A program made the position numbers and the translations under genes. Under the pieces are notes generated by a model. That model did no database searches. It had not been told where the DNA came from and saw nothing but the letters and a program-made list of their open reading frames with translations. Below are positions 1-64,000 of a stretch of DNA of 64,000 nucleotides, in pieces. The stretch's first letter is position 1; the number at the start of each line of letters is the position of its first letter. This DNA is from Phycicoccus avicenniae (GTDB lineage: Bacteria > Actinomycetota > Actinomycetes > Actinomycetales > Dermatophilaceae): contig NZ_JAGSNF010000006.1 of assembly GCF_018139485.1 (NCBI RefSeq), positions 1 through 64,000 of the forward strand, written 5' to 3'.

Positions 1-218
1 TCCCCGCCCGCTGGACCGACGCCCACCACCTCACCCACTGGGCCGACGGCGGCACCACCGACCTGGACAACGCCGCCCTCCTCTGCGGCCGACACCACAC
101 CACCGTCCACACCAGACGCCTCACCGGACGCGTCGGCCCCCACGGCCTCGAATGGAACCTCACCCACGGCTCCTACGACCACCTCCTCGCCGAACGCGCC
201 GCCCGCGAACCCGCCTGA
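1..218 (+). CDS. HNH endonuclease, C-terminal end (DUF222/13E12 type), partial
   Basis: The reading frame is open from base 3 and ends at a TGA at 216-218; the gene starts outside the window. The visible 71 residues contain the HNH core: a His-His pair in DAHHLTHWADGGTTDLDN, the Asn of DLDNAALLC, and the final His of CGRHHTTVH. This is the C-terminal nuclease module of the actinobacterial DUF222-HNH (13E12 repeat) family, which occurs in many copies per genome and is suspected of mobility. These motifs imply Mg-dependent DNA nicking or cleavage, but the biological role of the family is not established. Codon use here (ACC, CCC, CAC runs) is C-richer than in neighbouring genes, which suggests a different history. 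Confidence 0.85.
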   Translation, partial: PARWTDAHHLTHWADGGTTDLDNAALLCGRHHTTVHTRRLTGRVGPHGLEWNLTHGSYDHLLAERAAREPA

Positions 219-324
219 CCACACACCCGAGCGGGGTGGGGCCGTTCCGGACGCCACCGGCCCCACCCGAGGACGTCCGGCGCGGGCCGACGCCACCGGT
301 CGCCCGGACCGGCGGGACGCGTGG

Positions 325-624
325 TCAGATCCCGCCGGCGTGGCGGAGCATGAACTCCCGGTCGGTGTCCCGACCCCCACGGGGGTCCGGAGGGGCGTCG
401 ACGTCGTGTGTCGTCACCATGTCCTCGGGCCGTACCCGTGGCAGGTCCGTGTGCACCCGGCTCGCCAGGTCACCGTGCACCCGGTCGACCGGAGCGCGGC
501 CTTCGGGCACAGCGCTCCGGTCGACCGGAGCGCGGCCTTCGGGCACAGCGCTCCTCTCGTCCCCGCGAACGTCGCCCCCGTCACCATCGTGTCCTGCCCC
601 GTACCGTGCGTCGTCTCGTCCCAT
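325..624 (-). CDS. Small hypothetical protein with a duplicated 12-residue segment
   Basis: A 99-codon frame from ATG 624 to TGA 325. The start is chosen because a strong GGGGGAGG ribosome-binding site lies 5-7 bases upstream. The product is hydrophilic and Arg/Asp-rich, with no membrane segment or recognisable domain. A perfect 36-bp tandem duplication is in frame and doubles the peptide RSAVPEGRAPVD. The C-terminus ends DREFMLRHAGGI. It lies between the HNH nuclease tail and the SnoaL-like gene and is convergent with the HNH gene. The ribosome-binding site is the main support that this is a real gene; a chance frame in GC-rich DNA cannot be excluded. Confidence 0.5.
   Translation of the reverse strand: MGRDDARYGAGHDGDGGDVRGDERSAVPEGRAPVDRSAVPEGRAPVDRVHGDLASRVHTDLPRVRPEDMVTTHDVDAPPDPRGGRDTDREFMLRHAGGI
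481..552. repeat. Perfect tandem duplication, 2 x 36 bp
   Basis: Bases 481-516 and 517-552 are identical. Each unit begins with the palindrome CCGGTCGACCGG (a SalI-like core). The length is a multiple of three, so the duplication keeps the frame of the small minus-strand gene. Confidence 0.95.
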
Positions 625-708
625 CGCGCACCTCCCCCGCCATCGTCGCAGGTGGGCCCGGCCACCGCCAGCACCAGCGGCGGTCACGGCACTGTCGGCG
701 CTCGCGCC

Positions 709-714
709 TAGTGT
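709..714 (+). promoter_or_regulatory. Leaderless -10 (TAGTGT) of the SnoaL-like gene
   Basis: TAGTGT ends 6 bases before ATG 721, and no Shine-Dalgarno sequence is present. Transcription probably starts at or next to the A of the start codon. Confidence 0.55.
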
Positions 715-720
715 CAGCGC

Positions 721-1155
<435 letters not shown>

Positions 1156-1157
1156 CG

Positions 1158-1196
1158 ACGACGCCCCCGCCCGGATGACCCGGGCGGGGGCGTCGT
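1158..1196. terminator. Bidirectional terminator hairpin between SnoaL-like gene and tsf
   Basis: A perfect 17-bp stem: arm 1158-1174, loop ATGAC, arm 1180-1196. It lies between the two convergent genes. No U-tract, as is usual in actinobacteria. Confidence 0.8.
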
Positions 1197-1219
1197 GCAT
1201 GCTCCGTGGAGCGCTGGTG

Positions 1220-2053
1220 TCAGCTGGCGCCGATGCGGAACCGCGCGAAACCGGTGGCCTGCGCGCCCGACTCGTCGAGCACCTTCGCGACCGTCTTCTT
1301 CGCGTCCTTGGCGAACGGCTGCTCGAGGAGCACGCGCTCCTTGAAGAAGCCGTTGACCCGACCCTCGACGATCTTCGGGAGGGCGGCCTCGGGCTTGCCC
1401 TCCTCCTTCGCGGTGGCCTCGGCGACCCGACGCTCGTTCTCGACGGTCTCGGCGTCGATCTCGTCGCGGGTGAGCACCGACGGCGCGAACGCGGCGACGT
1501 GCATCGCGACGTCGCGCGCCGTGGTGACGTCGCCACCGGTCGTCGAGACGAGGACACCGATCTGCGCGGGCAGGTCGGGGCTCGTCTTGTGGAGGTACGA
1601 GACGACGTTCTCGCCCTCGAGGCGGGCGACCCGCTTGACCTCGATCTTCTCGCCGATCGTCGCGTTCGCCTCGTCGAGGAGCTCCTTGACGGTCTTGCCG
1701 TCGGAGAGCGTCGTGCCGAGGAGCTGGTCGGCGTCGGCCGACTTCGTCGCGACGGCCTGCGCGAGCACCTGGTCGGCGAGCGCGCCGAAGACCTCGCCCT
1801 TGGCGACGAAGTCGGTCTCGCAGAGGACCTCGACGAGGGTGCCCTCGCCGGCGCCGGCCTGCGCGGTGACCAGACCGTTGGAGGTCGTGCGCCCCTCGCG
1901 CTTCGTGACGCCCTTCTGGCCCTTGACCCGGAGGATCTCCTCGGCCTTGGCCATGTCGCCGTCGGCCTCGTCGAGAGCCTTCTTGACGTCCATCATGCCG
2001 GCCGCGGTCTTCTCGCGGAGCGCCTTGATGTCAGCGGCGGTGTAGTTCGCCAT
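1220..2053 (-). CDS. tsf: Elongation factor Ts
   Basis: 277 residues, typical bacterial length. EF-Ts exchanges GDP for GTP on EF-Tu in the cytoplasm. The N-terminal UBA-like domain begins MANYTAADIKALREKTAAGM, and the signature TDFVAK follows at residues 80-85, where the Asp-Phe pair contacts EF-Tu. It is the second gene of the rpsB-tsf operon, 46 bases after rpsB, and is followed by a strong terminator. Confidence 0.98.
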   Translation of the reverse strand: MANYTAADIKALREKTAAGMMDVKKALDEADGDMAKAEEILRVKGQKGVTKREGRTTSNGLVTAQAGAGEGTLVEVLCETDFVAKGEVFGALADQVLAQAVATKSADADQLLGTTLSDGKTVKELLDEANATIGEKIEVKRVARLEGENVVSYLHKTSPDLPAQIGVLVSTTGGDVTTARDVAMHVAAFAPSVLTRDEIDAETVENERRVAEATAKEEGKPEAALPKIVEGRVNGFFKERVLLEQPFAKDAKKTVAKVLDESGAQATGFARFRIGAS

Positions 2054-2099
2054 GTGTTCCTATCGCTCTTTTCCGTGAGTGTCGGACGGGAGGTGTCGC

Positions 2100-3050
2100 T
2101 CAGGCCTTGTCGGCGGTCTCGGCGTCGGCCTCGGTCGGGGCCTGGTCGGCCTCCACCGGGGTCTCGTCGGCCTGCTGCGCGACCTCCTGGGCGGCCGCGG
2201 TGTCGGCGGCCTCGGGCGCGGTCGCGGCGGCGGTCTCGCCGGCCTCGGGGGCGACGGCCTCCGAGGTCTGCTCCGCCTCGCCGGCGAGGAGCTCACGCTC
2301 CCACTCGGCGAGCGGCTCCTCGGTCTCGGTCGACTGCTCGCCGGCGTCGGACTTGCCGCCCGCGCGGGCCATGAGGCCCTCGGCGACGGCGTCCGCGATG
2401 ACCCGGGTGAGGAGGGTGACCGAGCGGATCGCGTCGTCGTTGCCCGGGATCTTGTAGTCGACCTCGTCCGGGTCGCAGTTCGTGTCGAGGATCGCGATGA
2501 CCGGGAGGCCGAGCTTGCGGGCCTCGTCGACGGCGAGGTGCTCCTTCTTGGTGTCGACGACCCAGACGGCCGAGGGCACCTTGCTCATGGAGCGGATACC
2601 GCCGAGCGTCTTCTCGAGCTTGTCCTTCTCCCGCTTCATCATGAGGAGCTCCTTCTTCGTGCGGCCGCTGCCGGCCACGTCGTCGAAGTCGATCTCCTCG
2701 AGCTCCTTGAGGCGCGTGAGGCGCTTGGAGATCGTCTGGAAGTTCGTGAGCATGCCACCGAGCCAGCGGTGGTTGACGTACGGCATCCCGACGCGGGTCG
2801 CCTGCTCGGCGACCGGCTCCTGGGCCTGGCGCTTGGTGCCGACGAAGAGGATCGTGCCGCCGTGGGCGACCGTCTCCTTGACGAACTCGTACGCGTTGTT
2901 GATGTAGCTCACCGACTGCTGCAGGTCGATGATGTAGATGCCGTTGCGCTCGGTCATGATGAAGCGCTTCATCTTCGGGTTCCAGCGACGGGTCTGGTGC
3001 CCGAAGTGGACGCCGCTCTCGAGGAGCTGGCGCATGGTGACGACGGCCAT
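2100..3050 (-). CDS. rpsB: 30S ribosomal protein uS2
   Basis: 316 residues. The N-terminus carries [15 protein letters not shown] (13-27), diagnostic of uS2; the rest of the core follows, including [12 protein letters not shown] and [16 protein letters not shown]. Residues from about 240 are an Ala/Glu/Thr-rich acidic tail of some 75 residues, seen in many actinobacterial uS2 proteins. The start is fixed by AGGAGA 6 bases upstream of ATG 3050. uS2 is a late-assembling small-subunit protein and often represses its own operon through the mRNA leader. Confidence 0.98.
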
Positions 3051-3268
3051 CGTCGTTCTCCTTGCTGTGTGGTTGTCAGTTCCGTCGGTGGTGCCCGAGC
3101 CCCGGAGGGTGGACCCACCTGCCTGGCGTCCTGACGCACCCCGGACGGTCCGGCCGAGGCCGTCCCGTCACTGCCGTGGTGCGCCCCTGCTCGGAGGAGA
3201 CCTCGTCGCAGGAGGAGTGACGCGCGAAATGTCGGTGATCGCGTGCGGACACACGAACACCAGCGGAC

Positions 3269-3298
3269 ATCGTACGGCGCGGGGTGCTCGGGCGTGAA
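3269..3298 (-). promoter_or_regulatory. Candidate rpsB-tsf promoter
   Basis: On the minus strand: -35 TTCACG (3298-3293), an 18-base spacer, -10 TACGAT (3274-3269). It predicts a leader of about 210 bases before rpsB. Confidence 0.45.
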
Positions 3299-3345
3299 AT
3301 CGGCGGCGCCGGGGACGGCGGTGCGCCACCTCGCCCACGCGGGGG

Positions 3346-3351
3346 TAGGGT
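3346..3351 (+). promoter_or_regulatory. -10 hexamer (TAGGGT) of the MFS gene
   Basis: TAGGGT lies 9 bases before GTG 3361 with no Shine-Dalgarno sequence, consistent with a leaderless or near-leaderless transcript. Confidence 0.5.
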
Positions 3352-3360
3352 CTCGCGCTC

Positions 3361-4659
3361 GTGGGCGGGCAGCGGGAGGACGAGGCGGACGGTCGTCGTC
3401 CGGGCGTCGCCGCTCGGGTCGTCGAGGCCGTCGTCCCGGCCCGGCTCGGTCGCCCGTTCCGCTGGCAGCTCGCGTCGTCGTGGGTGGGTCAGATCGGGGA
3501 CGGCATCGCCCTCGCGGCCGGACCCCTGCTCGTCGCGTCGCAGACCCGTTCCGCCGTCCTCATCGCGCTCGCGGCCGCGGTCCAGCTGCTGCCGACCCTG
3601 CTCCTCGGCCTGTGGGTCGGGGCCGTCGTCGACCGGGTGGACCGGCGCCGCCTCGTCATCACCGCCAACGTCGCCCGTGTCCTGGTCCTCGCCGTCCTCG
3701 GCTGGACGATCGTCACCGGCACCCTGAGCGTCCCGCTGCTGCTCGTCGTCCTCTTCGTGGTCGGCACCGCCGAGCTGTTCGCCGACACCGGCTGGCGCGC
3801 GGTCCTTCCCATGATCGTGCCGAAGGCCGACCTCGGCGTCGCCAACGCCCGGCTCATGTCCGGTTTCCTCGTCGCGAACCAGCTCGTCGGGCCGGCGCTC
3901 GGCGCCACGTTGTTCGCCCTCGGCGCGGCGGTGCCGTTCGGGGTGCAGGCCCTCGCCCTTGCGCTCGCCGCCGTCCTCTTCACCCGGCTCCGCCTGCCGA
4001 CGGTGGAGCGGCAGGGCCCGCCGCAGCACGTCGGGCGGGACATCGTCGACGGGCTGCGCTGGATCGCCGGCAACCCCGCGGTCCGCACGCTCACCGTCGT
4101 CATCCTCGTCTTCAACGTCACGTGGGGCGCCCCGTGGGGCGTGCTCGTCTACTGGGCCCAGGAGCGGCTCGGCGTCGAGGACGTCCGGTTCGGGTTGCTC
4201 ACGACCGCGTCGGCGGTCGGCGGGGTCGTCGCCGTGCTCTGCTACGACCGGCTCGAGCGGCGGGTCCCGCTGGGCCGGCTCATGAAGGCCTGCCTCGTCC
4301 TCGAGGTCGTCACCCACCTCGCGTTCGCGCTGACGACGAGCTGGGCGGTCGCGATGGTCGTCATGCTCGTCTTCGGCGGGTACGCCTTCGTCTGGGGCTC
4401 GCTGTCGTCCGCGGTCCGGCAGCGGGCGACGCCCACGGACCTCCAGGGACGGGTCGGGAGCGTCTACTGGATGGGGCTCGTCGGCGGCCTGCTCGTCGGC
4501 CAGCTGATCGGCGGTGTGCTCGCCGAGCGCATCGGGCCCGCGGCGCCGTTCTGGTTCGCGTCCGTCGGCTCGGGGCTCACGCTCGTCGTCCTCTGGCGCA
4601 GCCTCGACCGGATCGCCCACGACGACGCGGCCGTGCAGGACGACCCCGACGGCACCTAG
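3361..4659 (+). CDS. MFS transporter (EntS-like exporter family)
   Basis: 432 residues starting at a GTG. About 12 hydrophobic segments are visible, beginning with FRWQLASSWVGQIGDGIALA. The loop motif GAVVDRVDRRRLVI after helix 2 is the MFS A-motif. The fold resembles MFS_3/EntS-type exporters of siderophores or drugs, but the substrate cannot be read from sequence. Its TAG stop overlaps the -10 hexamer of the downstream aminotransferase gene. The two genes sit between rpsB and the M23 peptidase, neighbours in other actinobacteria, so they are probably a lineage-specific insertion. Confidence 0.85.
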   Translation: MGGQREDEADGRRPGVAARVVEAVVPARLGRPFRWQLASSWVGQIGDGIALAAGPLLVASQTRSAVLIALAAAVQLLPTLLLGLWVGAVVDRVDRRRLVITANVARVLVLAVLGWTIVTGTLSVPLLLVVLFVVGTAELFADTGWRAVLPMIVPKADLGVANARLMSGFLVANQLVGPALGATLFALGAAVPFGVQALALALAAVLFTRLRLPTVERQGPPQHVGRDIVDGLRWIAGNPAVRTLTVVILVFNVTWGAPWGVLVYWAQERLGVEDVRFGLLTTASAVGGVVAVLCYDRLERRVPLGRLMKACLVLEVVTHLAFALTTSWAVAMVVMLVFGGYAFVWGSLSSAVRQRATPTDLQGRVGSVYWMGLVGGLLVGQLIGGVLAERIGPAAPFWFASVGSGLTLVVLWRSLDRIAHDDAAVQDDPDGT

Positions 4660-4662
4660 CCT
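4657..4662 (+). promoter_or_regulatory. Leaderless -10 (TAGCCT) of the aminotransferase gene
   Basis: TAGCCT begins on the stop codon of the MFS gene and ends 6 bases before ATG 4669; no Shine-Dalgarno sequence is present. Confidence 0.5.
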
Positions 4663-4668
4663 GCCGGT

Positions 4669-5838
4669 ATGCCCTCCTCCCCCGGCCACCCCGCCCTCGC
4701 CGACTTCGGGACGACGATCTTCGCGACGATGACGCAGATGGCGCTCGAGAAGGACGCGATCAACCTCGGGCAGGGCTTCCCGGACACCGACGGCCCGCCG
4801 GAGGTGCTCGCCGCGGCGGTCGAGGCCATCACCGAGGGCCGCAACCAGTACCCGCCGGGCCGGGGCGTCCCCGAGCTGCGGCGGGCGATCGCGGCGCACC
4901 AGGAGCGCTTCTACGGCCTGACCCCCGACCCCGACACCGAGGTGCTCGTCACCGTCGGGGCGACGGAGGCGATCGCCGTCGCGATGCTCGCGCTCGTCCG
5001 GCCGGGCGACGAGGTCGTGATGTTCGAGCCGTACTACGACAGCTACGCGGCGACGGTCGCACTCGCCGGTGGGACGCGGCGGACCTCGGTCCTGCGCTTC
5101 CCGGACCTCGCCGTCGACGAGGCCTCGCTGCGGGCGGCGTTCTCGGACCGGACCCGGGTCGTCCTGCTCAACACGCCGCACAACCCGACGGGCAAGGTGT
5201 TCACCAGGGAGGAGCTCGAGCTCGTCGCCGAGCTCGCTCGGGAGCACGACGCGTGGGTCGTCACGGACGAGGTGTACGAGCACCTGACCTTCGACGGGGC
5301 CCGCCACGTGCCGATGGCCACGCTGCCGGGGATGGTCGATCGGACGGTGACGATCGGCTCCGGCGGCAAGACGTTCTCCGCGACCGGGTGGAAGGTCGGC
5401 TGGCTCACGGGGCCTGCGGAGGTCGTGTCCCCCGCGGTGTCCCTCAAGCAGTTCCTCACGTTCGTCGGCTCGGGTCCGTTCCAGCCGGCCGTCGCCCTCG
5501 GTCTCGGGCTGGAGGACGCCGTGTTCGACGGGATGGCGGCCCGCCTCGCCGGCCAGCGGGACCGGCTCGTCGCCGGGTTGCGGGACGCCGGGTTCGAGGT
5601 GCCGGTGCCCCAGGGCGGCTACTTCGCGCTCGCCGACGCCTCGCCCCTCGGGGTGACCGACGCTGTCTCCTTCTGCCTCGAGCTGCCCGACCGGGCCGGC
5701 GTCGTCGGGGTCCCTGCGTCGGCCTTCCACGACGACCCGGAGGCGGGGCGCACGGTCGTCCGGTTCGCCTTCTGCAAGAAGGACGAGGTGCTCGACGAGG
5801 GCGTCCGCCGGCTCCGCACACTGCGCGCGACAGGCTGA
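4669..5838 (+). CDS. PLP-dependent aminotransferase, class I/II
   Basis: 389 residues of fold-type I aminotransferase. Visible motifs: INLGQGFPDTDGPPEV near the N-terminus, NTPHNPTGK (Asn contacting PLP), DEVYEH (Asp), and the Schiff-base Lys in GSGGKTFSATGWKVGW. The closest families are the methionine/kynurenine aminotransferases (YbdL-like) and N-succinyldiaminopimelate aminotransferase DapC; these cannot be separated by eye. It would transfer an amino group from an amino acid to a 2-oxo acid in the cytoplasm. Start ATG 4669 lies 6 bases after a -10 hexamer. Confidence 0.9.
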   Translation: MPSSPGHPALADFGTTIFATMTQMALEKDAINLGQGFPDTDGPPEVLAAAVEAITEGRNQYPPGRGVPELRRAIAAHQERFYGLTPDPDTEVLVTVGATEAIAVAMLALVRPGDEVVMFEPYYDSYAATVALAGGTRRTSVLRFPDLAVDEASLRAAFSDRTRVVLLNTPHNPTGKVFTREELELVAELAREHDAWVVTDEVYEHLTFDGARHVPMATLPGMVDRTVTIGSGGKTFSATGWKVGWLTGPAEVVSPAVSLKQFLTFVGSGPFQPAVALGLGLEDAVFDGMAARLAGQRDRLVAGLRDAGFEVPVPQGGYFALADASPLGVTDAVSFCLELPDRAGVVGVPASAFHDDPEAGRTVVRFAFCKKDEVLDEGVRRLRTLRATG

Positions 5839-5871
5839 GCGTCGGGGCGACGGCCGGCCACGGCCTCCGCC

Positions 5872-5988
5872 GTCCACGCCCTCGCCGTCCACGCCCCCGC
5901 TGTCCACATCCCTCCGCCGTCCACAGCTCTCCGCCGTCCACCGCCCCCGACGTCCACACCCTCCGCGTGCACCCCCCACGTGTCCACA
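5872..5988. repeat. Periodic array of GTCCAC(A) motifs resembling actinobacterial DnaA boxes
   Basis: GTCCAC starts at 5872, 5887, 5902, 5919, 5936, 5952 and 5982, and a one-mismatch copy GTGCAC at 5967. Steps are 15, 15, 17, 17, 16, 15 and 15 bases. Four copies extend to GTCCACA. The actinobacterial DnaA box is close to TTGTCCACA. All copies have the same orientation and fill the gap between the aminotransferase and M23 genes. What binds there is not known from sequence alone. Confidence 0.7.
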
Positions 5989-6039
5989 GGTGCGCGCCCG
6001 CGCTCGACCCCGGCCGCGCGACCCGAGAGGCTCGGACCC

Positions 6040-6675
6040 ATGACCGGCTCACTCCGCCTCACGACGGCCCTCGGCGCGCTCGCCGCGGTGGGGACGCTGC
6101 TCCTCGGGCCCTCGACGGACCGGTCCGACGAGCACGACCGCCCGGTCGACGCCGCCACGACACCGGACGACCCTGGGGCGGGAGCAGGTGCGGCCGGTCG
6201 CGGGGAGCCGGTCGTGACGACCGCGTCCGACGTGGGGACGACCGTCCCGCGACCTCGATGGCGGTGGCCGGTCCGTCCCGTACCGCCGGTGGTCCGCCTG
6301 TTCGACGGACCCGCGACGCCGTACGGAGCCGGCCACCGAGGGCTCGACCTCGCCGCGCCCGACGGTACGCCCGTTCGAGCCGTGGAGGCGGGCGTCGTCA
6401 CGCACGCCGGGACCGTCGCCACGCGGGGCACCGTGACGGTCGAGCACCACGGCGGGCTACGCAGTACCTACGAGCCGGTCACAGCGGTCGTCGGCCGGGG
6501 CGACCAGGTGGCTGCGGGGGACGTCGTCGGACACGTCACGACGGGGTCGACGACGCACTGCCGCAGCCCGTGCCTGCACCTCGGCGCCCGGCGTGGCGAG
6601 GTCTACCTCGATCCCCGGCCGCTACTCGCAGGAGGGAGGGTGCGGCTCTTCCCGGTCGGCGACGGCCGAGGGTGA
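6040..6675 (+). CDS. M23 family (LytM-like) secreted peptidase
   Basis: 211 residues from ATG 6040, chosen because GAGAGG lies upstream and because the signal peptide then begins MTGSLRLTTALGALAAVG. An upstream GTG at 5980 is possible but lies in the repeat array. After a linker of about 70 residues comes the LytM domain: GHRGLDLAAPDGTPVRAVEA holds the Zn-ligand His and Asp, and SPCLHLGARRGEVYLDP the final motif. The usual HxH here reads C-L-H, so the first His is replaced by Cys, while the Zn-ligand His remains. The gene next to rpsB in other actinobacteria is of the same type. Expected role: peptidoglycan hydrolysis outside the membrane, or regulation of it. Confidence 0.85.
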   Translation: MTGSLRLTTALGALAAVGTLLLGPSTDRSDEHDRPVDAATTPDDPGAGAGAAGRGEPVVTTASDVGTTVPRPRWRWPVRPVPPVVRLFDGPATPYGAGHRGLDLAAPDGTPVRAVEAGVVTHAGTVATRGTVTVEHHGGLRSTYEPVTAVVGRGDQVAAGDVVGHVTTGSTTHCRSPCLHLGARRGEVYLDPRPLLAGGRVRLFPVGDGRG

Positions 6676-6735
6676 CGAGCCGGTCCGGTGGGATGGCGGT
6701 GGCGGCATCGGCACCCGTGCTGCAGACGGCCCCGT

Positions 6736-6790
6736 GCCGGCTCCGCTAGCCCGGACGGCCGGCGCCGGCTCCGCTGCCCCGGACGGCCGG
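6736..6790. repeat. Imperfect tandem repeat, 2 x 27 bp, between convergent genes
   Basis: Units 6736-6762 and 6764-6790 match at 25 of 27 bases. Each contains the dyad CCGG-A-CGGCCGG and could act as a terminator for the two convergent genes around it. Confidence 0.6.
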
Positions 6791-6818
6791 TGTCGCCTCT
6801 GCGGCTCCGCGGCGACGA

Positions 6819-8021
6819 TCAGCTCGGGGACCCCGGGCCGATGTCCTCGAGGGGCGCCAGGACGAGGTCGACGAGCGCGGGCACGGGGGCGGACGTGTCG
6901 CTCGTCGGTCGGACGAGCCACCAGCCCGCGACGGCGACGACGCCGAGCAGCACGAGGCTCACGAGGACCGCTCGGCGCCGGCGCAGCCGTCGCGACTCCT
7001 CGGCGCGCCGTGCCGCCCGGCGTCCGGCGCGACCTCCCGCCGGGTCCGCCGTGCTGACGTGGTCCGCCGACACCTCCGCGTCGGTGAGGGAGTGCCCGCG
7101 GGCGCTCGACCCGGTCCCGTCGCCGGCGGGGCCGGTGCCCGGGGCGTCGACGTCTCGGGGTGCGTGCACGGCCGCGGTGGGCCGGCGCGACGACGGGGCC
7201 GGGCGCCGTCCCACGGCTCTCCCGCGCTGTCGGCCGGAGCGGTGCCGGTCCGAACGACGCGTCGGAGCGTCATCGGTCCGATCGGCCCGGGACCGAGGAC
7301 CGGCGGCGGACGGGGCGTCCTCCTCCACGCCCCGGTCCTCCGAGGGCCGACCGCTCGTCCCGCCCTCGCCGGCGGCTCCCTCGTCGGCGGCTCTCTCGGC
7401 TCCATGCGGGTCGGCGACCGGATGCTTCCCGTCGGCCACCCGGTGCAGGTCGTCGCCGGTCCGGGCGGGCCGCCCCGACGTGTCGTCAGAGGGGCGGGTC
7501 CCGGACGCAGGACCGGACGTCGTCGTCGCCCCGGCAGAGCTCCCGGTCGTGGCGGCGGTCGCCTCCGTCGCGGAGGTCGACCCGGGAGGCGCCGTCGCCG
7601 GAGTCGTCGGCGTGGAGGGGGCGACCGGCGCCGACGACGCCCGTCGGCGGCTCTCGGCCGCCTCGTCCGTGCGGGCGTTCGAGGTGTCGACGGGTCGGAT
7701 CCCGGCGATGTCCTCGAGCGTCCTCACCTTCCGGGTCGTCGGGGCGCCGTCACCGACGTCGGCGCCGCTTCGCGGGCCGTCCAGATCCTGGGGTGCGTGC
7801 CCGGCGCCGGACGGCGCCGGGTGCTCCGACGGCTCGACGGCCGCCGCGCGGAGCCACTCCCCCTGCGTCGGGTCCGCGGTGCCCGCGGTCTTCGGCTCGA
7901 CGTAGAGCCGGCGCAGCTCGGACACCCACTCGGTGATGCCCTCGGCCTCGGCGAAGGTCGCCTCCGCACGACCGCCCGGCTCGGCGCGCGTGTCGGCGCG
8001 GGGCTCCTCCCCCTCACGCAC
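6819..8021 (-). CDS. Hypothetical membrane protein with long disordered N-terminal region
   Basis: 400 residues from GTG 8021, overlapping the xerC stop by 8 bases, so probably co-translated with xerC. The first 100 residues include a short ordered-looking piece (ITEWVSELRRLYVEPK). Residues of about 100-320 are low-complexity Ala/Thr/Ser/Pro/Arg/Asp-rich. A basic stretch RRLRRRRAV precedes a single transmembrane helix (VLVSLVLLGVVAVAGWWLV) near residue 355, leaving a tail of about 30 residues outside. No family is recognised. The frame is uninterrupted and codon bias is normal, but GC-rich DNA gives long open frames by chance, so the call rests on the overlap, the basic-plus-TM architecture and the absence of a competing gene. 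Confidence 0.6.
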   Translation of the reverse strand: MREGEEPRADTRAEPGGRAEATFAEAEGITEWVSELRRLYVEPKTAGTADPTQGEWLRAAAVEPSEHPAPSGAGHAPQDLDGPRSGADVGDGAPTTRKVRTLEDIAGIRPVDTSNARTDEAAESRRRASSAPVAPSTPTTPATAPPGSTSATEATAATTGSSAGATTTSGPASGTRPSDDTSGRPARTGDDLHRVADGKHPVADPHGAERAADEGAAGEGGTSGRPSEDRGVEEDAPSAAGPRSRADRTDDAPTRRSDRHRSGRQRGRAVGRRPAPSSRRPTAAVHAPRDVDAPGTGPAGDGTGSSARGHSLTDAEVSADHVSTADPAGGRAGRRAARRAEESRRLRRRRAVLVSLVLLGVVAVAGWWLVRPTSDTSAPVPALVDLVLAPLEDIGPGSPS

Positions 8022-8934
8022 GGGGGTGAGCCTGCTCGAAGGACCGCTTGAGGCGGTCGACCGACACGTGCGTGTAGATCTGCGTCGTCGCGAGGGAGGC
8101 GTGTCCCAGGAGCTCCTGGACCAACCGCAGGTCGGCCCCGCCGTCCAGCAGGTGCGTCGCCGCGCTGTGCCGCAGTCCGTGCGGCCCCACGTCGGGCGCG
8201 TCGGGGACGTGGACGAGCAACCGGTGCACGACCTCGCGGATCTGGCGCTGGTCGGCCCGGCGACCCCGGCGACCGAGCAGCAGCGCCGGGCCGGACCCGC
8301 TGGTCACGAGGCGCGGACGCCCACGCTCGAGCCAGGTCTGCACCGCCTCGCGTGCCGGGCGGCCGAAGGGGACCCGGCGCTCCTTGTCGCCCTTGCCGAC
8401 GACGCGGAGGACGCACGTGCCGAGGTCGACGTCGTCGACGTCGAGCCCGACGAGCTCGCCGACACGGATCCCCGTCCCGTACAGCAGCTCCAGGGCGGCG
8501 CGGTCCCGGTGGTGGACCGGGTCGTCGTCGTCCGCGGCGAGCCCCGCCACCTCGAGGAGCCCGCCGGCCGACCGTTCGGCGAGCACGGGCGGCAGCGTCC
8601 GGTGCCGCTTGGGCGACGAGAGCCGTAGCGACGGGTCGCACTCCAGCCGACCGGTCCGCTCGCACCAGCGGAAGAAGGCGCGGAGCGAAGCCGCCGTCCG
8701 GGCGAGCGTGGAGCGCGCCGCCCCGGCCCGGGCACGGGAGCCGAGCCAGCCGCGCAGGTCCGTGAGGGAGACGTCCGCCAGGTCCTCGTCGCTCCTCACC
8801 GAGACCTCATCGAGGAAGGCGGCCACGTCGCGCACGTAGGCGCGCACGGTGTGCTCCGAGCGCCCACGTTCACTCCGCAGGTGGCGCTCGAAGGCATCGA
8901 GAGCCTCGAGTGGCAGGGCCGTCACGCGGGTCAC
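8014..8934 (-). CDS. xerC: Tyrosine recombinase XerC
   Basis: 306 residues from GTG 8934, with GGAG 7 bases upstream. The N-terminal SAM-like core-binding domain (about 5-95) is followed by the catalytic domain with Arg in GTGIRVGEL, His-x-x-Arg in PHGLRHSAATHLL, His in LGHASLATTQ and the nucleophile Tyr in TQIYTHV. With XerD it resolves chromosome dimers at dif during division. It lies about 200 bases after dprA on the same strand, as in mycobacteria. Confidence 0.95.
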   Translation of the reverse strand: MTRVTALPLEALDAFERHLRSERGRSEHTVRAYVRDVAAFLDEVSVRSDEDLADVSLTDLRGWLGSRARAGAARSTLARTAASLRAFFRWCERTGRLECDPSLRLSSPKRHRTLPPVLAERSAGGLLEVAGLAADDDDPVHHRDRAALELLYGTGIRVGELVGLDVDDVDLGTCVLRVVGKGDKERRVPFGRPAREAVQTWLERGRPRLVTSGSGPALLLGRRGRRADQRQIREVVHRLLVHVPDAPDVGPHGLRHSAATHLLDGGADLRLVQELLGHASLATTQIYTHVSVDRLKRSFEQAHPRA

Positions 8935-9134
8935 GGTTGCACTCCGAGGGACGCCGCGCAACGAGATCCGGGCACATGTCGTCCGTTCGTCCCCCGGCCG
9001 CCCCGGGTCCCGATGCCGGCCCCATGTCCTGACGGGTCCCGTGCCGGCCCGGGTTCCGGCGTGACGACGGGTTCCGGCGGCGCGACCGAGTTCCGGCGCG
9101 ACCGGGGGCCGGCCCGGTCGGCGTTGCCGGATCG
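8935..9134. other. Intergenic gap dprA-xerC with short direct repeats
   Basis: 200 bases. TTCCGGCG occurs at 9054, 9072 and 9091 (steps 18 and 19) inside imperfect repeats, next to two copies of TGCCGGCCC (9014-9022 and 9042-9050). No clear promoter or terminator was recognised. Confidence 0.4.
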
Positions 9135-10310
9135 TCAGCCCGCGGGTGGGCTCGCCTTGCGCACCCGGTCCCCGTCCCGGTCGAGCAGACCGAGCGCCTC
9201 GAGGACCGCGACCGCCCGGGGCACGAGGGCCGGGTCCACGCCGGCGGCCGACGCGAGGTCGGCCGGGTCGACCCAGCGCCGCAGTGGCGTCACGGACCAC
9301 ACCTGGTGCTCGACGGGGTCGAGCCCGTCGGTCGGACGGATCTCCCCCACCCCCTCGGGGGCGAGCTCCTCGCCGATGGACGCCGCGAGCTCGAGAACCT
9401 CGTCGACGTTCGTGACCAGCTCCGCCACGTGGTGCCTGAGCAGCCGATGACATCCCGCCGAGGTGGCGCTCGTCACCGGCCCCGGGTAGGCGGCGACCGG
9501 TCGGGCCAGCGTCGCCGCCTCGTTGGCGGTCGAGAGCGAGCCGGATCGCAGCGACGCCTCGACGACGACGGTCGCGCGCGACAGCGCGGCGATGAGCCGG
9601 TTGCGGGCGAGGAACCGGCGCGGGAGGGGGGCCGACCCCGGCGGCATCTCCGTGACGACCGCCCCGTGCTGTCGCACGGCCTCGAGCAGCCGACCGTGCG
9701 TGCGCGGGTACACCCGGTCGATGCCGCAGGCGAGCACCGCCACCGTGCAGCCGCCGGCGGCGAGCGTCCCACGGTGCACCGCCGCGTCGATCCCCGTCGC
9801 CGCTCCGCTGACGCTGGCCCAGCCGCGGGACGCGAGCCCCTCACCGAGGTCCGCCGCCGCTGCCCTGCCGTAGTCGCTGGCCATCCGGGAGCCCACGACC
9901 GACACCGAGCGGCCGGTGTCGTCGGCGAGGTCGGCGGACCCCGAGACGTAGAGGCACAGGGGCGGACGGCGGAGGGCCTCGACCCGGACGGGCCACTCCG
10001 GGTCCCCCGGCACGACGACGCGGGCGCCGACGCGCTGGACCTCCGTCGCGATGCGCCGGACGTCGAGGTCCGGGAGGCGGACGTAGGTCTCCGCGGCGCG
10101 GCCCGCCCGGCCGGCGCGGACGGCGGCGAGGGTCTCGACGGCCCCGAGGTCCTTGACCATCGGCACGAGGCCGGTGTGCCCGGGCTCGACGAGGAACCCG
10201 AGGGCGGCCCGGGCCCACCGCTCGTCCTGCTCGAGCCGGCTCGCCGGCGGAACGACGGCCGCTCGCGCACCAGAGGGTTCCCCGCTCGTCGGCCGGCTCG
10301 CTCCGTTCAT
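9135..10310 (-). CDS. dprA: DNA-processing protein DprA
   Basis: 391 residues; ATG 10310 overlaps the comM stop as ATGA. The extended Rossmann core starts around residue 135 with VSVVGSRMASDYGRAAA, followed by SGAATGIDAAVH, VLACGIDRVYP and ARNRLIAALS, all typical of DprA. A winged-helix-like C-terminus (VEHQVWSVTPLRRWVDPADL) follows. DprA loads RecA on incoming single-stranded DNA during natural transformation; in actinobacteria it is conserved without proof of competence. It forms an operon with yraN and comM. Confidence 0.94.
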   Translation of the reverse strand: MNGASRPTSGEPSGARAAVVPPASRLEQDERWARAALGFLVEPGHTGLVPMVKDLGAVETLAAVRAGRAGRAAETYVRLPDLDVRRIATEVQRVGARVVVPGDPEWPVRVEALRRPPLCLYVSGSADLADDTGRSVSVVGSRMASDYGRAAAADLGEGLASRGWASVSGAATGIDAAVHRGTLAAGGCTVAVLACGIDRVYPRTHGRLLEAVRQHGAVVTEMPPGSAPLPRRFLARNRLIAALSRATVVVEASLRSGSLSTANEAATLARPVAAYPGPVTSATSAGCHRLLRHHVAELVTNVDEVLELAASIGEELAPEGVGEIRPTDGLDPVEHQVWSVTPLRRWVDPADLASAAGVDPALVPRAVAVLEALGLLDRDGDRVRKASPPAG

Positions 10311-11851
10311 GCCGCGTCCGCCTCTCCCCGCCGCAGACCGAGCCCGGTCGCCACGTCGTCCCGGTCGGGGCTCGTCCGCCCGGCGAGGTCGGCGGTGGAC
10401 CACGCGACCCTCAGGACGCGGTCGTACCCGCGCAGGGTCAGCCTCCCGAGGTCCAGGGCCCGGTCGATGACGGCGGTCGACCTCCGCGGGAGCCGGTAGG
10501 GCGGTCGGCGCAGGACGTGCCCGGGGACGAGCCCGTTGACCTCCCACCCGCCGTCGCCCCAGCGCTCGGCCTGGACCGCCCGTGCCTGCAGCACCCGCTG
10601 CGCGACGGCCGACGACGGCTCGGCGCTCTCGTCGGCGAAGGCGGCCGGTCGCACCGGCGGCACGTGCACCTGGAGGTCGACACGGTCCAGGAGCGGACCG
10701 GACAGTCGCGCGGCGTAGGTGCGCATCTCGCGGACCGTGCACGTGCACGCCGTGGCGGCACCGTAGTTCTGCCCGCAGGGGCACGGGTTGGTCGCGAGGA
10801 CCAGGAGGAACCGGGCGGGGTAGCGCACGGCCTGCCGGGCCCGGGAGATGACGACCTCCCCGGACTCCAGCGGCTGACGCAGCGTCTGGAGGACCGTCGG
10901 ACGGAACTCGGCCGCCTCGTCGAGGAAGAGCACCCCCCGGTGGGCACGGGACACCGCGCCGGGTGTCGCGACGCCGGAGCCACCGCCGGCGAGCGCGGCC
11001 GTCGACGAGCTGTGGTGCGGCGCGACGAACGGCGGGGTCGGATCGAGCCCCACGACGTCCCGGACGGCGCCGACCAGCGAACGGACGGCGTAGACCTCGA
11101 GGGACTCCTCGCGGGACAGCCGCGGCAGCAGCGTGACGAGCCGCTCGGCGAGCATCGTCTTGCCGACGCCCGGCGGCCCTGACATGAGCAGGTGGTGTCC
11201 CCCGCAGGCTGCGAGCTCCAGGGCCCGCCGGGCCTCGGGCTGCCCCACGACGTCGGCGAGGTCGACGCCGCGGCCGGTGTCGGGCGGCATGACGTCCGCT
11301 GCCGGCCCCACCGGGAGGGCGTCGGGAGCGAGCCCGCTGCGGTACCAGTCGGCGACCTCGGCGAGCGAGGACGCACCGTGCACCGTGACGGCATCGACGA
11401 GCCGGGCCTCTGCGACGTTCTCGTGCGGGACGACGACGTGCCGGACTCCCTGCCGGGACGCCGCGAGGACGGCCGGGAGGACACCCCGGACCCCGCGGAG
11501 GCGACCGTCCAGAGCCAGCTCGCCGAGGTGCAGGACGTCCTCGCACACGCTGCGGTCGAGGCCTCCGGCCGCGGCGAGGACGGCGACCGCGATGGCGAGG
11601 TCGAAGCCGGACCCGCGCTTGGGGATCGACGCCGGGCTGAGGTTGACGGTGACGCGGTGGGCCGGGACGGGCATCCGGATGCTGGCGGCGGCGGCGCGGA
11701 TGCGGTCCGGCGCCTGGGCACAGGCGCTGTCCGGCAGGCCCCCGACGGTGAAGGCCGGCAGGCCCTGGGCGATGTGCGCCTCGACGTCGACGAGGGTGCC
11801 GTCGAGCCCGGTGAGCGCGACGGCCCGGGTGCGGGCGAGACCGAGGGTCAT
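10307..11851 (-). CDS. comM: YifB/ComM-like Mg-chelatase-subdomain AAA+ ATPase
   Basis: 514 residues. An N-terminal Lon-like/ChlI domain (about 1-170, with [17 protein letters not shown]) precedes an AAA+ module with Walker A GPPGVGKT (225-232) and Walker [12 protein letters not shown] near 310. A Cys cluster ([18 protein letters not shown]) lies in the AAA+ lid and a Mg_chelatase C-terminal domain follows. In Vibrio and Haemophilus ComM is a hexameric branch-migration helicase for integrating transformed DNA; the same job is inferred here. Both ends overlap neighbours as ATGA, so translation of yraN-comM-dprA is coupled. Confidence 0.93.
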
Positions 11852-12288
11852 CCGCCGACCCCCCGGACGTGTCGCAGCCGGGGTGGCTCACCGGGGCGGG
11901 CGAGCACCCCGACGACGTCGATCCGCACGACCGGCGGGTGCGGGCCGTGCGCTCGCACGTACGCCGCCGCCAGCCGCCGCAGACGCAGCGCCTTCGTGAC
12001 CGTCACCGCCTCCACGGGCTCGCCGAACGAGGTGCCGCTGCGGGTCTTGACCTCGCACACGACCAGGCAGTCACCGTCGCGGGCGACGATGTCGATCTCG
12101 CCGTGCTCGCACCGCCAGTTGCGTTCGAGGATCTCGAGCCCGCGCTCGCGCAGGTAGCGCTCGGCGAGGTCCTCGCCGTAGCGGCCCAGCCCCGCGCGGC
12201 GTCCGGCCGGGGGACGGCGGCGGGTGGAGGGGACGGGATGCTCGCCGGGGGACGTCGTCGCGGCGGGCGGGGTGCGGGTGGTGTCCAT
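11848..12288 (-). CDS. yraN: YraN family protein (UPF0102), putative endonuclease-fold
   Basis: About 146 residues. The family core begins [20 protein letters not shown] and continues with [17 protein letters not shown] and [20 protein letters not shown]. The Glu-Asp...Glu-x-Lys pattern is that of PD-(D/E)xK nuclease-like folds; activity is unproven. The ATG at 12288 has no Shine-Dalgarno sequence and gives a 30-residue low-complexity N-terminal extension, so the true start is uncertain. Its stop overlaps the comM start (ATGA). Confidence 0.85.
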
Positions 12289-12637
12289 GGGAGGAGCCAA
12301 CGACGTCGGAGCGGGCGCGACCAGCGGGTGGGGCGCATCTGTGGACGACGCGGGCGACGCCGCCGGGGGTGTGGACGACGGCGCCGGACGGCTGGCACAA
12401 GGGGTGGGACCGCCGAACCGGACCTCCCGCGGACCGGACCACCCGCGGACCGGACCGCCGAGCCGCACCGCCGAGCCGGAGCGCCGGGCGCACCGGACGA
12501 CGGAGGCAAGCGCGAAGCCGGCCGAACGGCGGCCGACCAGCCGCGACGGCACGTCGACCCCTTCGGCCGGACGGTCCGCCGGTCCCGCACTCGTGCGAGC
12601 CTGGAGCGGACCCGCCCCCCACCACGAGGAGCCCGGC
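12289..12637. other. Divergent intergenic region with short repeats
   Basis: 349 bases between yraN and the aldehyde dehydrogenase gene. CCCGCGGACCGGACC occurs at 12426 and 12442, and GCCGAGCCG at 12457 and 12470. Two TGTGGACGACG motifs (about 12340 and 12370) are reverse complements of the GTCCACA motif seen near 5.9 kb. No confident promoter was recognised. Confidence 0.4.
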
Positions 12638-14017
12638 ATGACGTCCTACCGCGTCGTCGACCCGTCGACGAACGAGCAGCTGGCCGAGTACCCCGAGGCG
12701 AGCGACGACGACCTGGAGCGCACCCTGGCGGCGGCGCATGCCGCGTCCGCACGCTGGCGCGAGGTCCCCGTCGAGGAGCGGGCGGCCGTCCTCGCCCGGG
12801 CGGCGGGCCTCGTCCGCGAGCGCCGCCCCGACCTCGCCGCGACGATCACGCGCGAGATGGGCAAGCGCAGCAAGGAGGCCGCCGGCGAGCTCTCGCTCGT
12901 CGCCGACATCCTCGACTACTACGCACAGGACGGCCCGGCGATGCTCGCCGACGAGGAGTTCGCGCCGCGGCACGGCGGCCGGGCGGTGCTGCGGCACGAG
13001 CCGATCGGCGTCCTGCTCGGCGTCATGCCCTGGAACTTCCCGCACTACCAGGCGGTGCGCCTCGCCGCCTCGAACCTGCTCGCCGGCAACACCGTCGTCG
13101 TCAAGCCCGCCCCGCAGTGCCCCGAGTCCGCCCGGGACGCCGAGACCCTGTGGCGCGACGCCGGCCTGCCCGACGGCGCGTACACGGCGCTGCTCGCCAC
13201 CGACGACCAGGTCGCGACCGCCGTCGCCGACCCCCGGGTCGCCGGGGTCTCGGTCACCGGCAGCGAACGGGCGGGGTCGGCCGTCGCCGCGGAGGCGGGC
13301 CGGCACCTCAAGAAGGTCGTCCTCGAGCTCGGCGGGTCCGACCCGTTCATCGTCCTGGACGACGTCGACCTCGACCGCACGGTGAAGCACGCCGTCATGG
13401 CCCGCACCCAGAACAGCGGGCAGGCCTGCAACGCGGGCAAGCGGTTCCTCGTCGTCGACGCCGTGCACGACGCGTTCGTCGAGCGCTTCGCGGCCGCCCT
13501 CGCCTCGCTCGAGCCCGGCGACCCGAGCGACCCGGCGACGACCCTCGCCCCGCTGTCGTCCGAGCGCGCCGCGCAGGGCCTCACCGCGCAGGTGCAGGAC
13601 GCCCTCGACAAGGGGGCCACCGCGCTCGTCGGCGGCAGCGAGCGCCCCGACCGGCCCGGCGCCTACGTCACCCCGACCCTGCTCGCGGGGGTGACCCCCG
13701 GCATGCGCGCCCACGACGAGGAGCTCTTCGGGCCGGTCGCCGTCGTGCACCGGGTCGCGGACGCCGACGAGGCCGTCGCCCGGGCCAACGACTCGCGGTT
13801 CGGGCTCGGCGGCGCGGTGTTCGGTGCCGACCCCGAGCAGGTCGAGGACGTCGTCCGCCGGCTCGAGACGGGGATGGTGTGGGTCAACGCGATGCAGGGC
13901 TCGATGGCCGACCTGCCGTTCGGCGGCGTCAAGCGCTCCGGCACCGGACGCGAGCTCGGCCGGCTCGGGATCCGGGAGTTCGTCAACACCAAGCTCGTCT
14001 ACACCCCGGGCGGCTGA
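12638..14017 (+). CDS. NAD(P)-dependent succinate-semialdehyde-type dehydrogenase
   Basis: 459 residues, start ATG 12638 with GGAG 6 bases upstream. Aldehyde dehydrogenase superfamily. The motif [20 protein letters not shown] begins the cofactor domain, the general base Glu is in [11 protein letters not shown], and the catalytic Cys in [11 protein letters not shown]. The sequence resembles the short succinate-semialdehyde dehydrogenases (GabD2/Sad type), which oxidise succinate semialdehyde to succinate. Substrate is inferred from family resemblance only. It is a single gene, convergent with DUF2469. Confidence 0.88.
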
Positions 14018-14039
14018 GGACGGCGACGAGGCCGCGGCC

Positions 14040-14354
14040 TCAGAAGTCGCCCTTCGGCAGCTCGAGGTCGGCCTTGGCGAGCTCCTCGACGTTGACGTCC
14101 TTGAACGTCACGACGCGCACGGTCCTGGCGAACCGCGCCGGCCGGTAGATGTCCCACACCCACGCGTCCTGCATCGTCACGTCGAAGAAGACCTCACCGC
14201 CGTCGGAGCGCACCTTCACGTCGACGCTGTTGCACAGGTAGAACCGACGCTCGGTCTCGACGACGTGGCTGAACAGCCCGACGACGTCGCGGTACTCGCG
14301 GTACAGCGCGAGCTCCGCCTCGTTCTCGTACTTCTCGAGGTCCTCCGAGCTCAT
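14040..14354 (-). CDS. DUF2469 family conserved actinobacterial protein
   Basis: 104 residues, hydrophilic, beginning [20 protein letters not shown], with [15 protein letters not shown] in the middle. It is conserved across Actinomycetota directly after rnhB (Rv2901c in M. tuberculosis). Function unknown; no membrane segment or catalytic motif is evident. Its ATG overlaps the rnhB stop (ATGA), making it the last gene of the lepB-rnhB operon. Confidence 0.93.
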
Positions 14355-15097
14355 CGCTCTCCCACCGGCATCGCGTGCGTCACGTCGCCATCATCGCCCA
14401 TCGACCCCGGCAGCCGCCACGAGCGCCGGTGCCAGGCGGACGGCCCGTGCACGCGCAGCGCGTCGAGGTGCTCCGGCGCCGCGTACCCCTTGTTGACGGC
14501 CCACCCGTAGGCCGCGTGCTCCCCGCCGTCGTCGCCGAGGCCGACCATGAACCGGTCCCGGCGCACCTTCGCGAGGACGCTGGCGGCGGCCACCGAGGAG
14601 CAGCGCATGTCGGCCTTGACCATCGTCGTCACGGGCGGGGTGACGACGCCGTCCTCGTGGGCGAAGGCGAGCAGCCCGACGTCCTCGGGAGCCGTGAGCC
14701 AGTCGTGGTTCCCGTCGAGGATCACGAGGTCCGGTCGCACCCCGCACGCCTCGAGCGCCCGCATCCCGGCGAGCCGAAGGGCGGCCATGATGCCGACGGC
14801 GTCGATCTCGGCCGCGCTCGCCTCACCGACGGCGTGGGCGAGGGCCCACCGCTCGATGCGGGGGACCATCGACTCGCGCACGTGCGGCTGGAGCAGCTTG
14901 GAGTCGCGGACCCCCTGGGGCGCCGAGCGGCACGTCTCGTCGATGACGACGACGCCGACCGACACCGGGCCGGCGAGCGCGCCGCGCCCGACCTCGTCCA
15001 TCCCCGCGAGGACACGGTGACCGTCGCGCTGCAGCGCCCGCTCGACCCGCAGGCTCGGTCGGCGTGACCCCGTCGCGGCCTGGCGCACCGGGCTCAC
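14351..15097 (-). CDS. rnhB: Ribonuclease HII
   Basis: 248 residues from GTG 15097, which overlaps the lepB stop as GTGA. RNase HII cleaves RNA in RNA-DNA hybrids, including single ribonucleotides in DNA. The DEDD metal-binding residues are visible: Asp-Glu in [16 protein letters not shown], Asp in [10 protein letters not shown] and Asp in [19 protein letters not shown]. The C-terminus (GYGWA-type [16 protein letters not shown]) fits the family. Length is normal. Confidence 0.96.
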
Positions 15098-15975
15098 GGA
15101 GCGGACGTCGGCGACGGCACCCCGGAGAAGGTCGCCGGGAAGTCGGAGAGCCAGCCCAGCCGCGGCAGCGGCCAGACGACCGCGATCGCCCGGCCGGTGA
15201 CCCGGTCCACGGGGACCGAGCCCTCGGCGCCGGTGCCCTCGGGGTCGTGGAAGCGGGAGTCCTCGCTGTCGGAGCGGTGGTCCCCCATGACCCAGATCCG
15301 TCCCTCCGGCACGGTGACGTCGAAGGTCACCGAGCTGGGGACGTCGCCGGGGAAGACGTACGGCTCCTCGATCCGGGCGCCGTTGACGGTGAGCCGGCCT
15401 TCGTCGCAGCACACGACGCGGTCACCCGGGAGGCCGACGACCCGCTTGATGAGGTGGTTCTCGGACTCGCTCGGCAGGAGCCCGACGAAGACGAGCGCGT
15501 CGTTGACGGCGCCGGGGATGCCGGAGCGCGGGTCGGGCTCGGGGGTCCCGCCGAGCCAGTCGCCCGGGTCCTCGAAGACGACGACGTCGCCGCGCTCGAG
15601 GTCGAACGGACCCGGGGTCAGCTTGGAGACGACGACCCGGTCGCCGACGAGGAGGGTCTCCTCCATCGAGCCGGAGGGGATGTAGAACGCCTGGAGGAAC
15701 CACGTCTTGACGACGAACGACAGCACCATCGCCATGACGAGGACGAGGGCGACCTCCTTGACGGCCGCACCGGCCCACCTGACCACCGAGGGGACGCCGG
15801 AGCCGTCGTCGCCGGAGCCGCCGTGACCGGGCCCGACGTGACCTGAGCCGCCGTGACCCGGCCCCCCGTCACCCGAGCCGCCGTCCGCGGGCGTGCCCGG
15901 TCCGGTCGAAGGAGCGGTCCCCGCGCCGGCCTCCTGGGGCGCCGGCTCGCGGGGAGCCTGCCCGGGGGCGCTCAC
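15094..15975 (-). CDS. lepB: Signal peptidase I
   Basis: 293 residues from GTG 15975, overlapping the upstream S26-like gene's stop (GTGA). A Gly/Ser/His-rich cytoplasmic N-tail of about 75 residues leads to one transmembrane helix ([19 protein letters not shown]). Then come the catalytic Ser in [17 protein letters not shown] and the catalytic Lys in [16 protein letters not shown]; the [11 protein letters not shown] box is intact. It removes signal peptides on the outer face of the membrane. A second active copy lies at 35093. Confidence 0.96.
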
Positions 15976-16334
15976 GCCGCGCTCCCGGCGGTCACGGCAC
16001 CGGCGCGCGAGAGGGGCCACCAGCGCAGCAGCACGGTCCCGACGACGTCCCCGTCGGCCCGGGACGCCGGGACGAGGGAGTGCCCGGCCGCACCGTCGTC
16101 GACGAGGACGACCGCGTCGTCACCCGCGGAGCGGTCGATGGTGAGGACGAGCACGCGGTCTCCTGGCTCCAGGGTGGGGACGGGCTGGGCGGACGGGACG
16201 TGGTAGCTCGCGAGGAGCGTCCCGCGGACGAGCGAGGCGGCGAGCACGCCGACGACGAGGGCGACCACCACGAGACGCCACGACCCGGCGTCCACGTCGG
16301 TGGAGGCCGGGTCGGTGCGTGGTGGGGCCGTCAC
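15972..16334 (-). CDS. Signal-peptidase-I-like membrane protein without catalytic residues
   Basis: 120 residues from GTG 16334, with a -10 TACCCT 7 bases upstream (leaderless). One transmembrane helix (20-36) is followed by ASYHVPSAQPVPTLEPGDRV, which aligns with the SPase I box IPSGSMEPTL-GDRV. The catalytic Ser position is Gln50, and no Lys follows in the region where the general base should be. The C-terminus stops before the GDHR-type box. It overlaps lepB, so it is co-expressed with the active enzyme. It may be a degenerate copy, or a partner or regulator of LepB (inference). S26-type proteins with altered residues are sometimes annotated simply as S26 peptidases. Confidence 0.8.
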   Translation of the reverse strand: MTAPPRTDPASTDVDAGSWRLVVVALVVGVLAASLVRGTLLASYHVPSAQPVPTLEPGDRVLVLTIDRSAGDDAVVLVDDGAAGHSLVPASRADGDVVGTVLLRWWPLSRAGAVTAGSAA

Positions 16335-16341
16335 CCGGTCG

Positions 16342-16347
16342 AGGGTA
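16342..16347 (-). promoter_or_regulatory. Leaderless -10 (TACCCT) of the S26-like/lepB/rnhB operon
   Basis: On the minus strand TACCCT ends 7 bases before GTG 16334. It probably drives the S26-like gene, lepB, rnhB and DUF2469. Confidence 0.5.
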
Positions 16348-16407
16348 ACCGCCCTGTCCGAGGACGGGGCCGCCGGTGCTCGGCGCGTCCGTACCGGACG
16401 GGCCGGG

Positions 16408-16779
16408 TCAGGCGTTGGCCGGGGTCTCGCGCTTCTCGCGGATCTTGGCGGCCTTGCCGCGCAGGTCGCGCAGGTAGTACAGCTTCGCGCGGCGGACGTC
16501 GCCGCGGGTCACGACCTCGATCTTGTCGACGACCGGGGTGTGGAGCGGGAAGGTCCGCTCGACGCCGACGCCGAAGGAGACCTTGCGGACGGTGAACGTC
16601 TCGCCGACGCCGCCGCCGTGACGCCGGATGACGACGCCCTGGAAGACCTGGATACGGGAGCGGGTGCCCTCGATGACCTTGACGTGCACCTTGACGGTGT
16701 CCCCGGCGCGGAAGGCGGGGATGTCGGTCTTCATCGAGGCGGCGTCGAGCTCGTCGAAGCGCTGCATGACGGTGTCCAT
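16408..16779 (-). CDS. rplS: 50S ribosomal protein bL19
   Basis: 123 residues from ATG 16779 (a second ATG at 16767 is equally possible; neither has a good Shine-Dalgarno sequence). The core [20 protein letters not shown] and the motif [20 protein letters not shown] identify bL19, which sits at the 30S-50S interface. It is transcribed from its own promoter region with the motif also found before rpsP. Confidence 0.97.
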
Positions 16780-16917
16780 TTCTCGCGGGCTGCCACAGGT
16801 CATCCGCGGTTCTCGGTCCTGCTGGGTCGAGGGCGTCGGGTCGGGCCGCATGCCGTGGGACCGAGGTCCCGGACACTCCCCCTGTGGCGGGGGCCGTTCG
16901 TCGACCTGACGCAGCGA

Positions 16918-16932
16918 CCCAGTCTGCCAGAG
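16918..16932 (-). promoter_or_regulatory. rplS promoter element shared with rpsP (CTCTGGCAGACTGGG)
   Basis: On the minus strand CTCTGGCAGACTGGG is followed two bases later by GCTG. A near-identical block lies before rpsP at 19692-19706 at almost the same distance to the start codon (139 versus 136 bases). TTCGTC occurs 18 bases before CAGACT, giving a -35/-10-like layout. Confidence 0.55.
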
Positions 16933-16960
16933 CAGGCCCCGGGCGACGAAATCGCCGAGG

Positions 16961-18178
16961 TCAGCGGCGCCGCTTGACGAGCTCGACGGCTCCGGGGACG
17001 CTCCCCCCGCCGGCCACCGGGCGGTAGCCGGCGCGCCGGTAGAACCGCTGGTTGTCCGCACTGACCCGGCCGGTCGTCAGCCACAGCGTGCCGACCCCGG
17101 CCGGGGCGGCCGACTCGGCGAGCGCGAGCAGACCGCGGCCGAGGCCTCGGCCCCGGAGGTCCGGGGCCACCATGAGCCGGCCGCTCTCCCAGACGGCGTC
17201 GTCGCCGGGGCGCACCCGCCCGCGGACCGACCCGACGAGCCGGCCGGGGGTCGAGCCGTCGGTCGGGACCCGGACGACCCACGTCGTCCACTCCCCCAGC
17301 CCGGCGGCGACCTCCTCGAGCGACTCGTCGAGCGGCGGCACCCGCCAGTCCCCCGACACCCGCCCCTCGGGCATCCAGCACGCCCGCTGGAGGACGAGGA
17401 GCTCGGCGGCGTCCGCGGGGACGGCGACCCGGACCTCGAGGTCGTCGAGGCCGGTGACCGCCGCGGACGCGGGAGCGAGGTCGGGACGGCGCGCGGCGGT
17501 CCGGGCGACCCGCTCCTCGTGCCGCCACCGGGCGACCGCCGCGTGGTCGCCGGAGAGCAGCACCGGCGGGACGTCGCGGACCGTGCCGGCGTCGTCCCAG
17601 GACGCCGGCCGCGTGTAGACGGGGTACTCGAGGAGGCCGCCCTCGTGCGACTCCTCGACGAGGGACTCGGTGTTGCCGACGACCCCGGGCAGCAGCCGGG
17701 CGACGGCCTCGACGACCGCGAGGACGGCCACCTCCCCGCCGTTGAGGACGTAGTCACCGAGCGACACGACGGTGACCGGCATCCGCTCGGCCGCGTGCTC
17801 GTACACCCGCTCGTCGATGCCCTCGTACCGGCCGCACGCGAAAGCGAGCCAGGGCTCCGCCGCGAGCCGGTGCGCCATCGCCTGGTCGAACGGGACCCCG
17901 CCCGGGCCGGGCACGAGGAGGTGCGGCCGAGCCGCCTCGTCGGTGGCGCCCTCGGCGACGACGTGGTCGAGCGCGGCGGCCCACGGCTCGGGCTTCATCA
18001 CCATGCCGGCGCCCCCGCCGAACGGGCTGTCGTCGACGGTGCGGTGCCGGTCGTGGGTGAAGGTGCGCAGGTCGTGGACGTGGAGGTCGAGCAGGCCGTC
18101 ACGGCGGGCCTTGCCGATGAGGGACAGGTCGAGCGGCGTGAGGTACTCGGGGAAGATCGAGACGACGTCGAGGCGCAC
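16961..18178 (-). CDS. trmD: TrmD tRNA (guanine-37-N1)-methyltransferase fused to a GNAT acetyltransferase
   Basis: 405 residues from GTG 18178. Residues 1-235 are Trm[39 protein letters not shown] (116-126) and the SAM-binding knot [11 protein letters not shown] (139-149). TrmD methylates N1 of G37 with S-adenosylmethionine and prevents frameshifting. Residues of about 247-405 form a GNAT domain: [20 protein letters not shown] opens it, the acetyl-CoA motif [20 protein letters not shown] is at 335-354, and [13 protein letters not shown] closes it. Ordinary TrmD is about 230-270 residues, so the second domain is an addition. The frame is unbroken, so this is a fusion and not two overlapping genes. 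Acetylation target unknown. Confidence 0.93.
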
Positions 18179-18184
18179 GGGCGG

Positions 18185-18724
18185 TCAGTCCTCGAGGTCG
18201 AAGAGCCCGGGCGGGGCGTCGAGGACGAGCCGTCCGGCGTCGACGTCCACCTCCGGGACGAACGCGGCGACGAAGGGCACACGCCCCTCGCGGCCGTCGG
18301 CGAGCCGGACGAGCAGCCGGTCCTGGGCGGCGCCGATCTCGAGACCGACGACCTCGCCGACGACCGCGCCGGCGGGGTCGTGGACGGCGAGCCCGACGAG
18401 CGAGCCTTCGGGGAAGACGTCCTCGTCCTCGGTGTCCGCGACCTCGGGCGCGGCCTCGTCGAGGACGAGCCGCGTCCCGCGCAGCCCCTCGGCGCCGGTG
18501 CGGTCCGGGACCTCCTCGAAGGCGACGAGCCAGATGCCGTTGTGCACCCGGGTCGAGCGGACGGTCAGCTCACGCGGCACGCCGGACCCCGACGCCGCCT
18601 CGGTGGCGAGGACGGCCCCGTCGGCGAGCCGCAGCTCCGGCTCGTCGGTGTGCAGGCGCACGGTGACCTCGCCGCGCAGGCCGTGCGGCTTGCCGATCCT
18701 CGCGACGACGGTGGGCTCGCTCAC
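18185..18724 (-). CDS. rimM: Ribosome maturation factor RimM
   Basis: 179 residues from GTG 18724 with GGAG 6 bases upstream. The N-terminal domain opens VVARIGKPHGLRGEVTVRLH, a RimM signature. The C-terminal PRC-barrel domain covers about 100-179 (VPFVAAFVPEVDVDAGRLV). RimM helps assemble the 30S head by binding uS19. It lies between khpA and trmD as in most actinobacteria, with 6 bases to trmD. Confidence 0.96.
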   Translation of the reverse strand: MSEPTVVARIGKPHGLRGEVTVRLHTDEPELRLADGAVLATEAASGSGVPRELTVRSTRVHNGIWLVAFEEVPDRTGAEGLRGTRLVLDEAAPEVADTEDEDVFPEGSLVGLAVHDPAGAVVGEVVGLEIGAAQDRLLVRLADGREGRVPFVAAFVPEVDVDAGRLVLDAPPGLFDLED

Positions 18725-18761
18725 GACGGGCTCCTCGGGGGGACGGTGGGACGACGACGAC

Positions 18762-18796
18762 GGGGCGCCCTCGGAGTCTCCTGCCGAGGGCGCCCC
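18762..18796 (-). terminator. 13-bp hairpin between khpA and rimM
   Basis: Perfect stem: arms 18762-18774 and 18784-18796 with a 9-base loop. It is inside the rpsP-khpA-rimM-trmD transcription unit, so it may be a partial terminator or an RNA-processing site that lowers rimM-trmD relative to rpsP. Confidence 0.6.
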
Positions 18797-18813
18797 GCCG
18801 GGGTGGACGCGGG

Positions 18814-19056
18814 TCAGCGGACCCGGTCGGTGTCGACGATGTCGATCCGGACGGACCGTCCGCCGGCGAGCGCTCCCATGACGGTGCGCAGCGCGCCGGC
18901 GGTCCGCCCGGAGCGGCCGATGACGCGACCGAGGTCGTCGGGGTGCACGCGCACCTCGAGGACCTCACCGCGACGCAGCTCCTTGCGGCGGACGCGGACC
19001 TCGTCCTTGTGGTCGACGATGCCGGTGACGAGGTGCTCGAGAGCCTCCTCGAGCAT
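18814..19056 (-). CDS. khpA: KH-domain RNA-binding protein KhpA
   Basis: 80 residues. A single KH domain with the GxxG loop in GRVIGRSGRTAGALRTVM. KhpA (YlqC, Rv2908c) pairs with KhpB/Jag to bind RNA and affects cell elongation in Gram-positive bacteria. It starts at ATG 19056, 3 bases before the rpsP stop region, and is translated from the rpsP transcript. Confidence 0.93.
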   Translation of the reverse strand: MLEEALEHLVTGIVDHKDEVRVRRKELRRGEVLEVRVHPDDLGRVIGRSGRTAGALRTVMGALAGGRSVRIDIVDTDRVR

Positions 19057-19058
19057 GG

Positions 19059-19556
19059 TCAGGCCTTGTCGGCGTCGGCGTCGGTGGACTCCGCGGCGGC
19101 CGCACCCGAGTCGGTGTCGGCAGCCGGCGCGTCGGCGGCGGGAGTCTCGTCGGCCGCCTCGGCCGTCGGCTCCTCCGCCGTGGGCTCCTCGGCCTTCTTC
19201 GCGGCCTTCTTCCTCGGGGTCGTCGCGGCGGAGTCGTCGGAGGAGGACCCGGCGGCGGCGAGCGCGGCCTCGTAGATCTCCTTCTTCGACTTCTTCGGCT
19301 CGGCGACCTTGAGGGTCCCCTCCTTGTAGAGCCGGAGGAGGGCGGCGACGGCCTCGGTCGGCTGGGCGCCGTTGTCGACCCAGTAGTCCGCGCGCTCCAT
19401 GTCGATGTCGACGAACGACGGCTCCTGGTTCGGGTCGTACTTCCCGATCTCCTCGATCGCCCGGCCGTCCCGCTTGGTGCGGGAGTCCATGACGACGACG
19501 CGGTAGACGGGGGTGCGGATCTTGCCCATCCGCTTCAGTCGGATCTTGACGGCCAC
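19059..19556 (-). CDS. rpsP: 30S ribosomal protein bS16 with long acidic C-terminal tail
   Basis: 165 residues from GTG 19556 with AGGAGA upstream. Residues 1-85 are bS16 ([39 protein letters not shown]). The last 80 residues are a Lys-rich then Ala/Glu/Thr/Asp-rich tail, about double the normal length of 80-90. Such extensions are known in actinobacterial bS16; their role is unclear. First gene of the rpsP-khpA-rimM-trmD cluster. Confidence 0.97.
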
Positions 19557-19691
19557 GTGGGTGGTCTCCTCGTGCATCGTGAGCGCGGCGAGACCGCGCA
19601 CGGTTCGCGCGGGGTGCCGACTGCTCGGTGTAGGCGTCCGGTCCGGCGCCGGGACCATCGCGAGGACGCTCCGGCCGGACGGGTACAGCCG

Positions 19692-19706
19692 CCCAGTGTG
19701 CCAGAG
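19692..19706 (-). promoter_or_regulatory. rpsP promoter element shared with rplS (CTCTGGCACACTGGG)
   Basis: Minus-strand CTCTGGCACACTGGG differs from the rplS element in one base, and GCTG again follows two bases later. TTCGGT lies 18 bases before CACACT. It is 136 bases upstream of GTG 19556. Confidence 0.55.
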
Positions 19707-19761
19707 GGCGGGCGGAGCACCGAATCCGCGGCCGGCGACCGCCCGCTCACGCCCGGGTGGG

Positions 19762-20226
19762 TCAGCGGTTGTCCCAGGCGTCCGGGGACTCGACGAGGCG
19801 TCGGACGTGCTGGGGCAGCCGGCCCAGCCGGACGTCCTCGATGCTCGTGCGGTCGAGCACCTCGCGCAGGCCGGACCGGACCGCGACCCACAGCGCGGGC
19901 AGACCCTCGGCGACCCCGGAGTACGAGGTGTCCTGGGGGCGCAGCCCGCGCACCTCGGCGAGCGGTCCGGACACGGCGCGGAAGACGTCACCGACGGCGA
20001 TGTCGCCGGCGGGACGCGCGAGGACGTAGCCGCCACCGGCCCCGCGCCGGCTCTCGACGAGGCCCGCCGACCGCAGGTCCCCGACGACCGCCTCGAGGAA
20101 CTTGCGCGGCAGGTCCTGCGCCGCGGCGAGGCGCTCGACGCTCACGGGCCCGGTGTCGTCCTGCGACGCCTGGGCCAGGAGCAGCATCGCCCGGACGGCG
20201 TAGTCGGTGCGGGCCGAGATGTCCAC
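19762..20226 (-). CDS. Rrf2 family transcriptional regulator
   Basis: 154 residues from GTG 20226 ([20 protein letters not shown] after start). A winged-helix Rrf2 domain: [20 protein letters not shown] is the recognition region and [18 protein letters not shown] the wing. The three Cys that bind Fe-S in IscR and NsrR are absent; the corresponding stretch is [14 protein letters not shown]. It is therefore closer to CymR-like members that sense a partner or a small molecule. It is divergent from a TSUP permease with a palindrome between, and probably regulates it. Confidence 0.9.
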
Positions 20227-20289
20227 TCCCCCATCCTCGCAGGACGCCGCCGCGAGCGCGTCTTGCCCTCGCCGATATCCCACCCGTAC

Positions 20290-20310
20290 AGTAGGCATTA
20301 ATTTCCTACT
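20290..20310. promoter_or_regulatory. Palindromic operator between Rrf2 gene and TSUP gene
   Basis: AGTAGG, 9 bases, CCTACT: a dyad centred on the AT-rich core ATTAATT in otherwise GC-rich DNA. It lies 18 bases before the TSUP start and 64 before the Rrf2 start, where repressor binding could affect both promoters. Confidence 0.6.
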
Positions 20311-20327
20311 CATCCAATGGGGTTTTG

Positions 20328-21251
20328 ATGCGCAAGCTCGTCCTGCTCGCCCTCGTGGGCTTCGGCGCCCAGCTCGTCGACGGCTCGCTCGGCATGGCCT
20401 ACGGGGTGACGTCCACGACGCTCCTCCTCGCGATCGGGACCAACCCCGCCGCGGCCTCGGCCACCGTCCACCTCGCCGAGATCGGCACGACCCTCGCCTC
20501 CGGCGCCTCGCACTGGCGCTTCGGCAACGTCGACTGGAAGGTCGTGTGGCGGGTCGGGATCCCGGGGGCCGTCGGCGCCTTCCTCGGCGCGACGTTCCTC
20601 TCCGGGCTGGACACCTCCGTCGCGGCGCCCCTCATGTCGGTCCTCCTCCTCGCGCTCGGGATCTACGTCCTCACCCGGTTCACCGTCGCCGGGGTCCGCC
20701 GCGACCGGCTCGGCCAGCCACTGCGCCGCCGCTTCCTCGCCCCCCTCGGGCTCGTCGCCGGCTTCGTGGACGCCACGGGCGGTGGCGGCTGGGGTCCCGT
20801 CGGCACGCCCGCGATCCTCGCGAGCGGACGGATGGAGCCCCGCCGGGTCATCGGGTCCATCGACACGAGCGAGTTCCTCGTCTCCGTCGCCGCGAGCGCC
20901 GGCTTCCTCCTCGCCCTCGGCTCCGCCGGCATCGACCTCGGCTGGGTCCTCGCGCTCCTCGCGGGCGGCCTGGTCGCAGCGCCGATCGCGGCCTGGCTGG
21001 TGCGCCACGTCCCGCCGCGGGTCCTCGGGTCCGCCGTCGGCGGCATCATCGTCCTCACGAACTCGCGCACCCTCCTGCGCAGCGAGTGGGTCGACGCCGG
21101 GGACGCGACCCGCTGGGCCGTCTACGCCGTCATCTGGCTCGTCTGGGCCGGTGCCGTGGCGTGGTCGGTCCGCGCCCACCGCGCCGAGCGCCTCGTCCTC
21201 GAGCGCGAGGCCGCGCAGGAGCGGGACGCCGACCGCAGCGTCACACGATGA
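20328..21251 (+). CDS. TSUP family (TauE/SafE) anion permease
   Basis: 307 residues from ATG 20328, with GGGG 5 bases upstream (an in-frame TTG precedes it). About eight hydrophobic helices; TSUP-type motifs include GFGAQLVDGSLGMAYGVTST at the start and GFVDATGGGGWGPVGTPAIL in the second half. TSUP permeases move sulfite, thiosulfate, sulfonates or related anions. Pairing with a divergent Rrf2 regulator fits sulfur-responsive control (inference). Its 3' end overlaps the convergent amidohydrolase by 11 bases. Confidence 0.9.
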   Translation: MRKLVLLALVGFGAQLVDGSLGMAYGVTSTTLLLAIGTNPAAASATVHLAEIGTTLASGASHWRFGNVDWKVVWRVGIPGAVGAFLGATFLSGLDTSVAAPLMSVLLLALGIYVLTRFTVAGVRRDRLGQPLRRRFLAPLGLVAGFVDATGGGGWGPVGTPAILASGRMEPRRVIGSIDTSEFLVSVAASAGFLLALGSAGIDLGWVLALLAGGLVAAPIAAWLVRHVPPRVLGSAVGGIIVLTNSRTLLRSEWVDAGDATRWAVYAVIWLVWAGAVAWSVRAHRAERLVLEREAAQERDADRSVTR

Positions 21252-22323
21252 CGCCGCGCAGGACGATCGTCGTCGGGTACTCCAGGACGCCGACGTCGAC
21301 GCGTGGGTCGGCGGAGTAGACGACGAGGTCGGCCTCCGCCCCCTCCTCGAGACCGGGGCGCCCGAGCCACTCGCGCGCCCCCCACGTCGCCGCGCCGATC
21401 GCCTCGACCGGCGAGAACCCGCACCGGGTGAGCCGCTCGACCTCCTCGGCGACGAGACCGTGCGGGAGCGAGCCACCGGCGTCGGTGCCGACGAAGACCG
21501 GGACGCCGGCCTCGCGTGCGGCGGCCACGGTGTCGTAGCGCCGCTCGTGGAGGTCGAGCATGTGCCGGTGATACTGCGGGAACTTCTCCCGGGCCGGCTC
21601 GGCGATCTGCGGGAAGGTGTCGATGTTGACGAGCGTGGGCACGATGGCGACGCCCTGCCGCGCGAACGCCTCGATGCTCTCGGGCACGAGTCCGGTCGCG
21701 TGCTCGATGCAGTCGGTGCCCGCGGCGGCGAAGTCGTGCAGGCTCTGCTCGCCGAAGCAGTGAGCGGTGACCCGGGCCCCCTCGTCGTGGGCCGCGGCGA
21801 CCGCCTCGGTGAGGACGTCGACGGGCCAGCACGGCGCGAGGTCGCCGACCTCGCGGTCGATCCAGTCGCCGACGAGCTTGACCCAGCCGTCGCCCGCCCG
21901 GGCCTCGAGCCGCACGCGCTCGACGAGGTCCTCCGGCTCGACCTCCCACGCGAAGTTGCGGATGTAGCGCTTCGGGCGCGCGATGTGCCGTCCGGCCCGG
22001 ATGATCCGCGGCAGGTCGGCGCGGTCGTCGACCCAGCGGGTGTCGGCGGGCGAGCCGGCGTCCCGGATGAGGAGGGCCCCGGCCTCCCGGTCGGTGAGGG
22101 CCTGCTGCTCGGAGGTCTCGGCGTCCGTCGCCCCCGTCGCGACGAGCCCGACGTGGCAGTGCGCGTCGACGAGGCCGGGCAGGACCCAGCCGGCCACCGG
22201 CGTCACGTCGTGGTCCCCCGCGGGGCGTTCGTAGGTCAGTCGCCCTCCGAGCACCCAGGCCTCGGGCCGCTCCTCCTCGGGGCCGACGAGGACGGGTCCG
22301 GTGAGATGCAGCACCTGTGCCAT
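21241..22323 (-). CDS. Metal-dependent amidohydrolase family protein
   Basis: 360 residues. The amidohydrolase TIM barrel shows metal ligands: LPGLVDAHCHVGL (HxH), a candidate carbamylated Lys in DGWVKLVGDW, His in ARVTAHCFGE and IEHATGL, and Asp in VFVGTDAGGSLPHGL. The C-terminal part returns to the beta-sandwich (EEGAEADLVVYSADPR). It resembles prolidase/imidazolonepropionase-like hydrolases of unknown substrate. Start ATG 22323 lies 6 bases after TAGGGT (leaderless). Confidence 0.88.
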   Translation of the reverse strand: MAQVLHLTGPVLVGPEEERPEAWVLGGRLTYERPAGDHDVTPVAGWVLPGLVDAHCHVGLVATGATDAETSEQQALTDREAGALLIRDAGSPADTRWVDDRADLPRIIRAGRHIARPKRYIRNFAWEVEPEDLVERVRLEARAGDGWVKLVGDWIDREVGDLAPCWPVDVLTEAVAAAHDEGARVTAHCFGEQSLHDFAAAGTDCIEHATGLVPESIEAFARQGVAIVPTLVNIDTFPQIAEPAREKFPQYHRHMLDLHERRYDTVAAAREAGVPVFVGTDAGGSLPHGLVAEEVERLTRCGFSPVEAIGAATWGAREWLGRPGLEEGAEADLVVYSADPRVDVGVLEYPTTIVLRGVIV

Positions 22324-22329
22324 GCGCCG

Positions 22330-22335
22330 ACCCTA
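22330..22335 (-). promoter_or_regulatory. Leaderless -10 (TAGGGT) of the amidohydrolase gene
   Basis: Minus-strand TAGGGT ends 6 bases before ATG 22323. Confidence 0.55.
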
Positions 22336-22374
22336 CCGACGTCGCGGCGCGGTCGACCGGCTCCGGCAGGCGAC

Positions 22375-22457
22375 GGCACCGACAGGCAGAAGGACGCACG
22401 GCTGTCCGCGCCCGTGCGGTGGCCGGGCCGCGGCGACGGTCTCTGCCTGTCCGTGCC
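22375..22457. repeat. Long inverted repeat in the amidohydrolase-SDR divergent region
   Basis: Arms 22375-22390 and 22442-22457 are inverted copies with 15 of 16 bases matching; 51 bases separate them. It lies between two divergent genes, so it is not a simple terminator; a cruciform, operator pair or small-element relic are options. Confidence 0.7.
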
Positions 22458-22529
22458 GTAGCAGGGGACGACCCGTCCCCGGACGAACGCGGCCTTCATC
22501 CGGGACGGCGACCGCCGCACGGTGGAGCC

Positions 22530-23327
22530 ATGGCAGAGAACACGAGAACCCACCGCACCGACACCACCCACCAGAAGATCGCTCTCGTCACCGGCGGCAA
22601 CCGCGGCCTCGGCCGCGAGGAGGCCCTCGCCCTCGCCGCCGACGGGCTCGACGTCGTCATCACCTACCGCGGCCACGCGGAGGAGGCCGCCGCGGTCGTC
22701 GCCGAGGTCGAGGCGCTCGGCCGCCGCGGCGCCGCCCTGCGGCTCGACACCTCCGACCACGCGTCGGTCCCCGCGTTCGTCGGGACCCTCCTCGACACCC
22801 TGCGCGAGACGTGGGGCCGCGAGGATCTCGACGTCCTCGTCAACAACGCGGGCCACTCCGGGGACACCGTCCTCGGCGAGATCACCGCCGAGCACGTCAC
22901 CGGACTGCTCGACGTCCACGTCACCGGTGTCGTCCTGCTCACCGACGCCCTCGTCCCCCACCTCGTCGACGGCGGCCGCGTCGTCAACACCTCGAGCGGG
23001 CTCGCCCGGTTCAGCAGCATGTTCCAGTACGCCGTCTACGCCTCCGCCAAGGGCGCCGTCGAGGTGTGGACCCGCTACCTCGCCGCGGCCCTCGGACCGC
23101 GCGGGATCACCGTCAACGCCGTCGCCCCGGGGGCGACCGCGACCGACTTCGCGGGCGGCGGGCTGCGCGACGACGAGCAGATGCGCGCCGGGCTCGCCCA
23201 GGTCATCGCGATGGGGCACGTCGGCCGCCCGGAGGACATCGGGTCGGCCGTCGCGGCGGTCGTCTCGGACCGGATGCGGTGGGTCACCGGCCAGCGCATC
23301 GAGGCCTCCGGCGGGATGCTCCTCTGA
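22530..23327 (+). CDS. Short-chain dehydrogenase/reductase
   Basis: 265 residues from ATG 22530 with GGTGGAG just upstream. Classical SDR: cofactor motif TGGNRGLG (21-28), NNAG in VLVNNAGHSGD, catalytic Ser in VVNTSSGLARF and Tyr-x-x-x-Lys in YAVYASAKGAVE. TYRG after the second strand suggests NADPH preference (inference). Substrate unknown. The XRE regulator 31 bases downstream is a frequent partner of such reductases and probably controls this operon. Confidence 0.9.
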   Translation: MAENTRTHRTDTTHQKIALVTGGNRGLGREEALALAADGLDVVITYRGHAEEAAAVVAEVEALGRRGAALRLDTSDHASVPAFVGTLLDTLRETWGREDLDVLVNNAGHSGDTVLGEITAEHVTGLLDVHVTGVVLLTDALVPHLVDGGRVVNTSSGLARFSSMFQYAVYASAKGAVEVWTRYLAAALGPRGITVNAVAPGATATDFAGGGLRDDEQMRAGLAQVIAMGHVGRPEDIGSAVAAVVSDRMRWVTGQRIEASGGMLL

Positions 23328-23358
23328 GCGCCGGCCCGCGACACGGGAGAATGCGACG

Positions 23359-24210
23359 ATGACCGGCTCCCGCGGCGACCGCGCCCAGCTCGCCGACTTC
23401 CTCCGCACCCGGCGCGAGGCGCTGCAGCCCGAGGACGTCGGGCTGCCCCGCGGCCCGCGCCGCCGCACCGGCGGGCTGCGGCGCGAGGAGGTGGCCGCGC
23501 TGTCCGGGATGTCCGCCGACTACGTCGGACGGATCGAGCAGCAGCGCGGCCCGCACCCGAGCGAGCCGATGCTCGCCGCCCTGGCCCGGGGGCTGCGGAT
23601 GAGCCTCGACGAGCGCGACCACCTCTTCCGGCTCGGCGGCTTCGTGCCGCCGGGCCGGGCGGGGCGCCACCCGCACGTCGACGCCGGCCTCATGCGCATC
23701 CTCGACCGGCTCCAGGACACCCCGGCGATGGTGCTCGGCCCGGCCGGTGAGTGCCTCGCCGTGACCCCGCCCGCGGCCGCCGTCTTCGGCGACCGCTCGC
23801 GCGAGGAGGGACCGGCCCGCAGCGCCGTCCACCGGTGGTTCACCGACCCCGCCTCCCGCGAGGTCTACCCCGCGGAGGACCGCGAGCAGCGCGGCGCCGA
23901 GATGGTCGCCGACCTGCGGGCCGCCCTCGCCCGGCACGGGGAGGGCTCCTCCGCCGGCGAGGTCGTCGCCGCCCTCACCCGTGACAGCGCCGAGTTCCGG
24001 CAGGTGTGGGCCCGGCACGACGTCCGGCACAAGCACTCCCAGCGGAAGCGGCTCGTCCACGACGTCGACGTCCTCGAGGTGTACTGCACGACGCTCTTCG
24101 ACGCCGACCAGACGCAGTCGCTACTCGTCTTCACGGCCGCGACCGCGGAGACGTCCGAGCGGCTGCGCCTGCTCGCGGTGCTCGGCCCGGCGCCCGTCGA
24201 CGGCGCCTGA
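23359..24210 (+). CDS. XRE family regulator with MmyB-like ligand-binding domain
   Basis: 283 residues from ATG 23359, GGGAGA upstream. N-terminal HTH: RTRREALQPEDVGLP, then TGGLRREEVAALSGMSADYV and the recognition helix DYVGRIEQQRG. From about residue 105 the MmyB-like ligand-binding domain (RILDRLQDTPAMVLGPAGECLA, ending LVHDVDVLEVYCTTLFDADQ) follows. Family members often sense fatty-acid-like or redox ligands and sit beside a short-chain dehydrogenase, as here. Confidence 0.92.
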   Translation: MTGSRGDRAQLADFLRTRREALQPEDVGLPRGPRRRTGGLRREEVAALSGMSADYVGRIEQQRGPHPSEPMLAALARGLRMSLDERDHLFRLGGFVPPGRAGRHPHVDAGLMRILDRLQDTPAMVLGPAGECLAVTPPAAAVFGDRSREEGPARSAVHRWFTDPASREVYPAEDREQRGAEMVADLRAALARHGEGSSAGEVVAALTRDSAEFRQVWARHDVRHKHSQRKRLVHDVDVLEVYCTTLFDADQTQSLLVFTAATAETSERLRLLAVLGPAPVDGA

Positions 24211-24228
24211 GCCGGCCGGGCCCCGGGC

Positions 24229-25059
24229 TCAGGCGTCGTCCGGCAGCGCGGCGAGGACCCGGCGCAGGGTCGCGACGGTGACCTCGGGGGCGCTCGTGTG
24301 CACCCAGTGGCTCGCCCCGTTCGCCGTGACGAGCCGGGTCCGCGGGAAGAGGTCCCGCATCACCGGGACGTCGTCGTCGGTGACGTAGCCGGAGTCCCCA
24401 CCCGCGAGCCACACGACCGGCCCCTCGTAGGTGCGGTCGGCGAGTGCCGGGAAGGCCGCGATGCGCGAGCCGCTCCCCCGGGCGGCGTCCCGCGCGATGA
24501 GCTCGACGTTGGCCTGCCACGACCAGTCCGTCCCCGCGCGGCGGAGGTTCTGCAGGAGGAACGCCTTGACGCCGGTGTCCGGCTCGTCGAACCGGCTCTC
24601 GGCGTCGGCTCGGGTCGTGAGCTCCGCGAGCGGGAGACCGCGCATCTCCTCGATGTACCCCTCGAACCGGTCGAGGCTGCCGTAGCCCTTCGGGGCGATG
24701 TCGACGACGACGAGGCTCGCGACGAGGTCGGGGTGGGTGAGGGCGAGGACCATCGAGACCTTGCCGCCGAGGCTGTGACCGACGACGACCCACCGCTCCC
24801 CCGGCGCGTGCGCTTCGAGGGTCGCCGCGACGGCGTCGGCGTACCCCTCGTAGGAGAACTCCTCCGACCACGGCGAGCGGCCGTGGTCGGGCAGGTCGAC
24901 GAGCAGGCACCGCGCGCCGGACCCGTCCGGACCGGCGAGCGCCTTCGCGACCTGGTTCCAGTTCCGGCCCTGACCGAAGAGACCGTGGAGGAACGCGACG
25001 CGGGGACCGCCCGTCCCGACCTCGAGGGTCGCGAGCGGCCCCGGGGTCCCGTTCGTCAC
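24229..25059 (-). CDS. Alpha/beta hydrolase (YbfF-like esterase)
   Basis: 276 residues from GTG 25059, overlapping the ffh stop as GTGA. The fold shows oxyanion-hole LHGLFGQGRNW, the strand LLVDLPDHGRSPW, nucleophile Ser96 in VVGHSLGGK, Asp near VVWLAGGDSGYV and the catalytic His in GASHWVH. It resembles YbfF and abhydrolase-11-like esterases that cleave acyl esters or thioesters. Substrate unknown. Co-transcription with ffh is likely from the overlap, with no evident functional tie. Confidence 0.88.
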   Translation of the reverse strand: MTNGTPGPLATLEVGTGGPRVAFLHGLFGQGRNWNQVAKALAGPDGSGARCLLVDLPDHGRSPWSEEFSYEGYADAVAATLEAHAPGERWVVVGHSLGGKVSMVLALTHPDLVASLVVVDIAPKGYGSLDRFEGYIEEMRGLPLAELTTRADAESRFDEPDTGVKAFLLQNLRRAGTDWSWQANVELIARDAARGSGSRIAAFPALADRTYEGPVVWLAGGDSGYVTDDDVPVMRDLFPRTRLVTANGASHWVHTSAPEVTVATLRRVLAALPDDA

Positions 25060-26672
25060 TTCCCGAGGAACTTCTCGAAGCCCTTCGGCAGCTGCGACGG
25101 GTCGAGCTGGGAGGGGTCGACGTCGCCGAGCCCGCCGGCACCCCCGCCGAAGCTCGAGCCGGCCGGGCGCGAGACGGACCGCTCCTGCGCCGCGCGCTCC
25201 TCGGCCGCCCGCTTCGCCGGGTTGCCGGACTTGGACTTCCTGCGCTTCTGCTGCTGCTTGGCGGCGCCACGCTTGCCGGGCCCGGCGCCCCCGCCCGGCA
25301 TGCCCGGCATCCCGGGGACGCCGCCGCCCTTGGCGAGCTGCTTCATCATCTTCTGGGCCTCGCCGAAGCGCTCGAGGAGCTGGTTGACCTCGGAGGTCGT
25401 GACGCCCGAGCCCTTGGCGATGCGGGCGCGGCGCGAGCCGTTGATCTGCTTCGGGTGGTTCCGCTCGAACGGGGTCATCGAGCGGACCATCGCCTCGACC
25501 CGGTCGAACTCGCGCTCGTCGAAGGCCTCGAGCTGGGCGCGCATCTGGCCCATCCCCGGCATCATCCCGAGCAGCTGCTTGAGCGAGCCCATCTTCTTGA
25601 TGGCGGCCATCTGCTCGAGGAAGTCGTCGAAGGTGAAGTCCTCCGCGGCGAGGAACTTGCGCTCCATCTCCGCGGCCTGGGTGCGGTCGAACGCCTTCTC
25701 GGCCTGCTCGATGAGGGTGAGCACGTCGCCCATGTCGAGGATGCGCGAGGCCATCCGGTCGGGGTGGAAGACCTCGACGTCGCGCACGCCCTCGCCCGTC
25801 GAGGCGAACATGATCGGCTTGCCGGTGAACGAGGCGACGGACAGCGCGGCGCCACCGCGGGCGTCGCCGTCGAGCTTGGACAGGACGACACCCGTGAGGT
25901 CGACGCCCTCCTGGAAGGCCTCGGCGGTCTCGACGGCGGCCTGGCCGATCATCGCGTCGATGACGAAGAGGACCTCGTCGGGCTCGATCGCGGCGCGGAT
26001 GTCCGCGGCCTGCTGCATGAGTCCCTCGTCGACCGCGAGCCGGCCGGCGGTGTCGACGATGACGACGTCGTGCTGCTTGGCGCGCGCCTCGGCGATGCCG
26101 GCGCGCGACACGGCGACCGGGTCGCCGTGCGAGCGGGTGCCTTCGATGTCCGCGGTCACGGCGTCGTGGCCGGCCTCGTTCCCGCGCTCGGGGGCGTAGA
26201 CCGGGACCCCGGCACGCTGCCCGACGACCTCGAGCTGGGTGACGGCGTTCGGCCGCTGGAGGTCGGCGGCGACGAGCATCGGGGTGTGGCCCTGGTCCTT
26301 GAGCCAGTGCCCGAGCTTGCCGGCGAAGGTCGTCTTGCCCGACCCCTGGAGGCCAGCGAGCATGATGACCGTCGGGCCCTGCTTGGCGAACCGGATGCCG
26401 CGGGTCTCGCCGCCGAGGATGGCGACGAGCTCCTCGTTGACGATCTTGACGACCTGCTGCGCCGGGTTGAGGGCCTCGCTGACCTCCGCCCCGAGCGCCC
26501 GCTCGCGGACGTTGCCGGTGAACGCCTTGACGACCGGCAGCGCGACGTCGGCGTCGAGGAGCGCGAGCCGGATGTCCCGGATCGTCTTGTTGACGTCGGA
26601 CTCGCTGAGCCGGCCCTTCGTGCGCAGGTTGCGGAAGGTCTCGGTCAGACGGTCGGAGAGGCTGGTGAACAC
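25056..26672 (-). CDS. ffh: Signal recognition particle GTPase Ffh
   Basis: 538 residues from GTG 26672. Order: N domain (1-90), G domain with P-loop GLQGSGKTTF (107-116), DTAGRLAVDEG, TKLDGDARGG-type motif (SKLDGDARGGAALS), and the Met-rich M domain (about 300-440: MERKFLAAEDF, LLGMMPGMGQMRAQ) that binds signal peptides and 4.5S RNA. A Gly/Lys-rich tail of about 80 residues (KRGAAKQQQKRRKSK) follows, longer than in E. coli. It targets nascent membrane proteins together with FtsY. Confidence 0.97.
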   Translation of the reverse strand: MFTSLSDRLTETFRNLRTKGRLSESDVNKTIRDIRLALLDADVALPVVKAFTGNVRERALGAEVSEALNPAQQVVKIVNEELVAILGGETRGIRFAKQGPTVIMLAGLQGSGKTTFAGKLGHWLKDQGHTPMLVAADLQRPNAVTQLEVVGQRAGVPVYAPERGNEAGHDAVTADIEGTRSHGDPVAVSRAGIAEARAKQHDVVIVDTAGRLAVDEGLMQQAADIRAAIEPDEVLFVIDAMIGQAAVETAEAFQEGVDLTGVVLSKLDGDARGGAALSVASFTGKPIMFASTGEGVRDVEVFHPDRMASRILDMGDVLTLIEQAEKAFDRTQAAEMERKFLAAEDFTFDDFLEQMAAIKKMGSLKQLLGMMPGMGQMRAQLEAFDEREFDRVEAMVRSMTPFERNHPKQINGSRRARIAKGSGVTTSEVNQLLERFGEAQKMMKQLAKGGGVPGMPGMPGGGAGPGKRGAAKQQQKRRKSKSGNPAKRAAEERAAQERSVSRPAGSSFGGGAGGLGDVDPSQLDPSQLPKGFEKFLGK

Positions 26673-26678
26673 CCGCCA

Positions 26679-26684
26679 AGGCTA
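26679..26684 (-). promoter_or_regulatory. Leaderless -10 (TAGCCT) of ffh
   Basis: Minus-strand TAGCCT ends 6 bases before GTG 26672, with no Shine-Dalgarno sequence. Confidence 0.55.
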
Positions 26685-26700
26685 ACCGAGGCGCCCGCGA

Positions 26701-26720
26701 CCGCCGTCCCGAGACGGCGG
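26701..26720 (-). terminator. Hairpin after glnD
   Basis: CCGCCGTC and GACGGCGG pair around a CCGA loop. It is 12 bases after the glnD stop and before the ffh promoter, so it should end the amtB-glnB-glnD transcript. Confidence 0.6.
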
Positions 26721-26731
26721 CCGCGGACCGC

Positions 26732-29134
26732 TCACGACGGCGCGACCCCGTCGCACGTGTCGATGACGATGCTCACGGCCTGCGCGACCCGGGGCGGCGG
26801 CAGCGGGCGACCGTCGGTCCCGGTGACGTAGAAGGTGTCCAGGGTCTGCCCGGCGTAGGTCGCGATGTGCGCCGAGCGCACCGAGATCCCTGCCGTCGCG
26901 AGCGCGGCCCCGAGCTCGTGGAGCAGCCCGGGCCGGTCCTGGGCCCGCACCTCGAGCACCGTCGCCTCGCTGCTGGCCCCCGGCACGACGAGGGCACGCG
27001 CCTGGCCGGGCGACCCGACGCCGGCGTCCTTCGACGGCCGCGGCAGGTGCGCCCGCCGGCGGTCGAGGGTCTGCAGCGGCCCGCGGTCGCCGTGGGCGAG
27101 CCGGGTGAGGCCCCGCACGATCCGCTCCGGGTCCGGGACCGCGCCCGACGGCGACTCGACGTGCCACTCGTCGACCGCGACGCCGTCGAGCGTGCGCAGG
27201 ATGGCGGTGCGGACGGTGTGCCCCTCGGCCGCGAGCAGCCCGGCGGTGTCGGCGAACAGCCCGACCCGGTCGAGGTCGACGATGTCGATCCGGTGCGAAC
27301 CGCCCCCGGAGATCACGGCCACGTGCGGCGTCCCCGCGCGGACGGCGTCGACGACCTCCGGCGCGAGGTGGGTCCCGACGGCGGAGGCGTCGGTGCGGGC
27401 CGGCGGCTCCCCCGCGGCCGGCCTCGGCGCCTCGAGGCGTTCGCGGACGGCGACGGCGAGCTGCTCGAGGAGGGTGGCCCGCCAGTCCGTCCAGGCCTGC
27501 GGGCCCGCGGCGGACGCGTCGGCCTCGGTGAGCGCGAGGAGGATCTCGAAGACCTCACGGTCTCCGCCGGCCGCGGCGATGGCGGCGTCGACCGTCGCCG
27601 GGTCCTGGTGGTCCCGGCGGGTGGCCAGCTCGATGAGGGTGAGGTGCTCGCGGACGAGCCGCACGAGGGTCTCGACGTCCTCCTCGCCGAACCCCCACCG
27701 CGAGACGATCCGGCGGGTCAGCTCCGCGCCGGTCACCGAGTGGTCGTGGGCGCCGCGGACCTTGCCGATGTCGTGGAGCAGCGCCGCGACGAGGAGCAGG
27801 TCCGGCCGCGAGGTCCGGCGCACGAGGCCGGCCGCGCGGATGACGGTCTCGACGAGGTGCCGGTCGACGGTGTGCCGGTGCACGGCGCTGCGCTGCGGCC
27901 GGGACCGGACGTCGCGCCACTCCGGCAGCCAGCGCTCGACGACGCCGACCTGGTCCAGGCCCTCCCAGACGACGGCGAGGCCGGCGCCCGTCGCGAGGAC
28001 GTCGCCGAAGAGGTCCCGGACGGCGGGGGTCCACGGGGTCGGCAGCGGCGGGGCGGCGGACGCGAGGTTCTCCAGGGTCGCGGGGGCGATCGGCAGGTGC
28101 GCGCGGGCGGCGACGACGGCGGCGCGCATCGCCATCCCTTCGTCGGTCTCGGCGAGCCGGGAGGAGCCGAGGACGACCTCGCCGTCGCTCGCGAACAGGC
28201 CGTGGCCGAGCGGGGTCATCTGAGGCCGGCGTGGGCCGACCCGCAGGGTGCGGGCGCGCTGGGACTGCCCGGCGCGGCGCAGGGTGCCGTCGAGCGCGAA
28301 GGCGATGAGCCGCCCGGCACCGGAGACGGCGGTCAGCAGGTCGTCGGCCTCCTCGTAGCCGAGGAGCGCGGCGACGGCGTCGTGGTCCTCCCGGCCGAGC
28401 CGGTCCCGGCCGCGGCCGGTGACGACGTGGACCGCGTCGCGGACGTCGAGCAGCAGGGCGTAGGCCGCGTCGACCGAGCCGTGCGGGCGGTCCGCGAGCC
28501 AGGCCTCGGCGAGGGCGGCGAGCACGGTCATGTCCCGCAGGCCGCCGTGCGCCTCCTTGAGCTCGGGCTCGATGGACTGCGCGAGGTCGCCCTGGCGAGC
28601 GTGCCGCGCCGCGACCGACTCGACGAGCTGCGGCAGCCGCTTGCGCGCGTTGCCCCGCCAGTCGTGGGCGACGGTCGAGCGGGCGGCCGCGACGACCTCC
28701 TCGGCCCCCGCGACGTGGCTGAGGTCGAGCAGGCCGACGGCGGCCGTGAGGTCGTCGGCGGCGACCTGACGGCACTGGGTCACCGTCCGGACGCTGTGGT
28801 CCAGGCGGACCCCGGCGTCCCAGATCGGGTACCAGATGCGTTCGGCGAGGGCCGCGACCTCCTTGCTCGGGACCGACCGCTCGGAGTGCAGGAGGACGAG
28901 GTCGTAGTCGCTCAGCGGGCCGGCGTCACCGCGGCCGAGGCTCCCGACGGCCGCGAGCGCGACCCCCTCGTACCGGTTCCCCCCGGTGGCGGAGCGCCAG
29001 ACCTCGGCGAGCCACTCCCGGTTGAATCGCGACAGGGCCGCCCGGCGCGCCGGGCCGGCACCCGCGACGTGGAAGTCACGGGTGCCGGCCAGGTCGAGCC
29101 TCCGGGAGCCGATGTCGCTCGAGGAGGGCGTCAT
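26732..29134 (-). CDS. glnD: PII uridylyltransferase / uridylyl-removing-type enzyme GlnD
   Basis: 800 residues. Nucleotidyltransferase domain with GSLGRGDAGPLSDYDLVLLH near 65-85; GlnE/GlnD-type linker; HD domain with LLHDIGKVRGAHDHS near 465; two C-terminal ACT domains (HRIDIVDLDRVGLFADTAGL and TVLEVRAQDRPGLLHELGAA). It modifies PII at Tyr51 according to glutamine status; in actinobacteria the modification can be adenylylation. It ends the amtB-glnB-glnD operon, 3 bases after glnB. Confidence 0.94.
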   Translation of the reverse strand: MTPSSSDIGSRRLDLAGTRDFHVAGAGPARRAALSRFNREWLAEVWRSATGGNRYEGVALAAVGSLGRGDAGPLSDYDLVLLHSERSVPSKEVAALAERIWYPIWDAGVRLDHSVRTVTQCRQVAADDLTAAVGLLDLSHVAGAEEVVAAARSTVAHDWRGNARKRLPQLVESVAARHARQGDLAQSIEPELKEAHGGLRDMTVLAALAEAWLADRPHGSVDAAYALLLDVRDAVHVVTGRGRDRLGREDHDAVAALLGYEEADDLLTAVSGAGRLIAFALDGTLRRAGQSQRARTLRVGPRRPQMTPLGHGLFASDGEVVLGSSRLAETDEGMAMRAAVVAARAHLPIAPATLENLASAAPPLPTPWTPAVRDLFGDVLATGAGLAVVWEGLDQVGVVERWLPEWRDVRSRPQRSAVHRHTVDRHLVETVIRAAGLVRRTSRPDLLLVAALLHDIGKVRGAHDHSVTGAELTRRIVSRWGFGEEDVETLVRLVREHLTLIELATRRDHQDPATVDAAIAAAGGDREVFEILLALTEADASAAGPQAWTDWRATLLEQLAVAVRERLEAPRPAAGEPPARTDASAVGTHLAPEVVDAVRAGTPHVAVISGGGSHRIDIVDLDRVGLFADTAGLLAAEGHTVRTAILRTLDGVAVDEWHVESPSGAVPDPERIVRGLTRLAHGDRGPLQTLDRRRAHLPRPSKDAGVGSPGQARALVVPGASSEATVLEVRAQDRPGLLHELGAALATAGISVRSAHIATYAGQTLDTFYVTGTDGRPLPPPRVAQAVSIVIDTCDGVAPS

Positions 29135-29137
29135 GGG

Positions 29138-30876
<1,739 letters not shown>

Positions 30877-30922
30877 GGCGCAGTACTGTCCCCGTCCGGG
30901 GTTTCACGCCCCGCCACCTCGT

Positions 30923-30969
30923 GTTACGCGTTCGTTTCGGGAGCGCGCCGGGTGTAAGCATCGGGTTTC
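30923..30969 (-). promoter_or_regulatory. Candidate GlnR binding boxes upstream of amtB
   Basis: On the minus strand GAAAC-N6-GTAAC (30938-30923) and GAAAC-N6-CTTAC (30969-30954) lie 47-93 bases before the start. GlnR of Streptomyces and mycobacteria binds alternating gTnAC and GaAAC boxes spaced by 6 bases and activates amtB in nitrogen limitation. A third GTTTC (plus strand) is at 30901. Confidence 0.5.
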
Positions 30970-31034
30970 CACCCGCGGGAGGTCCCGCATCGTGAGACCC
31001 ACGTCTCGCCGCGCCCGCGTGGGACGATGCCGGG

Positions 31035-31445
31035 ATGGCCCCGCACCCGCCCGTCCTGGTCTTCGACGGGGACTGCGCCTTCTGCACCTCCTCGGCGCGG
31101 CTGCTCGCGCGGCTGCGCCGTTCCCCCGGCGACTTCGCCGTCGAGCCGTGGCAGCGCCTCGACCTGCCGGCCCTCGGCCTGACCGAGGAGCAGTGCTCGC
31201 AGGCGGTGCAGTGGGTCGCCCGCGACGGCCGGGTCTCCGCCGCGGAGCGCGGCATCGCCCGCAGCCTCCTCGCCTCCCGGGTGATGGTGCGTCCGGTCGG
31301 GGCGCTGCTCCTCGCCCCCGCAGTGCGCCCGCTCGCGGGCGTCGTCTACCGCTGGGTCGCGCGGAACCGCTCGCGGATGCCGGGCGGGACGCCCGCCTGC
31401 GCCCTGCCTCCTGCGGGTACGCAGGGCGAGGACACCCGGCCCTGA
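31035..31445 (+). CDS. DCC family thiol-disulfide oxidoreductase-like protein (DUF393, YuxK)
   Basis: 136 residues from ATG 31035. The family motif DGDCAFCTSSARLLARL has the CxxC pair near residue 14-17, and the later VYRWVARNRSRM is the usual helix. DUF393 proteins are thioredoxin-like by prediction, without a proven substrate. Single gene, convergent with ftsY. Confidence 0.87.
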   Translation: MAPHPPVLVFDGDCAFCTSSARLLARLRRSPGDFAVEPWQRLDLPALGLTEEQCSQAVQWVARDGRVSAAERGIARSLLASRVMVRPVGALLLAPAVRPLAGVVYRWVARNRSRMPGGTPACALPPAGTQGEDTRP

Positions 31446-31463
31446 CGGCCGGCGCCTCGGGTC

Positions 31464-32675
31464 CTACTCGACGATCGCGTCGACGAAGGCCTCGGGGTCG
31501 AAGGGCGCGAGGTCGTCGGGGCCCTCGCCGAGCCCGACGAGCTTGACCGGGACGCCGAGGGCCCGCTGCACCGCGACGACGATGCCGCCCTTCGCGGTGC
31601 CGTCGAGCTTGGTGAGGACGATGCCGGTGATGCCGACGACCTCGGCGAAGACCTCCGCCTGCTTCATCCCGTTCTGGCCGGTCGTCGCGTCGAGGACGAG
31701 GAGCACCTCGTCGACCGGGCTGCGCTTCTCGATGACCCGCTTGACCTTGCCGAGCTCGTCCATGAGCCCGACCTTGTTCTGCAGCCGTCCTGCGGTGTCG
31801 ACGAGGACGACGTCGGCCTCCATCTCGGCCGCCGCGGCGACGGCGTCGAAGGCGACCGACGCCGGGTCCGCCCCCTCGCGGTCGGAGCGGACGGTGGGGA
31901 CCCCGACGCGGCCGCCCCACGTCTCCAGCTGGTCGGCCGCCGCGGCGCGGAAGGTGTCGGCGGCGCCGAGCACGACGTCCTTGTCCTGGGCGACGAGGAC
32001 CCGGGCCAGCTTGCCGACGGTCGTCGTCTTGCCGGTGCCGTTGACCCCGACGACGAGGACGCACGCCGGTCGGCCGTCGATCCGGGAGTCGGCGAGCGAG
32101 CGGTCCATCGTCGGGTCGACGAGGGCGAGGAGCTCCTCGCGCAGCCACCCCCGGACGACCGTCTCGTCCGTCGTGCCCTCGACGCTGACCCGGGTGCGCA
32201 GCGCGTCGACGAGCTCGGTGCTCGCGGCGACGCCGAGGTCGGCCGCGATGAGGGTGTCCTCGACCTCCTCCCACGCGGCCTCGTCGAGCCGGCCACCGGC
32301 GAGCAGGGCGAGCAGGCCCTTGCCGATCGTCGTGTTCGACCGGGCCAGCCGCGCCCGCAGCCGCCGGAGCCGTCCGGCCGGCGCCTCGGGGGTCTCCACG
32401 GTCGGCGCGGGCGGCGCCTCGGGCTCGGCGACCGCGGGGCCGGCGCCCGGGGACACCTCGTCCTCGACGACCTCGCCCGGGTGCTCGATCGTGCCGATCG
32501 CCCCGTCCGGGGCGAGGTCGGCGTCGCTCGGACCCGGCGTCCCGGGCTCCGGTGGGGCCTCGTCGAGGTGCCGGTTGCGGCTGCGGCTGCCCCGGACGAG
32601 GCCGAGGAGCACGCCGCCGACGACGAGCAGGATCGCCGCTGCGACCCCGATGTATGTCCAGATCTGGTCGGTCAC
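31464..32675 (-). CDS. ftsY: Signal recognition particle receptor FtsY
   Basis: 403 residues from GTG 32675. An N-terminal transmembrane helix (8-28) precedes an acidic Pro/Glu-rich linker (35-100), then the NG domain: GVNGTGKTTTVGKLARVL, VDTAGRLQNKVGLMDELGK, and TKLDGTAKGGIVVAV. It docks the SRP-ribosome complex at the membrane. The N-terminal anchor is typical of actinobacterial FtsY. CAGGAT lies 6 bases before the start and may be its -10. Confidence 0.97.
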   Translation of the reverse strand: MTDQIWTYIGVAAAILLVVGGVLLGLVRGSRSRNRHLDEAPPEPGTPGPSDADLAPDGAIGTIEHPGEVVEDEVSPGAGPAVAEPEAPPAPTVETPEAPAGRLRRLRARLARSNTTIGKGLLALLAGGRLDEAAWEEVEDTLIAADLGVAASTELVDALRTRVSVEGTTDETVVRGWLREELLALVDPTMDRSLADSRIDGRPACVLVVGVNGTGKTTTVGKLARVLVAQDKDVVLGAADTFRAAAADQLETWGGRVGVPTVRSDREGADPASVAFDAVAAAAEMEADVVLVDTAGRLQNKVGLMDELGKVKRVIEKRSPVDEVLLVLDATTGQNGMKQAEVFAEVVGITGIVLTKLDGTAKGGIVVAVQRALGVPVKLVGLGEGPDDLAPFDPEAFVDAIVE

Positions 32676-32696
32676 CGGTCCATCCTGTCAACGGGT

Positions 32697-32723
32697 GCGG
32701 CCCCGGTCACGTCGCCGGGCCGC
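32697..32723 (-). terminator. Hairpin after the M13 peptidase gene
   Basis: GCGGCCCCGG pairs with CCGGGCCGC with one bulge. It lies between the M13 stop and the ftsY start, both on the minus strand. Confidence 0.4.
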
Positions 32724-32735
32724 GGGGGCGTGCGG

Positions 32736-34688
32736 TCAGAAGATGCGGACACGGTCCTCGGGGGCCAGCCACATGCCGTCGCCGGGGGCGGTGCCGAACG
32801 CCTCGTGGAACTCGTCGAGGTTGCGCACGGCGTTCGCGCGGACGTCCTGCGGGCTGTGCGGGTCGACCGCGAGCAGCCGCTCGGCCTCGGCCCGGCGGGA
32901 CATCCCGCGCCAGATCGTCGCCCAGCCGAGGAAGAACCGCTGGGCGCCGGTGAGCCCGTCGACGACGGGCGCGTCCTCGTCGCCGAGGGCGATCCGGTAG
33001 GCCCGGTAGCCGATGCTCAGGCCGCCGAGGTCGCCGATGTTCTCGCCGACCGTGAGCGCGCCGTTGACCGTGTGCCCCGGGGCGTCGCGGCCCTCGACCT
33101 CGTCGAACTGCGCGACGAGCGCGTCCGCGAGGGCCTGGAACGCGGCCCGGTCCTCGTCGGTCCACCAGTCCCGCAGCTCGCCCCGGCCGTCGAACTGCGA
33201 CCCCGAGTCGTCGAACCCGTGCCCGATCTCGTGGCCGATGACCGCGCCGATGCCGCCGTAGTTGGCCGCGTCGTCGGCGTCGACGTCGAAGAAGGGAGGC
33301 TGGAGGATGGCCGCCGGGAAGACGATCTCGTTCATCCCCGGGTTGTAGTAGGCGTTGACCGTCTGCGGGGTCATGAGCCACTCCGCCCGGTCCACCGGAC
33401 CGCCGAGCTTGGCGAGGTTGCGGTCGACCTCGAAGGCGGTCGCCCGGTGCACGGAGCCGAGGAGGTCGGCGGCGTCGACCTCGAGGGCCGAGTAGTCCCG
33501 CCAGCGGTCCGGGTACCCGATCTTCGGGGTGAAGCGCTCGAGCTTGGCGAGCGCCTCGGCCCGGGTGGACTCCCCCATCCACGGGACCCCGGACAGGCTC
33601 TGCCCGAAGGCCGCCACGAGGTGGTCGACGAGCTCGAGCATCCGCTCCTTGGCGTGCGGCGGGAAGTGCCGCTCGACGTAGAGCTGCCCGACGGCCTCGC
33701 CGAGGGCGTCCTCGACGAGCGAGACCCCGCGCTTCCAGCGGGCCCGCAGGGCGGGGACCCCGGAGAGGGTGCGCCCGTAGAAGGCGAAGTTCTCCTCGAC
33801 GAACGCACCCGAGAGGTACGGCGCGCTCGCGTGGACGACGTGCCAGGCGAGCCAGTCCCGCCACTCCTCGACCGACACCTCGGTGAGCGCCGAGGCGACC
33901 GAGCGGAGGTGGTCGGGCTGGCGGGCCACGACGGAGGACAGGGTGCGCTCGGGGGCCCCGAGCCCCTCGAGGTAGCCGGCCCAGTCGACCCCGGGGGTCA
34001 TCTCCTCCAGGCCCTCCCGGTCGAGGAGGGTGTAGGTCCTCACCGGGTCGCGGTTGGTCACCTTGTCCCAGTGCCCGGCGGCGATCCGGGTCTCGAGCGC
34101 CATGACACGCTCGGCCGCGGCCTCGGCCCCGGGCCACGCGACGAGGCGCAGCATCCGGGTGACGTGCCGGACGTACGCGTCGCGCTTCGCGGCGTGCTGC
34201 TCCTCGCGGTAGTACGACTCGTCGGGAAGGCCGATGCCGGCCTGCTCGAGGTAGACGACGTAGCGATCGGGGTCACGGTCGTCGGTCGAGACGATCGGCA
34301 CGACGAGCCCGCCGACCCCGACCCGCAGGAGCCTCCCGAGGAGGCGGACGACGTCGCGGGGGTCGCGGACGGCCGAGACCTCCTCGAGGAGCGGCACGAC
34401 CGGGGCGGCGCCGAGGGCCTCGACGGTGTCCTCGGCCATGAAGGCGGCGTAGAGGTCACCGACCTTGGCCGCGACGGTGCCGGGCGCCGGCGAGCCGGCC
34501 GCCACCTCGTCGATGATCGTGCGGACGTTCTCCTCGGCGGCCTCGCGGAGCATGTCGAACGTGCCGTAGCGCCCGCGGTCCTCCGGGACCTCCGTCACGG
34601 CGAGCCAGGCGCCGTTGGCGTGCGCGAACAGGTCGTCCTGCGGGCGCACCGCGGGGTCGAGCGCCTGCGTGTCGATGCCGGACCTCAT
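32736..34688 (-). CDS. M13 family zinc metallopeptidase (neprilysin/PepO-like)
   Basis: 650 residues from ATG 34688, chosen for GGAG 9 bases upstream. N-terminal M13_N domain (PQDDLFAHANGAWL near 20) and C-terminal catalytic domain with Zn motif VIGHEIGHGFDDSGSQFD and the third ligand Glu in GENIGDLGG. No signal peptide is visible, as for cytoplasmic PepO-like oligopeptidases. It would cleave oligopeptides up to about 40 residues. The C-terminal tryptophan-rich end (DGMWLAPEDRVRIF) is family-typical. Confidence 0.95.
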   Translation of the reverse strand: MRSGIDTQALDPAVRPQDDLFAHANGAWLAVTEVPEDRGRYGTFDMLREAAEENVRTIIDEVAAGSPAPGTVAAKVGDLYAAFMAEDTVEALGAAPVVPLLEEVSAVRDPRDVVRLLGRLLRVGVGGLVVPIVSTDDRDPDRYVVYLEQAGIGLPDESYYREEQHAAKRDAYVRHVTRMLRLVAWPGAEAAAERVMALETRIAAGHWDKVTNRDPVRTYTLLDREGLEEMTPGVDWAGYLEGLGAPERTLSSVVARQPDHLRSVASALTEVSVEEWRDWLAWHVVHASAPYLSGAFVEENFAFYGRTLSGVPALRARWKRGVSLVEDALGEAVGQLYVERHFPPHAKERMLELVDHLVAAFGQSLSGVPWMGESTRAEALAKLERFTPKIGYPDRWRDYSALEVDAADLLGSVHRATAFEVDRNLAKLGGPVDRAEWLMTPQTVNAYYNPGMNEIVFPAAILQPPFFDVDADDAANYGGIGAVIGHEIGHGFDDSGSQFDGRGELRDWWTDEDRAAFQALADALVAQFDEVEGRDAPGHTVNGALTVGENIGDLGGLSIGYRAYRIALGDEDAPVVDGLTGAQRFFLGWATIWRGMSRRAEAERLLAVDPHSPQDVRANAVRNLDEFHEAFGTAPGDGMWLAPEDRVRIF

Positions 34689-34749
34689 CCGGGTCGCTCC
34701 TTCGTCTCGGGGTGACCTCATTCGACCACACCCCGCCGACGGTGTCGGG

Positions 34750-34962
34750 TCAGGCCCGGGGCCCGGTGAGGACGCGCTCGTCCGGCGTGTCCCCGGCGCT
34801 CGTCACGCGGTCCCGGCCACGGTGCCGGAACGACTCGACGAGGTGCTCTCCGCGGTCGGTGAGCACCTCGCGGCCGCCGCGTCGGGCCGGCACGGCGACC
34901 GTCGCGAGGACGAGCAGCGCGAGCGCCACGAGGACGACGAGGACGAGCACGACCGGCAGCAT
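34750..34962 (-). CDS. Small single-pass membrane protein, unknown function
   Basis: 70 residues from ATG 34962 to the stop at 34750. An immediate N-terminal hydrophobic helix (MLPVVLVLVVLVALALLVLA) is followed by a short basic cytoplasmic tail (ARRGGREVLTDRGEHLVESF). Without a Shine-Dalgarno sequence or recognised family the call is tentative, but the TM-plus-polar pattern and its place filling a gap support it. Confidence 0.5.
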   Translation of the reverse strand: MLPVVLVLVVLVALALLVLATVAVPARRGGREVLTDRGEHLVESFRHRGRDRVTSAGDTPDERVLTGPRA

Positions 34963-35080
34963 GCGACCAGGATCGCGCCCGCGGGCGGTTCGGCCAAATC
35001 GCGGTGCGCCGGGGCACCGGTCGCGCCCCGGCCGGCGGTGACGCCGGTCCCGCCACGTCGCCGGCGGGTGACCCGGCGGA

Positions 35081-35086
35081 TACCCT
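35081..35086 (+). promoter_or_regulatory. Leaderless -10 (TACCCT) of the second lepB
   Basis: TACCCT ends 6 bases before GTG 35093. Confidence 0.5.
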
Positions 35087-35092
35087 GCAGCC

Positions 35093-35797
35093 GTGAGCGA
35101 CGCCGAGTCCCCCGGGGACCGACCGACCCGCCGTCGGCGGCTCCCCTGGTTCACCGAGGTCGTCGTCGCGCTCGTCGCCGTCGCGCTCGTCCAGGCCTTC
35201 CTCGTCAAGCCCTTCGGGGTCCCCTCGCAGTCGATGGAGGACACCCTGCGGGTCGGGGACCGGATCCTCGTCAACCGGCTCGACGACACCGTCGAGCGGC
35301 GCGACGTCGTCGTCTTCGGGCACGGCGCCTCGTGGCAGGACCGCGAGCTGCCTCCCGCCGACAGCCCGCTCGTGCGGGCCGCCCGGTGGGTCGGCGACCT
35401 CACGGGGATCGGCCCGAGCAGCACGGCCTACACGGTCAAGCGGGTCGTCGGGCTGCCCGAGGATCGGGTCGCCTGCTGCACCGACGACGGTCGGGTGACG
35501 GTCGACGGCCAGGCCCTCGACGAGCCGTACGTGTACGAGGACCTGCCCTTCGAGCCGGGGTCGCTCGACTGCGGGAGCACCCCCCGCTCGACCCGGTGCT
35601 TCCCCGAGATCCGGGTGCCGCGTGACTCCCTGCTCGTCCTCGGCGACCACCGCTCGCAGTCGGCCGACTCGGTCATCGGCTGCCGGGGCGCGGTCGACGG
35701 CCAGGAGTGCGCCCGGCTCGTGCCGGTCTCGCGGGTCGTCGGCCCGGTCGTCGTGCGGTTCTGGCCGCCCTCGCACCTCGGCGGCATCCCCCGCTGA
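35093..35797 (+). CDS. lepB: Signal peptidase I, second copy
   Basis: 234 residues. Transmembrane helix 21-37 (TEVVVALVAVALVQAFL), catalytic Ser47 in GVPSQSMEDTLRVGDRI, catalytic Lys117 in YTVKRVVGLPEDRVAC and the LVLGDHRSQSADS box. Four extra Cys occur in the periplasmic-side insert (CCTDDG, LDCGSTPRSTRCF), perhaps a disulfide. It differs from the copy at 15 kb by a short N-tail and a different gene context. Followed by an epimerase-like gene. Confidence 0.93.
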   Translation: MSDAESPGDRPTRRRRLPWFTEVVVALVAVALVQAFLVKPFGVPSQSMEDTLRVGDRILVNRLDDTVERRDVVVFGHGASWQDRELPPADSPLVRAARWVGDLTGIGPSSTAYTVKRVVGLPEDRVACCTDDGRVTVDGQALDEPYVYEDLPFEPGSLDCGSTPRSTRCFPEIRVPRDSLLVLGDHRSQSADSVIGCRGAVDGQECARLVPVSRVVGPVVVRFWPPSHLGGIPR

Positions 35798-35865
35798 CCG
35801 GGACGCGTTCCGCCGCGGGCGGACCGCCCTTCCGCCCCGGCCCTGCCCGTGGTGGGCTGGGCGGC

Positions 35866-36867
35866 ATGCGACTCCTCGTCCTCGGTGGCACCGCCTTCCT
35901 CGGCCACGCGGTCGCCTCGGCCGCCCTCACCGGCGGCCACGACGTCACGTGCGTGGCCCGCGGGACCTCGGGCACCGTCCCGGGCGGCGCCCGGCTCGTC
36001 CGTCACGACCGCACCGGTCCCGGGCTCGGCGGGGTCGAGGACGCGACGTGGGACGCGGTCGTCGACGTCGCCCGCGACCCCGGGCAGGTCCGGCGGGCCG
36101 TCGACGCCCTGGCCGGCCGGGTCGGGCACACGGTCTTCGTCTCGACGGGCAACGTCTACGCCGACCACTCCGTGGTCGGAGCCGACGAGGACGCGCCCCT
36201 GCTCCCGGCGCGCGACACCGGTGGAGACGACCCGGACGCCTACGGCGGGGCCAAGGTGGCCTGCGAGCGGGCGTACCGGGACGCGCTCGGGGACGCGCAC
36301 GTGCTCGTCGCCCGCGCGGGGCTCGTCGGGGGCCCCGGGGACGTCTCCGGCCGGTCCGGCTGGTGGCCGTGGCGCTTCGCCCACCCGGCGGTCCCGGGCG
36401 AGGTGCTCGCGCCCGACGACCTCGACGCCCCGGCCCAGCTGGTCGACGTCCGGGACCTCGCCGGATGGCTCGTCCGGTGCGCCGCGTCCGGCACCGCCGG
36501 GGTCGTCGACGCCGTCGGCCCGACGACGACGCTGGGCGGGGTGCTCGACGCCGCCCGTGAGGCCGCCGGGTCCTCCGCCCGGGCCGTCCCGGCGGACCCG
36601 GCGTGGCTGTCGGGGCACGGCGTCGGCGCGTGGATGGGACCCAGGTCGCTGCCGCTCTGGCTGCCGTTCCCCGACCACGCGGGGTTCGCCGCGCGCCGCG
36701 GCGCCGCTGCTCGCGGGCTGGGGCTCAGGACGCGGCCGCTCGTCGACACCCTGCGCGACACCCTCGCGTGGGAGGAGACCGGCCGTCCCGAGGGCGCGCC
36801 GCGCCGGGCGGGCCTCACCGACGACGAGGAGCGCGAGGTCCTCGCCTCCTGGCACGCCCGCGCCTGA
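35866..36867 (+). CDS. NAD-dependent epimerase/dehydratase family protein
   Basis: 333 residues from ATG 35866. Extended SDR: MRLLVLGGTAFLGHAVASAA (GGTxxLG cofactor motif) opens the Rossmann fold. The usual YxxxK appears as DAYGGAKVACERAY, where Tyr and Lys are kept. NVYADHS follows the strand. It resembles sugar-nucleotide or reductase-like members; substrate unknown. 68 bases after lepB2, convergent with smc. Confidence 0.88.
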   Translation: MRLLVLGGTAFLGHAVASAALTGGHDVTCVARGTSGTVPGGARLVRHDRTGPGLGGVEDATWDAVVDVARDPGQVRRAVDALAGRVGHTVFVSTGNVYADHSVVGADEDAPLLPARDTGGDDPDAYGGAKVACERAYRDALGDAHVLVARAGLVGGPGDVSGRSGWWPWRFAHPAVPGEVLAPDDLDAPAQLVDVRDLAGWLVRCAASGTAGVVDAVGPTTTLGGVLDAAREAAGSSARAVPADPAWLSGHGVGAWMGPRSLPLWLPFPDHAGFAARRGAAARGLGLRTRPLVDTLRDTLAWEETGRPEGAPRRAGLTDDEEREVLASWHARA

Positions 36868-36891
36868 CCCCGTCGAGCCGGCGGTCGGGCT

Positions 36892-39800
36892 TCAGGCGGT
36901 GTCGGCGACGTCGCGGATCCGCTGGCTCACGACCGTCGTCACGCCGTCGCCGCGCATCGACACCCCGTAGAGGGCGTCCGCGACCTCCATCGTCCGCTTC
37001 TGGTGCGTGATGACGATGAGCTGGCTGGAGTCGCGCAGCTCCTCGAAGAGGGTGATGAGCCGGCCGAGGTTGGTGTCGTCGAGCGCGGCCTCGACCTCGT
37101 CCATGATGTAGAAGGGGCTCGGCCGGGCCTTGAAGATCGCGACGAGCAGCGCCACCGCGACGAGCGAGCGCTCCCCGCCGGAGAGCAGCGACAGCCGTTT
37201 GACCTTCTTGCCGGGCGGCCGGGCCTCGACCTCGATGCCGGTCGTCAGCATGTCGTCGGGGTCGGTGAGGACGAGCCGTCCCTCGCCACCGGGGAAGAGC
37301 CGGTCGAAGACCCGCTCGAACTGCTCCTTCGTGTCGTGGAACGCCTCGCGGAAGACCTGCTCGACCCGCTCGTCGACCTCCTTGACGATGTCGAGGAGGT
37401 CCCGCTTGGACCGCTTGAGGTCCTCGAGCTGGGTCGTGAGGAAGGTGTGCCGCTCCTCGAGCGCCGCGTACTCCTCGAGCGCGAGCGGGTTGACCTTGCC
37501 GAGCTGGGAGAGCCCCCGCTCGGCCTTGCGCAGCCGCTTCTCCTGCACCTCGCGGACGTAGGGCGCCGGCTCGAGGACCTCGTCCTCGGGGTCGTCGGGG
37601 CCGGGGATGTGGGGCACCGGGCGGTCGGGGCCGTACTCGGCGGTGAGGACCTCGGGGTCGACGCCCAGCTCCTCGACCGCCTTGGTCTGCAGCTGCTCGA
37701 TGCGGGCGAGCTGGCGGGCCCGGGCCATCTCGTCGCGGTGGGCGGCGTCGGTGAGGTCGCGCAGCTCGTCCTGCGCGGTCGCGAGCTCGCGGCGCAGGTC
37801 GGCGGCGGCCCGGTCACGCTCGCCCCGCTCGGCGTCCGCGGCGTCGCGCAGCCCCGCGGCGCGGGCGAGGGCGTCGGCGACCTCGAGGACCGCGAACTCG
37901 GCGGCCTCCCGGACCGCGCCGGCGACGACGGCCTCGCGGCGTCGGCGCTCCTGCCGCTCCCGGAGCCGTTCCCGGGCGGCGATCTCGTTGCGGGCGGCGC
38001 CCTCGAGCGAGTCGGCACGCCCGGCGAGCGAGCGGGCCCGCTCCTCCTTGGTCCGCAGGGCGAGGCGGACCTCGGTCTCGGCGGTGCGCGCCCGGCTCGC
38101 CTCGAGCTCGAGACGGTCGCGCTCGTCCGTCGAGGGGTCCGCCTCGTCCTCGAGCGGCTCGGCTTCGGCCTCCTCGAGCCGGGTCGCGAGCGCCTCGAGC
38201 TCCTCACGGTCGGTGTCGAGGGTCTCCTGCGCGGCGGCGATGGCCTTCTCGGCCCGCTCGGCCTCGGCGGACGCGGTGCGGACCGCGGCCCCCAGCGACC
38301 CCAGCCGCTCGGCGACCGCGGCCATCCGGGCGTCGGACTCGTGGAGCGCCTCGAGGGCGGCGTCGACCTCGGTCTCGGCACCGGCGACCGTCTCGCGGGC
38401 CCCGGAGAGCGAGAAGCGGGAGCGCTCGACCCGGGCCGAGGCGTCCTCGAGGACCCCACGGGTCTCCTCGACCGCGGCCTGGACCTCGAGGAGGGACTCC
38501 CCCGCACTGCTGCCACCGCGCGCCCAGCCGGGCCCGAAGACGTCGCCGTCGGCCGTCACCGCGGTGACGCCGGGGTGACGGGAGACGAGCGCGAGGGCGT
38601 GGCCGGACGTCGGGACGAGGGCGACCCGCTCGAGGAGCTGCTCGAGCGCGGGGGCGACGGCGGCGGGGGCCTCGACGACGTCGCGGGCCCAGACGGCCCC
38701 GGCGTCCAGGGCGGGCCAGGCGGCCGGGTCGCCCGGCGCGGCGGTCTCACCGACGAGCAGCGCGGCGCGGCCCCCGTCGCTCTCGCGCAGGCTGGCGAGC
38801 GCCTTCTCGGCCGACGCCGCGGACCCGACGGCGAGCGCCTCGGACGCCCAGCCGAGGGCGGCGGCGACGGCGGCCTCGTGGCCCCCGGTGACGTGGAGCA
38901 TCGTGGCGACGGCGCCGAGGACGCCGTGGTCGTCGTCCGCCGCCTCGAGCAGCGTCGCGGCCCCGTCCTTGCGGCGCAGGCTCATCTCGAGGGCCTCGAG
39001 GCGGGCCTGGGCGGAGCTGCGGTCGCGCTCGGCCTCGCGCTCGGCGGCGGTGAGGCGCTCGACCTCGGCCCGGGCGGTCCCGAGGCGCTCGGCGGCCGCC
39101 TCGTACGTCGTGTCGAGCCCCTCCTCGCCCTCCTCCTCGTCCGCGATGCCGCCCTCGAGGTGGGCGAACTCACGCTCGGCGTCGGTCGCGCGCTCGCGGG
39201 CCTCGGCGGCGAGCCCGCGCAGGCGGCCGATCTCGGCCTCCGCGGCCTCGATCCGGCTGCGGCGGGCCCCGACCTGGCCCGCGAGCTTCGCGAGGCCCTC
39301 CCGGCGGTCGGCCGCGGCCCGGGCGAGGCGGGCGAGCCGCTGCTGCTCGGCGGCGTGCGCCGACTCCGCCGACTCCCGCTCCGCGACGGCGTCCTGGAGC
39401 GCCGCGGTCGTCTCGTCGATCTCGGCGAGGAGGACCCCCTCGGCCTCCCGCGCCTGGGCGGCCTGGGCCCGCAGCTCCTCCGGGTCCCGGCCCGAGGTCG
39501 TCTCGTGCTCCTCGTCCTGGGACAGCAGGCGGACCCGCTCGGCGCTCACCGACCCCGTGGACTCGAGCCGGTCGCGCAGGCTCTGCAGCCGGACGACCCG
39601 CTCCTGGGCCTGGCCGAGCCGGGGCGCCGCCTCGGCGACCTGCCGCTCGACCTCGGCGAGCCGGGAGCGGACGTCGGTGACGGCCTCCTCGACGGCGGTG
39701 CGCCGCTCCAGGAGCGCGGTCTCGTCGGCGACCTCCTGCTCGACGACCGCGGTGAGCTGGACGAGGTCGTCGGCGAGCAGCCGCAGGCGGGCGTCACGGG

Positions 39801-40464
39801 CCTCGGCCTGGATGACCGCCGCCCGCCGCGCGGCCTCGGCCTGCCGCCCGAGCGGCCCGAGCTGGCGGCGGATCTCGCCCGTGAGGTCCTGGACGCGGGT
39901 GAGGTTGCCCTCCATCTGCTCGAGCTTGCGGAGCGTGCGCTCCTTGCGGCGACGGTGCTTCAGGACCCCCGCGGCCTCCTCGATGAACCCGCGGCGCTCC
40001 TCCGGGGTCGCCCGCAGCACGGTGTCGAGCTGGCCCTGGCCCACGATGACGTGCATCTCGCGCCCGAGACCGGAGTCCGACAGCAGCTCCTGGACGTCGA
40101 GCAGCCGGCAGCCCGTGCCGTTGATGGCGTACTCGGAGCCGCCACCGCGGAACATCGTCCGGGTGATCGTCACCTCGGTGTAGTCGATGGGCAGCGCGCC
40201 GTCGGTGTTGTCGATCGTCAGGCTGACCTCGGCCCGGCCGAGCGGCGGGCGGCCGGCTGTGCCGGCGAAGATGACGTCCTCCATCTTGCCGCCGCGCAGG
40301 CTCTTGGCCCCCTGCTCCCCCATGACCCAGGCCAGGGCGTCGACGACGTTGGACTTGCCCGACCCGTTGGGACCGACGACGCAGGTGATGCCGGGCTCGA
40401 GGCGCATCGTCGTCGCCGAGGCGAAGGACTTGAACCCCTTGAGGGTCAGCGTCTTGAGGTACAT
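36892..40464 (-). CDS. smc: Chromosome segregation protein SMC
   Basis: 1190 residues, normal SMC length. Walker A GPNGSGKSNVVDALAW near 32-47, first coiled coil (about 165-500), hinge near 505-640 (HGVLGAVATMLHVTGGHEAA), second coil (about 660-1020), then the signature LSLLSGGERSLVAVALL and Walker B FYIMDEVEAALDD. Coils are Ala/Arg/Glu-rich. With ScpA/ScpB it folds and separates chromosomes. TAGGCT at 40518-40513 (minus strand) could be its -10. Confidence 0.98.
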   Translation of the reverse strand: MYLKTLTLKGFKSFASATTMRLEPGITCVVGPNGSGKSNVVDALAWVMGEQGAKSLRGGKMEDVIFAGTAGRPPLGRAEVSLTIDNTDGALPIDYTEVTITRTMFRGGGSEYAINGTGCRLLDVQELLSDSGLGREMHVIVGQGQLDTVLRATPEERRGFIEEAAGVLKHRRRKERTLRKLEQMEGNLTRVQDLTGEIRRQLGPLGRQAEAARRAAVIQAEARDARLRLLADDLVQLTAVVEQEVADETALLERRTAVEEAVTDVRSRLAEVERQVAEAAPRLGQAQERVVRLQSLRDRLESTGSVSAERVRLLSQDEEHETTSGRDPEELRAQAAQAREAEGVLLAEIDETTAALQDAVAERESAESAHAAEQQRLARLARAAADRREGLAKLAGQVGARRSRIEAAEAEIGRLRGLAAEARERATDAEREFAHLEGGIADEEEGEEGLDTTYEAAAERLGTARAEVERLTAAEREAERDRSSAQARLEALEMSLRRKDGAATLLEAADDDHGVLGAVATMLHVTGGHEAAVAAALGWASEALAVGSAASAEKALASLRESDGGRAALLVGETAAPGDPAAWPALDAGAVWARDVVEAPAAVAPALEQLLERVALVPTSGHALALVSRHPGVTAVTADGDVFGPGWARGGSSAGESLLEVQAAVEETRGVLEDASARVERSRFSLSGARETVAGAETEVDAALEALHESDARMAAVAERLGSLGAAVRTASAEAERAEKAIAAAQETLDTDREELEALATRLEEAEAEPLEDEADPSTDERDRLELEASRARTAETEVRLALRTKEERARSLAGRADSLEGAARNEIAARERLRERQERRRREAVVAGAVREAAEFAVLEVADALARAAGLRDAADAERGERDRAAADLRRELATAQDELRDLTDAAHRDEMARARQLARIEQLQTKAVEELGVDPEVLTAEYGPDRPVPHIPGPDDPEDEVLEPAPYVREVQEKRLRKAERGLSQLGKVNPLALEEYAALEERHTFLTTQLEDLKRSKRDLLDIVKEVDERVEQVFREAFHDTKEQFERVFDRLFPGGEGRLVLTDPDDMLTTGIEVEARPPGKKVKRLSLLSGGERSLVAVALLVAIFKARPSPFYIMDEVEAALDDTNLGRLITLFEELRDSSQLIVITHQKRTMEVADALYGVSMRGDGVTTVVSQRIRDVADTA

Positions 40465-40558
40465 GCGGCGGTCGGTCGTCTCTCGGTGGCGGGCGGGCCG
40501 GGGTCGCGGGCGAGCCTACCGCCGGGCGAGGGGCCGAGGCGGGACGTGCGTCGCGGGG

Positions 40559-40855
40559 TCAGGAGCCGTGCCCCCCGGCGATGTGCTCGTGGTGGTGGAT
40601 GACCTCGGCGATGATGAAGTTCAGGAACGCCTCCGCGAACTGCGGGTCCAGGCCCGACTCGTCGGCGAGCGCCCGCAGCCGGGCCACCTGCCGCTCCTCC
40701 CGGCCCGGGTCCGCCGGCGGCAGGCCGACGGTCGCCTTGAGCTCCCCGACGGCCTGGGTGCACTTGAACCGCTCCGCGAGCAGGTGGACGAGCGCCGCGT
40801 CGATGTTGTCGATGCTCGACCGCAGCCTGGCGAGGTCCGGGGGGATGTCGCTCAC
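40559..40855 (-). CDS. Chorismate mutase (AroQ-type)
   Basis: 98 residues from GTG 40855. Helical AroQ fold: LRSSIDNIDAALVHLLAERF has the N-terminal Arg and the helix-1 residues, KCTQAVGELKATVGLPPADP the second, and FAEAFLNFIIAEVIHHHEH the last. It converts chorismate to prephenate for Phe/Tyr synthesis. Stand-alone AroQ of this length is usual in actinobacteria and can be activated by DAHP synthase. Leaderless -10 TACGAT. Confidence 0.93.
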   Translation of the reverse strand: MSDIPPDLARLRSSIDNIDAALVHLLAERFKCTQAVGELKATVGLPPADPGREERQVARLRALADESGLDPQFAEAFLNFIIAEVIHHHEHIAGGHGS

Positions 40856-40861
40856 CCCGCC

Positions 40862-40867
40862 ATCGTA
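40862..40867 (-). promoter_or_regulatory. Leaderless -10 (TACGAT) of the chorismate mutase gene
   Basis: Minus-strand TACGAT ends 6 bases before GTG 40855. Confidence 0.5.
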
Positions 40868-40910
40868 GGAACGCCCGAGCGGGCCGTGCACCACCGTCCC
40901 ACCCTCGCGG

Positions 40911-41213
40911 TCAGCGCTCGACGAACCCGCTCTCGCCTCGCGGCTCCTCCCAGCGCGGGGCCGACACCGACGCGACCGACCCCGGCCTGCGGGCCGACGA
41001 CGGGTCCTCGCGCAGCAGCTCGTGGAGGCGCTCGACGGACTCCCGGCGGCCCTCGGCGACGACCTCGACCCGGCCGTCGGTGGTGTTGCGGGCGAAGCCG
41101 GCGAGTCCCAGCTCGAGGGCCCTCGACCGGGTCCACCAGCGGAACCCGACGCCCTGGACGGTGCCGCGCACGAAGACGGCACCGCGGGAGATCTTCTCGG
41201 GGGAGGACGTCAT
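40911..41213 (-). CDS. acyP: Acylphosphatase
   Basis: 100 residues. The acylphosphatase fold has the catalytic Arg in VFVRGTVQGVGFRWW and the catalytic Asn in GFARNTTDGRVEVVAEG. It hydrolyses acyl phosphates such as 1,3-bisphosphoglycerate. The gene lies between smc and mutM in mycobacteria too (Rv2922A). -10 TAGGGT 7 bases before ATG 41213. Confidence 0.95.
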   Translation of the reverse strand: MTSSPEKISRGAVFVRGTVQGVGFRWWTRSRALELGLAGFARNTTDGRVEVVAEGRRESVERLHELLREDPSSARRPGSVASVSAPRWEEPRGESGFVER

Positions 41214-41220
41214 GGCGGCG

Positions 41221-41226
41221 ACCCTA
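41221..41226 (-). promoter_or_regulatory. Leaderless -10 (TAGGGT) of acyP
   Basis: Minus-strand TAGGGT ends 7 bases before ATG 41213. Confidence 0.55.
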
Positions 41227-41401
41227 CCGACCGGGTCGCCCACCCCCGGACGCCTCAACGGTGAACGCCGAGACGGGCGGACCGGGCCCACCCCGTGCCA
41301 CTATCTTGGTCCGCCAGCGGTGTGGCCGGGACGGGCCTGACGACGGCGCAGGGGCCGACGTGATCCCGTCCCCGGCCGCCCGCCTGTCTCCGAGGAGGAC
41401 G

Positions 41402-42343
41402 ATGCGGCAGGACGACGCTCGGGACGAGGCCGCGACCCGGGACCTCGATCCCGTCGCCGTGCAGGAGTTCTCGCAGGCTCTCCGCGCCGCCGTCGGGCGT
41501 TCCGGCCTCAGCCTCGACCGGGTCCGCTCCCGCCTCGCGGAGCGGGACCTGCCGGTAAGCACCGCGACGCTGAGCCACTGGCAGACCGGACGCAGCAGAC
41601 CCGCGCCGGGCCGGTCGCTCGCCGTCGTCGCCGCTCTCGAGGGAATCCTCGGGCTGCCCGACGGAGGCCTCGTCGCCCTCCTGCCGCCCGCACCGCGCCC
41701 CCGCGGTCGCAGTGCGCACGCCTCGCCGCCCGACGACGGAGGACGGCGGGCGCTGCCGCTCTGGGAGGAGATCTCCCAGGCCGTGGCGGAGCTCGGGCTC
41801 ACCCTCGACGACACGCTGCGGATCATGTCCTGGCACGAGGTGGCCGACGTCGGTCCGGACCGGCTCGTCGTCGCCCACCGGGTGAGCACGGTGCAGCGAG
41901 CCGTCGTCGACGGTGTCGACCGGCTGCCGATGTTCTACAGCGACCTCAGCCCGCACGACGCCCTCCCCCGGCTCGTCCCGCGGGCGGGGGTGCGGGTGGG
42001 ACGCGAGGTGCGGGTCGGCGCGACCGGCCTCGTCGTCGCCGAGTTCGTCCTGCCCGCCCCGCTCGCGGCCGGCGAACGGGCCTTCCTCCAGTGGGACGTC
42101 GAGCACGTCCCGGTCCCCGTCACCGAGCTCGAGATGCGCTCGGCCCACCCGAGCACCGAGGTCGTCATCTCGGCCCGCTTCTCCCCGGACGCCTTCCCGG
42201 CCGAGGTCCTCGGGTACACCGAGGTCGACGGCGTGGGGCGCACCCGGCGCGTGGGCCCGGACCCACTCGGCGAGGCGAGCGTCATCCGGCACCGGGTCCC
42301 CGCCGGAGCGGTCGGGCTGCACTGGCGCTGGCCACCGGCCTGA
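41402..42343 (+). CDS. Helix-turn-helix (XRE-like) protein with uncharacterised C-terminal domain
   Basis: 313 residues from ATG 41402, chosen for GAGGAGG 4 bases upstream. Residues 20-95 look like an XRE HTH: FSQALRAAVGRSGLSLDRVR, SRLAERDLPVSTATLSHWQT (recognition helix) and GRSLAVVAALEGILGLPDGG. After a Pro/Arg linker, residues 120-313 form a beta-rich domain (LRIMSWHEVADVGPDRLVVA, AGERAFLQWDVEHVPVPVTE, FPAEVLGYTEVDGVGRTRR, GLHWRWPPA) that I do not recognise. It could be a regulator with a ligand-sensing or protein-binding module. Single gene between divergent acyP and convergent mutM. Confidence 0.8.
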   Translation: MRQDDARDEAATRDLDPVAVQEFSQALRAAVGRSGLSLDRVRSRLAERDLPVSTATLSHWQTGRSRPAPGRSLAVVAALEGILGLPDGGLVALLPPAPRPRGRSAHASPPDDGGRRALPLWEEISQAVAELGLTLDDTLRIMSWHEVADVGPDRLVVAHRVSTVQRAVVDGVDRLPMFYSDLSPHDALPRLVPRAGVRVGREVRVGATGLVVAEFVLPAPLAAGERAFLQWDVEHVPVPVTELEMRSAHPSTEVVISARFSPDAFPAEVLGYTEVDGVGRTRRVGPDPLGEASVIRHRVPAGAVGLHWRWPPA

Positions 42344-42370
42344 CCCCGGCCGCCCCGCTGCGGCGAACGG

Positions 42371-43243
42371 TCAGCGTCGACGGGCGGAGGCGCCGGCCCC
42401 CCGCGGCCGGGTCTGGCAGCGCGGGCACGAGAACGACGAGCGGTTCATGAACTGCTCGCGGCGGATGGGGGTGCCGCACCGCGGGCAGGGCCGCCCCGAC
42501 TGCCCGTACGCGGCGAGCGACCGGTCGAAGTAGCCGGAGGCCCCGTTCACGTTGACGTAGAGCGCGTCGAAGCTCGTCCCGCCCTGGTCGAGCGCGGAGC
42601 GCATGACGTCGGCGGCGTGGTCCAGGAGGGCCCCGAGGGCGGGCTTGGTCAGCGCGCTCGCGGGACGCTCCCCGTGGACCCGGGCGCGCCACAGCGCCTC
42701 GTCCGCGTAGATGTTGCCGATCCCGGACACGACCGTCTGGTCGAGCAGCACCCGCTTGACCGCGCTGTCCTTGCCCTTCATCCGGCGCACGGCCCCGGCC
42801 CGGTCGAAGGCGGGCTCGAGGGGGTCCGGGGCGATGTGGGCGATCGTCGTCGGCACCCCGGCCCCGTCGAGACCGGCGAGGGCGAGGCCGCCGAAGGTGC
42901 GCTGGTCGACGAAGCGCAGCTGGGGGTCCCCGTCCTCGAACCGGAACCGGGCGTGCAGGTGCTTCTCGTCCGGGGCGCCCGCGTCCTCGACGAGGAGCTG
43001 CCCGCTCATCCCGAGGTGGAGGAGCAGCCCGAGGTCGTCCTCGAGGTCCCACCACAGGTACTTCCCCCGGCGCCGCACGGCGGCCACGCGCCGGCCCGCG
43101 AGCCGGGCGGCGAGGTCGGCGGGTCCGGCGAGGTGGCGACGGGCCACGCGGTGCCCCCGCAGCTCGACGTCGCGCAGGACACGTCCCTCGACGTGGGTGG
43201 CGAGACCGCGCCGGACGACCTCGACCTCGGGGAGCTCAGGCAC
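42371..43243 (-). CDS. mutM: Formamidopyrimidine-DNA glycosylase
   Basis: 290 residues from GTG 43243, overlapping rnc by 8 bases. N-terminal [13 protein letters not shown] supplies Pro1 nucleophile and Glu2. The Lys of [11 protein letters not shown] and the H2TH motif ([17 protein letters not shown]) are present, and the C-terminal zinc finger has four Cys: [15 protein letters not shown] and [11 protein letters not shown]. It excises 8-oxoguanine and cuts the strand by beta/delta-elimination. Confidence 0.97.
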
Positions 43244-44024
43244 CCCGGCCGGGCCCCTCGAGCGGGTTCCTGGGGGTCGGGACGACCCCCTCGTGGCGGT
43301 CCCGGATGGTCGACCAGGCGTGCGCGGCGGCCTCCTGCTCGGCGACCTTCTTCGTACGCCCGGCGCCGCGGCCGAGGACCTGGCCGCCGACGACGACCTC
43401 GGACTCGAAGGACTTCGCGTGCTCGGGGCCGTCCTCGGTCACCGTGTACTCCGGCGACCCGAGGCCGTGCTTGGAGGTGATCTCCTGGAGGCTCGTCTTC
43501 CAGTCCAGCCCCGCCCCCAGGGTCGCGGACTGGGCGAGCAGCGGGTCGACGAGGTGGTGGACGAGCTCGCCCGCCGCCTCGATGCCGGCGCACGAGTACA
43601 CGGCGCCGATGACCGCCTCGACGGTGTCGGCGAGGATCGAGTCCTTGTCCCGCCCGCCGGTGCTCTCCTCGCCCCGGCCGAGGAAGACGTGGTCGCCGAG
43701 CCCGAGGGTGCGTCCGACGTCGGCGAGCGCCCGCATGTTGACGACGGCGGCACGCAGCTTCGCGAGCTGGCCCTCGCTGTCGTCGGGGTTGGTCTCGTAG
43801 AGCGTCGTCGTGACGACGAGGCCGAGGACGGAGTCGCCGAGGAACTCCAGCCGCTCGTTGTGCGGCAGCCCGCCCATCTCGTAGGCGTAGGAGCGGTGCG
43901 TCAGGGCACGCTCGAGCAGCGCCCCGTCGACGTCACGGCCCGTGACCTCCTCGAGGAGTGTCGCGAGCTCGGAGACGGGACGCAGCGGCGTGAGGTCGCC
44001 GGACTGCGCCGAGCCCCTGCCCAT
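43236..44024 (-). CDS. rnc: Ribonuclease III
   Basis: 262 residues. The RNase III signature [16 protein letters not shown] carries catalytic Glu/Asp; a second acidic site follows in [15 protein letters not shown]. The dsRNA-binding domain is C-terminal ([20 protein letters not shown] to [10 protein letters not shown]). It processes rRNA and dsRNA. ATG 44024 is 12 bases after rpmF, in the yceD-rpmF-rnc-mutM operon. Confidence 0.97.
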
Positions 44025-44035
44025 GGGCGGGTGGG

Positions 44036-44230
44036 TCAGCCCTGGTGGTCGGTGCGCTCGGCGGCGCCGTAGTGGCGCCCCTTGTAGGAGCCGCACGACG
44101 GGCACGCGGTGTGCGGCTGCGTCGGCGCCTTGCACTGCGGGCACGTCGTCGTGGCGACGGCGCTCGCCTTCCAGTTGGCGCGGCGCGAGCGGGTGTTGGA
44201 GCGCGACATCTTCCGCTTCGGAACGGCCAC
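44036..44230 (-). CDS. rpmF: 50S ribosomal protein bL32 (zinc-ribbon form)
   Basis: 64 residues from GTG 44230. [20 protein letters not shown] is the bL32 N-terminus; CPQC and CPSC form a four-Cys zinc ribbon. This is the zinc-dependent version; many actinobacteria also hold a Zn-free paralog under zinc control. One base after the yceD stop. Confidence 0.97.
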
Positions 44231-44231
44231 G

Positions 44232-44807
44232 TCAGGTCCTCTTCTCTGTCGTCTCGGGCGGCTCGGCCAGGGCCGAGAGGGCCGCCCATCGGGGGTCGAT
44301 CTCGTCGTGCTGGTGCTCCGGGTCGTCCGCGAGCGGCTGGCCGCACACGGAGCAGAGACCGGGGCAGTCCGGCCGGCACACCGGCTGGAACGGCAGCGCG
44401 GGCACCACCGTGTCCCGGACCACCGGGTCGAGGTCGATGAGACCGTCCTCGACCAGGCGCTCCTCGTCGGCGTCCTCGTCCCCCACCTCGTCGTGGCGGA
44501 CGTGCCGATCGGCGTGGACGAACAGCTCCTGGAAGGTCCCGTCCACCGTCTCGGTGACCGGGTCCAGGCACCGCACGCACGCGCCGGTCGCCGTGCCACG
44601 GACCGAACCGGTGACCAGGACGCCCTCGACGACGGACTCCATGCGCAGGTCGAGCAGGAGGGGTGCCCCCTCCTCGACGGCGATGACGTCCGTGCCGAGG
44701 TCGCTCGGTGCCCCGGCCTCCCGCTCGAGCTCGTGCATGGACCCGGGTCGACGCCCGACGAGCTTGGTGTCGAGCACCAAGGGCGAGCGTGGGTCGAGTC
44801 GAGACAT
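44232..44807 (-). CDS. yceD: YceD/DUF177 family protein
   Basis: 191 residues from ATG 44807 (an in-frame GTG at 44816 adds three). Typical features: [20 protein letters not shown] with CxxC, and [20 protein letters not shown]. The family pairs with rpmF across bacteria and is linked to 23S rRNA processing or accumulation. The precise activity is unproven. First gene of yceD-rpmF-rnc-mutM. Confidence 0.93.
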
Positions 44808-44867
44808 GGCTTTCACGGTGGTTCCGGTCGGTTCGGGTCCCGTCGCACGGACGCAGACCAGGAGCCA

Positions 44868-44896
44868 ACGTTACCGGCCCGGAGGCCCGTCCCCAA
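44868..44896 (-). promoter_or_regulatory. Promoter of the yceD-rpmF-rnc-mutM operon
   Basis: Minus strand: -35 TTGGGG (44896-44891), 17-base spacer, -10 TAACGT (44873-44868). It gives a leader of about 55 bases. Confidence 0.5.
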
Positions 44897-44897
44897 A

Positions 44898-44926
44898 CCG
44901 GACGGAGAGGGGGCAGGTCCGTCCGG
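44898..44926 (-). terminator. Terminator after the acyltransferase gene
   Basis: CCGGACGGA and TCCGTCCGG form a perfect 9-bp stem around 11 bases, 7 bases after the acyltransferase stop and just before the yceD promoter. Confidence 0.65.
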
Positions 44927-44932
44927 GCCCGC

Positions 44933-47050
44933 TCACTCGGCCTCGGGCGCGGGCAGCGCCGCGGCGACGGCCCGCGAGACCGGCCCCGCGAGCGTGCGGG
45001 CGTACGTCGCGGTGACGTGGTCGCCCGCCCGGTGGACGGTGACGTGGCCGATGACGACCGGGCACTCGCCGCCCGGGCAGATGCGTTCGGTGAGGTCGAG
45101 CAGGCGGACCCCGTCCCCGGCCGCGCGCACCGCCTCCTCCTGCACCGGCAGGGCGCTCGCCTCGCGCGCCGGGCCGACGGGGAAGGTGCACTCGTCGAGG
45201 CTCTCGGGGTTCCAGGCGGCGCACACGTCGAGGTCGTCCGGCGAGTCGGGGCTGTCCCCGATGACGAGGACGGGCACGTCCGCCTCCGCGAGCCGGCGCC
45301 ACTGGGTCGCGTAGCCCTCGACGAGGGCGGCCCGGTCGCGCCCGGCGCCCGTCTCGGCGGTCCGGGCCACGCCGGAGGTGACGACGACGTCCGGCGGGTC
45401 GCCCGTCAGCGCGTCGAGGACGGCCGTGTTCCACACGTCGCACTCCGGGTAGGCCTCGCCGCCCTCCGCCGCGGCGGCCGCGGAGAAGGCGCACGCCGAC
45501 TTGCCGTAGGTCACGACGCGCCAGCCCTCCTCGACCGCCCGCTCCTGGAGCGCCGGCAGCCACTGCATCGCCTTGGAGTCCCCGACGAGCGCGACGGTCA
45601 CCGCACCGTCGGGGTCGCCGAACTCGCAGGCGACGGGCTCGGTCGACGCGGCCGGGACCTGGCAGCGGTCGACGTCCGCGTCCGGCCGGTCGCGACCCGC
45701 GAGGAGGGGGTCCGGGACGGCCCAGCCGGGATCGGCGGCGTTCGCGACCGCGCGACCGGGGACGACGGTGTTGGCCCCGAGGGACGCCAGCGCCGGGACC
45801 GGCCCGTCCGGCGGGGAGGTCTCGAAGGGCGTGCGGAAGGTCATGAGCGGGACCGACGCCGCGACGCCGACGGCGGACAGCGCGACGCCGAACGCGAGCA
45901 TCGCGCGGGGACGCCGCCGCAGGAAGGTCCCGTAGTGCAGCGGCTGCTCGAGGTAGCGCCACGAGACCCACGCGGGCCACAGCGACGCCGCGGCGAGGGC
46001 CACCGTCGCCCAGGCGGGGACCTCGGCGCCCGTGAGGTACTCGACGGTCCAGCCGCCGAGCACGATGACCGGCCAGTGCCAGAGGTAGACCGAGTACGAC
46101 ATCCCGCCCATCCAGACCATCGGCCGGGTGCCGAGCAGCCGGACCGGACCCCACGACGACCCCTGCCAGCCCGCCCACAGCACGAGCGCCGTCGGCAGGG
46201 TGGCGAGCAGGGCCCACGCCCCCGGCCAGTCGACGTCCGTCGGCAGGGCCACCGCGACGGCGACGATGCCGGCGAGGCCCGCCCAGCCCGCGACCGCCGT
46301 CCACGGGGCCGCCCGCTCCGGCCGCTCCCTGCCGGTGAGCCACACCGCGAGCAGGGCCCCGACGCCGAGCTCCCACACTCGGGTCGTCGTGACGAAGAAC
46401 GCGGCCTCCGGCTCGGTCCGCGACATGACGACGGACCACACGAACGAGGCGAGGACGAGGACACCGAGGACCGCGCCGACGACGCGGCGGTCGGGCCGGG
46501 CCCCGAGGCGTCGGGCGACGAGGGCGACGACGAGGAGCAGCAGGGGCCACACGAGGTAGAACTGCTCCTCGACCGCGAGCGACCAGAAGTGCTGCACCGG
46601 CGACGGGGTGAGGTCGGAGGCGAGGTAGTCGACCTCGCGCCCGGCGAGCGTCCAGTTGACGACGTAGAGCGCCGCGTACCGCACGTCGCGGCCGATGACC
46701 TGCAGCCGCTCCCCCGGGACGACCCACCACGACCAGGCCGCGACGACGGCGAGGACGAGCACGGCCGCCGGCAGCAGGCGTCGGATCCGGCGCCCGAGGA
46801 AGCGCATCCACGAGATCCGGCCCGTCTTGTCGAGCTCGGTGAGCAGCAGCCCGGTGATGAGGTATCCGGAGATGACGAAGAAGACGTCGACGCCGGCGAA
46901 GCCCGCGGGGACGGGCAGCCCCGCGTGGTAGACGAGCACGGCGAGGACGGCGACGGCCCGCAGGCCCTCGACGTCGGGTCGGAAGCGGGCGCGCGCGGCG
47001 GCGGACCTCGTGGTCGCCCGCCGCGTCGGCGCCGCGTCAGCCGTGCTCAC
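44933..47050 (-). CDS. Membrane acyltransferase (acyltransferase-3) fused to SGNH domain
   Basis: 705 residues from GTG 47050, starting inside the 3' end of coaD (14-base overlap). Acyltransferase-3 membrane domain (about 20-390): RPDVEGLRAVAVLAVLVYHA with the conserved RxxR-like/His motif, GFAGVDVFFVISGYLITGLL, and PVQHFWSLAVEEQFYLVWPL. The SGNH-hydrolase-like C-terminal domain (about 470-700) has VALVGDSKAMQWLPAL with the Ser of block I and a late Asp-x-x-His-like GHVTVHRAGDHVT. OafA-type enzymes O-acetylate cell-surface glycans or peptidoglycan. Acceptor unknown. Confidence 0.92.
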   Translation of the reverse strand: MSTADAAPTRRATTRSAAARARFRPDVEGLRAVAVLAVLVYHAGLPVPAGFAGVDVFFVISGYLITGLLLTELDKTGRISWMRFLGRRIRRLLPAAVLVLAVVAAWSWWVVPGERLQVIGRDVRYAALYVVNWTLAGREVDYLASDLTPSPVQHFWSLAVEEQFYLVWPLLLLVVALVARRLGARPDRRVVGAVLGVLVLASFVWSVVMSRTEPEAAFFVTTTRVWELGVGALLAVWLTGRERPERAAPWTAVAGWAGLAGIVAVAVALPTDVDWPGAWALLATLPTALVLWAGWQGSSWGPVRLLGTRPMVWMGGMSYSVYLWHWPVIVLGGWTVEYLTGAEVPAWATVALAAASLWPAWVSWRYLEQPLHYGTFLRRRPRAMLAFGVALSAVGVAASVPLMTFRTPFETSPPDGPVPALASLGANTVVPGRAVANAADPGWAVPDPLLAGRDRPDADVDRCQVPAASTEPVACEFGDPDGAVTVALVGDSKAMQWLPALQERAVEEGWRVVTYGKSACAFSAAAAAEGGEAYPECDVWNTAVLDALTGDPPDVVVTSGVARTAETGAGRDRAALVEGYATQWRRLAEADVPVLVIGDSPDSPDDLDVCAAWNPESLDECTFPVGPAREASALPVQEEAVRAAGDGVRLLDLTERICPGGECPVVIGHVTVHRAGDHVTATYARTLAGPVSRAVAAALPAPEAE

Positions 47051-47543
47051 GCACCCGCGCCACGAGGGCGTCGCGGACCTCGTCCGGGACGAGGCCGGTG
47101 ACGTCGCCGCCGTAGCGCACGACCTCCTTGACGAGCGAGCTCGACACGTGCTCGAGCGAGGGGTCGGCCGGGAGGAAGACGGTCTCGAGCCCCGTGAGGT
47201 GTCGGTTCATCCGGGCCATCGGCAGCTCGTAGGCGAAGTCGGTGCCGCCCCGCAGGCCCTTGACGACGACCCCGGCGTCGAGGTCGCGGCACACGTCGAC
47301 GAGGAGCCGGTCCGCGAAGGCCTCGACCCGGACCCGGTCCCCGATCCCGGCGTGCGCGAGCGCGCCGCGGACGAGGTCGAGCCGCTCCTCGACGGTGAAG
47401 GTGCCGCGCTTGGCGGGGTTGTGCAAGACGGCGACGACGACCTCGTCGGCGACGGCGAGGGCCCGCTCGACGACGTCGAGGTGACCGAGGGTCACGGGGT
47501 CGTAGGACCCGGGGCAGACGGCCCGGCGCACGCGATCGCTCAC
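47037..47543 (-). CDS. coaD: Phosphopantetheine adenylyltransferase
   Basis: 168 residues from GTG 47543. The nucleotidyltransferase motif CPGSYDPVTLGHLDVV (TxGH) and the C-terminal SSSLVKEVVRYGGDVTGLVP are intact. It makes dephospho-CoA from 4'-phosphopantetheine and ATP, the fourth step of CoA synthesis. -10 TAGGGT lies 7 bases before the start; the acyltransferase gene overlaps its end. Confidence 0.97.
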   Translation of the reverse strand: MSDRVRRAVCPGSYDPVTLGHLDVVERALAVADEVVVAVLHNPAKRGTFTVEERLDLVRGALAHAGIGDRVRVEAFADRLLVDVCRDLDAGVVVKGLRGGTDFAYELPMARMNRHLTGLETVFLPADPSLEHVSSSLVKEVVRYGGDVTGLVPDEVRDALVARVREHG

Positions 47544-47550
47544 CCGCGGA

Positions 47551-47556
47551 ACCCTA
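47551..47556 (-). promoter_or_regulatory. Leaderless -10 (TAGGGT) of coaD
   Basis: Minus-strand TAGGGT ends 7 bases before GTG 47543. Confidence 0.55.
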
Positions 47557-47602
47557 CAAGTCCGCCGTCTCGGCCCAGGTCACCGCCACGACGCCGCCTG
47601 CG

Positions 47603-48232
47603 TCACCCGTCCTGCTTCGCCGACTCCTCGACGTCGTGGGCGCGGGCCTTGGCCTCGTCCTGGATCTCCTCCGCCTCGGCGCGCGCCGGGGCCGGGGCGA
47701 TCGTGCCGTCGTGGACGGCCGTGTCGAGGAGGGCCTTGACCTGACCCGTGGAGGCGCAGCCGGCCTCGAGGAGCTGGTTGCGCCGGGTGAGCCAGTCGAC
47801 GGCCAACCGCTCGCGGACGGCGACGTCGACCTCCTCACGGGCCGGGTTGAGGATCGTCTGCTCCTCCTCGTTGGAGTGGTGGTTGACGACCGTCGCGAGG
47901 TCCTCGAGCGCCTCGTCGTACGTGTCCGTGTCCGTCCCCTTGGCCTCGAGGAAGGCGAGCAGGGCCTCGGTGATCTCGGCGTGCTCCTCCTCGCCGTGCT
48001 CGGCCTCATGGGCGGTGATGTCGTCGGCGCGGCGGCGCAGTGTCGGGTAGACCGTCTCCTCCTCCGCCGTCGCGTGCGCGACGAGGATCTCGGCGAGCGC
48101 CTGCCGGGCCGCGGCCCGGTCGGAGTCGGTGCGCCGGCACTCGCGCAGGAGGTCCTCGAACATCCGGTGGTCGTCGAGGATGAGCTCGACGACGTCGCCG
48201 CTGGTGGGACGGGGGATCTCGTAGTCGGTCAT
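47603..48232 (-). CDS. Hemerythrin HHE domain protein
   Basis: 209 residues. Two-helix HHE pairs: ILDDHRMFEDLLRE (His), LVAHATAEEETVYPTL (His, Glu), AEHGEEEHAEITEALLAF (His) and VVNHHSNEEEQTILNP (His, Glu) could bind a di-iron centre. The C-terminal 70 residues are Ala/Glu-rich helix. Likely senses or stores oxygen, NO or iron in the cytoplasm; role unproven. CAGGAT 6 bases before ATG 48232 may be a -10. Confidence 0.9.
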   Translation of the reverse strand: MTDYEIPRPTSGDVVELILDDHRMFEDLLRECRRTDSDRAAARQALAEILVAHATAEEETVYPTLRRRADDITAHEAEHGEEEHAEITEALLAFLEAKGTDTDTYDEALEDLATVVNHHSNEEEQTILNPAREEVDVAVRERLAVDWLTRRNQLLEAGCASTGQVKALLDTAVHDGTIAPAPARAEAEEIQDEAKARAHDVEESAKQDG

Positions 48233-48307
48233 GACGGCATCCTGTCAGACACCCCTGCTGACCAGCCCGGACGTGTCGAACCTTCGCCCGGACCCCGGGC
48301 CCACCGC

Positions 48308-48874
48308 TCAGGTGACCGGCTCGGCGAGCCAGACGGTCGTCTCGCCGTACCTGCGGGGCTTGCCGAGCCGCTCGAGCCCCGGCGGCCACGTCGGCTCCGG
48401 GGAGCGGGAGGAGCGCTCGACGACGACGAGCGCGTCCTCGGCGAGCCAGGCGTCCGCGAGCCGGCCGAGCACCGCGGCGAGGTCGTCCTCCCCCACGTCG
48501 TAGGGCGGGTCGAGGAGGGCGAGGTCGGCGACCTCGTCCGGCGAGGGGTCGGCGGCGAGGGCGGAGGTCACGGTGCTCGCGAGGACGCGGACCCGCCCCA
48601 GCCCAAGGTCGCCGGCGTTGCGGGTGCATGTCGCCGCCGCACGCCGGTCGGACTCGACGAGGACGGCGGACCGGGCCCCGCGGCTCATCGCCTCGAGACC
48701 GAGCGCCCCGGACCCCGCGTAGAGGTCGAGGACCCGGGCGCCCGCGACGGCGTCCCGGGCGTCGAGGGCCGAGAAGAGCGCCTCGCGGACCCGGTCGCTC
48801 GTCGGGCGGGTGCCGGAGCCGGGCGGGGTGCGCAGCGTGCGTCCGCCGACCGTACCGGCGATGATCCGGGTCAT
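48308..48874 (-). CDS. rsmD: 16S rRNA (guanine966-N2)-methyltransferase
   Basis: 188 residues. MTRIIAGTVGGRTLRTPPGS and the hinge RPTSDRVREALFSALD are RsmD-specific. The SAM site is VLDLYAGSGALGLEAMSRGA and the catalytic DPPY in LALLDPPYDVGEDD. It methylates G966 of 16S rRNA. Its ATG shares one base with the recG stop (TGATG), so the pair is translationally coupled. Confidence 0.95.
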   Translation of the reverse strand: MTRIIAGTVGGRTLRTPPGSGTRPTSDRVREALFSALDARDAVAGARVLDLYAGSGALGLEAMSRGARSAVLVESDRRAAATCTRNAGDLGLGRVRVLASTVTSALAADPSPDEVADLALLDPPYDVGEDDLAAVLGRLADAWLAEDALVVVERSSRSPEPTWPPGLERLGKPRRYGETTVWLAEPVT

Positions 48875-51033
48875 CAGCCGCGCTCCAGGTAGGCGGCCTG
48901 CTCGGCGTCGACGCGGGCGCGGACGGCCTCGGCGAGCAGCGGGTGGGCGGAGAGGTCGGGGTCGGCCTCGACGAGGGCGAAGGCGTCCTCGCGGGCGGCG
49001 TCGATGACGTCCTCGTGCTCGAGGATGTGGAGGAACTCCAGCTGCGTGGTCCGGCCGTGCTGGGCGGCGCCGAGGATGTCGCCCTCCCGTCGCTGGGAGA
49101 GGTCGAGCCGGGCGAGCTCGAAGCCGTCGGTCGTCCCGGCGACGGCGGTGAGCCGCTCGAGGGCCGGCTCGGCGTCGCTGCCGGTGACGAGGAGGCAGAG
49201 CCCCGGGAAGCCCCCGCGTCCGATGCGCCCGCGCAGCTGGTGCAGCTGCGAGACGCCGAAGCGGTCGGCGTCCATGACGACCATGACGCTCGCGTTCGGC
49301 ACGTCGACCCCGACCTCGACGACGGTCGTCGAGACGAGGACGTCGGTCTCCCCGCGCTGGAACCTGGCCATGACGGCGTCCTTGTCCTCGGCCGGGAGCC
49401 GGCCGTGGAGGACCTCGACGGTGAGCCCGGCGAGGGACGGCTCCTCGGCGAGCGCGGCGCTCACCCCGGTCGTGCTCTTGAGCGGCCGGGGCGCGGCCTC
49501 CTCGCCCTCCGGCGGGTCCGCGGCCGCGACGCCGTCGTCCGGGGCGTCGTCCTCGCCGATCCGGGGGCACACGACGTACGCCTGGCGTCCGGTGCGCACC
49601 TCCTCGGCCACCCGGGCCCACGTCCGCTCCATCCAGCCGGGTCGGTCCTCGGGGACGACGTGCGTCGTGATCGGGGCCCGTCCGGCGGGCAGCTCGCGCA
49701 GCGTCGAGGTCTCGAGGTCGCCGAAGACCGTCATCGCGACGGTCCGCGGGATGGGGGTCGCCGTCATGACGAGGACGTGCGGCGGGGTCTCACCCTTGCT
49801 CCGCAGCGCGTCGCGCTGCTCGACGCCGAAGCGGTGCTGCTCGTCGACGACGACGAGCCCGAGGTCGCGGAAGTCGACGGTCTCCTGGAGGAGTGCGTGG
49901 GTGCCGACGACGATGCCGGCGTCGCCGGAGGCGACGTCGAGGAGGGCCTTGCGGCGCTCGGCGGTCGACTGCGACCCGGTGAGGAGGACGACCCGGGTCG
50001 CGTGCTCGGCGCCGCCGAGCATCCCGCCCTCCGCGAGGTCGCCGAGCATGCGGGTCATCGTGCGGTGGTGCTGGCCGACGAGCACCTCGGTGGGCGCGAG
50101 GAGCGCGGCCTGCCCGCCGGAGTCGACCGCCTGGAGCATCGCCCGCAGGGCGACGACGGTCTTGCCGGAGCCGACCTCGCCCTGGAGCAGGCGGTGCATC
50201 GGGGTCTCGCGGGACATCTCGGCAGCGACCGTCTCGCCCACCTCCCGCTGGCCGGCGGTGAGGTCGAACGGCAGCCGGGCGTCGAACGCGGCGAGGATGC
50301 CGTCCTCGCGCCCCGGCCGGGCCCGGGTGGAGTCGCCCGCCGCGGCGCGCCGCCGCTGGGCGAGGGTGGCCTGGAGGACGAACGCCTCCTCGTAGCGCAG
50401 CCGCTGCTGGGCGGCGCGGACCTCGTCGTGGGTGTCGGGCCCGTGGACGCCGCGCAGCGCCTCGGTGCGCCCGACGAGCCCACGCCGGCGACGGACGTCC
50501 TCGGGCAGGGCGTCGGGGACGTCGTCGAGGGCCACGAGGACCAGCCGCACGCTCTCGGTGACGGTCCACGTGTGGAGGCTGCCGACCGGGCGGTAGATGG
50601 GGACGAGGTCCTTGCGGTCCCCGGCGTCGAAGTCGTCGAGCATCGTGTAGCCGGGATGGGTCAGCTGCTTGCGCCCCCGGTAGGTCCCGACGGTCCCGGC
50701 GAAGATCCCCCGGGCACCGGGGACCAGGACGTGCGCGTGCGGGTAGGCGCGGAAGAAGGTGATGTCCAGCTCGTGCCGGCCGTCGGTGATGACGACCTCG
50801 AGCATCGTCCCCTTGCGCTTCTGCATCCGCCGGGTGCTCGCCCGCTTCACGACCGCGACCCCGACGAGGAACTCCCCCGGCGTCGCGGTGCCGAGGTCGT
50901 CGTTCTCGCGGCTGCGGTAGCGCCGCGGCCAGAAGGCGAGGAGGTCGCCGACGGTGCGGATGTCCCGGTGCTTCGCGAACTGCTCGGCGGCGGTCGCGAT
51001 GATCGGCCGGAGCGGGCTGGACTCGGTCGCCAT
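48874..51033 (-). CDS. recG: ATP-dependent DNA helicase RecG
   Basis: 719 residues from ATG 51033 (GTG 51036 is equally close). OB/wedge domain (about 50-150), then two RecA-like domains: LLQGEVGSGKTVVALRAML (Walker A), VVDEQHRFGVEQRDAL (DEQH), MTATPIPRTVAMTVFGD, and the final helicase motif QLRGRIGRGG. It remodels stalled forks and Holliday junctions. Start overlaps the fakA-like gene stop. Confidence 0.96.
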   Translation of the reverse strand: MATESSPLRPIIATAAEQFAKHRDIRTVGDLLAFWPRRYRSRENDDLGTATPGEFLVGVAVVKRASTRRMQKRKGTMLEVVITDGRHELDITFFRAYPHAHVLVPGARGIFAGTVGTYRGRKQLTHPGYTMLDDFDAGDRKDLVPIYRPVGSLHTWTVTESVRLVLVALDDVPDALPEDVRRRRGLVGRTEALRGVHGPDTHDEVRAAQQRLRYEEAFVLQATLAQRRRAAAGDSTRARPGREDGILAAFDARLPFDLTAGQREVGETVAAEMSRETPMHRLLQGEVGSGKTVVALRAMLQAVDSGGQAALLAPTEVLVGQHHRTMTRMLGDLAEGGMLGGAEHATRVVLLTGSQSTAERRKALLDVASGDAGIVVGTHALLQETVDFRDLGLVVVDEQHRFGVEQRDALRSKGETPPHVLVMTATPIPRTVAMTVFGDLETSTLRELPAGRAPITTHVVPEDRPGWMERTWARVAEEVRTGRQAYVVCPRIGEDDAPDDGVAAADPPEGEEAAPRPLKSTTGVSAALAEEPSLAGLTVEVLHGRLPAEDKDAVMARFQRGETDVLVSTTVVEVGVDVPNASVMVVMDADRFGVSQLHQLRGRIGRGGFPGLCLLVTGSDAEPALERLTAVAGTTDGFELARLDLSQRREGDILGAAQHGRTTQLEFLHILEHEDVIDAAREDAFALVEADPDLSAHPLLAEAVRARVDAEQAAYLERG

Positions 51034-52697
51034 CACTCGACCCCGAGGAGCAGGAGGCTGTCGGGCTGTCCGCCGTCGAGGACGACGACCTCGACACCCG
51101 GGCGCTCGCGGGACAGGGCGTCGGCGACGCGGTCGGCGAGGCCTCTCCCGGCCCCGGACCCGGCGACGAGGGTGACGAGCTCACCGCCCGCGGACAGCAG
51201 CCGCTCGAGGACGGCACGGGCGGCGACCTCGGCGCCGGCCCCCGTCGGGACGACCTCCCCGAGGGCGGTCCCGACGACCCCGTCGGCGGACGGCGTGACG
51301 GCGCCGTACCGGGAGGAGCCGGCTGCCGACGTCATCGCGTCGACGACCTCGCCGACGGTCCGCGCCGGGTCGAGGACGGCGAGCGCGGCGAGTGACTGCA
51401 CGACGGCGACGGCGGGGACGACGTGCAGGGCGAGCCCCTCGTCCCCGGCCGCGCGGGCCGCCACCTCGGCGGCCTCGAGCCCGGCCGGGTCCCCCGGGAG
51501 CACGACGACCTCGCGCGCCCCGGTGGCACGGGCCGCCGCGAGCACCCGCCCGCTCGCCCCGGGCCGGTCGGCGCCGAGGTCGACCGGCACGCCCCCGGCC
51601 TCCTCGACGAGCGACGCGACGCCCGGGCCCGGGGACCCGACGACGACGCCGACCCGGCCGCCGGCCGCCCGCCCGGCCACCTGGCTCGGCAGGTGGGTGA
51701 TGCGGATGCGTTCGGGGACCCCGGCCGCGATCCCCGCCTCGACGGCGGCTCCGGGGTCGTCGACGTGCACGTGGACGTTCCACAGCCGCGGCCCGCCGAC
51801 GACGAGGAGGCTGTCACCGAGGGCGTCGAGCCGTGCCCGGAGGACGTCGACCGCGCCGGCGTCGGTGACGGTGAGGAGGTACATCACCTCGTAGGCCGGC
51901 CCGCCGTGGGCGGGCAGGTGGTCCGGCTCCGCGAGCGCGTCACCGGCGGACGCCCCGTGGTTCCGGGCTTCCGGCTCCCGGGCGCCGGAGGTCGCCGGCC
52001 GGTGCCACTCGTCGCGGTCCCCGACGCGGGCGGGGTCGAGGGTCCCGGGGTCGTCCTGGGTCCAGGCGCCGGTGACGACCCGGTGGAGCGACTCCAGGAG
52101 CAGGAGGCAGCCGGCGCCCCCGGCGTCGACGACGCCCGCGTCGGCGAGCTCCGCGAGCTGGTCGGGGGTGCCGGCGAGGGCCCCGCGGGCGGCCGTCACC
52201 GCGGCCGCCGAGACCTCGGCGAGCCCTCCCCCGGCGTCGGCGGTCTTCCGGGCGGCGGCGGCCGCCGCGTCGGCGACCGTGAGGATGGTCCCCTCGCGCG
52301 GGTGCCCGACCCCGGCGCGGGCGGCCGCGGCCCCGCGGACGAGGCAGACGGCGAGCAGCGCGGCGTCGACGGTCCTCGCCTGCCGCTCCTCGACGACGTC
52401 GCACAGCCCGCCGACGACCTGGCTGAGGATGACCCCCGAGTTGCCCCGGGCGGACACGAGGATGGCCCGGCGCAGGCGACGGCACTCCTCGACGAGGTCG
52501 GCCGGGGCGGTGGCCCCGAGCGAGTCGGCGACCGTCTCGAGCGCACCGTCGAGGGTGAGGTAGAGGTTGGTGCCGGTGTCCCCGTCCGGCACCGGGAAGA
52601 CGTTGAGGTCGTCGAGCTCGGTCCGGCGGGCCGCGAGCGCGGCCCGGGTGAGGAGGGCCCAGTGCCGTGCGTCGTCGGCGGTCAACACGTCGGGCAC
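51033..52697 (-). CDS. DAK2-domain protein, FakA-like fatty acid kinase family
   Basis: 554 residues from GTG 52697. N-terminal DhaL/DAK2 ATP-binding domain: [20 protein letters not shown] carries the Mg-binding Asp residues, and [18 protein letters not shown] the second motif. The C-terminal half is the DegV-like/FakA domain (about 230-554). FakA phosphorylates fatty acids held by FakB (DegV proteins) in Gram-positive bacteria. In actinobacteria the gene is always beside recG and rpmB; function there is inferred. Leaderless -10 TACCCT. Confidence 0.9.
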
Positions 52698-52704
52698 GTC
52701 GGCC

Positions 52705-52710
52705 AGGGTA
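52705..52710 (-). promoter_or_regulatory. Leaderless -10 (TACCCT) of the fakA-like/recG/rsmD operon
   Basis: Minus-strand TACCCT ends 7 bases before GTG 52697. Confidence 0.55.
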
Positions 52711-52743
52711 TCGGTCGCCCACGACCTCGCCCCGAAGGGCGTT

Positions 52744-52773
52744 TTGGTCGCCGGGCCGCGACTCGGCTACGCT
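52744..52773 (+). promoter_or_regulatory. rpmB promoter
   Basis: -35 TTGGTC (52744-52749), 18-base spacer, -10 TACGCT (52768-52773), about 65 bases of leader to rpmB. Confidence 0.65.
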
Positions 52774-52844
52774 GTTCCGGTTGCGCGTGCGCCTCCGCGC
52801 CGCGCCCCAGGACATCCCATCCGTCACCTTCGAGGAGAACACCC

Positions 52845-53039
52845 GTGGCTGCCACCTGCGACGTCTGCGGCAAGGGCCCCGGTTTCGGGCACAACATCTC
52901 GCACTCGCACCGCCGCACCAAGCGCCGCTGGAACCCGAACATCCAGCGCGTCAAGGCGCTGGTCGGCGACGCCGGTGTGACCCCGAAGCGGCTCAACGTC
53001 TGCACCTCCTGCCTCAAGGCGGGCAAGGTCAAGCGCTGA
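52845..53039 (+). CDS. rpmB: 50S ribosomal protein bL28 (zinc-ribbon form)
   Basis: 64 residues from GTG 52845 with GAGGAGA 7 bases upstream. [20 protein letters not shown] and [15 protein letters not shown] provide two CxxC pairs, i.e. the zinc form. [13 protein letters not shown] is the bL28 signature. Many actinobacteria carry a second, Zn-free copy elsewhere. Convergent with thiL, separated by a terminator. Confidence 0.97.
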
Positions 53040-53055
53040 CCTGACCGCGCACGAC

Positions 53056-53087
53056 ACGGGCGGCCTCCCTCACGGGGGGCCGCCCGT
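53056..53087 (+). terminator. rpmB terminator hairpin
   Basis: 14-bp stem, arms 53056-53069 and 53074-53087 with one G-T pair and a 4-base loop TCAC. It should also act on thiL transcripts from the other side. Confidence 0.75.
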
Positions 53088-53127
53088 TCGTCGTCCCCGG
53101 ACCTCGACGGGCGTCCGGACGCCGCGG

Positions 53128-54159
53128 TCAGCCGGCGCCGAAGTGGTCCCAGCCCCGCACGTCCGGCACCACCCCGTCGACGGTGACCACGCCGTCCGGC
53201 CCGGCGGGGACGACCCGGCCGACGGCGACCCAGGGCTCGCCGGCGAGGGCCACGAGGTCGGTGGCCGCCGGGAAGCAGCCGACGAGGGAGTGCTCCTCGC
53301 CGCCGGCGAGCACCTGCTCGATGGCCCGCCCCGCCCCGAGCACCTCGGTGAGCGGCCCGGCCGCGTGGTGGGCGCGCAGGGCGTCCCCGTCGAGGTCGAC
53401 CGCCACGCCGCTCGCCCGCGCGACCCGCCCCGCGTCGGTGACGAGACCGTCGGAGACGTCGACGAGGGCGTGCGCCCCGGCGGCCGCGGCGACGGGCCCG
53501 GAGCGCCAGGGGGTGCGCGGTGCGAGGTGGTCGGCGACCAGGCCCGCCGCCGGGCCGGTGCGCGGCAGGTCCTCGAGGAGCACGGCGAGCCCGCCCCCGG
53601 AGCGCCCGAGGGTCCCGCAGACGGCCACGACGTCGCCCGCCCGGGCCCCCGAGCGCAGGACCGGAGGACCGGGCAGGGCGCCGAGGGCGGTGATGGTGAC
53701 GGACACGACGCCGGGCGGCCCCGAGGAGACGTCGCCCCCGAGGACCGGCGCGCCGCACTCGGCCGCGACGTCGGCGATGCCGGCGGCCAGGTCGACCGCC
53801 CACGCCACCGGCAGGTCGGGGTCGGCGACGAGGGAGACGAGGAGCCCGGTCGGCACCGCCCCCATCGCGGCGACGTCGGCGACGTTCGAGACCGCCACCT
53901 TGACGCCGACGTCGTGACCGCTCGACCACTCGTCACGCCAGTCCTGACCGCGGACCATCCCGTCGGTCGTCGCGACGACGGAGCCCCCCGGGGCGGCGAC
54001 GACGGCGGCGTCGTCACCCGGTCCGACGAGCACGTCGGCGTGCCGGGGACGCACCCGGTCGTAGGCCGGGAGCACCCGCGCGAGCAGCGCGGCCTCGTCG
54101 ACGTCGCGGAGGCGTTCCACGGCCTCTCCCTCCCTCGGTGTCGGGCCGGCCACGGGCAC
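53128..54159 (-). CDS. thiL: Thiamine-monophosphate kinase
   Basis: 343 residues. DVLVGPGDDAAVVAAPGG and ATTDGMVRGQDWRDEW hold metal-binding Asp residues; VAVSNVADVAAMGA and LVDVSDGLVTDAGRVARASG are the ThiL signatures. It makes thiamine diphosphate from thiamine monophosphate. Start uncertain between GTG 54159 and GTG 54153; a TACCGT immediately upstream could be a -10. Confidence 0.93.
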   Translation of the reverse strand: MPVAGPTPREGEAVERLRDVDEAALLARVLPAYDRVRPRHADVLVGPGDDAAVVAAPGGSVVATTDGMVRGQDWRDEWSSGHDVGVKVAVSNVADVAAMGAVPTGLLVSLVADPDLPVAWAVDLAAGIADVAAECGAPVLGGDVSSGPPGVVSVTITALGALPGPPVLRSGARAGDVVAVCGTLGRSGGGLAVLLEDLPRTGPAAGLVADHLAPRTPWRSGPVAAAAGAHALVDVSDGLVTDAGRVARASGVAVDLDGDALRAHHAAGPLTEVLGAGRAIEQVLAGGEEHSLVGCFPAATDLVALAGEPWVAVGRVVPAGPDGVVTVDGVVPDVRGWDHFGAG

Positions 54160-54244
54160 GGTAGCGTCTGCTGCGCCCCGTCCCCCGCGACGGGCCCCCG
54201 CGCCGGGCAGCCGCCCGGCGCGCGACGACGCAAAGGTGGACGCA

Positions 54245-54478
54245 GTGGTTCAGGCCTACATCCTCGTGCAGACCGACGTCGGCAAGGCCGCCGAGGTCGC
54301 CGCGACGATCGCGACGATCGACGGCGTCGTCCTCGCCGAGGACGTCACCGGCCCCTACGACTGCATCGCCCGCGTCGAGGCCGAGACGGTCGACGAGCTC
54401 GGGAAGCTCGTCATCTCCAAGATCCAGGACACCGACGGCATCACCCGGACCCTCACGTGCACGGTGGTCCACGTCTGA
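54245..54478 (+). CDS. Stand-alone Lrp/AsnC ligand-binding domain protein
   Basis: 77 residues from GTG 54245, chosen since AAAGGTGG lies 5 bases upstream and related proteins begin VQAYIL. Only the RAM domain (VQAYILVQTDVGKAAEVAAT, GPYDCIARVEAETVDELGKL) is present; the HTH half is absent. Such single-domain proteins bind amino acids and may join full-length Lrp regulators. Upstream of a DUF3515 lipoprotein whose start lies inside this gene. Confidence 0.92.
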   Translation: MVQAYILVQTDVGKAAEVAATIATIDGVVLAEDVTGPYDCIARVEAETVDELGKLVISKIQDTDGITRTLTCTVVHV

Positions 54479-54924
54479 CCCGGGCGCGAGCCCTCGGGGC
54501 GGCGGCAGCGACGAGCGCTGGCGCCGTCCTGCTGTCCGGGTGCTCGGGCGCCGTCGAGGTGTCCGTCCCCGGGGGCGCGGACGTCGACGCGTGCGCCGAC
54601 CCGGCGTGGCCGCGGACGGTGAGCGGCCTGGAGCCGCGCGAGACCTCTGCGGGCTCCCCCGCCGTCGCGGCCTGGGGCGACCCCGCCGTCGTCGCCCGCT
54701 GCGGCGTGGCCGCCATCCCCCCGACCGAGGTCGAGTGCATCGAGGTCGACGGCGCCGGCTGGGTTCCGGAAGCGCTCTCGGACGGGACCCGGTTCGTCTC
54801 CTTCGGGCGCGACCCGGCGGTCGAGGTGCTCGTCCCGTCCGAGTACGACCCGGCGCCGCTCCTGCTGCCCGGTTTCACCGCCGTCGCCGACGCCCTGCCC
54901 TCGAACGGGCTCGACTGCCGCTGA
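54457..54924 (+). CDS. DUF3515 family lipoprotein
   Basis: 155 residues from GTG 54457, which overlaps the preceding gene by 22 bases; the alternative CTG 54475 sits on its stop. N-terminal basic region and lipobox LLSGCSG give a lipoprotein signal with acylated Cys. The outer part (VARCGVAAIPPTEVECIEVD, GTRFVSFGRDPAVEVLVPSE) matches DUF3515 of actinobacteria, which is of unknown function and typically follows an AsnC-type gene near thiL. Confidence 0.85.
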   Translation: MHGGPRLTRARALGAAAATSAGAVLLSGCSGAVEVSVPGGADVDACADPAWPRTVSGLEPRETSAGSPAVAAWGDPAVVARCGVAAIPPTEVECIEVDGAGWVPEALSDGTRFVSFGRDPAVEVLVPSEYDPAPLLLPGFTAVADALPSNGLDCR

Positions 54925-54927
54925 GGG

Positions 54928-55701
54928 TCAGGCCGCGGGCGGGAGGGTGAGGACCTCGACGCCGTCCTCGGTGACGGCGACGGTGTGCTCGCTGTGCGCC
55001 GTCCGGCAGCCGGTGGCGCTGCGGAGGGTCCAGCCGTCGGCGTCGGTGACGAGCCGGTCCGTGTCGGCCATGACCCACGGCTCGAGCGCCAGCAGCAGGC
55101 CGGGACGCAGGCGCATCCCGCGTCCGGGACGGCCGAGGTTCGGCACGTGCGGGTCCTGGTGCATCGTCGAGCCGATCCCGTGCCCGCCGAAGTCGGTGTT
55201 CACGGTGTACCCGTCGCCCGTGAGCACCTGCCCGATGGCGTGCGAGACGTCGCCGAGCCGCGCGTCGGGCGACACTGCCCCGACGGCCGCGGCGAGGGCG
55301 CGCTCGGTCGTGTCGACGAGCGCGAGGTCGTCCGGCGCGGGGGTACCGACGACGAAGCTCACGGCGGCGTCGGCGGCCACCCCGCGGAGCAGGACGGCGA
55401 GGTCGAGCGTCACGAGGTCCCCGTCGGCGAGCTCCTGGTCACGGGGCCGGCCGTGCAGGACGGCGTCGTTGACCGAGGTGCAGACGTGGTGCCCGAACGG
55501 GCCCCGCCCGAAGGACGGCTCGTAGTCGACGTAGCAGGACAGGGCGCCGGCGTCCTCGATCATCGCCTTCGCCCAGCCGTCGATCTCGAGGAGGTTCGTC
55601 CCCGGCCCGCACCGCTCCCGGAGGGTGGCGAGGATGCGGCCGACGAGCGCCCCGGTGCGGCGGGCCCGGTCGACCTCGGACGGGGCGAGGATCTCGATCA
55701 C
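54928..55701 (-). CDS. map: Methionine aminopeptidase, type I
   Basis: 257 residues from GTG 55701. Metal ligands: Asp of LVTLDLAVLLRGVAADAAVS (two Asp), His in DFGGHGIGSTMHQDP, Glu in LALEPWVMA and Glu in SEHTVAVTEDGVEVL. It removes the initiator Met from nascent chains. The N-terminal start is MIEILAPSEV; genomes of this group often carry another copy near secY. 3 bases after folC. Confidence 0.95.
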   Translation of the reverse strand: MIEILAPSEVDRARRTGALVGRILATLRERCGPGTNLLEIDGWAKAMIEDAGALSCYVDYEPSFGRGPFGHHVCTSVNDAVLHGRPRDQELADGDLVTLDLAVLLRGVAADAAVSFVVGTPAPDDLALVDTTERALAAAVGAVSPDARLGDVSHAIGQVLTGDGYTVNTDFGGHGIGSTMHQDPHVPNLGRPGRGMRLRPGLLLALEPWVMADTDRLVTDADGWTLRSATGCRTAHSEHTVAVTEDGVEVLTLPPAA

Positions 55702-55704
55702 GGC

Positions 55705-57096
55705 TCAGACGTCCGTCGTGCCGAGGAGCATCCGGACCTCGGCGGCCGTGACGACCGAGCCCGTCGCGAGGACGCCTCCGCCCACGCCACCCTCGTCGGC
55801 GAGACCGGCGGCCGTGTCGAGCGCGTCGGGGAGGTCCTGGACGACCGTCACCCGGTGCTCGCCGAAGATGTCCGCGGCGATCTGGCCGAGCTCGGACGGA
55901 CGCATCGAGCGCGGCGAGGAGTTGCGGGTGACGACGACCTCGTCGAGCGCGGGCTCGAGGGTCTCGAGCATCTCCGTCGCGTCCTTGTCGGACATGACGG
56001 CCAGGACCCCGACCAGCCGGACGAACGTGAAGGCCTCCGACAGCGCGGTCCGCAGCGCCCGGGCACCCGCCGGGTTGTGCGCGGCGTCGACGACGACCGT
56101 GGGGCTGCGCCGGACGATCTCGAGCCGTCCCGGCGAGGTGACGGCGGCGAGCCCGGCGCGCAGGACGTCGAGGTCGAGGGGCTGATTCCCGCCCCCGACG
56201 AACGCCTCGACGGCGGCGACGGCCACGGCGGCGTTCTGCGCCTGGTGCGCCCCGTACAGCGGGAGGAAGAGGTCGGGGTAGTCGGCGGCGAGGCCGCGCA
56301 GCGAGATCTGCTGGCCGCCGACGGCGACGTCCTGGGCGGTGACGCCGAAGTCGTTGCTCTCGAAGACGATCCGGGCGCCGACCTCGGCCGCGCGCTCGAC
56401 GAGCACCTCGGCGGCGTCGCGGTCCTCCTGCACCCCGCTCACGGCGATGCCGTCGGCCTTGATGATCCCGGCCTTCTCCTGGGCGATCTCCTCCGGGGTG
56501 TCGCCGAGGAAGCGGCGGTGGTCGACGTCGATCGGGGTGACGACGGACACCGGGGCGTCGACGACGTTCGTCGCGTCCCACGAGCCGCCCATGCCGACCT
56601 CGACGACGGCGACGTCGACCGGCAGGTCGGCGAAGGCCGCGTAGGCGACGGCGACGAGGACCTCGAAGTACGTCATCGCCGGGCCGCCGGCGGTGATCGA
56701 GCGGGCGTCGACCATCTCGACGAACGGGATGACGTCGTCGTAGGCGGCGAGGAAGCGCTCGGCGTCGATCGGCTGCCCGCCGATCGCGATGCGCTCGAGC
56801 ATCGAGTGCAGGTGGGGGCTCGTGAACCGGCCGGTCTTCAGCCCCATCTCGCGCAGCACCGACTCGGCGATGCGGGCGGTGGACGTCTTGCCGTTCGTGC
56901 CGGTGACGTGGAGGACCGGGAAGGTGCGCTGCGGGTCGCCGAGCAGCTCCATGACGGCCTGGATGCGGTCGAGCGAGGGCTGCAGGTCGTGCTCCGGCGC
57001 GCGGGAGAGGATGGCCTCCTCGACCTCGCGGAGGCGCTTGCGGACCTCGAGCTGGTGGGCGGCCTCACGCTGGGCGGCGTCGGGTGCGGGACTCAC
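55705..57096 (-). CDS. folC: Bifunctional dihydrofolate / folylpolyglutamate synthase
   Basis: 463 residues from GTG 57096 (GGGAGG upstream). P-loop VTGTNGKTSTARIAESVL, FTSPHLHSMLERI, the VVEVGMGGSWDATNVV motif, and the C-terminal ligase domain (VVVDAAHNPAGARALR). It couples glutamate to dihydropteroate or tetrahydrofolate using ATP. Lies between ileS and map on the same strand, separated from ileS by a repeat-rich 276-base gap. Confidence 0.96.
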   Translation of the reverse strand: MSPAPDAAQREAAHQLEVRKRLREVEEAILSRAPEHDLQPSLDRIQAVMELLGDPQRTFPVLHVTGTNGKTSTARIAESVLREMGLKTGRFTSPHLHSMLERIAIGGQPIDAERFLAAYDDVIPFVEMVDARSITAGGPAMTYFEVLVAVAYAAFADLPVDVAVVEVGMGGSWDATNVVDAPVSVVTPIDVDHRRFLGDTPEEIAQEKAGIIKADGIAVSGVQEDRDAAEVLVERAAEVGARIVFESNDFGVTAQDVAVGGQQISLRGLAADYPDLFLPLYGAHQAQNAAVAVAAVEAFVGGGNQPLDLDVLRAGLAAVTSPGRLEIVRRSPTVVVDAAHNPAGARALRTALSEAFTFVRLVGVLAVMSDKDATEMLETLEPALDEVVVTRNSSPRSMRPSELGQIAADIFGEHRVTVVQDLPDALDTAAGLADEGGVGGGVLATGSVVTAAEVRMLLGTTDV

Positions 57097-57180
57097 CCGC
57101 CCATCCTCCCGCAGCCGGGTGGGCGGGCGCACATCCCGTCCCCACGAGACGCAACCCGACCACGCGCCCCACCGGCCTCC

Positions 57181-57244
57181 ACATTTCGGGGTGACCCCGA
57201 AATGTCCGGTGAGACAAGACCTCGGAGGTCCTGCCTCACCGGAC
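57181..57244. repeat. Two adjoining large palindromes 3' of ileS
   Basis: 57181-57205 is a perfect 25-base dyad (12-bp arms around one base: ACATTTCGGGGT and its complement). 57204-57244 is a 41-base palindrome with 20-bp arms and only two mismatches per arm, both G-U compatible in RNA. They share two bases. Located in the ileS-folC gap on the ileS downstream side; either could end ileS transcription. Confidence 0.85.
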
Positions 57245-57260
57245 GTTCTCTTGTCTCGCA

Positions 57261-57377
57261 GTCAGGTGCCGACCGGTCAGGGCTGTCTCGGGGTCAGGTG
57301 CCGACCGGTCAGGGCTGCCTCGGGGTCAGGTGCCGACCGGTCAGGGCTGTCTCGGGGTCAGGTGCGCACCGGTCAGG
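57261..57377. repeat. 32-bp tandem repeat, 3.7 copies, ending in the ileS stop codon
   Basis: Units 57261-57292, 57293-57324, 57325-57356 and a partial 57357-57377. The third-to-last base pair differs by T/C only. Each unit holds the palindrome GACCGGTC. The last copy runs over the ileS TGA (57375-57373). There are no spacers, so it is not CRISPR. Confidence 0.9.
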
Positions 57378-60300
57378 CCCGCTTCGTCACCCGGAGGTGA
57401 GCCTTGTGACCGTCGCCGACGGCCGCGACGACGACGCCGTCACCGTCCGGGGACTCCAGCTCGACGACCTCGTCGGCGAGGGTCTCCCCCGCGACGAGGG
57501 TCCGGTGGGCCTCCAGCGCCTCGAGCACCTCGGGGTCGCCGCCGACCGCGAGCACGATCCGGTCCGACACCTCGAACCCGGCGTCCTTGCGCGCCTGCTG
57601 GACGGCCCGGACGAGGTCGCGGGCCAGCCCTTCGCGGGCCAGGTCGGCGCTCACCTCGGTGTCGAGGACGAGGAACCCCCCACCGGGCAGCATCGCCGTC
57701 GCCCGTGACCCGCCGGCCGCCGCGTCGACGACGGTGTCGAGCGTGTACTCGCCCTCGAGGAGGACGAGGCCGCCGGCCGTCACGGTGCCGTCCTCGCCGA
57801 CCGACCAGTCACCGGACTTCGACCCCTTGATCGCGCCCTGGACCTCCCGCCCGAGGCGCGGACCCGCGGCCCGGGCGTTGACGGTGAGCCGCTGGCTGAT
57901 GCCGAAGTCGGCCTCCGACGCCGTCGCGAGGTCGACGACCGACACGCTCTTGACGTTGAGCTCGTCGCGCACGATGCCGGCGAACGGCTCGAACGCCGCC
58001 GGGTCGGCCGTGACGACGGTGAGCTCGCGTAGCGGCAGCCGCACCCGCAGGTTCTCGGCCTTGCGCAGCGAGGACCCCGTCGAGCAGACCGCCCGCACCT
58101 GGTCCATCGCGGCGACGAGCACGTCGTCGGCCGGCAAGTCGTCCGCGTCCGGCCAGTCCGCGAGGTGCACGGAGCGACCGCCGGTGAGCCCGCGCCAGAC
58201 CTCCTCGGTGACGAGCGGCAGCAGCGGCGCCGCGACCCGGGTGAGCACCTCGAGGACCGTGTAGAGCGTGTCGAACGCCGCCTCGGCCGCCGAGGAGTCC
58301 CCGGACCCGGTGTCCCAGAACCGCTCCCGCGAGCGCCGGATGTACCAGTTCGTCAGCACGTCGACGAACCCGCGCACCGCGTCGCACGCCCCGGCGACGT
58401 CGTAGGAGTCCATCTGGCCCGTCACCGTCTCGACGAGGCGGCGGGTCCTCGCGAGGAGGTACCGGTCGAGCGGGTCGGGCGAGCCGGTGGACCAGCGTGC
58501 CTCGTACCCGGCGCCGCCGGCCATCGCGTTGGCGTAGAGGCCGAAGAAGTACCAGGAGGACCACAGCGGCAGCAGCACCTGGCGCACGCCCTCGCGGATG
58601 CCCTCCTCGGTGACGACGAGGTTGCCGCCCCGCAGGATCGGGCTGGCCATGAGGAACCAGCGCATCGCGTCGGCGCCGTCGCGGTCGAACACCTCGCGCA
58701 CGTCCGGGTAGTTGCGCAGCGACTTGCTCATCTTCTGGCCGTCGTTGCCGAGGACGATGCCGTGGCTGATGCACGCCTCGAACGCCGGCCGGTCGAACAG
58801 GGCCGTCGCGAGGATGTGCAGGGTGTAGAACCAGCCGCGGGTCTGCCCGATGTACTCGACGATGAAGTCGGCCGGGAAGTGCGCGTCCTGGCTGTCGGTA
58901 CCGGCGAACCAGTCCGCGTTCTCGAACGGGTAGTGCACCTGCGCGTAGCTCATCGAGCCGGAGTCGAACCACACGTCGAGGACGTCGGTGACGCGGCGCA
59001 TCGTCGAGCGGCCGGTCGGGTCGTCCGGGTTGGGCCGGGTCAGCTCGTCGACGAACGGGCGGTGCAGGTCGGGGTTGCCCTCGCGGTCGCGCGGCAGGTC
59101 ACCGAAGTCCCGCTCCATCTCGGCGAACGAGCCGTAGACGTCGATCCGCGGGTACGCGGGGTCGTCGGACTTCCACACCGGGACCGGGCTGCCCCAGAAC
59201 CGGTTCCGCGTGATCGACCAGTCGCGGGCGTTCTCGAGCCAGGTGCCGAACTGGCCGTCCTTGACGTGCTCGGGCACCCACGTGATCTGTTGGTTCAGCG
59301 CGACCATCCGCTCCTTGACCGCGGTGACCTCGACGAACCAGGACTCCACGCCCTTGTAGATGAGGGGCTCGCGGCAGCGCCAGCAGTGCGGGTAGCTGTG
59401 GTCGTAGGTCTCGCGGCGCAGCAGGACCGTGCCGGGCGAGACCGACCCGGTCGGGCCCTCGCCGCGGGTCATCGCGCGGAGGTGGTCGATGACGAAGGCG
59501 TTCGCGTCGAAGACCTGCATGCCCTCGTAGTCGGTGACCGGCGCGGTGAACTTCCCGTCCCGGCCGACCGGCATGACGGCCTCGATGCCCTCGCGGTCGG
59601 TCACCTGCTTGTCGACCTCACCGAAGGCGCCGGCGGTGTGCACGACCCCGGTGCCGTCGGTCGTCGTCACGGCGTCGTCGGCCGCGACGACGCGGAAGGC
59701 GTTCTCGTGTCCCGCGTAGTACGAGAACGGCGGGGTGTAGGAGCGCCCGACGAGGTCGGCTCCGCGGTACCGCCCGAGCACCTCGGGCTCCCCGTCCCCA
59801 CCGGCGAGCTCGCGGGCGTACGCGGCGAGACGGGCCTCGGCGAGCACGTACCGCGCCCTCGCCTCGGTCCCGGGCACCGGTGCCTCGACGACGACGTAGT
59901 CGATGTCCGAGCCGACCATCGCCGCGAGGTTGCTCGGCAGCGTCCACGGCGTCGTCGTCCACACGAGGAGGTGCGCGCCGTCGAGGAGCCGGTCGGTGCC
60001 GGTGTCGTCCAGGAGGTAGCCGACGGTGACGGAGGGGTCCTGCCGCATCCGGTAGGTCTCCTCGTCCATCCGCAGCTCGTGGTTGGATAGCGGGGTCTCG
60101 TCGTTCCAGCAGTACGGCAGGACCCGGAAGCCCTCGTAGACCCAGCCCTTGTCGTACAGGGACTTGAAGGCCCAGATGACCGACTCCATGTAGTCGGCGT
60201 TCATCGTCCGGTAGTCGTGGTCGAAGTCGACCCACCGGGCCTGGCGGGTCACGTAGTCGCGCCACTCGCCGGTGTACTTCATCACCGACTCGCGGCAGGC

Positions 60301-60708
60301 GGCGTTGAACTTCTCGATGCCGAGCTCGAGGATCTCGTCGGTCGTCTTGATGCCGTTCAGGCGCATCGCCTCGAGCTCGGCGGGCAGGCCGTGGGTGTCC
60401 CAGCCGAAGCGCCGCTCGACGCGCTGGCCGCGCATCGTCCGGTACCGCGGGACGACGTCCTTGACGTAGCCGGTCAGCAGGTGGCCGTAGTGCGGCAGCC
60501 CGTTCGCGAAGGGCGGGCCGTCGTAGAAGACGAACTCGTTCTCGCCCCGCTCCCCGGGGTCGCGCTGCTCGACCGAGGCCCGGAAGGTCCCGTCTGACTC
60601 CCAGTGCGCGAGGACGGCCTCCTCGACCTGCGGGAAGCGCGGGCTCGCGGGCACGCCGAACGCGGCGCCGGTGTGCTCACCGGTCGTGGAGACCTTGGGG
60701 TACGTCAT
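57373..60708 (-). CDS. ileS: Isoleucine-tRNA ligase
   Basis: 1111 residues from ATG 60708 with AGGAGAG 8 bases upstream; long form of IleRS (type with C-terminal extension, common in actinobacteria and eukaryotes). Class I motifs: HYGH in [17 protein letters not shown] (73-76), KMSKS in [14 protein letters not shown] near residue 655. The editing domain (CP1, about 190-400) contains [16 protein letters not shown]. It charges tRNA-Ile. Expression is regulated by the T-box leader upstream. Confidence 0.97.
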
Positions 60709-60940
60709 CGCGGGGCTCTCCTGCGGGGGCTCGACTCGTGGGGCCACGAGGACGACGGGTCCGGCCGCTGGGCCGGGCACCACCGCGGTGCCACCTCGCT
60801 TGCCGCCCCATCGGGACGGCCGCTCTTGCGGAAGGTCGTGACGTGACCCCGACGTCCGGGTCTAGTGAGACGAGGGCTGGGCCCTCGCCCGTTCTTCCGG
60901 AGGCTCGCCGCTGATGACGGCTCGGTCGCCTGTGCCCTCG
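60709..60940 (-). ncRNA. T-box riboswitch leader of ileS
   Basis: Minus-strand leader of about 230 bases. The T-box sequence GGTGGCACCGCGG is at 60795-60783. Near the 5' end the specifier region contains ATC (60915-60913), an Ile codon, inside a loop flanked by CCGTC and AGCGG, as in actinobacterial ileS T-boxes. Uncharged tRNA-Ile should pair with ATC and with TGGC. Actinobacterial ileS T-boxes are known to act on translation initiation. Confidence 0.85.
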
Positions 60941-60946
60941 ATGATA
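60941..60946 (-). promoter_or_regulatory. ileS promoter -10 (TATCAT)
   Basis: Minus-strand TATCAT just before the T-box leader. The region 60965-60970 would be a -35 and is shared, on the other strand, with the cobalamin operon promoter. Confidence 0.55.
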
Positions 60947-60964
60947 ACGGCAGGTGGTCCCCGG

Positions 60965-60993
60965 TTCCGACGGGGTTGCGCAGGGGGTACAGT
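60965..60993 (+). promoter_or_regulatory. Promoter of the cobalamin-riboswitch operon
   Basis: -35 TTCCGA (60965-60970), 17-base spacer, -10 TACAGT (60988-60993), leading directly into the riboswitch. Confidence 0.55.
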
Positions 60994-61110
60994 CCAGGTC
61001 GTCGCCCCGGTGGCGACACCCACACGCACCTCACGGGGGAAGCCGGTCGAAGTCCGGCACTGTCCCGCAGCCGTAGGCCACGTCAGTGGCGAGTCGGAAT
61101 GCCCGAGGGA
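60994..61110 (+). ncRNA. Cobalamin (AdoCbl-type) riboswitch aptamer
   Basis: Contains the conserved core: GGGGAAGCCGGTCGAAGTCC (61035-61054), the following GGCAC-TGTCCCGC-GCCGTAGGCC block (61055-61079), and a B12-box-like AGTCGGAATGCCC (61092-61104). This corresponds to the universal GGGAA...GGTGCxAxTCC..GGCAC.GTCCCGC pattern. It precedes the transcobalamin-like gene by about 105 bases. Cobalamin binding would reduce expression, as in known cobalamin riboswitches. Confidence 0.9.
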
Positions 61111-61175
61111 TGCGAGCGGCTCCACACACACCGTCGAGGAACGCGGGACGGAGCCCGGCAGGCCGGCGCCGTCCG

Positions 61176-61202
61176 GCGGTTCGGGTCATCGTCACGAACC
61201 GC
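61176..61202 (+). promoter_or_regulatory. Hairpin next to the ribosome-binding site (riboswitch expression platform)
   Basis: GCGGTTCG (61176-61183) and CGAACCGC (61195-61202) form a perfect 8-bp stem ending 2 bases before the AGGAAG ribosome-binding site, consistent with translational control. Confidence 0.5.
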
Positions 61203-61215
61203 TCAGGAAGGCCCC

Positions 61216-62865
61216 ATGCCCACCACCACGCTCCGCCCCGGCGCCCGCGCGCTCGGGGCCCTGCTCGTCTCCGCCGCACTCGTCGGCGCCCCCTCGGCCG
61301 CCCTGGCCGACGAGACCCCGAGCCCCACGTCCACGCCGACGTCCACCGCGACCGCCTCCCCGGAGCCGACCGCGACCACCACGGACGAGGCGACCCCCAC
61401 GACCTCCTCCACGCCCGAGGCCACCGCGACCCCCGAGCCGCCGGCCACCACCGAGCCGACCACGGACGCGACCGGGGCCACGGACCCGACGCCCGCCGAG
61501 CCGACCCCGTCGGCGTCCGACGACGCGGCGACGACGGCCCCGATGGTCCCCGGCGGCGACGCGGCGCGCTACGGCGTGCAGGCCGTCGAGGGTCCCGCGA
61601 CCTCGACCGACCCGGTGCTCGTCGGGGCGAACTACCTCGAGGAGGAGCTGCGCCGGGGGGACCACGTCCTGTCCCAGGTCTTCGACGGCGTGTCCTACCC
61701 CGACTACGGGCTCACCGCCGACGCGGTGCTCGCGCTCGCCGCGTCCGGCACCGGGCAGGACGAGGCGACGCTCGCGACGGAGGCGCTCGCGGACAACGCC
61801 CTGCAGTACGTCGGCTTCGGCGACCCGAACGAGATCGCCGCCGGTGCCGTCGCCAAGCTGCTCAACGTCGCCGTCGCCCAGGGGGTCGACCCGACCGCCT
61901 TCGGCACCTACGACCTCGTCGCAACGCTCCAGGCGCGCGAGAACGCGCAGGGCCGCTTCGTCGACCAGTCCGCGTACGGCGACTACTCCAACACCTTCGG
62001 CCAGTCCTTCGCCGTCATCGGCCTGCACCGGGCCGCGCCGGGCGGCGCGAGCGCCGACGCGTCGGCCTACCTCGCCGCGCAGCAGTGCCCGGGGGGTGGC
62101 TTCGCCCTCACGATGACCGACGCCGGCTGCTCGGACGACGCGAACGCCGACCCCGACGCCACGGCGATGGCCGTCCAGGCGCTCGACGCGGTGGGCGGCT
62201 ACTCCGCCGAGACGGGCGCCGGGCTCGACTACCTCGCCGGCCTCCAGGACGCGGACGGGGGCAACGGCGGTGGCGGCCCCACCGCGCCGGTCAACGCCAA
62301 CAGCACCGGGCTCGCCGGCCAGGCCTACCTCGCGGGCGGTCGCACGGCGCAGGCCCGGTCCAGCGCGTCCTTCCTCACCGACCTCCAGCTCGGGTGCGAC
62401 GTGGCCGCCCCGCTACGTGGTGCCGTCGCGTACGACGAGGCGCGCTTCGACGCCGCGACGGCCGCGGGCCAGGACGCCGCACCCAGCGACCAGGACCGTC
62501 GCTCCACGGCCCAGGCCCTGCTCGCCCTCGCGGGGGTCCCGCTCGGGACGGTGACCGCCACGGGCGCCGCCGCCGAGGCCCCGGAGCTCGCGTGCGCCGA
62601 GCCGGAGCCCACGGCGACGCCGACGGCCACCCCGACCGCCACCCCCGGCGACCCGACGGCGGAGCCCACGGCCGACGCCTCGGACGAGCCGACCTCCGGC
62701 GCCGTCGGCGGCGGGTCCGACACCCCCGTCGCGGCGGGCCCCACGGGCGCGCTCGCCCAGACCGGCACGGACCCGATCCTGCCGGTCGCACTCGGGCTGC
62801 TGCTCCTCGTGCTCGGCGCCGCCGCCGCGTACGCCTCGAAGCGGCAGCGAGGGGCGCACGCCTGA
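61216..62865 (+). CDS. Secreted alpha-toroid (prenyltransferase/terpene-cyclase-fold) protein, transcobalamin-like, with LAQTG sorting tail
   Basis: 549 residues from ATG 61216, AGGAAG upstream. Signal peptide (1-31: MPTTTLRPGARALGALLVSA, then ..AALADE). Thr/Ser/Pro/Glu-rich spacer about 32-115. Alpha-toroid domain about 130-460 of repeated helix pairs: DYGLTADAVLALAASGT, ANSTGLAGQAYLAGG, DATAMAVQALDAVGGY, DQDRRSTAQALLALAGVP. This is the fold of squalene/prenyltransferase repeats and of the alpha-domain of transcobalamin/intrinsic factor. It has no catalytic motif I recognise. A second Thr/Pro spacer (about 455-500) leads to LAQTG (513-517), a hydrophobic stretch and KRQRGAHA, i.e. a sortase (class E) cell-wall sorting signal. 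Riboswitch-controlled B12 binding is the best inference. Confidence 0.8.
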   Translation: MPTTTLRPGARALGALLVSAALVGAPSAALADETPSPTSTPTSTATASPEPTATTTDEATPTTSSTPEATATPEPPATTEPTTDATGATDPTPAEPTPSASDDAATTAPMVPGGDAARYGVQAVEGPATSTDPVLVGANYLEEELRRGDHVLSQVFDGVSYPDYGLTADAVLALAASGTGQDEATLATEALADNALQYVGFGDPNEIAAGAVAKLLNVAVAQGVDPTAFGTYDLVATLQARENAQGRFVDQSAYGDYSNTFGQSFAVIGLHRAAPGGASADASAYLAAQQCPGGGFALTMTDAGCSDDANADPDATAMAVQALDAVGGYSAETGAGLDYLAGLQDADGGNGGGGPTAPVNANSTGLAGQAYLAGGRTAQARSSASFLTDLQLGCDVAAPLRGAVAYDEARFDAATAAGQDAAPSDQDRRSTAQALLALAGVPLGTVTATGAAAEAPELACAEPEPTATPTATPTATPGDPTAEPTADASDEPTSGAVGGGSDTPVAAGPTGALAQTGTDPILPVALGLLLLVLGAAAAYASKRQRGAHA

Positions 62866-63788
62866 TGCGGCGCGGCATCGCCTCCCGTCTCCTCGGGACG
62901 CTCGCGGCGGCGGGGCTGGCCTCGGCCGGCCTCGTCGCCGCGGCGGCGCCCGCCCAGGCCGCCGCCTGCGAGGGCACGTCCGGCGTCACCGTCGTCGTGG
63001 ACTTCGGCGGCTCCACCCAGGTCCGGTGCGCCGCAGGTGACCCCGGGTCCGGGCTCGCGGCCCTCGCGGCCGCCGGCTTCTCCGTGACCCAGGTGCAGAC
63101 CCAGCCCGGGTTCGTCTGCCGGATCGACGGCGCCCCGAGCAGCGACCCGTGCCGCAACACCCCGCCGACGACGGCCTACTGGTCCTACTGGCACGCCTCG
63201 CGGGGCGGGTCGTGGTCCTACAGCAACCTCGGCGCGGGGTCCTACGACCCGGCACCGGGCAGCGTCGAGGGCTGGTCCTTCGGCGGGGGCGGTCAGCCCG
63301 GCACCGCCCCTCCGGCGCCGACCCGCACGACCGCACCGGCACCGACGACCACCCCGAAGAAGACCTCCACCCCGAAGCCGACGTCCGGAGGGTCGTCGAC
63401 GACGCCGTCCCGCGGGGGGTCCGGTGGCGGGTCCACCTCCGGCGGGTCCGGCGGGACGACCTCCGGTGGCTCCTCGACGGGTGGCGGCACCGGCGGAGGC
63501 GCCGACGCCGACGACCCCACGGCCTCCCCTTCGGCGACGAGGAAGCCGCCCCGCGCGAAGGCCTCCCCGAGCCCGAGCGCGTCGGACAGCGTTACGCCCT
63601 CCTCGTCGGCCACGCCGTCGGACGCCCCCGGCGATGCACCGAGCGAGGACCCCCGGGAGCTCGCCGCGTCGCCGACCTCCGCCACGGGGTCCGGGTCGGG
63701 CACGGGCACGCTCCTCACCGGGCTGGGGCTCGCCGCGCTCGTCGCCGCGGGCGCCGGCTGGACGATGTGGCGACGGCGCAGCGCCTGA
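62865..63788 (+). CDS. Secreted DUF4430 (transcobalamin C-terminal-like) protein with C-terminal membrane anchor
   Basis: 307 residues; ATG 62865 shares one base with the preceding stop (TGATG). Signal peptide 1-33. Residues 34-145 form DUF4430: GVTVVVDFGGSTQVRCAAGD, a Cys pair around FVCRIDGAPSSDPCRN, and the aromatic signature AYWSYWHASRGGSWSYSNLG and SYDPAPGSVEGWSFG. DUF4430 is the family related to the beta-domain of transcobalamin and intrinsic factor, which caps cobalamin. A long Gly/Ser/Thr/Pro linker (145-270) leads to a C-terminal helix (LLTGLGLAALVAAGAGWTMW) and RRRSA; no LPxTG-type motif is seen, so it is membrane- rather than wall-anchored. Confidence 0.85.
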   Translation: MRRGIASRLLGTLAAAGLASAGLVAAAAPAQAAACEGTSGVTVVVDFGGSTQVRCAAGDPGSGLAALAAAGFSVTQVQTQPGFVCRIDGAPSSDPCRNTPPTTAYWSYWHASRGGSWSYSNLGAGSYDPAPGSVEGWSFGGGGQPGTAPPAPTRTTAPAPTTTPKKTSTPKPTSGGSSTTPSRGGSGGGSTSGGSGGTTSGGSSTGGGTGGGADADDPTASPSATRKPPRAKASPSPSASDSVTPSSSATPSDAPGDAPSEDPRELAASPTSATGSGSGTGTLLTGLGLAALVAAGAGWTMWRRRSA

Positions 63789-63800
63789 GGTGAGCACGCC

Positions 63801-64000
63801 GTGAGCCGCGCGCTGCCCCGGAGCGTCCACCCCGCCGCCTGGTGGGCGTGGGCGCTCGGGCTCGCCGTGGCCGTGAGCACGACGACGAACCCGCTGGTGC
63901 TGCTCCTCGCCCTCGCCGTGGCGGCCCTCGTCGTCGCCGCTCGGCGCGGGTCCTCGCCGTGGGCCCGGGCCTTCCGGCTCTACCTGTGGCTCGGCCTGGC
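63801..64000 (+). CDS. ECF transporter transmembrane subunit EcfT (CbiQ-like), N-terminal part
   Basis: 66 residues visible, gene runs past the window end. GTG 63801 with AGGTGAG 6 bases upstream, 12 bases after the preceding gene. SRALPRSVHPAAWWAWALGL, NPLVLLLALAVAALVVAARR and SPWARAFRLYLWLGLA are like the start of actinobacterial EcfT proteins: two hydrophobic segments with the PWARAFR loop. EcfT couples a substrate-binding S protein to the ABC ATPases. The order riboswitch, binding proteins, EcfT suggests cobalamin import; the S component and ATPases should follow outside the window. Confidence 0.8.
   Translation, partial: MSRALPRSVHPAAWWAWALGLAVAVSTTTNPLVLLLALAVAALVVAARRGSSPWARAFRLYLWLGL

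Follow-up and report, generated by a model that had tools for sequence, protein, structure and literature searches.

The end of the stretch of DNA analysed here (64,000 nucleotides, hereafter the window) probably carries the first genes of a cobamide-uptake operon, which would be switched off when intracellular cobalamin suffices and in which a split, transcobalamin-like pair of surface proteins would feed an ECF importer. The linkage to a cobalamin riboswitch, the gene order, the natural fusions, the homology of one surface protein to DUF4430 and a host genome with B12 enzymes and without match to CbiC or CobS all agree with this reading. From these lines we infer that the surface pair binds corrinoids and hands them over to the importer. 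The preliminary description of this DNA had proposed B12 capture of this kind, and it is supported in part, with two corrections: the toroid protein comes out nearer to terpene cyclases than to transcobalamin in sequence and fold searches, and, as far as the passages cited here go, the idea had already been put forward in 2007 for low-GC Gram-positive bacteria (PMC1796856). What is described here is a divergent, split and riboswitch-controlled actinobacterial variant of that general model.

The riboswitch and the leader

The aptamer lies near the window's end, at 60977..61122 (+). Its core at 61036-61104 (+) matches the Rfam family RF00174 with 34.9 bits, for a gathering score of 31.5, which bears out the cobalamin riboswitch first noticed ahead of the genes. 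A covariance model built here and trained on the genus (R1) gives 141.9 bits at 60977-61122, the window being one of the 11 sequences used to build it. Pair-preserving changes on both sides are seen in 11 of the 35 consensus pairs of the aptamer, each in at least one of the 11 sequences. The gathering score of RF00174 is reached in 9 of 11 relatives' loci and in just one of seven distant loci, and the wider riboswitch counts rest on R1. This model finds matches in 31 of the 36 named loci, or in 23 of 28 once the eight loci with DNA also in R1 are removed; none was found by it in L049, L054, L059, L062 and L063. Over the 38 loci searched (0.61 Mb), every one of the 34 R1 matches precedes a toroid or beta-grasp gene, and by the same model the riboswitch stands upstream of the operon in many distant genera.

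Between the aptamer and the start codon, the leader (61123..61215, +) carries a conserved hairpin, GGCGGUUCG...CGAACCGC, immediately 5' of the ribosome-binding sequence AGGAAGG. The hairpin is strongly conserved in eight sequences of the genus, is present in the predicted fold and is the probable expression platform. Folding of the whole leader is no better than that of shuffled sequences (z -1.1). Two cobalamin riboswitches were found in the host genome (79 of 261 candidates scored), and the other one precedes nrdB-nrdA.

The toroid protein and its sortase-type tail

The genes are closely packed, as had been noted. The first occupies 61216..62865 (+) and its TGA stop codon has one base in common with the ATG of the second (62865..63789, +), which is followed by the EcfT gene from 63801.

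The first gene encodes a secreted, SCO2321-like alpha/alpha-toroid protein of 549 residues (NCBIfam NF053823, E 2e-32, below the curated cut-off), with a signal-peptide-like start, Ser/Thr/Pro-rich linkers and an LAQTG tail; in this work, signal peptides and transmembrane (TM) segments were assigned by eye, without a predictor. The LAQTG tail, already pointed out in the preliminary description, scores 16.0 bits with TIGR01167 (cut-off 15.9). The features expected of a sortase-anchored protein are present: an LPXTG-like motif, a TM segment and a basic tail in the protein itself, and sortases in the host genome, with five matches above the cut-off.

The core domain lies at 61615..62595 (+; alignments A1 and A2). 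Alignment A2 holds 30 of 38 stretches and omits L043, L047, L055, L059, L063, L067, L068 and the second L064 copy. No Pfam match for an alpha-toroid is found in the window protein itself. The assignment of this fold holds through the family, of which 22 of 30 members match Prenyltrans (E up to 0.1), and through an AlphaFold2 model of residues 134-460 (mean pLDDT 97.2), which Foldseek aligns with alpha/alpha-toroid structures at TM-scores up to 0.66 (query length). Among the best 50 of 667 PDB matches (E up to 10), drimenyl diphosphate synthase and squalene-hopene cyclases come at the top and glycosidases lower, and transcobalamin and intrinsic factor are absent from these 50. In the same way, terpene cyclases rank first among the 58 PDB sequences matched by the toroid profile (E up to 10), and no B12 carrier is among them. 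Cobalamin_bind (PF01122) has no match in the window toroid and is touched by one of 30 members with an E value of 0.001, below cut-off (threshold E up to 0.1). Two residues of the core, Cys158 and Cys172, are invariant and could form a disulfide bond, as would suit an exported protein.

The beta-grasp protein and its predicted membrane tail

The second gene encodes a secreted beta-grasp (DUF4430/SLBB-like) protein of 307 residues, with a signal peptide, a Ser/Thr/Pro-rich linker and a C-terminal TM segment with an Arg tail. It matches NF040672 (SCO2322_fam) with an E value of 1.7e-7, below cut-off. The protein had first been named a DUF4430 protein. As membership of Pfam DUF4430 (PF14478), this fails: no match is found in the window protein, in its own genome or in 36 family members (E up to 0.1). 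As homology, it holds for the beta-grasp domain (62952..63302, +) by profile-profile comparison. Indeed, hhalign scores the family profile against the DUF4430 profile at 40-44 (40.4 in the controlled run), with a probability of 90.9-93.2, whereas the controls give 18.7 (best of 200 column shuffles), 9.5 (reversed) and 10.6 (toroid profile). The beta-grasp alignment (A3) comprises 36 of 39 domains, without L043, L055 and L068, and the DUF4430 alignment (A6) 20 of 25 DUF4430 loci.

The AlphaFold2 model of the domain (mean pLDDT 87.2) matches no PDB entry with an E value of 0.001 or better. Its weak Foldseek matches (best E 0.098) include many beta-grasp folds (UBL, FERM, 2Fe-2S ferredoxin), and the best 50 of 122 contain no B12 carrier. 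Sequence matches to PDB were set aside as chance: for the whole protein they are nearly all antibody fragments, reached via the Gly/Ser-rich linker, and for the domain profile antibody chains with E values of 0.007 or worse.

Gene order, fusions and permutation among relatives

Gene order could be judged in 27 of the 36 named actinobacterial loci, where 5.3 kb or more of sequence follows the toroid; of the remaining loci, L049 has a divergent arrangement and eight end at contig ends. Downstream of the toroid, a beta-grasp gene, EcfA and an S component are each present in all 27, and EcfT in 26. Among the 29 genomes searched, own included, the beta-grasp profile is found in each of the 12 with a toroid match. 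Five loci carry the two domains as a fusion, in both orders: beta-grasp first in L040, L042, L049 and L055, toroid first in L029.

Evidence independent of the toroid as starting point comes from genomes G019 and G022. There, weak cobalamin riboswitches (24.2 bits, short of the Rfam cut-off) are followed at a distance of about 0.2-0.25 kb by the start of weak and partial beta-grasp matches, downstream of which come EcfT, EcfA and S. Since these operons are without toroid, this protein seems dispensable in some lineages. In G023, a beta-grasp gene accompanies ECF genes, and no cobalamin riboswitch match is found.

The toroid has class II terpene cyclases as its best matches in both sequence and fold, and glycosidases also appear among the fold matches listed. 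It could accordingly be a secreted enzyme, terpene-cyclase-like or carbohydrate-active, that is merely carried along while the beta-grasp protein alone serves the transporter; operons without a toroid match would suit such an enzyme too. We regard this as unlikely. The DxDD motif, which we take to be that of class II terpene cyclases, is replaced by DPDAT in the window protein, which is exported and has a wall-anchor tail; moreover, the five loci above have toroid and beta-grasp domain in one chain, and both the riboswitch and the gene order associate the toroid with the ECF genes.

The window proteins match both the SCO2321 (NF053823) and SCO2322 (NF040672) models in pieces, and the Streptomyces locus L067 has the same gene order with ECF genes. 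The window proteins differ from these families in that their scores stay below the curated cut-offs and in that both domains look circularly permuted when a Streptomyces locus is compared with the window form. In the open-licence literature, nothing was found on SCO2322 and nothing related on SCO2321; an earlier account of this operon from actinobacteria may exist elsewhere.

A probable cobamide requirement of the host

The host genome (99.94% complete) has no match to CbiC or CobS. The bacterium probably cannot make vitamin B12, and it seems to lack the means both for assembling the corrin ring and for attaching the nucleotide loop. Five B12-binding domains are found above cut-off. Four of the B12-binding proteins were examined. 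MetH and one methylmalonyl-CoA mutase clear the NCBIfam equivalog cut-offs, and a second methylmalonyl-CoA mutase and an IcmF-like protein give strong matches below these cut-offs, on partial stretches. This combination, with MetH and methylmalonyl-CoA mutase present and no match to CbiC or CobS, makes import of complete cobamides probable. The notion that B12-making relatives lack the operon was not retained: CbiC occurs in 2 of 12 genomes with a toroid and in 8 of 17 without one, which is a trend at most (Fisher p 0.13, both over all these genomes and inside the genus) and is confounded by kinship.

The ECF transporter and its substrate

The EcfT gene (CbiQ family; 63801..64979, +) starts inside the window (63801..64000) and ends on the contig. 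Its full-length product, taken from the contig, scores 38.4 bits with CbiQ PF02361 (cut-off 25), in agreement with its first identification. The preliminary description had called for a look at the DNA after 64000, and EcfA domains and an S component are indeed encoded there. Beyond the window follow a double EcfA with two ABC_tran stretches in one polypeptide (64972-66615), the S component (66612-67445) and a NUDIX/DUF4916 protein (67442-67981). Together with EcfT, the two EcfA domains and this S component make up a full ECF importer set. The S component gives 27.1-27.4 bits with ECF_trnsprt PF12822, just under the cut-off of 30.7, which is exceeded in L067. Its profile (A7, made from the window genome's S component and those of 14 of the 28 named loci carrying one) has no sequence match among PDB chains at E up to 10, and no tie to CbrT, the known B12 S component, emerged from this search.

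As to the substrate, cobalt transporters are frequent targets of cobalamin riboswitches, and PF02361, the CbiQ family to which EcfT belongs, bears the name "Cobalt transport protein". Cobalamin riboswitch regulons are described, in the part of the source cited, as including cobalt transporters (PMC3766115). The operon could hence import cobalt rather than cobalamin, with the surface proteins as accessory metal or corrinoid sensors. This is quite unlikely: ECF_trnsprt, below cut-off in the window genome, is the sole Pfam match of the S component and no cobalt component appears, CbiC and CobS, which would use the cobalt for B12, were not found in the genome, and toroid and SLBB domains are presumably modules for large ligands.

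Import of incomplete corrinoids (cobinamide) or of a lower ligand for salvage would be expected under the same riboswitch control, and Bacteroides BtuG2 is described in the passages cited as binding cobinamide as well as cobalamin (PMC6143338). It is nevertheless very unlikely here: CobS, the salvage gene looked for, is required to attach the nucleotide loop and has no match in the 99.94% complete genome, so that completion of cobinamide by the known route would be impossible. Finally, import of another vitamin or cofactor with mere cross-regulation by the riboswitch is hardly credible, the NCBIfam matches of the S component family to folate-type (7 of 15 members, best E 1e-7) and riboflavin-type (3 of 15) components being set against a folate-type match of E 0.04, far under the curated cut-off, in the window genome and a cobalamin riboswitch ahead of the operon across distant genera.

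A model for cobamide capture and its relation to known systems

With cobamide capture as the preferred reading, scarce cobalamin would let the leader permit translation of the operon genes. The toroid, anchored in the wall, would form one half of a transcobalamin-like cage and the beta-grasp protein, tethered to the membrane, the other, with the corrin sitting in the toroid cavity and the beta-grasp domain closing over it. The captured, complete cobamide would then pass to the S component and be carried inward by the ATP-driven EcfT/EcfA module, to supply MetH and enzymes of the methylmalonyl-CoA mutase type. The beta-grasp protein is probably the half nearest the transporter, because some relatives pair it with ECF genes and have no detected toroid gene.

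The substrate-binding part of ECF importers is normally their own membrane S component. More tentatively, with somewhat less than even confidence, we propose that the split two-protein transcobalamin is a dedicated extracellular receptor of the ECF importer, and that the pair occurs in actinobacteria in two versions related by circular permutation of both domains. In that case selection would have preserved the cage while the ends of the chain shifted. If the capture reading is right, it would add an outside receptor to ECF importers and give many actinobacteria a named, testable B12 receptor pair.

The closest precedent is that of Burroughs et al. (2007), who, in the sections cited here, associated a toroid and a transcobalamin-like SLBB domain with CbiO/CbiQ and predicted B12 scavenging in low-GC Gram-positives, planctomycetes and some euryarchaea (PMC1796856). 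Common to both are secreted or wall-anchored toroid and beta-grasp domains, of which the toroid may come first or second, operons predicted to include CbiO and CbiQ, and hosts usually devoid of key B12 synthesis enzymes. In contrast with that clade as portrayed there, the domains are here separate proteins, the beta-grasp family goes undetected by Pfam DUF4430, and the hosts are actinobacteria with a conserved S component; the word riboswitch is absent from the 2007 text (PMC1796856).

ECF-CbrT of Lactobacillus delbrueckii, as presented in the part cited, also combines S component, EcfT and EcfA and transports cobalamin, the substrate proposed here (PMC5997447); unlike it, the present system has an S component matching no PDB chain, EcfA domains in one polypeptide and extra surface proteins. 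In acI Actinobacteria, likewise without B12 synthesis, an ECF module behind cobalamin riboswitches was predicted to be a cobalamin transporter, and toroid and beta-grasp surface proteins go unmentioned in the passages cited (PMC5301498). The BtuG lipoproteins of Bacteroides resemble the present pair in idea only, as surface proteins that catch B12 and give it to a transporter; by the cited description they are beta-propellers with the outer-membrane partner BtuB (PMC6143338), and they are unrelated to the present pair.

Animal transcobalamin, intrinsic factor and haptocorrin consist, according to the portions cited, of a toroid and a DUF4430-type beta-grasp domain (PMC1796856, PMC4350170). The window shares this combination with an alpha/alpha toroid and differs in its two polypeptides, its bacterial surface anchoring, a toroid without Cobalamin_bind match and a binding that is putative. 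Should the reading be right, these bacterial relatives would bear on the origin of the animal B12 carriers, and the natural fusions and circular permutation offer direct handles for structural work. Of the 25 DUF4430 loci, 20 were scanned with Rfam, and one of them, L086, has a cobalamin riboswitch.

Organization of the Operon

The window covers the first part of contig C13 (184 kb), from a nearly complete 3.54-Mb genome whose nearest named relatives in a scan of named genomes with the toroid profile are Phycicoccus and other Intrasporangiaceae. On the forward strand, a cobalamin riboswitch (61036-61104) matches the Rfam model at 34.9 bits, above the gathering score of 31.5, and stands ahead of the gene cluster as the preliminary description had stated. 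The first gene (61216-62865) encodes a secreted toroid protein. After its signal-peptide-like start, a Ser/Thr/Pro-rich linker leads to a toroid core of 327 residues, which a second linker joins to a LAQTG-TM-basic tail. This gene overlaps by one base the second (62865-63789), which encodes the beta-grasp protein. Behind another signal-peptide-like start, the beta-grasp protein has a small domain in which four cysteines are conserved; a long linker then connects to a TM segment and its arginine tail. No clear sorting motif was found in the C-terminal region of this second protein. The EcfT gene follows after 11 bases.

The cluster of riboswitch, toroid, beta-grasp, and EcfT genes reported in the preliminary description is confirmed in the sequence, where the one-base overlap, the LAQTG tail, the signal-peptide-like starts, and the close EcfT spacing can all be read. 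The DNA past 64000, which it had proposed to check for EcfA ATPases and an S component, holds two ABC domains and an S component. In the locus cut from the contig at 60001-80000, EcfT extends to 64979 and is followed by genes that each overlap the preceding one: that for a protein with two ABC domains (EcfA) at 64972-66615, that for an S component at 66612-67445, and that for a NUDIX/DUF4916 protein at 67442-67981. The S component scores slightly below the cut-off of the Pfam ECF_trnsprt model (27.4 vs. 30.7 bits); its Streptomyces counterpart is above it, at 31.5 bits.

The Leader Region

Folded to a consensus, 11 related leaders share 35 pairs, 11 of which show changes on both sides with the pair kept. 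In eight sequences of the genus, the stretch from aptamer to start codon strongly conserves a hairpin and the AGGAAGG ribosome-binding sequence, which suggests that the leader acts on translation. Because the leader as a whole folds with an unremarkable energy (z -1.1), such translational control is something that we only infer.

On the opposite strand, the leader of an ileS-like gene (60700-60960) contains GGTGGCACCGCGG, which we take to resemble a T-box sequence; the Rfam T-box model gives just 9.6 bits there (E 6.6). One divergent intergenic region would hold both a T-box-like leader and the cobalamin riboswitch. A tandem array of 3.9 copies of a 32-base unit, with 93% matches, lies at 57252-57377, between this gene and a folC-like gene, both labels being presumptive and assigned by eye.

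Conservation in Other Genomes

The scan of named genomes returned 36 loci, including ones from Phycicoccus, Knoellia, Dermacoccus, Dietzia, Janibacter, Nocardioides, Amycolatopsis, Cellulomonas, Jonesia, Streptomyces, and Acidimicrobiales. Since the loci were chosen by their toroid, its frequency is no evidence, and only the other genes and the riboswitch count. Nine loci are left out of the gene-order count, eight ending at contig ends and L049, in which a fused beta-grasp/toroid gene adjoins a beta-grasp gene and the ECF genes on the opposite strand. In the other 27, beta-grasp, EcfA, and S component genes are always found downstream of the toroid, and EcfT in 26, the exception being L063, where the EcfT profile used gave no match. 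In a Cellulomonas locus (L059, 9865-11538), one reading frame carries a beta-grasp domain and EcfT, directly linking surface domain and transporter.

A covariance model that we built from 11 leaders (R1) matches 31 of the 36 loci; L049, L054, L059, L062, and L063 are without a match. As eight loci contain DNA used to build the model, the count outside the building set is 23/28. All 34 R1 matches (E up to 1; 38 loci searched) stand ahead of a toroid or beta-grasp gene. At its gathering score, Rfam's own model matches nine of 11 near relatives and one of seven distant loci.

The sole search independent of the toroid is that of 29 genomes with the beta-grasp profile. It gave matches in 17, own genome included, among them all 12 toroid-bearing ones; four of the matches are weak and partial (E 1e-7 to 1e-9). 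In two genomes (G019 and G022), EcfT, EcfA, and S genes follow a weak beta-grasp match that begins about 0.2-0.25 kb past a weak cobalamin riboswitch, whose 24.2 bits are under the gathering score; no toroid was matched, either around the beta-grasp gene or genome-wide. A third (G023) has a strong beta-grasp match, downstream of which EcfA and S sequences share a frame; it has neither a toroid match nor a detected cobalamin riboswitch. The toroid is thus optional, the pairing of beta-grasp with ECF genes being more constant.

Stray genes also occur. Besides its complete operon (L103), one genome (G013) carries a toroid gene that stands alone and has a separate cobalamin riboswitch (L027, 1561-2968). 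An ORF that by eye looks transposase-like (32-877) lies upstream of this toroid gene and contains a match to a group II intron (310-409). In L046, a full operon adjoins a lone beta-grasp gene (15057-15787, minus strand), which is lipoprotein-like and has a cobalamin riboswitch of its own.

The Two Secreted Domains

The AlphaFold2 model of the toroid core (mean pLDDT 97.2) gave 667 Foldseek matches in the PDB at E up to 10, 52 of them at E up to 0.001. The alpha-toroid label of the preliminary description is borne out, and in this model the core is an alpha/alpha toroid. Residues that are invariant in the core include Asp36, Lys81, Gln130, Asp181, Thr183, Asn229, and Gln300. The fold alone does not imply a transcobalamin, since terpene-type cyclases (drimenyl diphosphate synthase, squalene-hopene cyclases) lead the matches and no B12 carrier is among the best 50 of the 667.

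The model of the small domain of the second protein (mean pLDDT 87.2) has weak PDB matches, none at E 0.001 or better (best E 0.098); many are beta-grasp folds, such as ubiquitin-like domains, FERM, and 2Fe-2S ferredoxin. The C-terminal domain of transcobalamin has a beta-grasp fold, according to Burroughs et al. (2007; PMC1796856). The DUF4430 label given earlier to this protein fails with Pfam, which matches 0/36 family members, but stands by profile comparison. Scored against a DUF4430 profile made from 20 domains of the host's phylum, in which 34/198 genomes have the domain, the family reaches 40.4 (probability 90.9; 43.6 in the reverse direction). As this is far above the controls (at most 18.7 for 200 column-shuffled versions, 9.5 reversed, 10.6 for the toroid profile), we take the similarity as homology.

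Among the DUF4430 genes of the phylum, a typical one (L086) has a strong cobalamin riboswitch (87.9 bits; 2904-3105, minus strand), located about 1.2 kb ahead of the domain. In five other loci (L074, L075, L077, L080, L084), the domain has an N-terminal TM-like segment and is followed by a similar C-terminal region.

Fusions and Probable Circular Permutation

Toroid and beta-grasp share one reading frame in five loci. The beta-grasp domain comes first in L040, L042, L049, and L055; L040, L042, and L055 are alike and need not be separate events. The toroid appears to come first, as in transcobalamin, in the assembled sequence of a single genome (L029). Both orders are known from other bacteria (Burroughs et al., PMC1796856).

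In L067 (the Streptomyces form), L100, and L101, the small-domain motifs are readable as second half, then first half. When the profile is rotated after about residue 67, L100 goes from 38.6 to 48.3 bits, L101 from 34.8 to 42.2, and L067 from 30.6 to 42.7. With cuts every four residues, the best cut for L100 and L101 is at residue 64-68, by a modest margin, cuts at about 28-36 being near in total bits. For the L067 toroid, a cut at about residue 115 raises the best single stretch from 91.7 to 147.7 bits and the total from 139.2 to 148.5; control toroids score best unrotated (L058, L044) or are barely altered (L068). Compared with the window's forms, the three beta-grasp domains and the L067 toroid can thus be read as circularly permuted. 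This reading is stronger for the small domain, because shifted repeats can mimic permutation in a repeat fold like the toroid. Permutation would also explain why the window proteins match NCBIfam SCO2321_fam and SCO2322_fam in an odd, partial way.

Predicted Role and Cargo

Burroughs et al. (PMC1796856) define the SLBB superfamily and describe wall-anchored bacterial toroid-SLBB proteins, with operons containing CbiO and CbiQ in hosts usually without key B12 enzymes; B12 scavenging is proposed there, and the animal carriers are derived from low-GC Gram-positives. In an acI genome paper (PMC5301498), ECF modules after cobalamin riboswitches are predicted as actinobacterial cobalamin transporters. 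Against this background, the operon is a divergent actinobacterial variant of an already predicted kind. In open-licence literature, we found nothing on SCO2322 and recognized no experimental study of such proteins. Capture of a cobamide at the surface followed by ECF import, as the preliminary description had proposed, is likely; its decisive point, ligand binding, is one that we infer. The concept is old; new handles come from an architecture that is split and permuted, from the link between riboswitch and ECF genes, and from the prospect that an ECF importer has a receptor on the outside.

The own genome has no match for CbiC or CobS and five B12-binding domains above cut-off. Four of these were examined: MetH and one methylmalonyl-CoA mutase are above NCBIfam equivalog cut-offs, whereas another mutase and one IcmF-like protein give strong matches under the cut-offs, on partial stretches. 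Two cobalamin riboswitches were found in this genome (79 of 261 first-look candidates scored), the second (77.6 bits; contig C5, 45132-45335) ahead of the nrdB-nrdA genes for the small and large chains of ribonucleotide reductase. Because B12 enzymes are present and CbiC and CobS are without a match, the gene content fits a host that uses complete cobamides and cannot make them. This apparent use of B12 without CbiC and CobS argues against a main cargo of cobalt or cobinamide. Over the 29 genomes, CbiC occurs in 2/12 with a toroid vs. 8/17 without, a trend (p 0.13).
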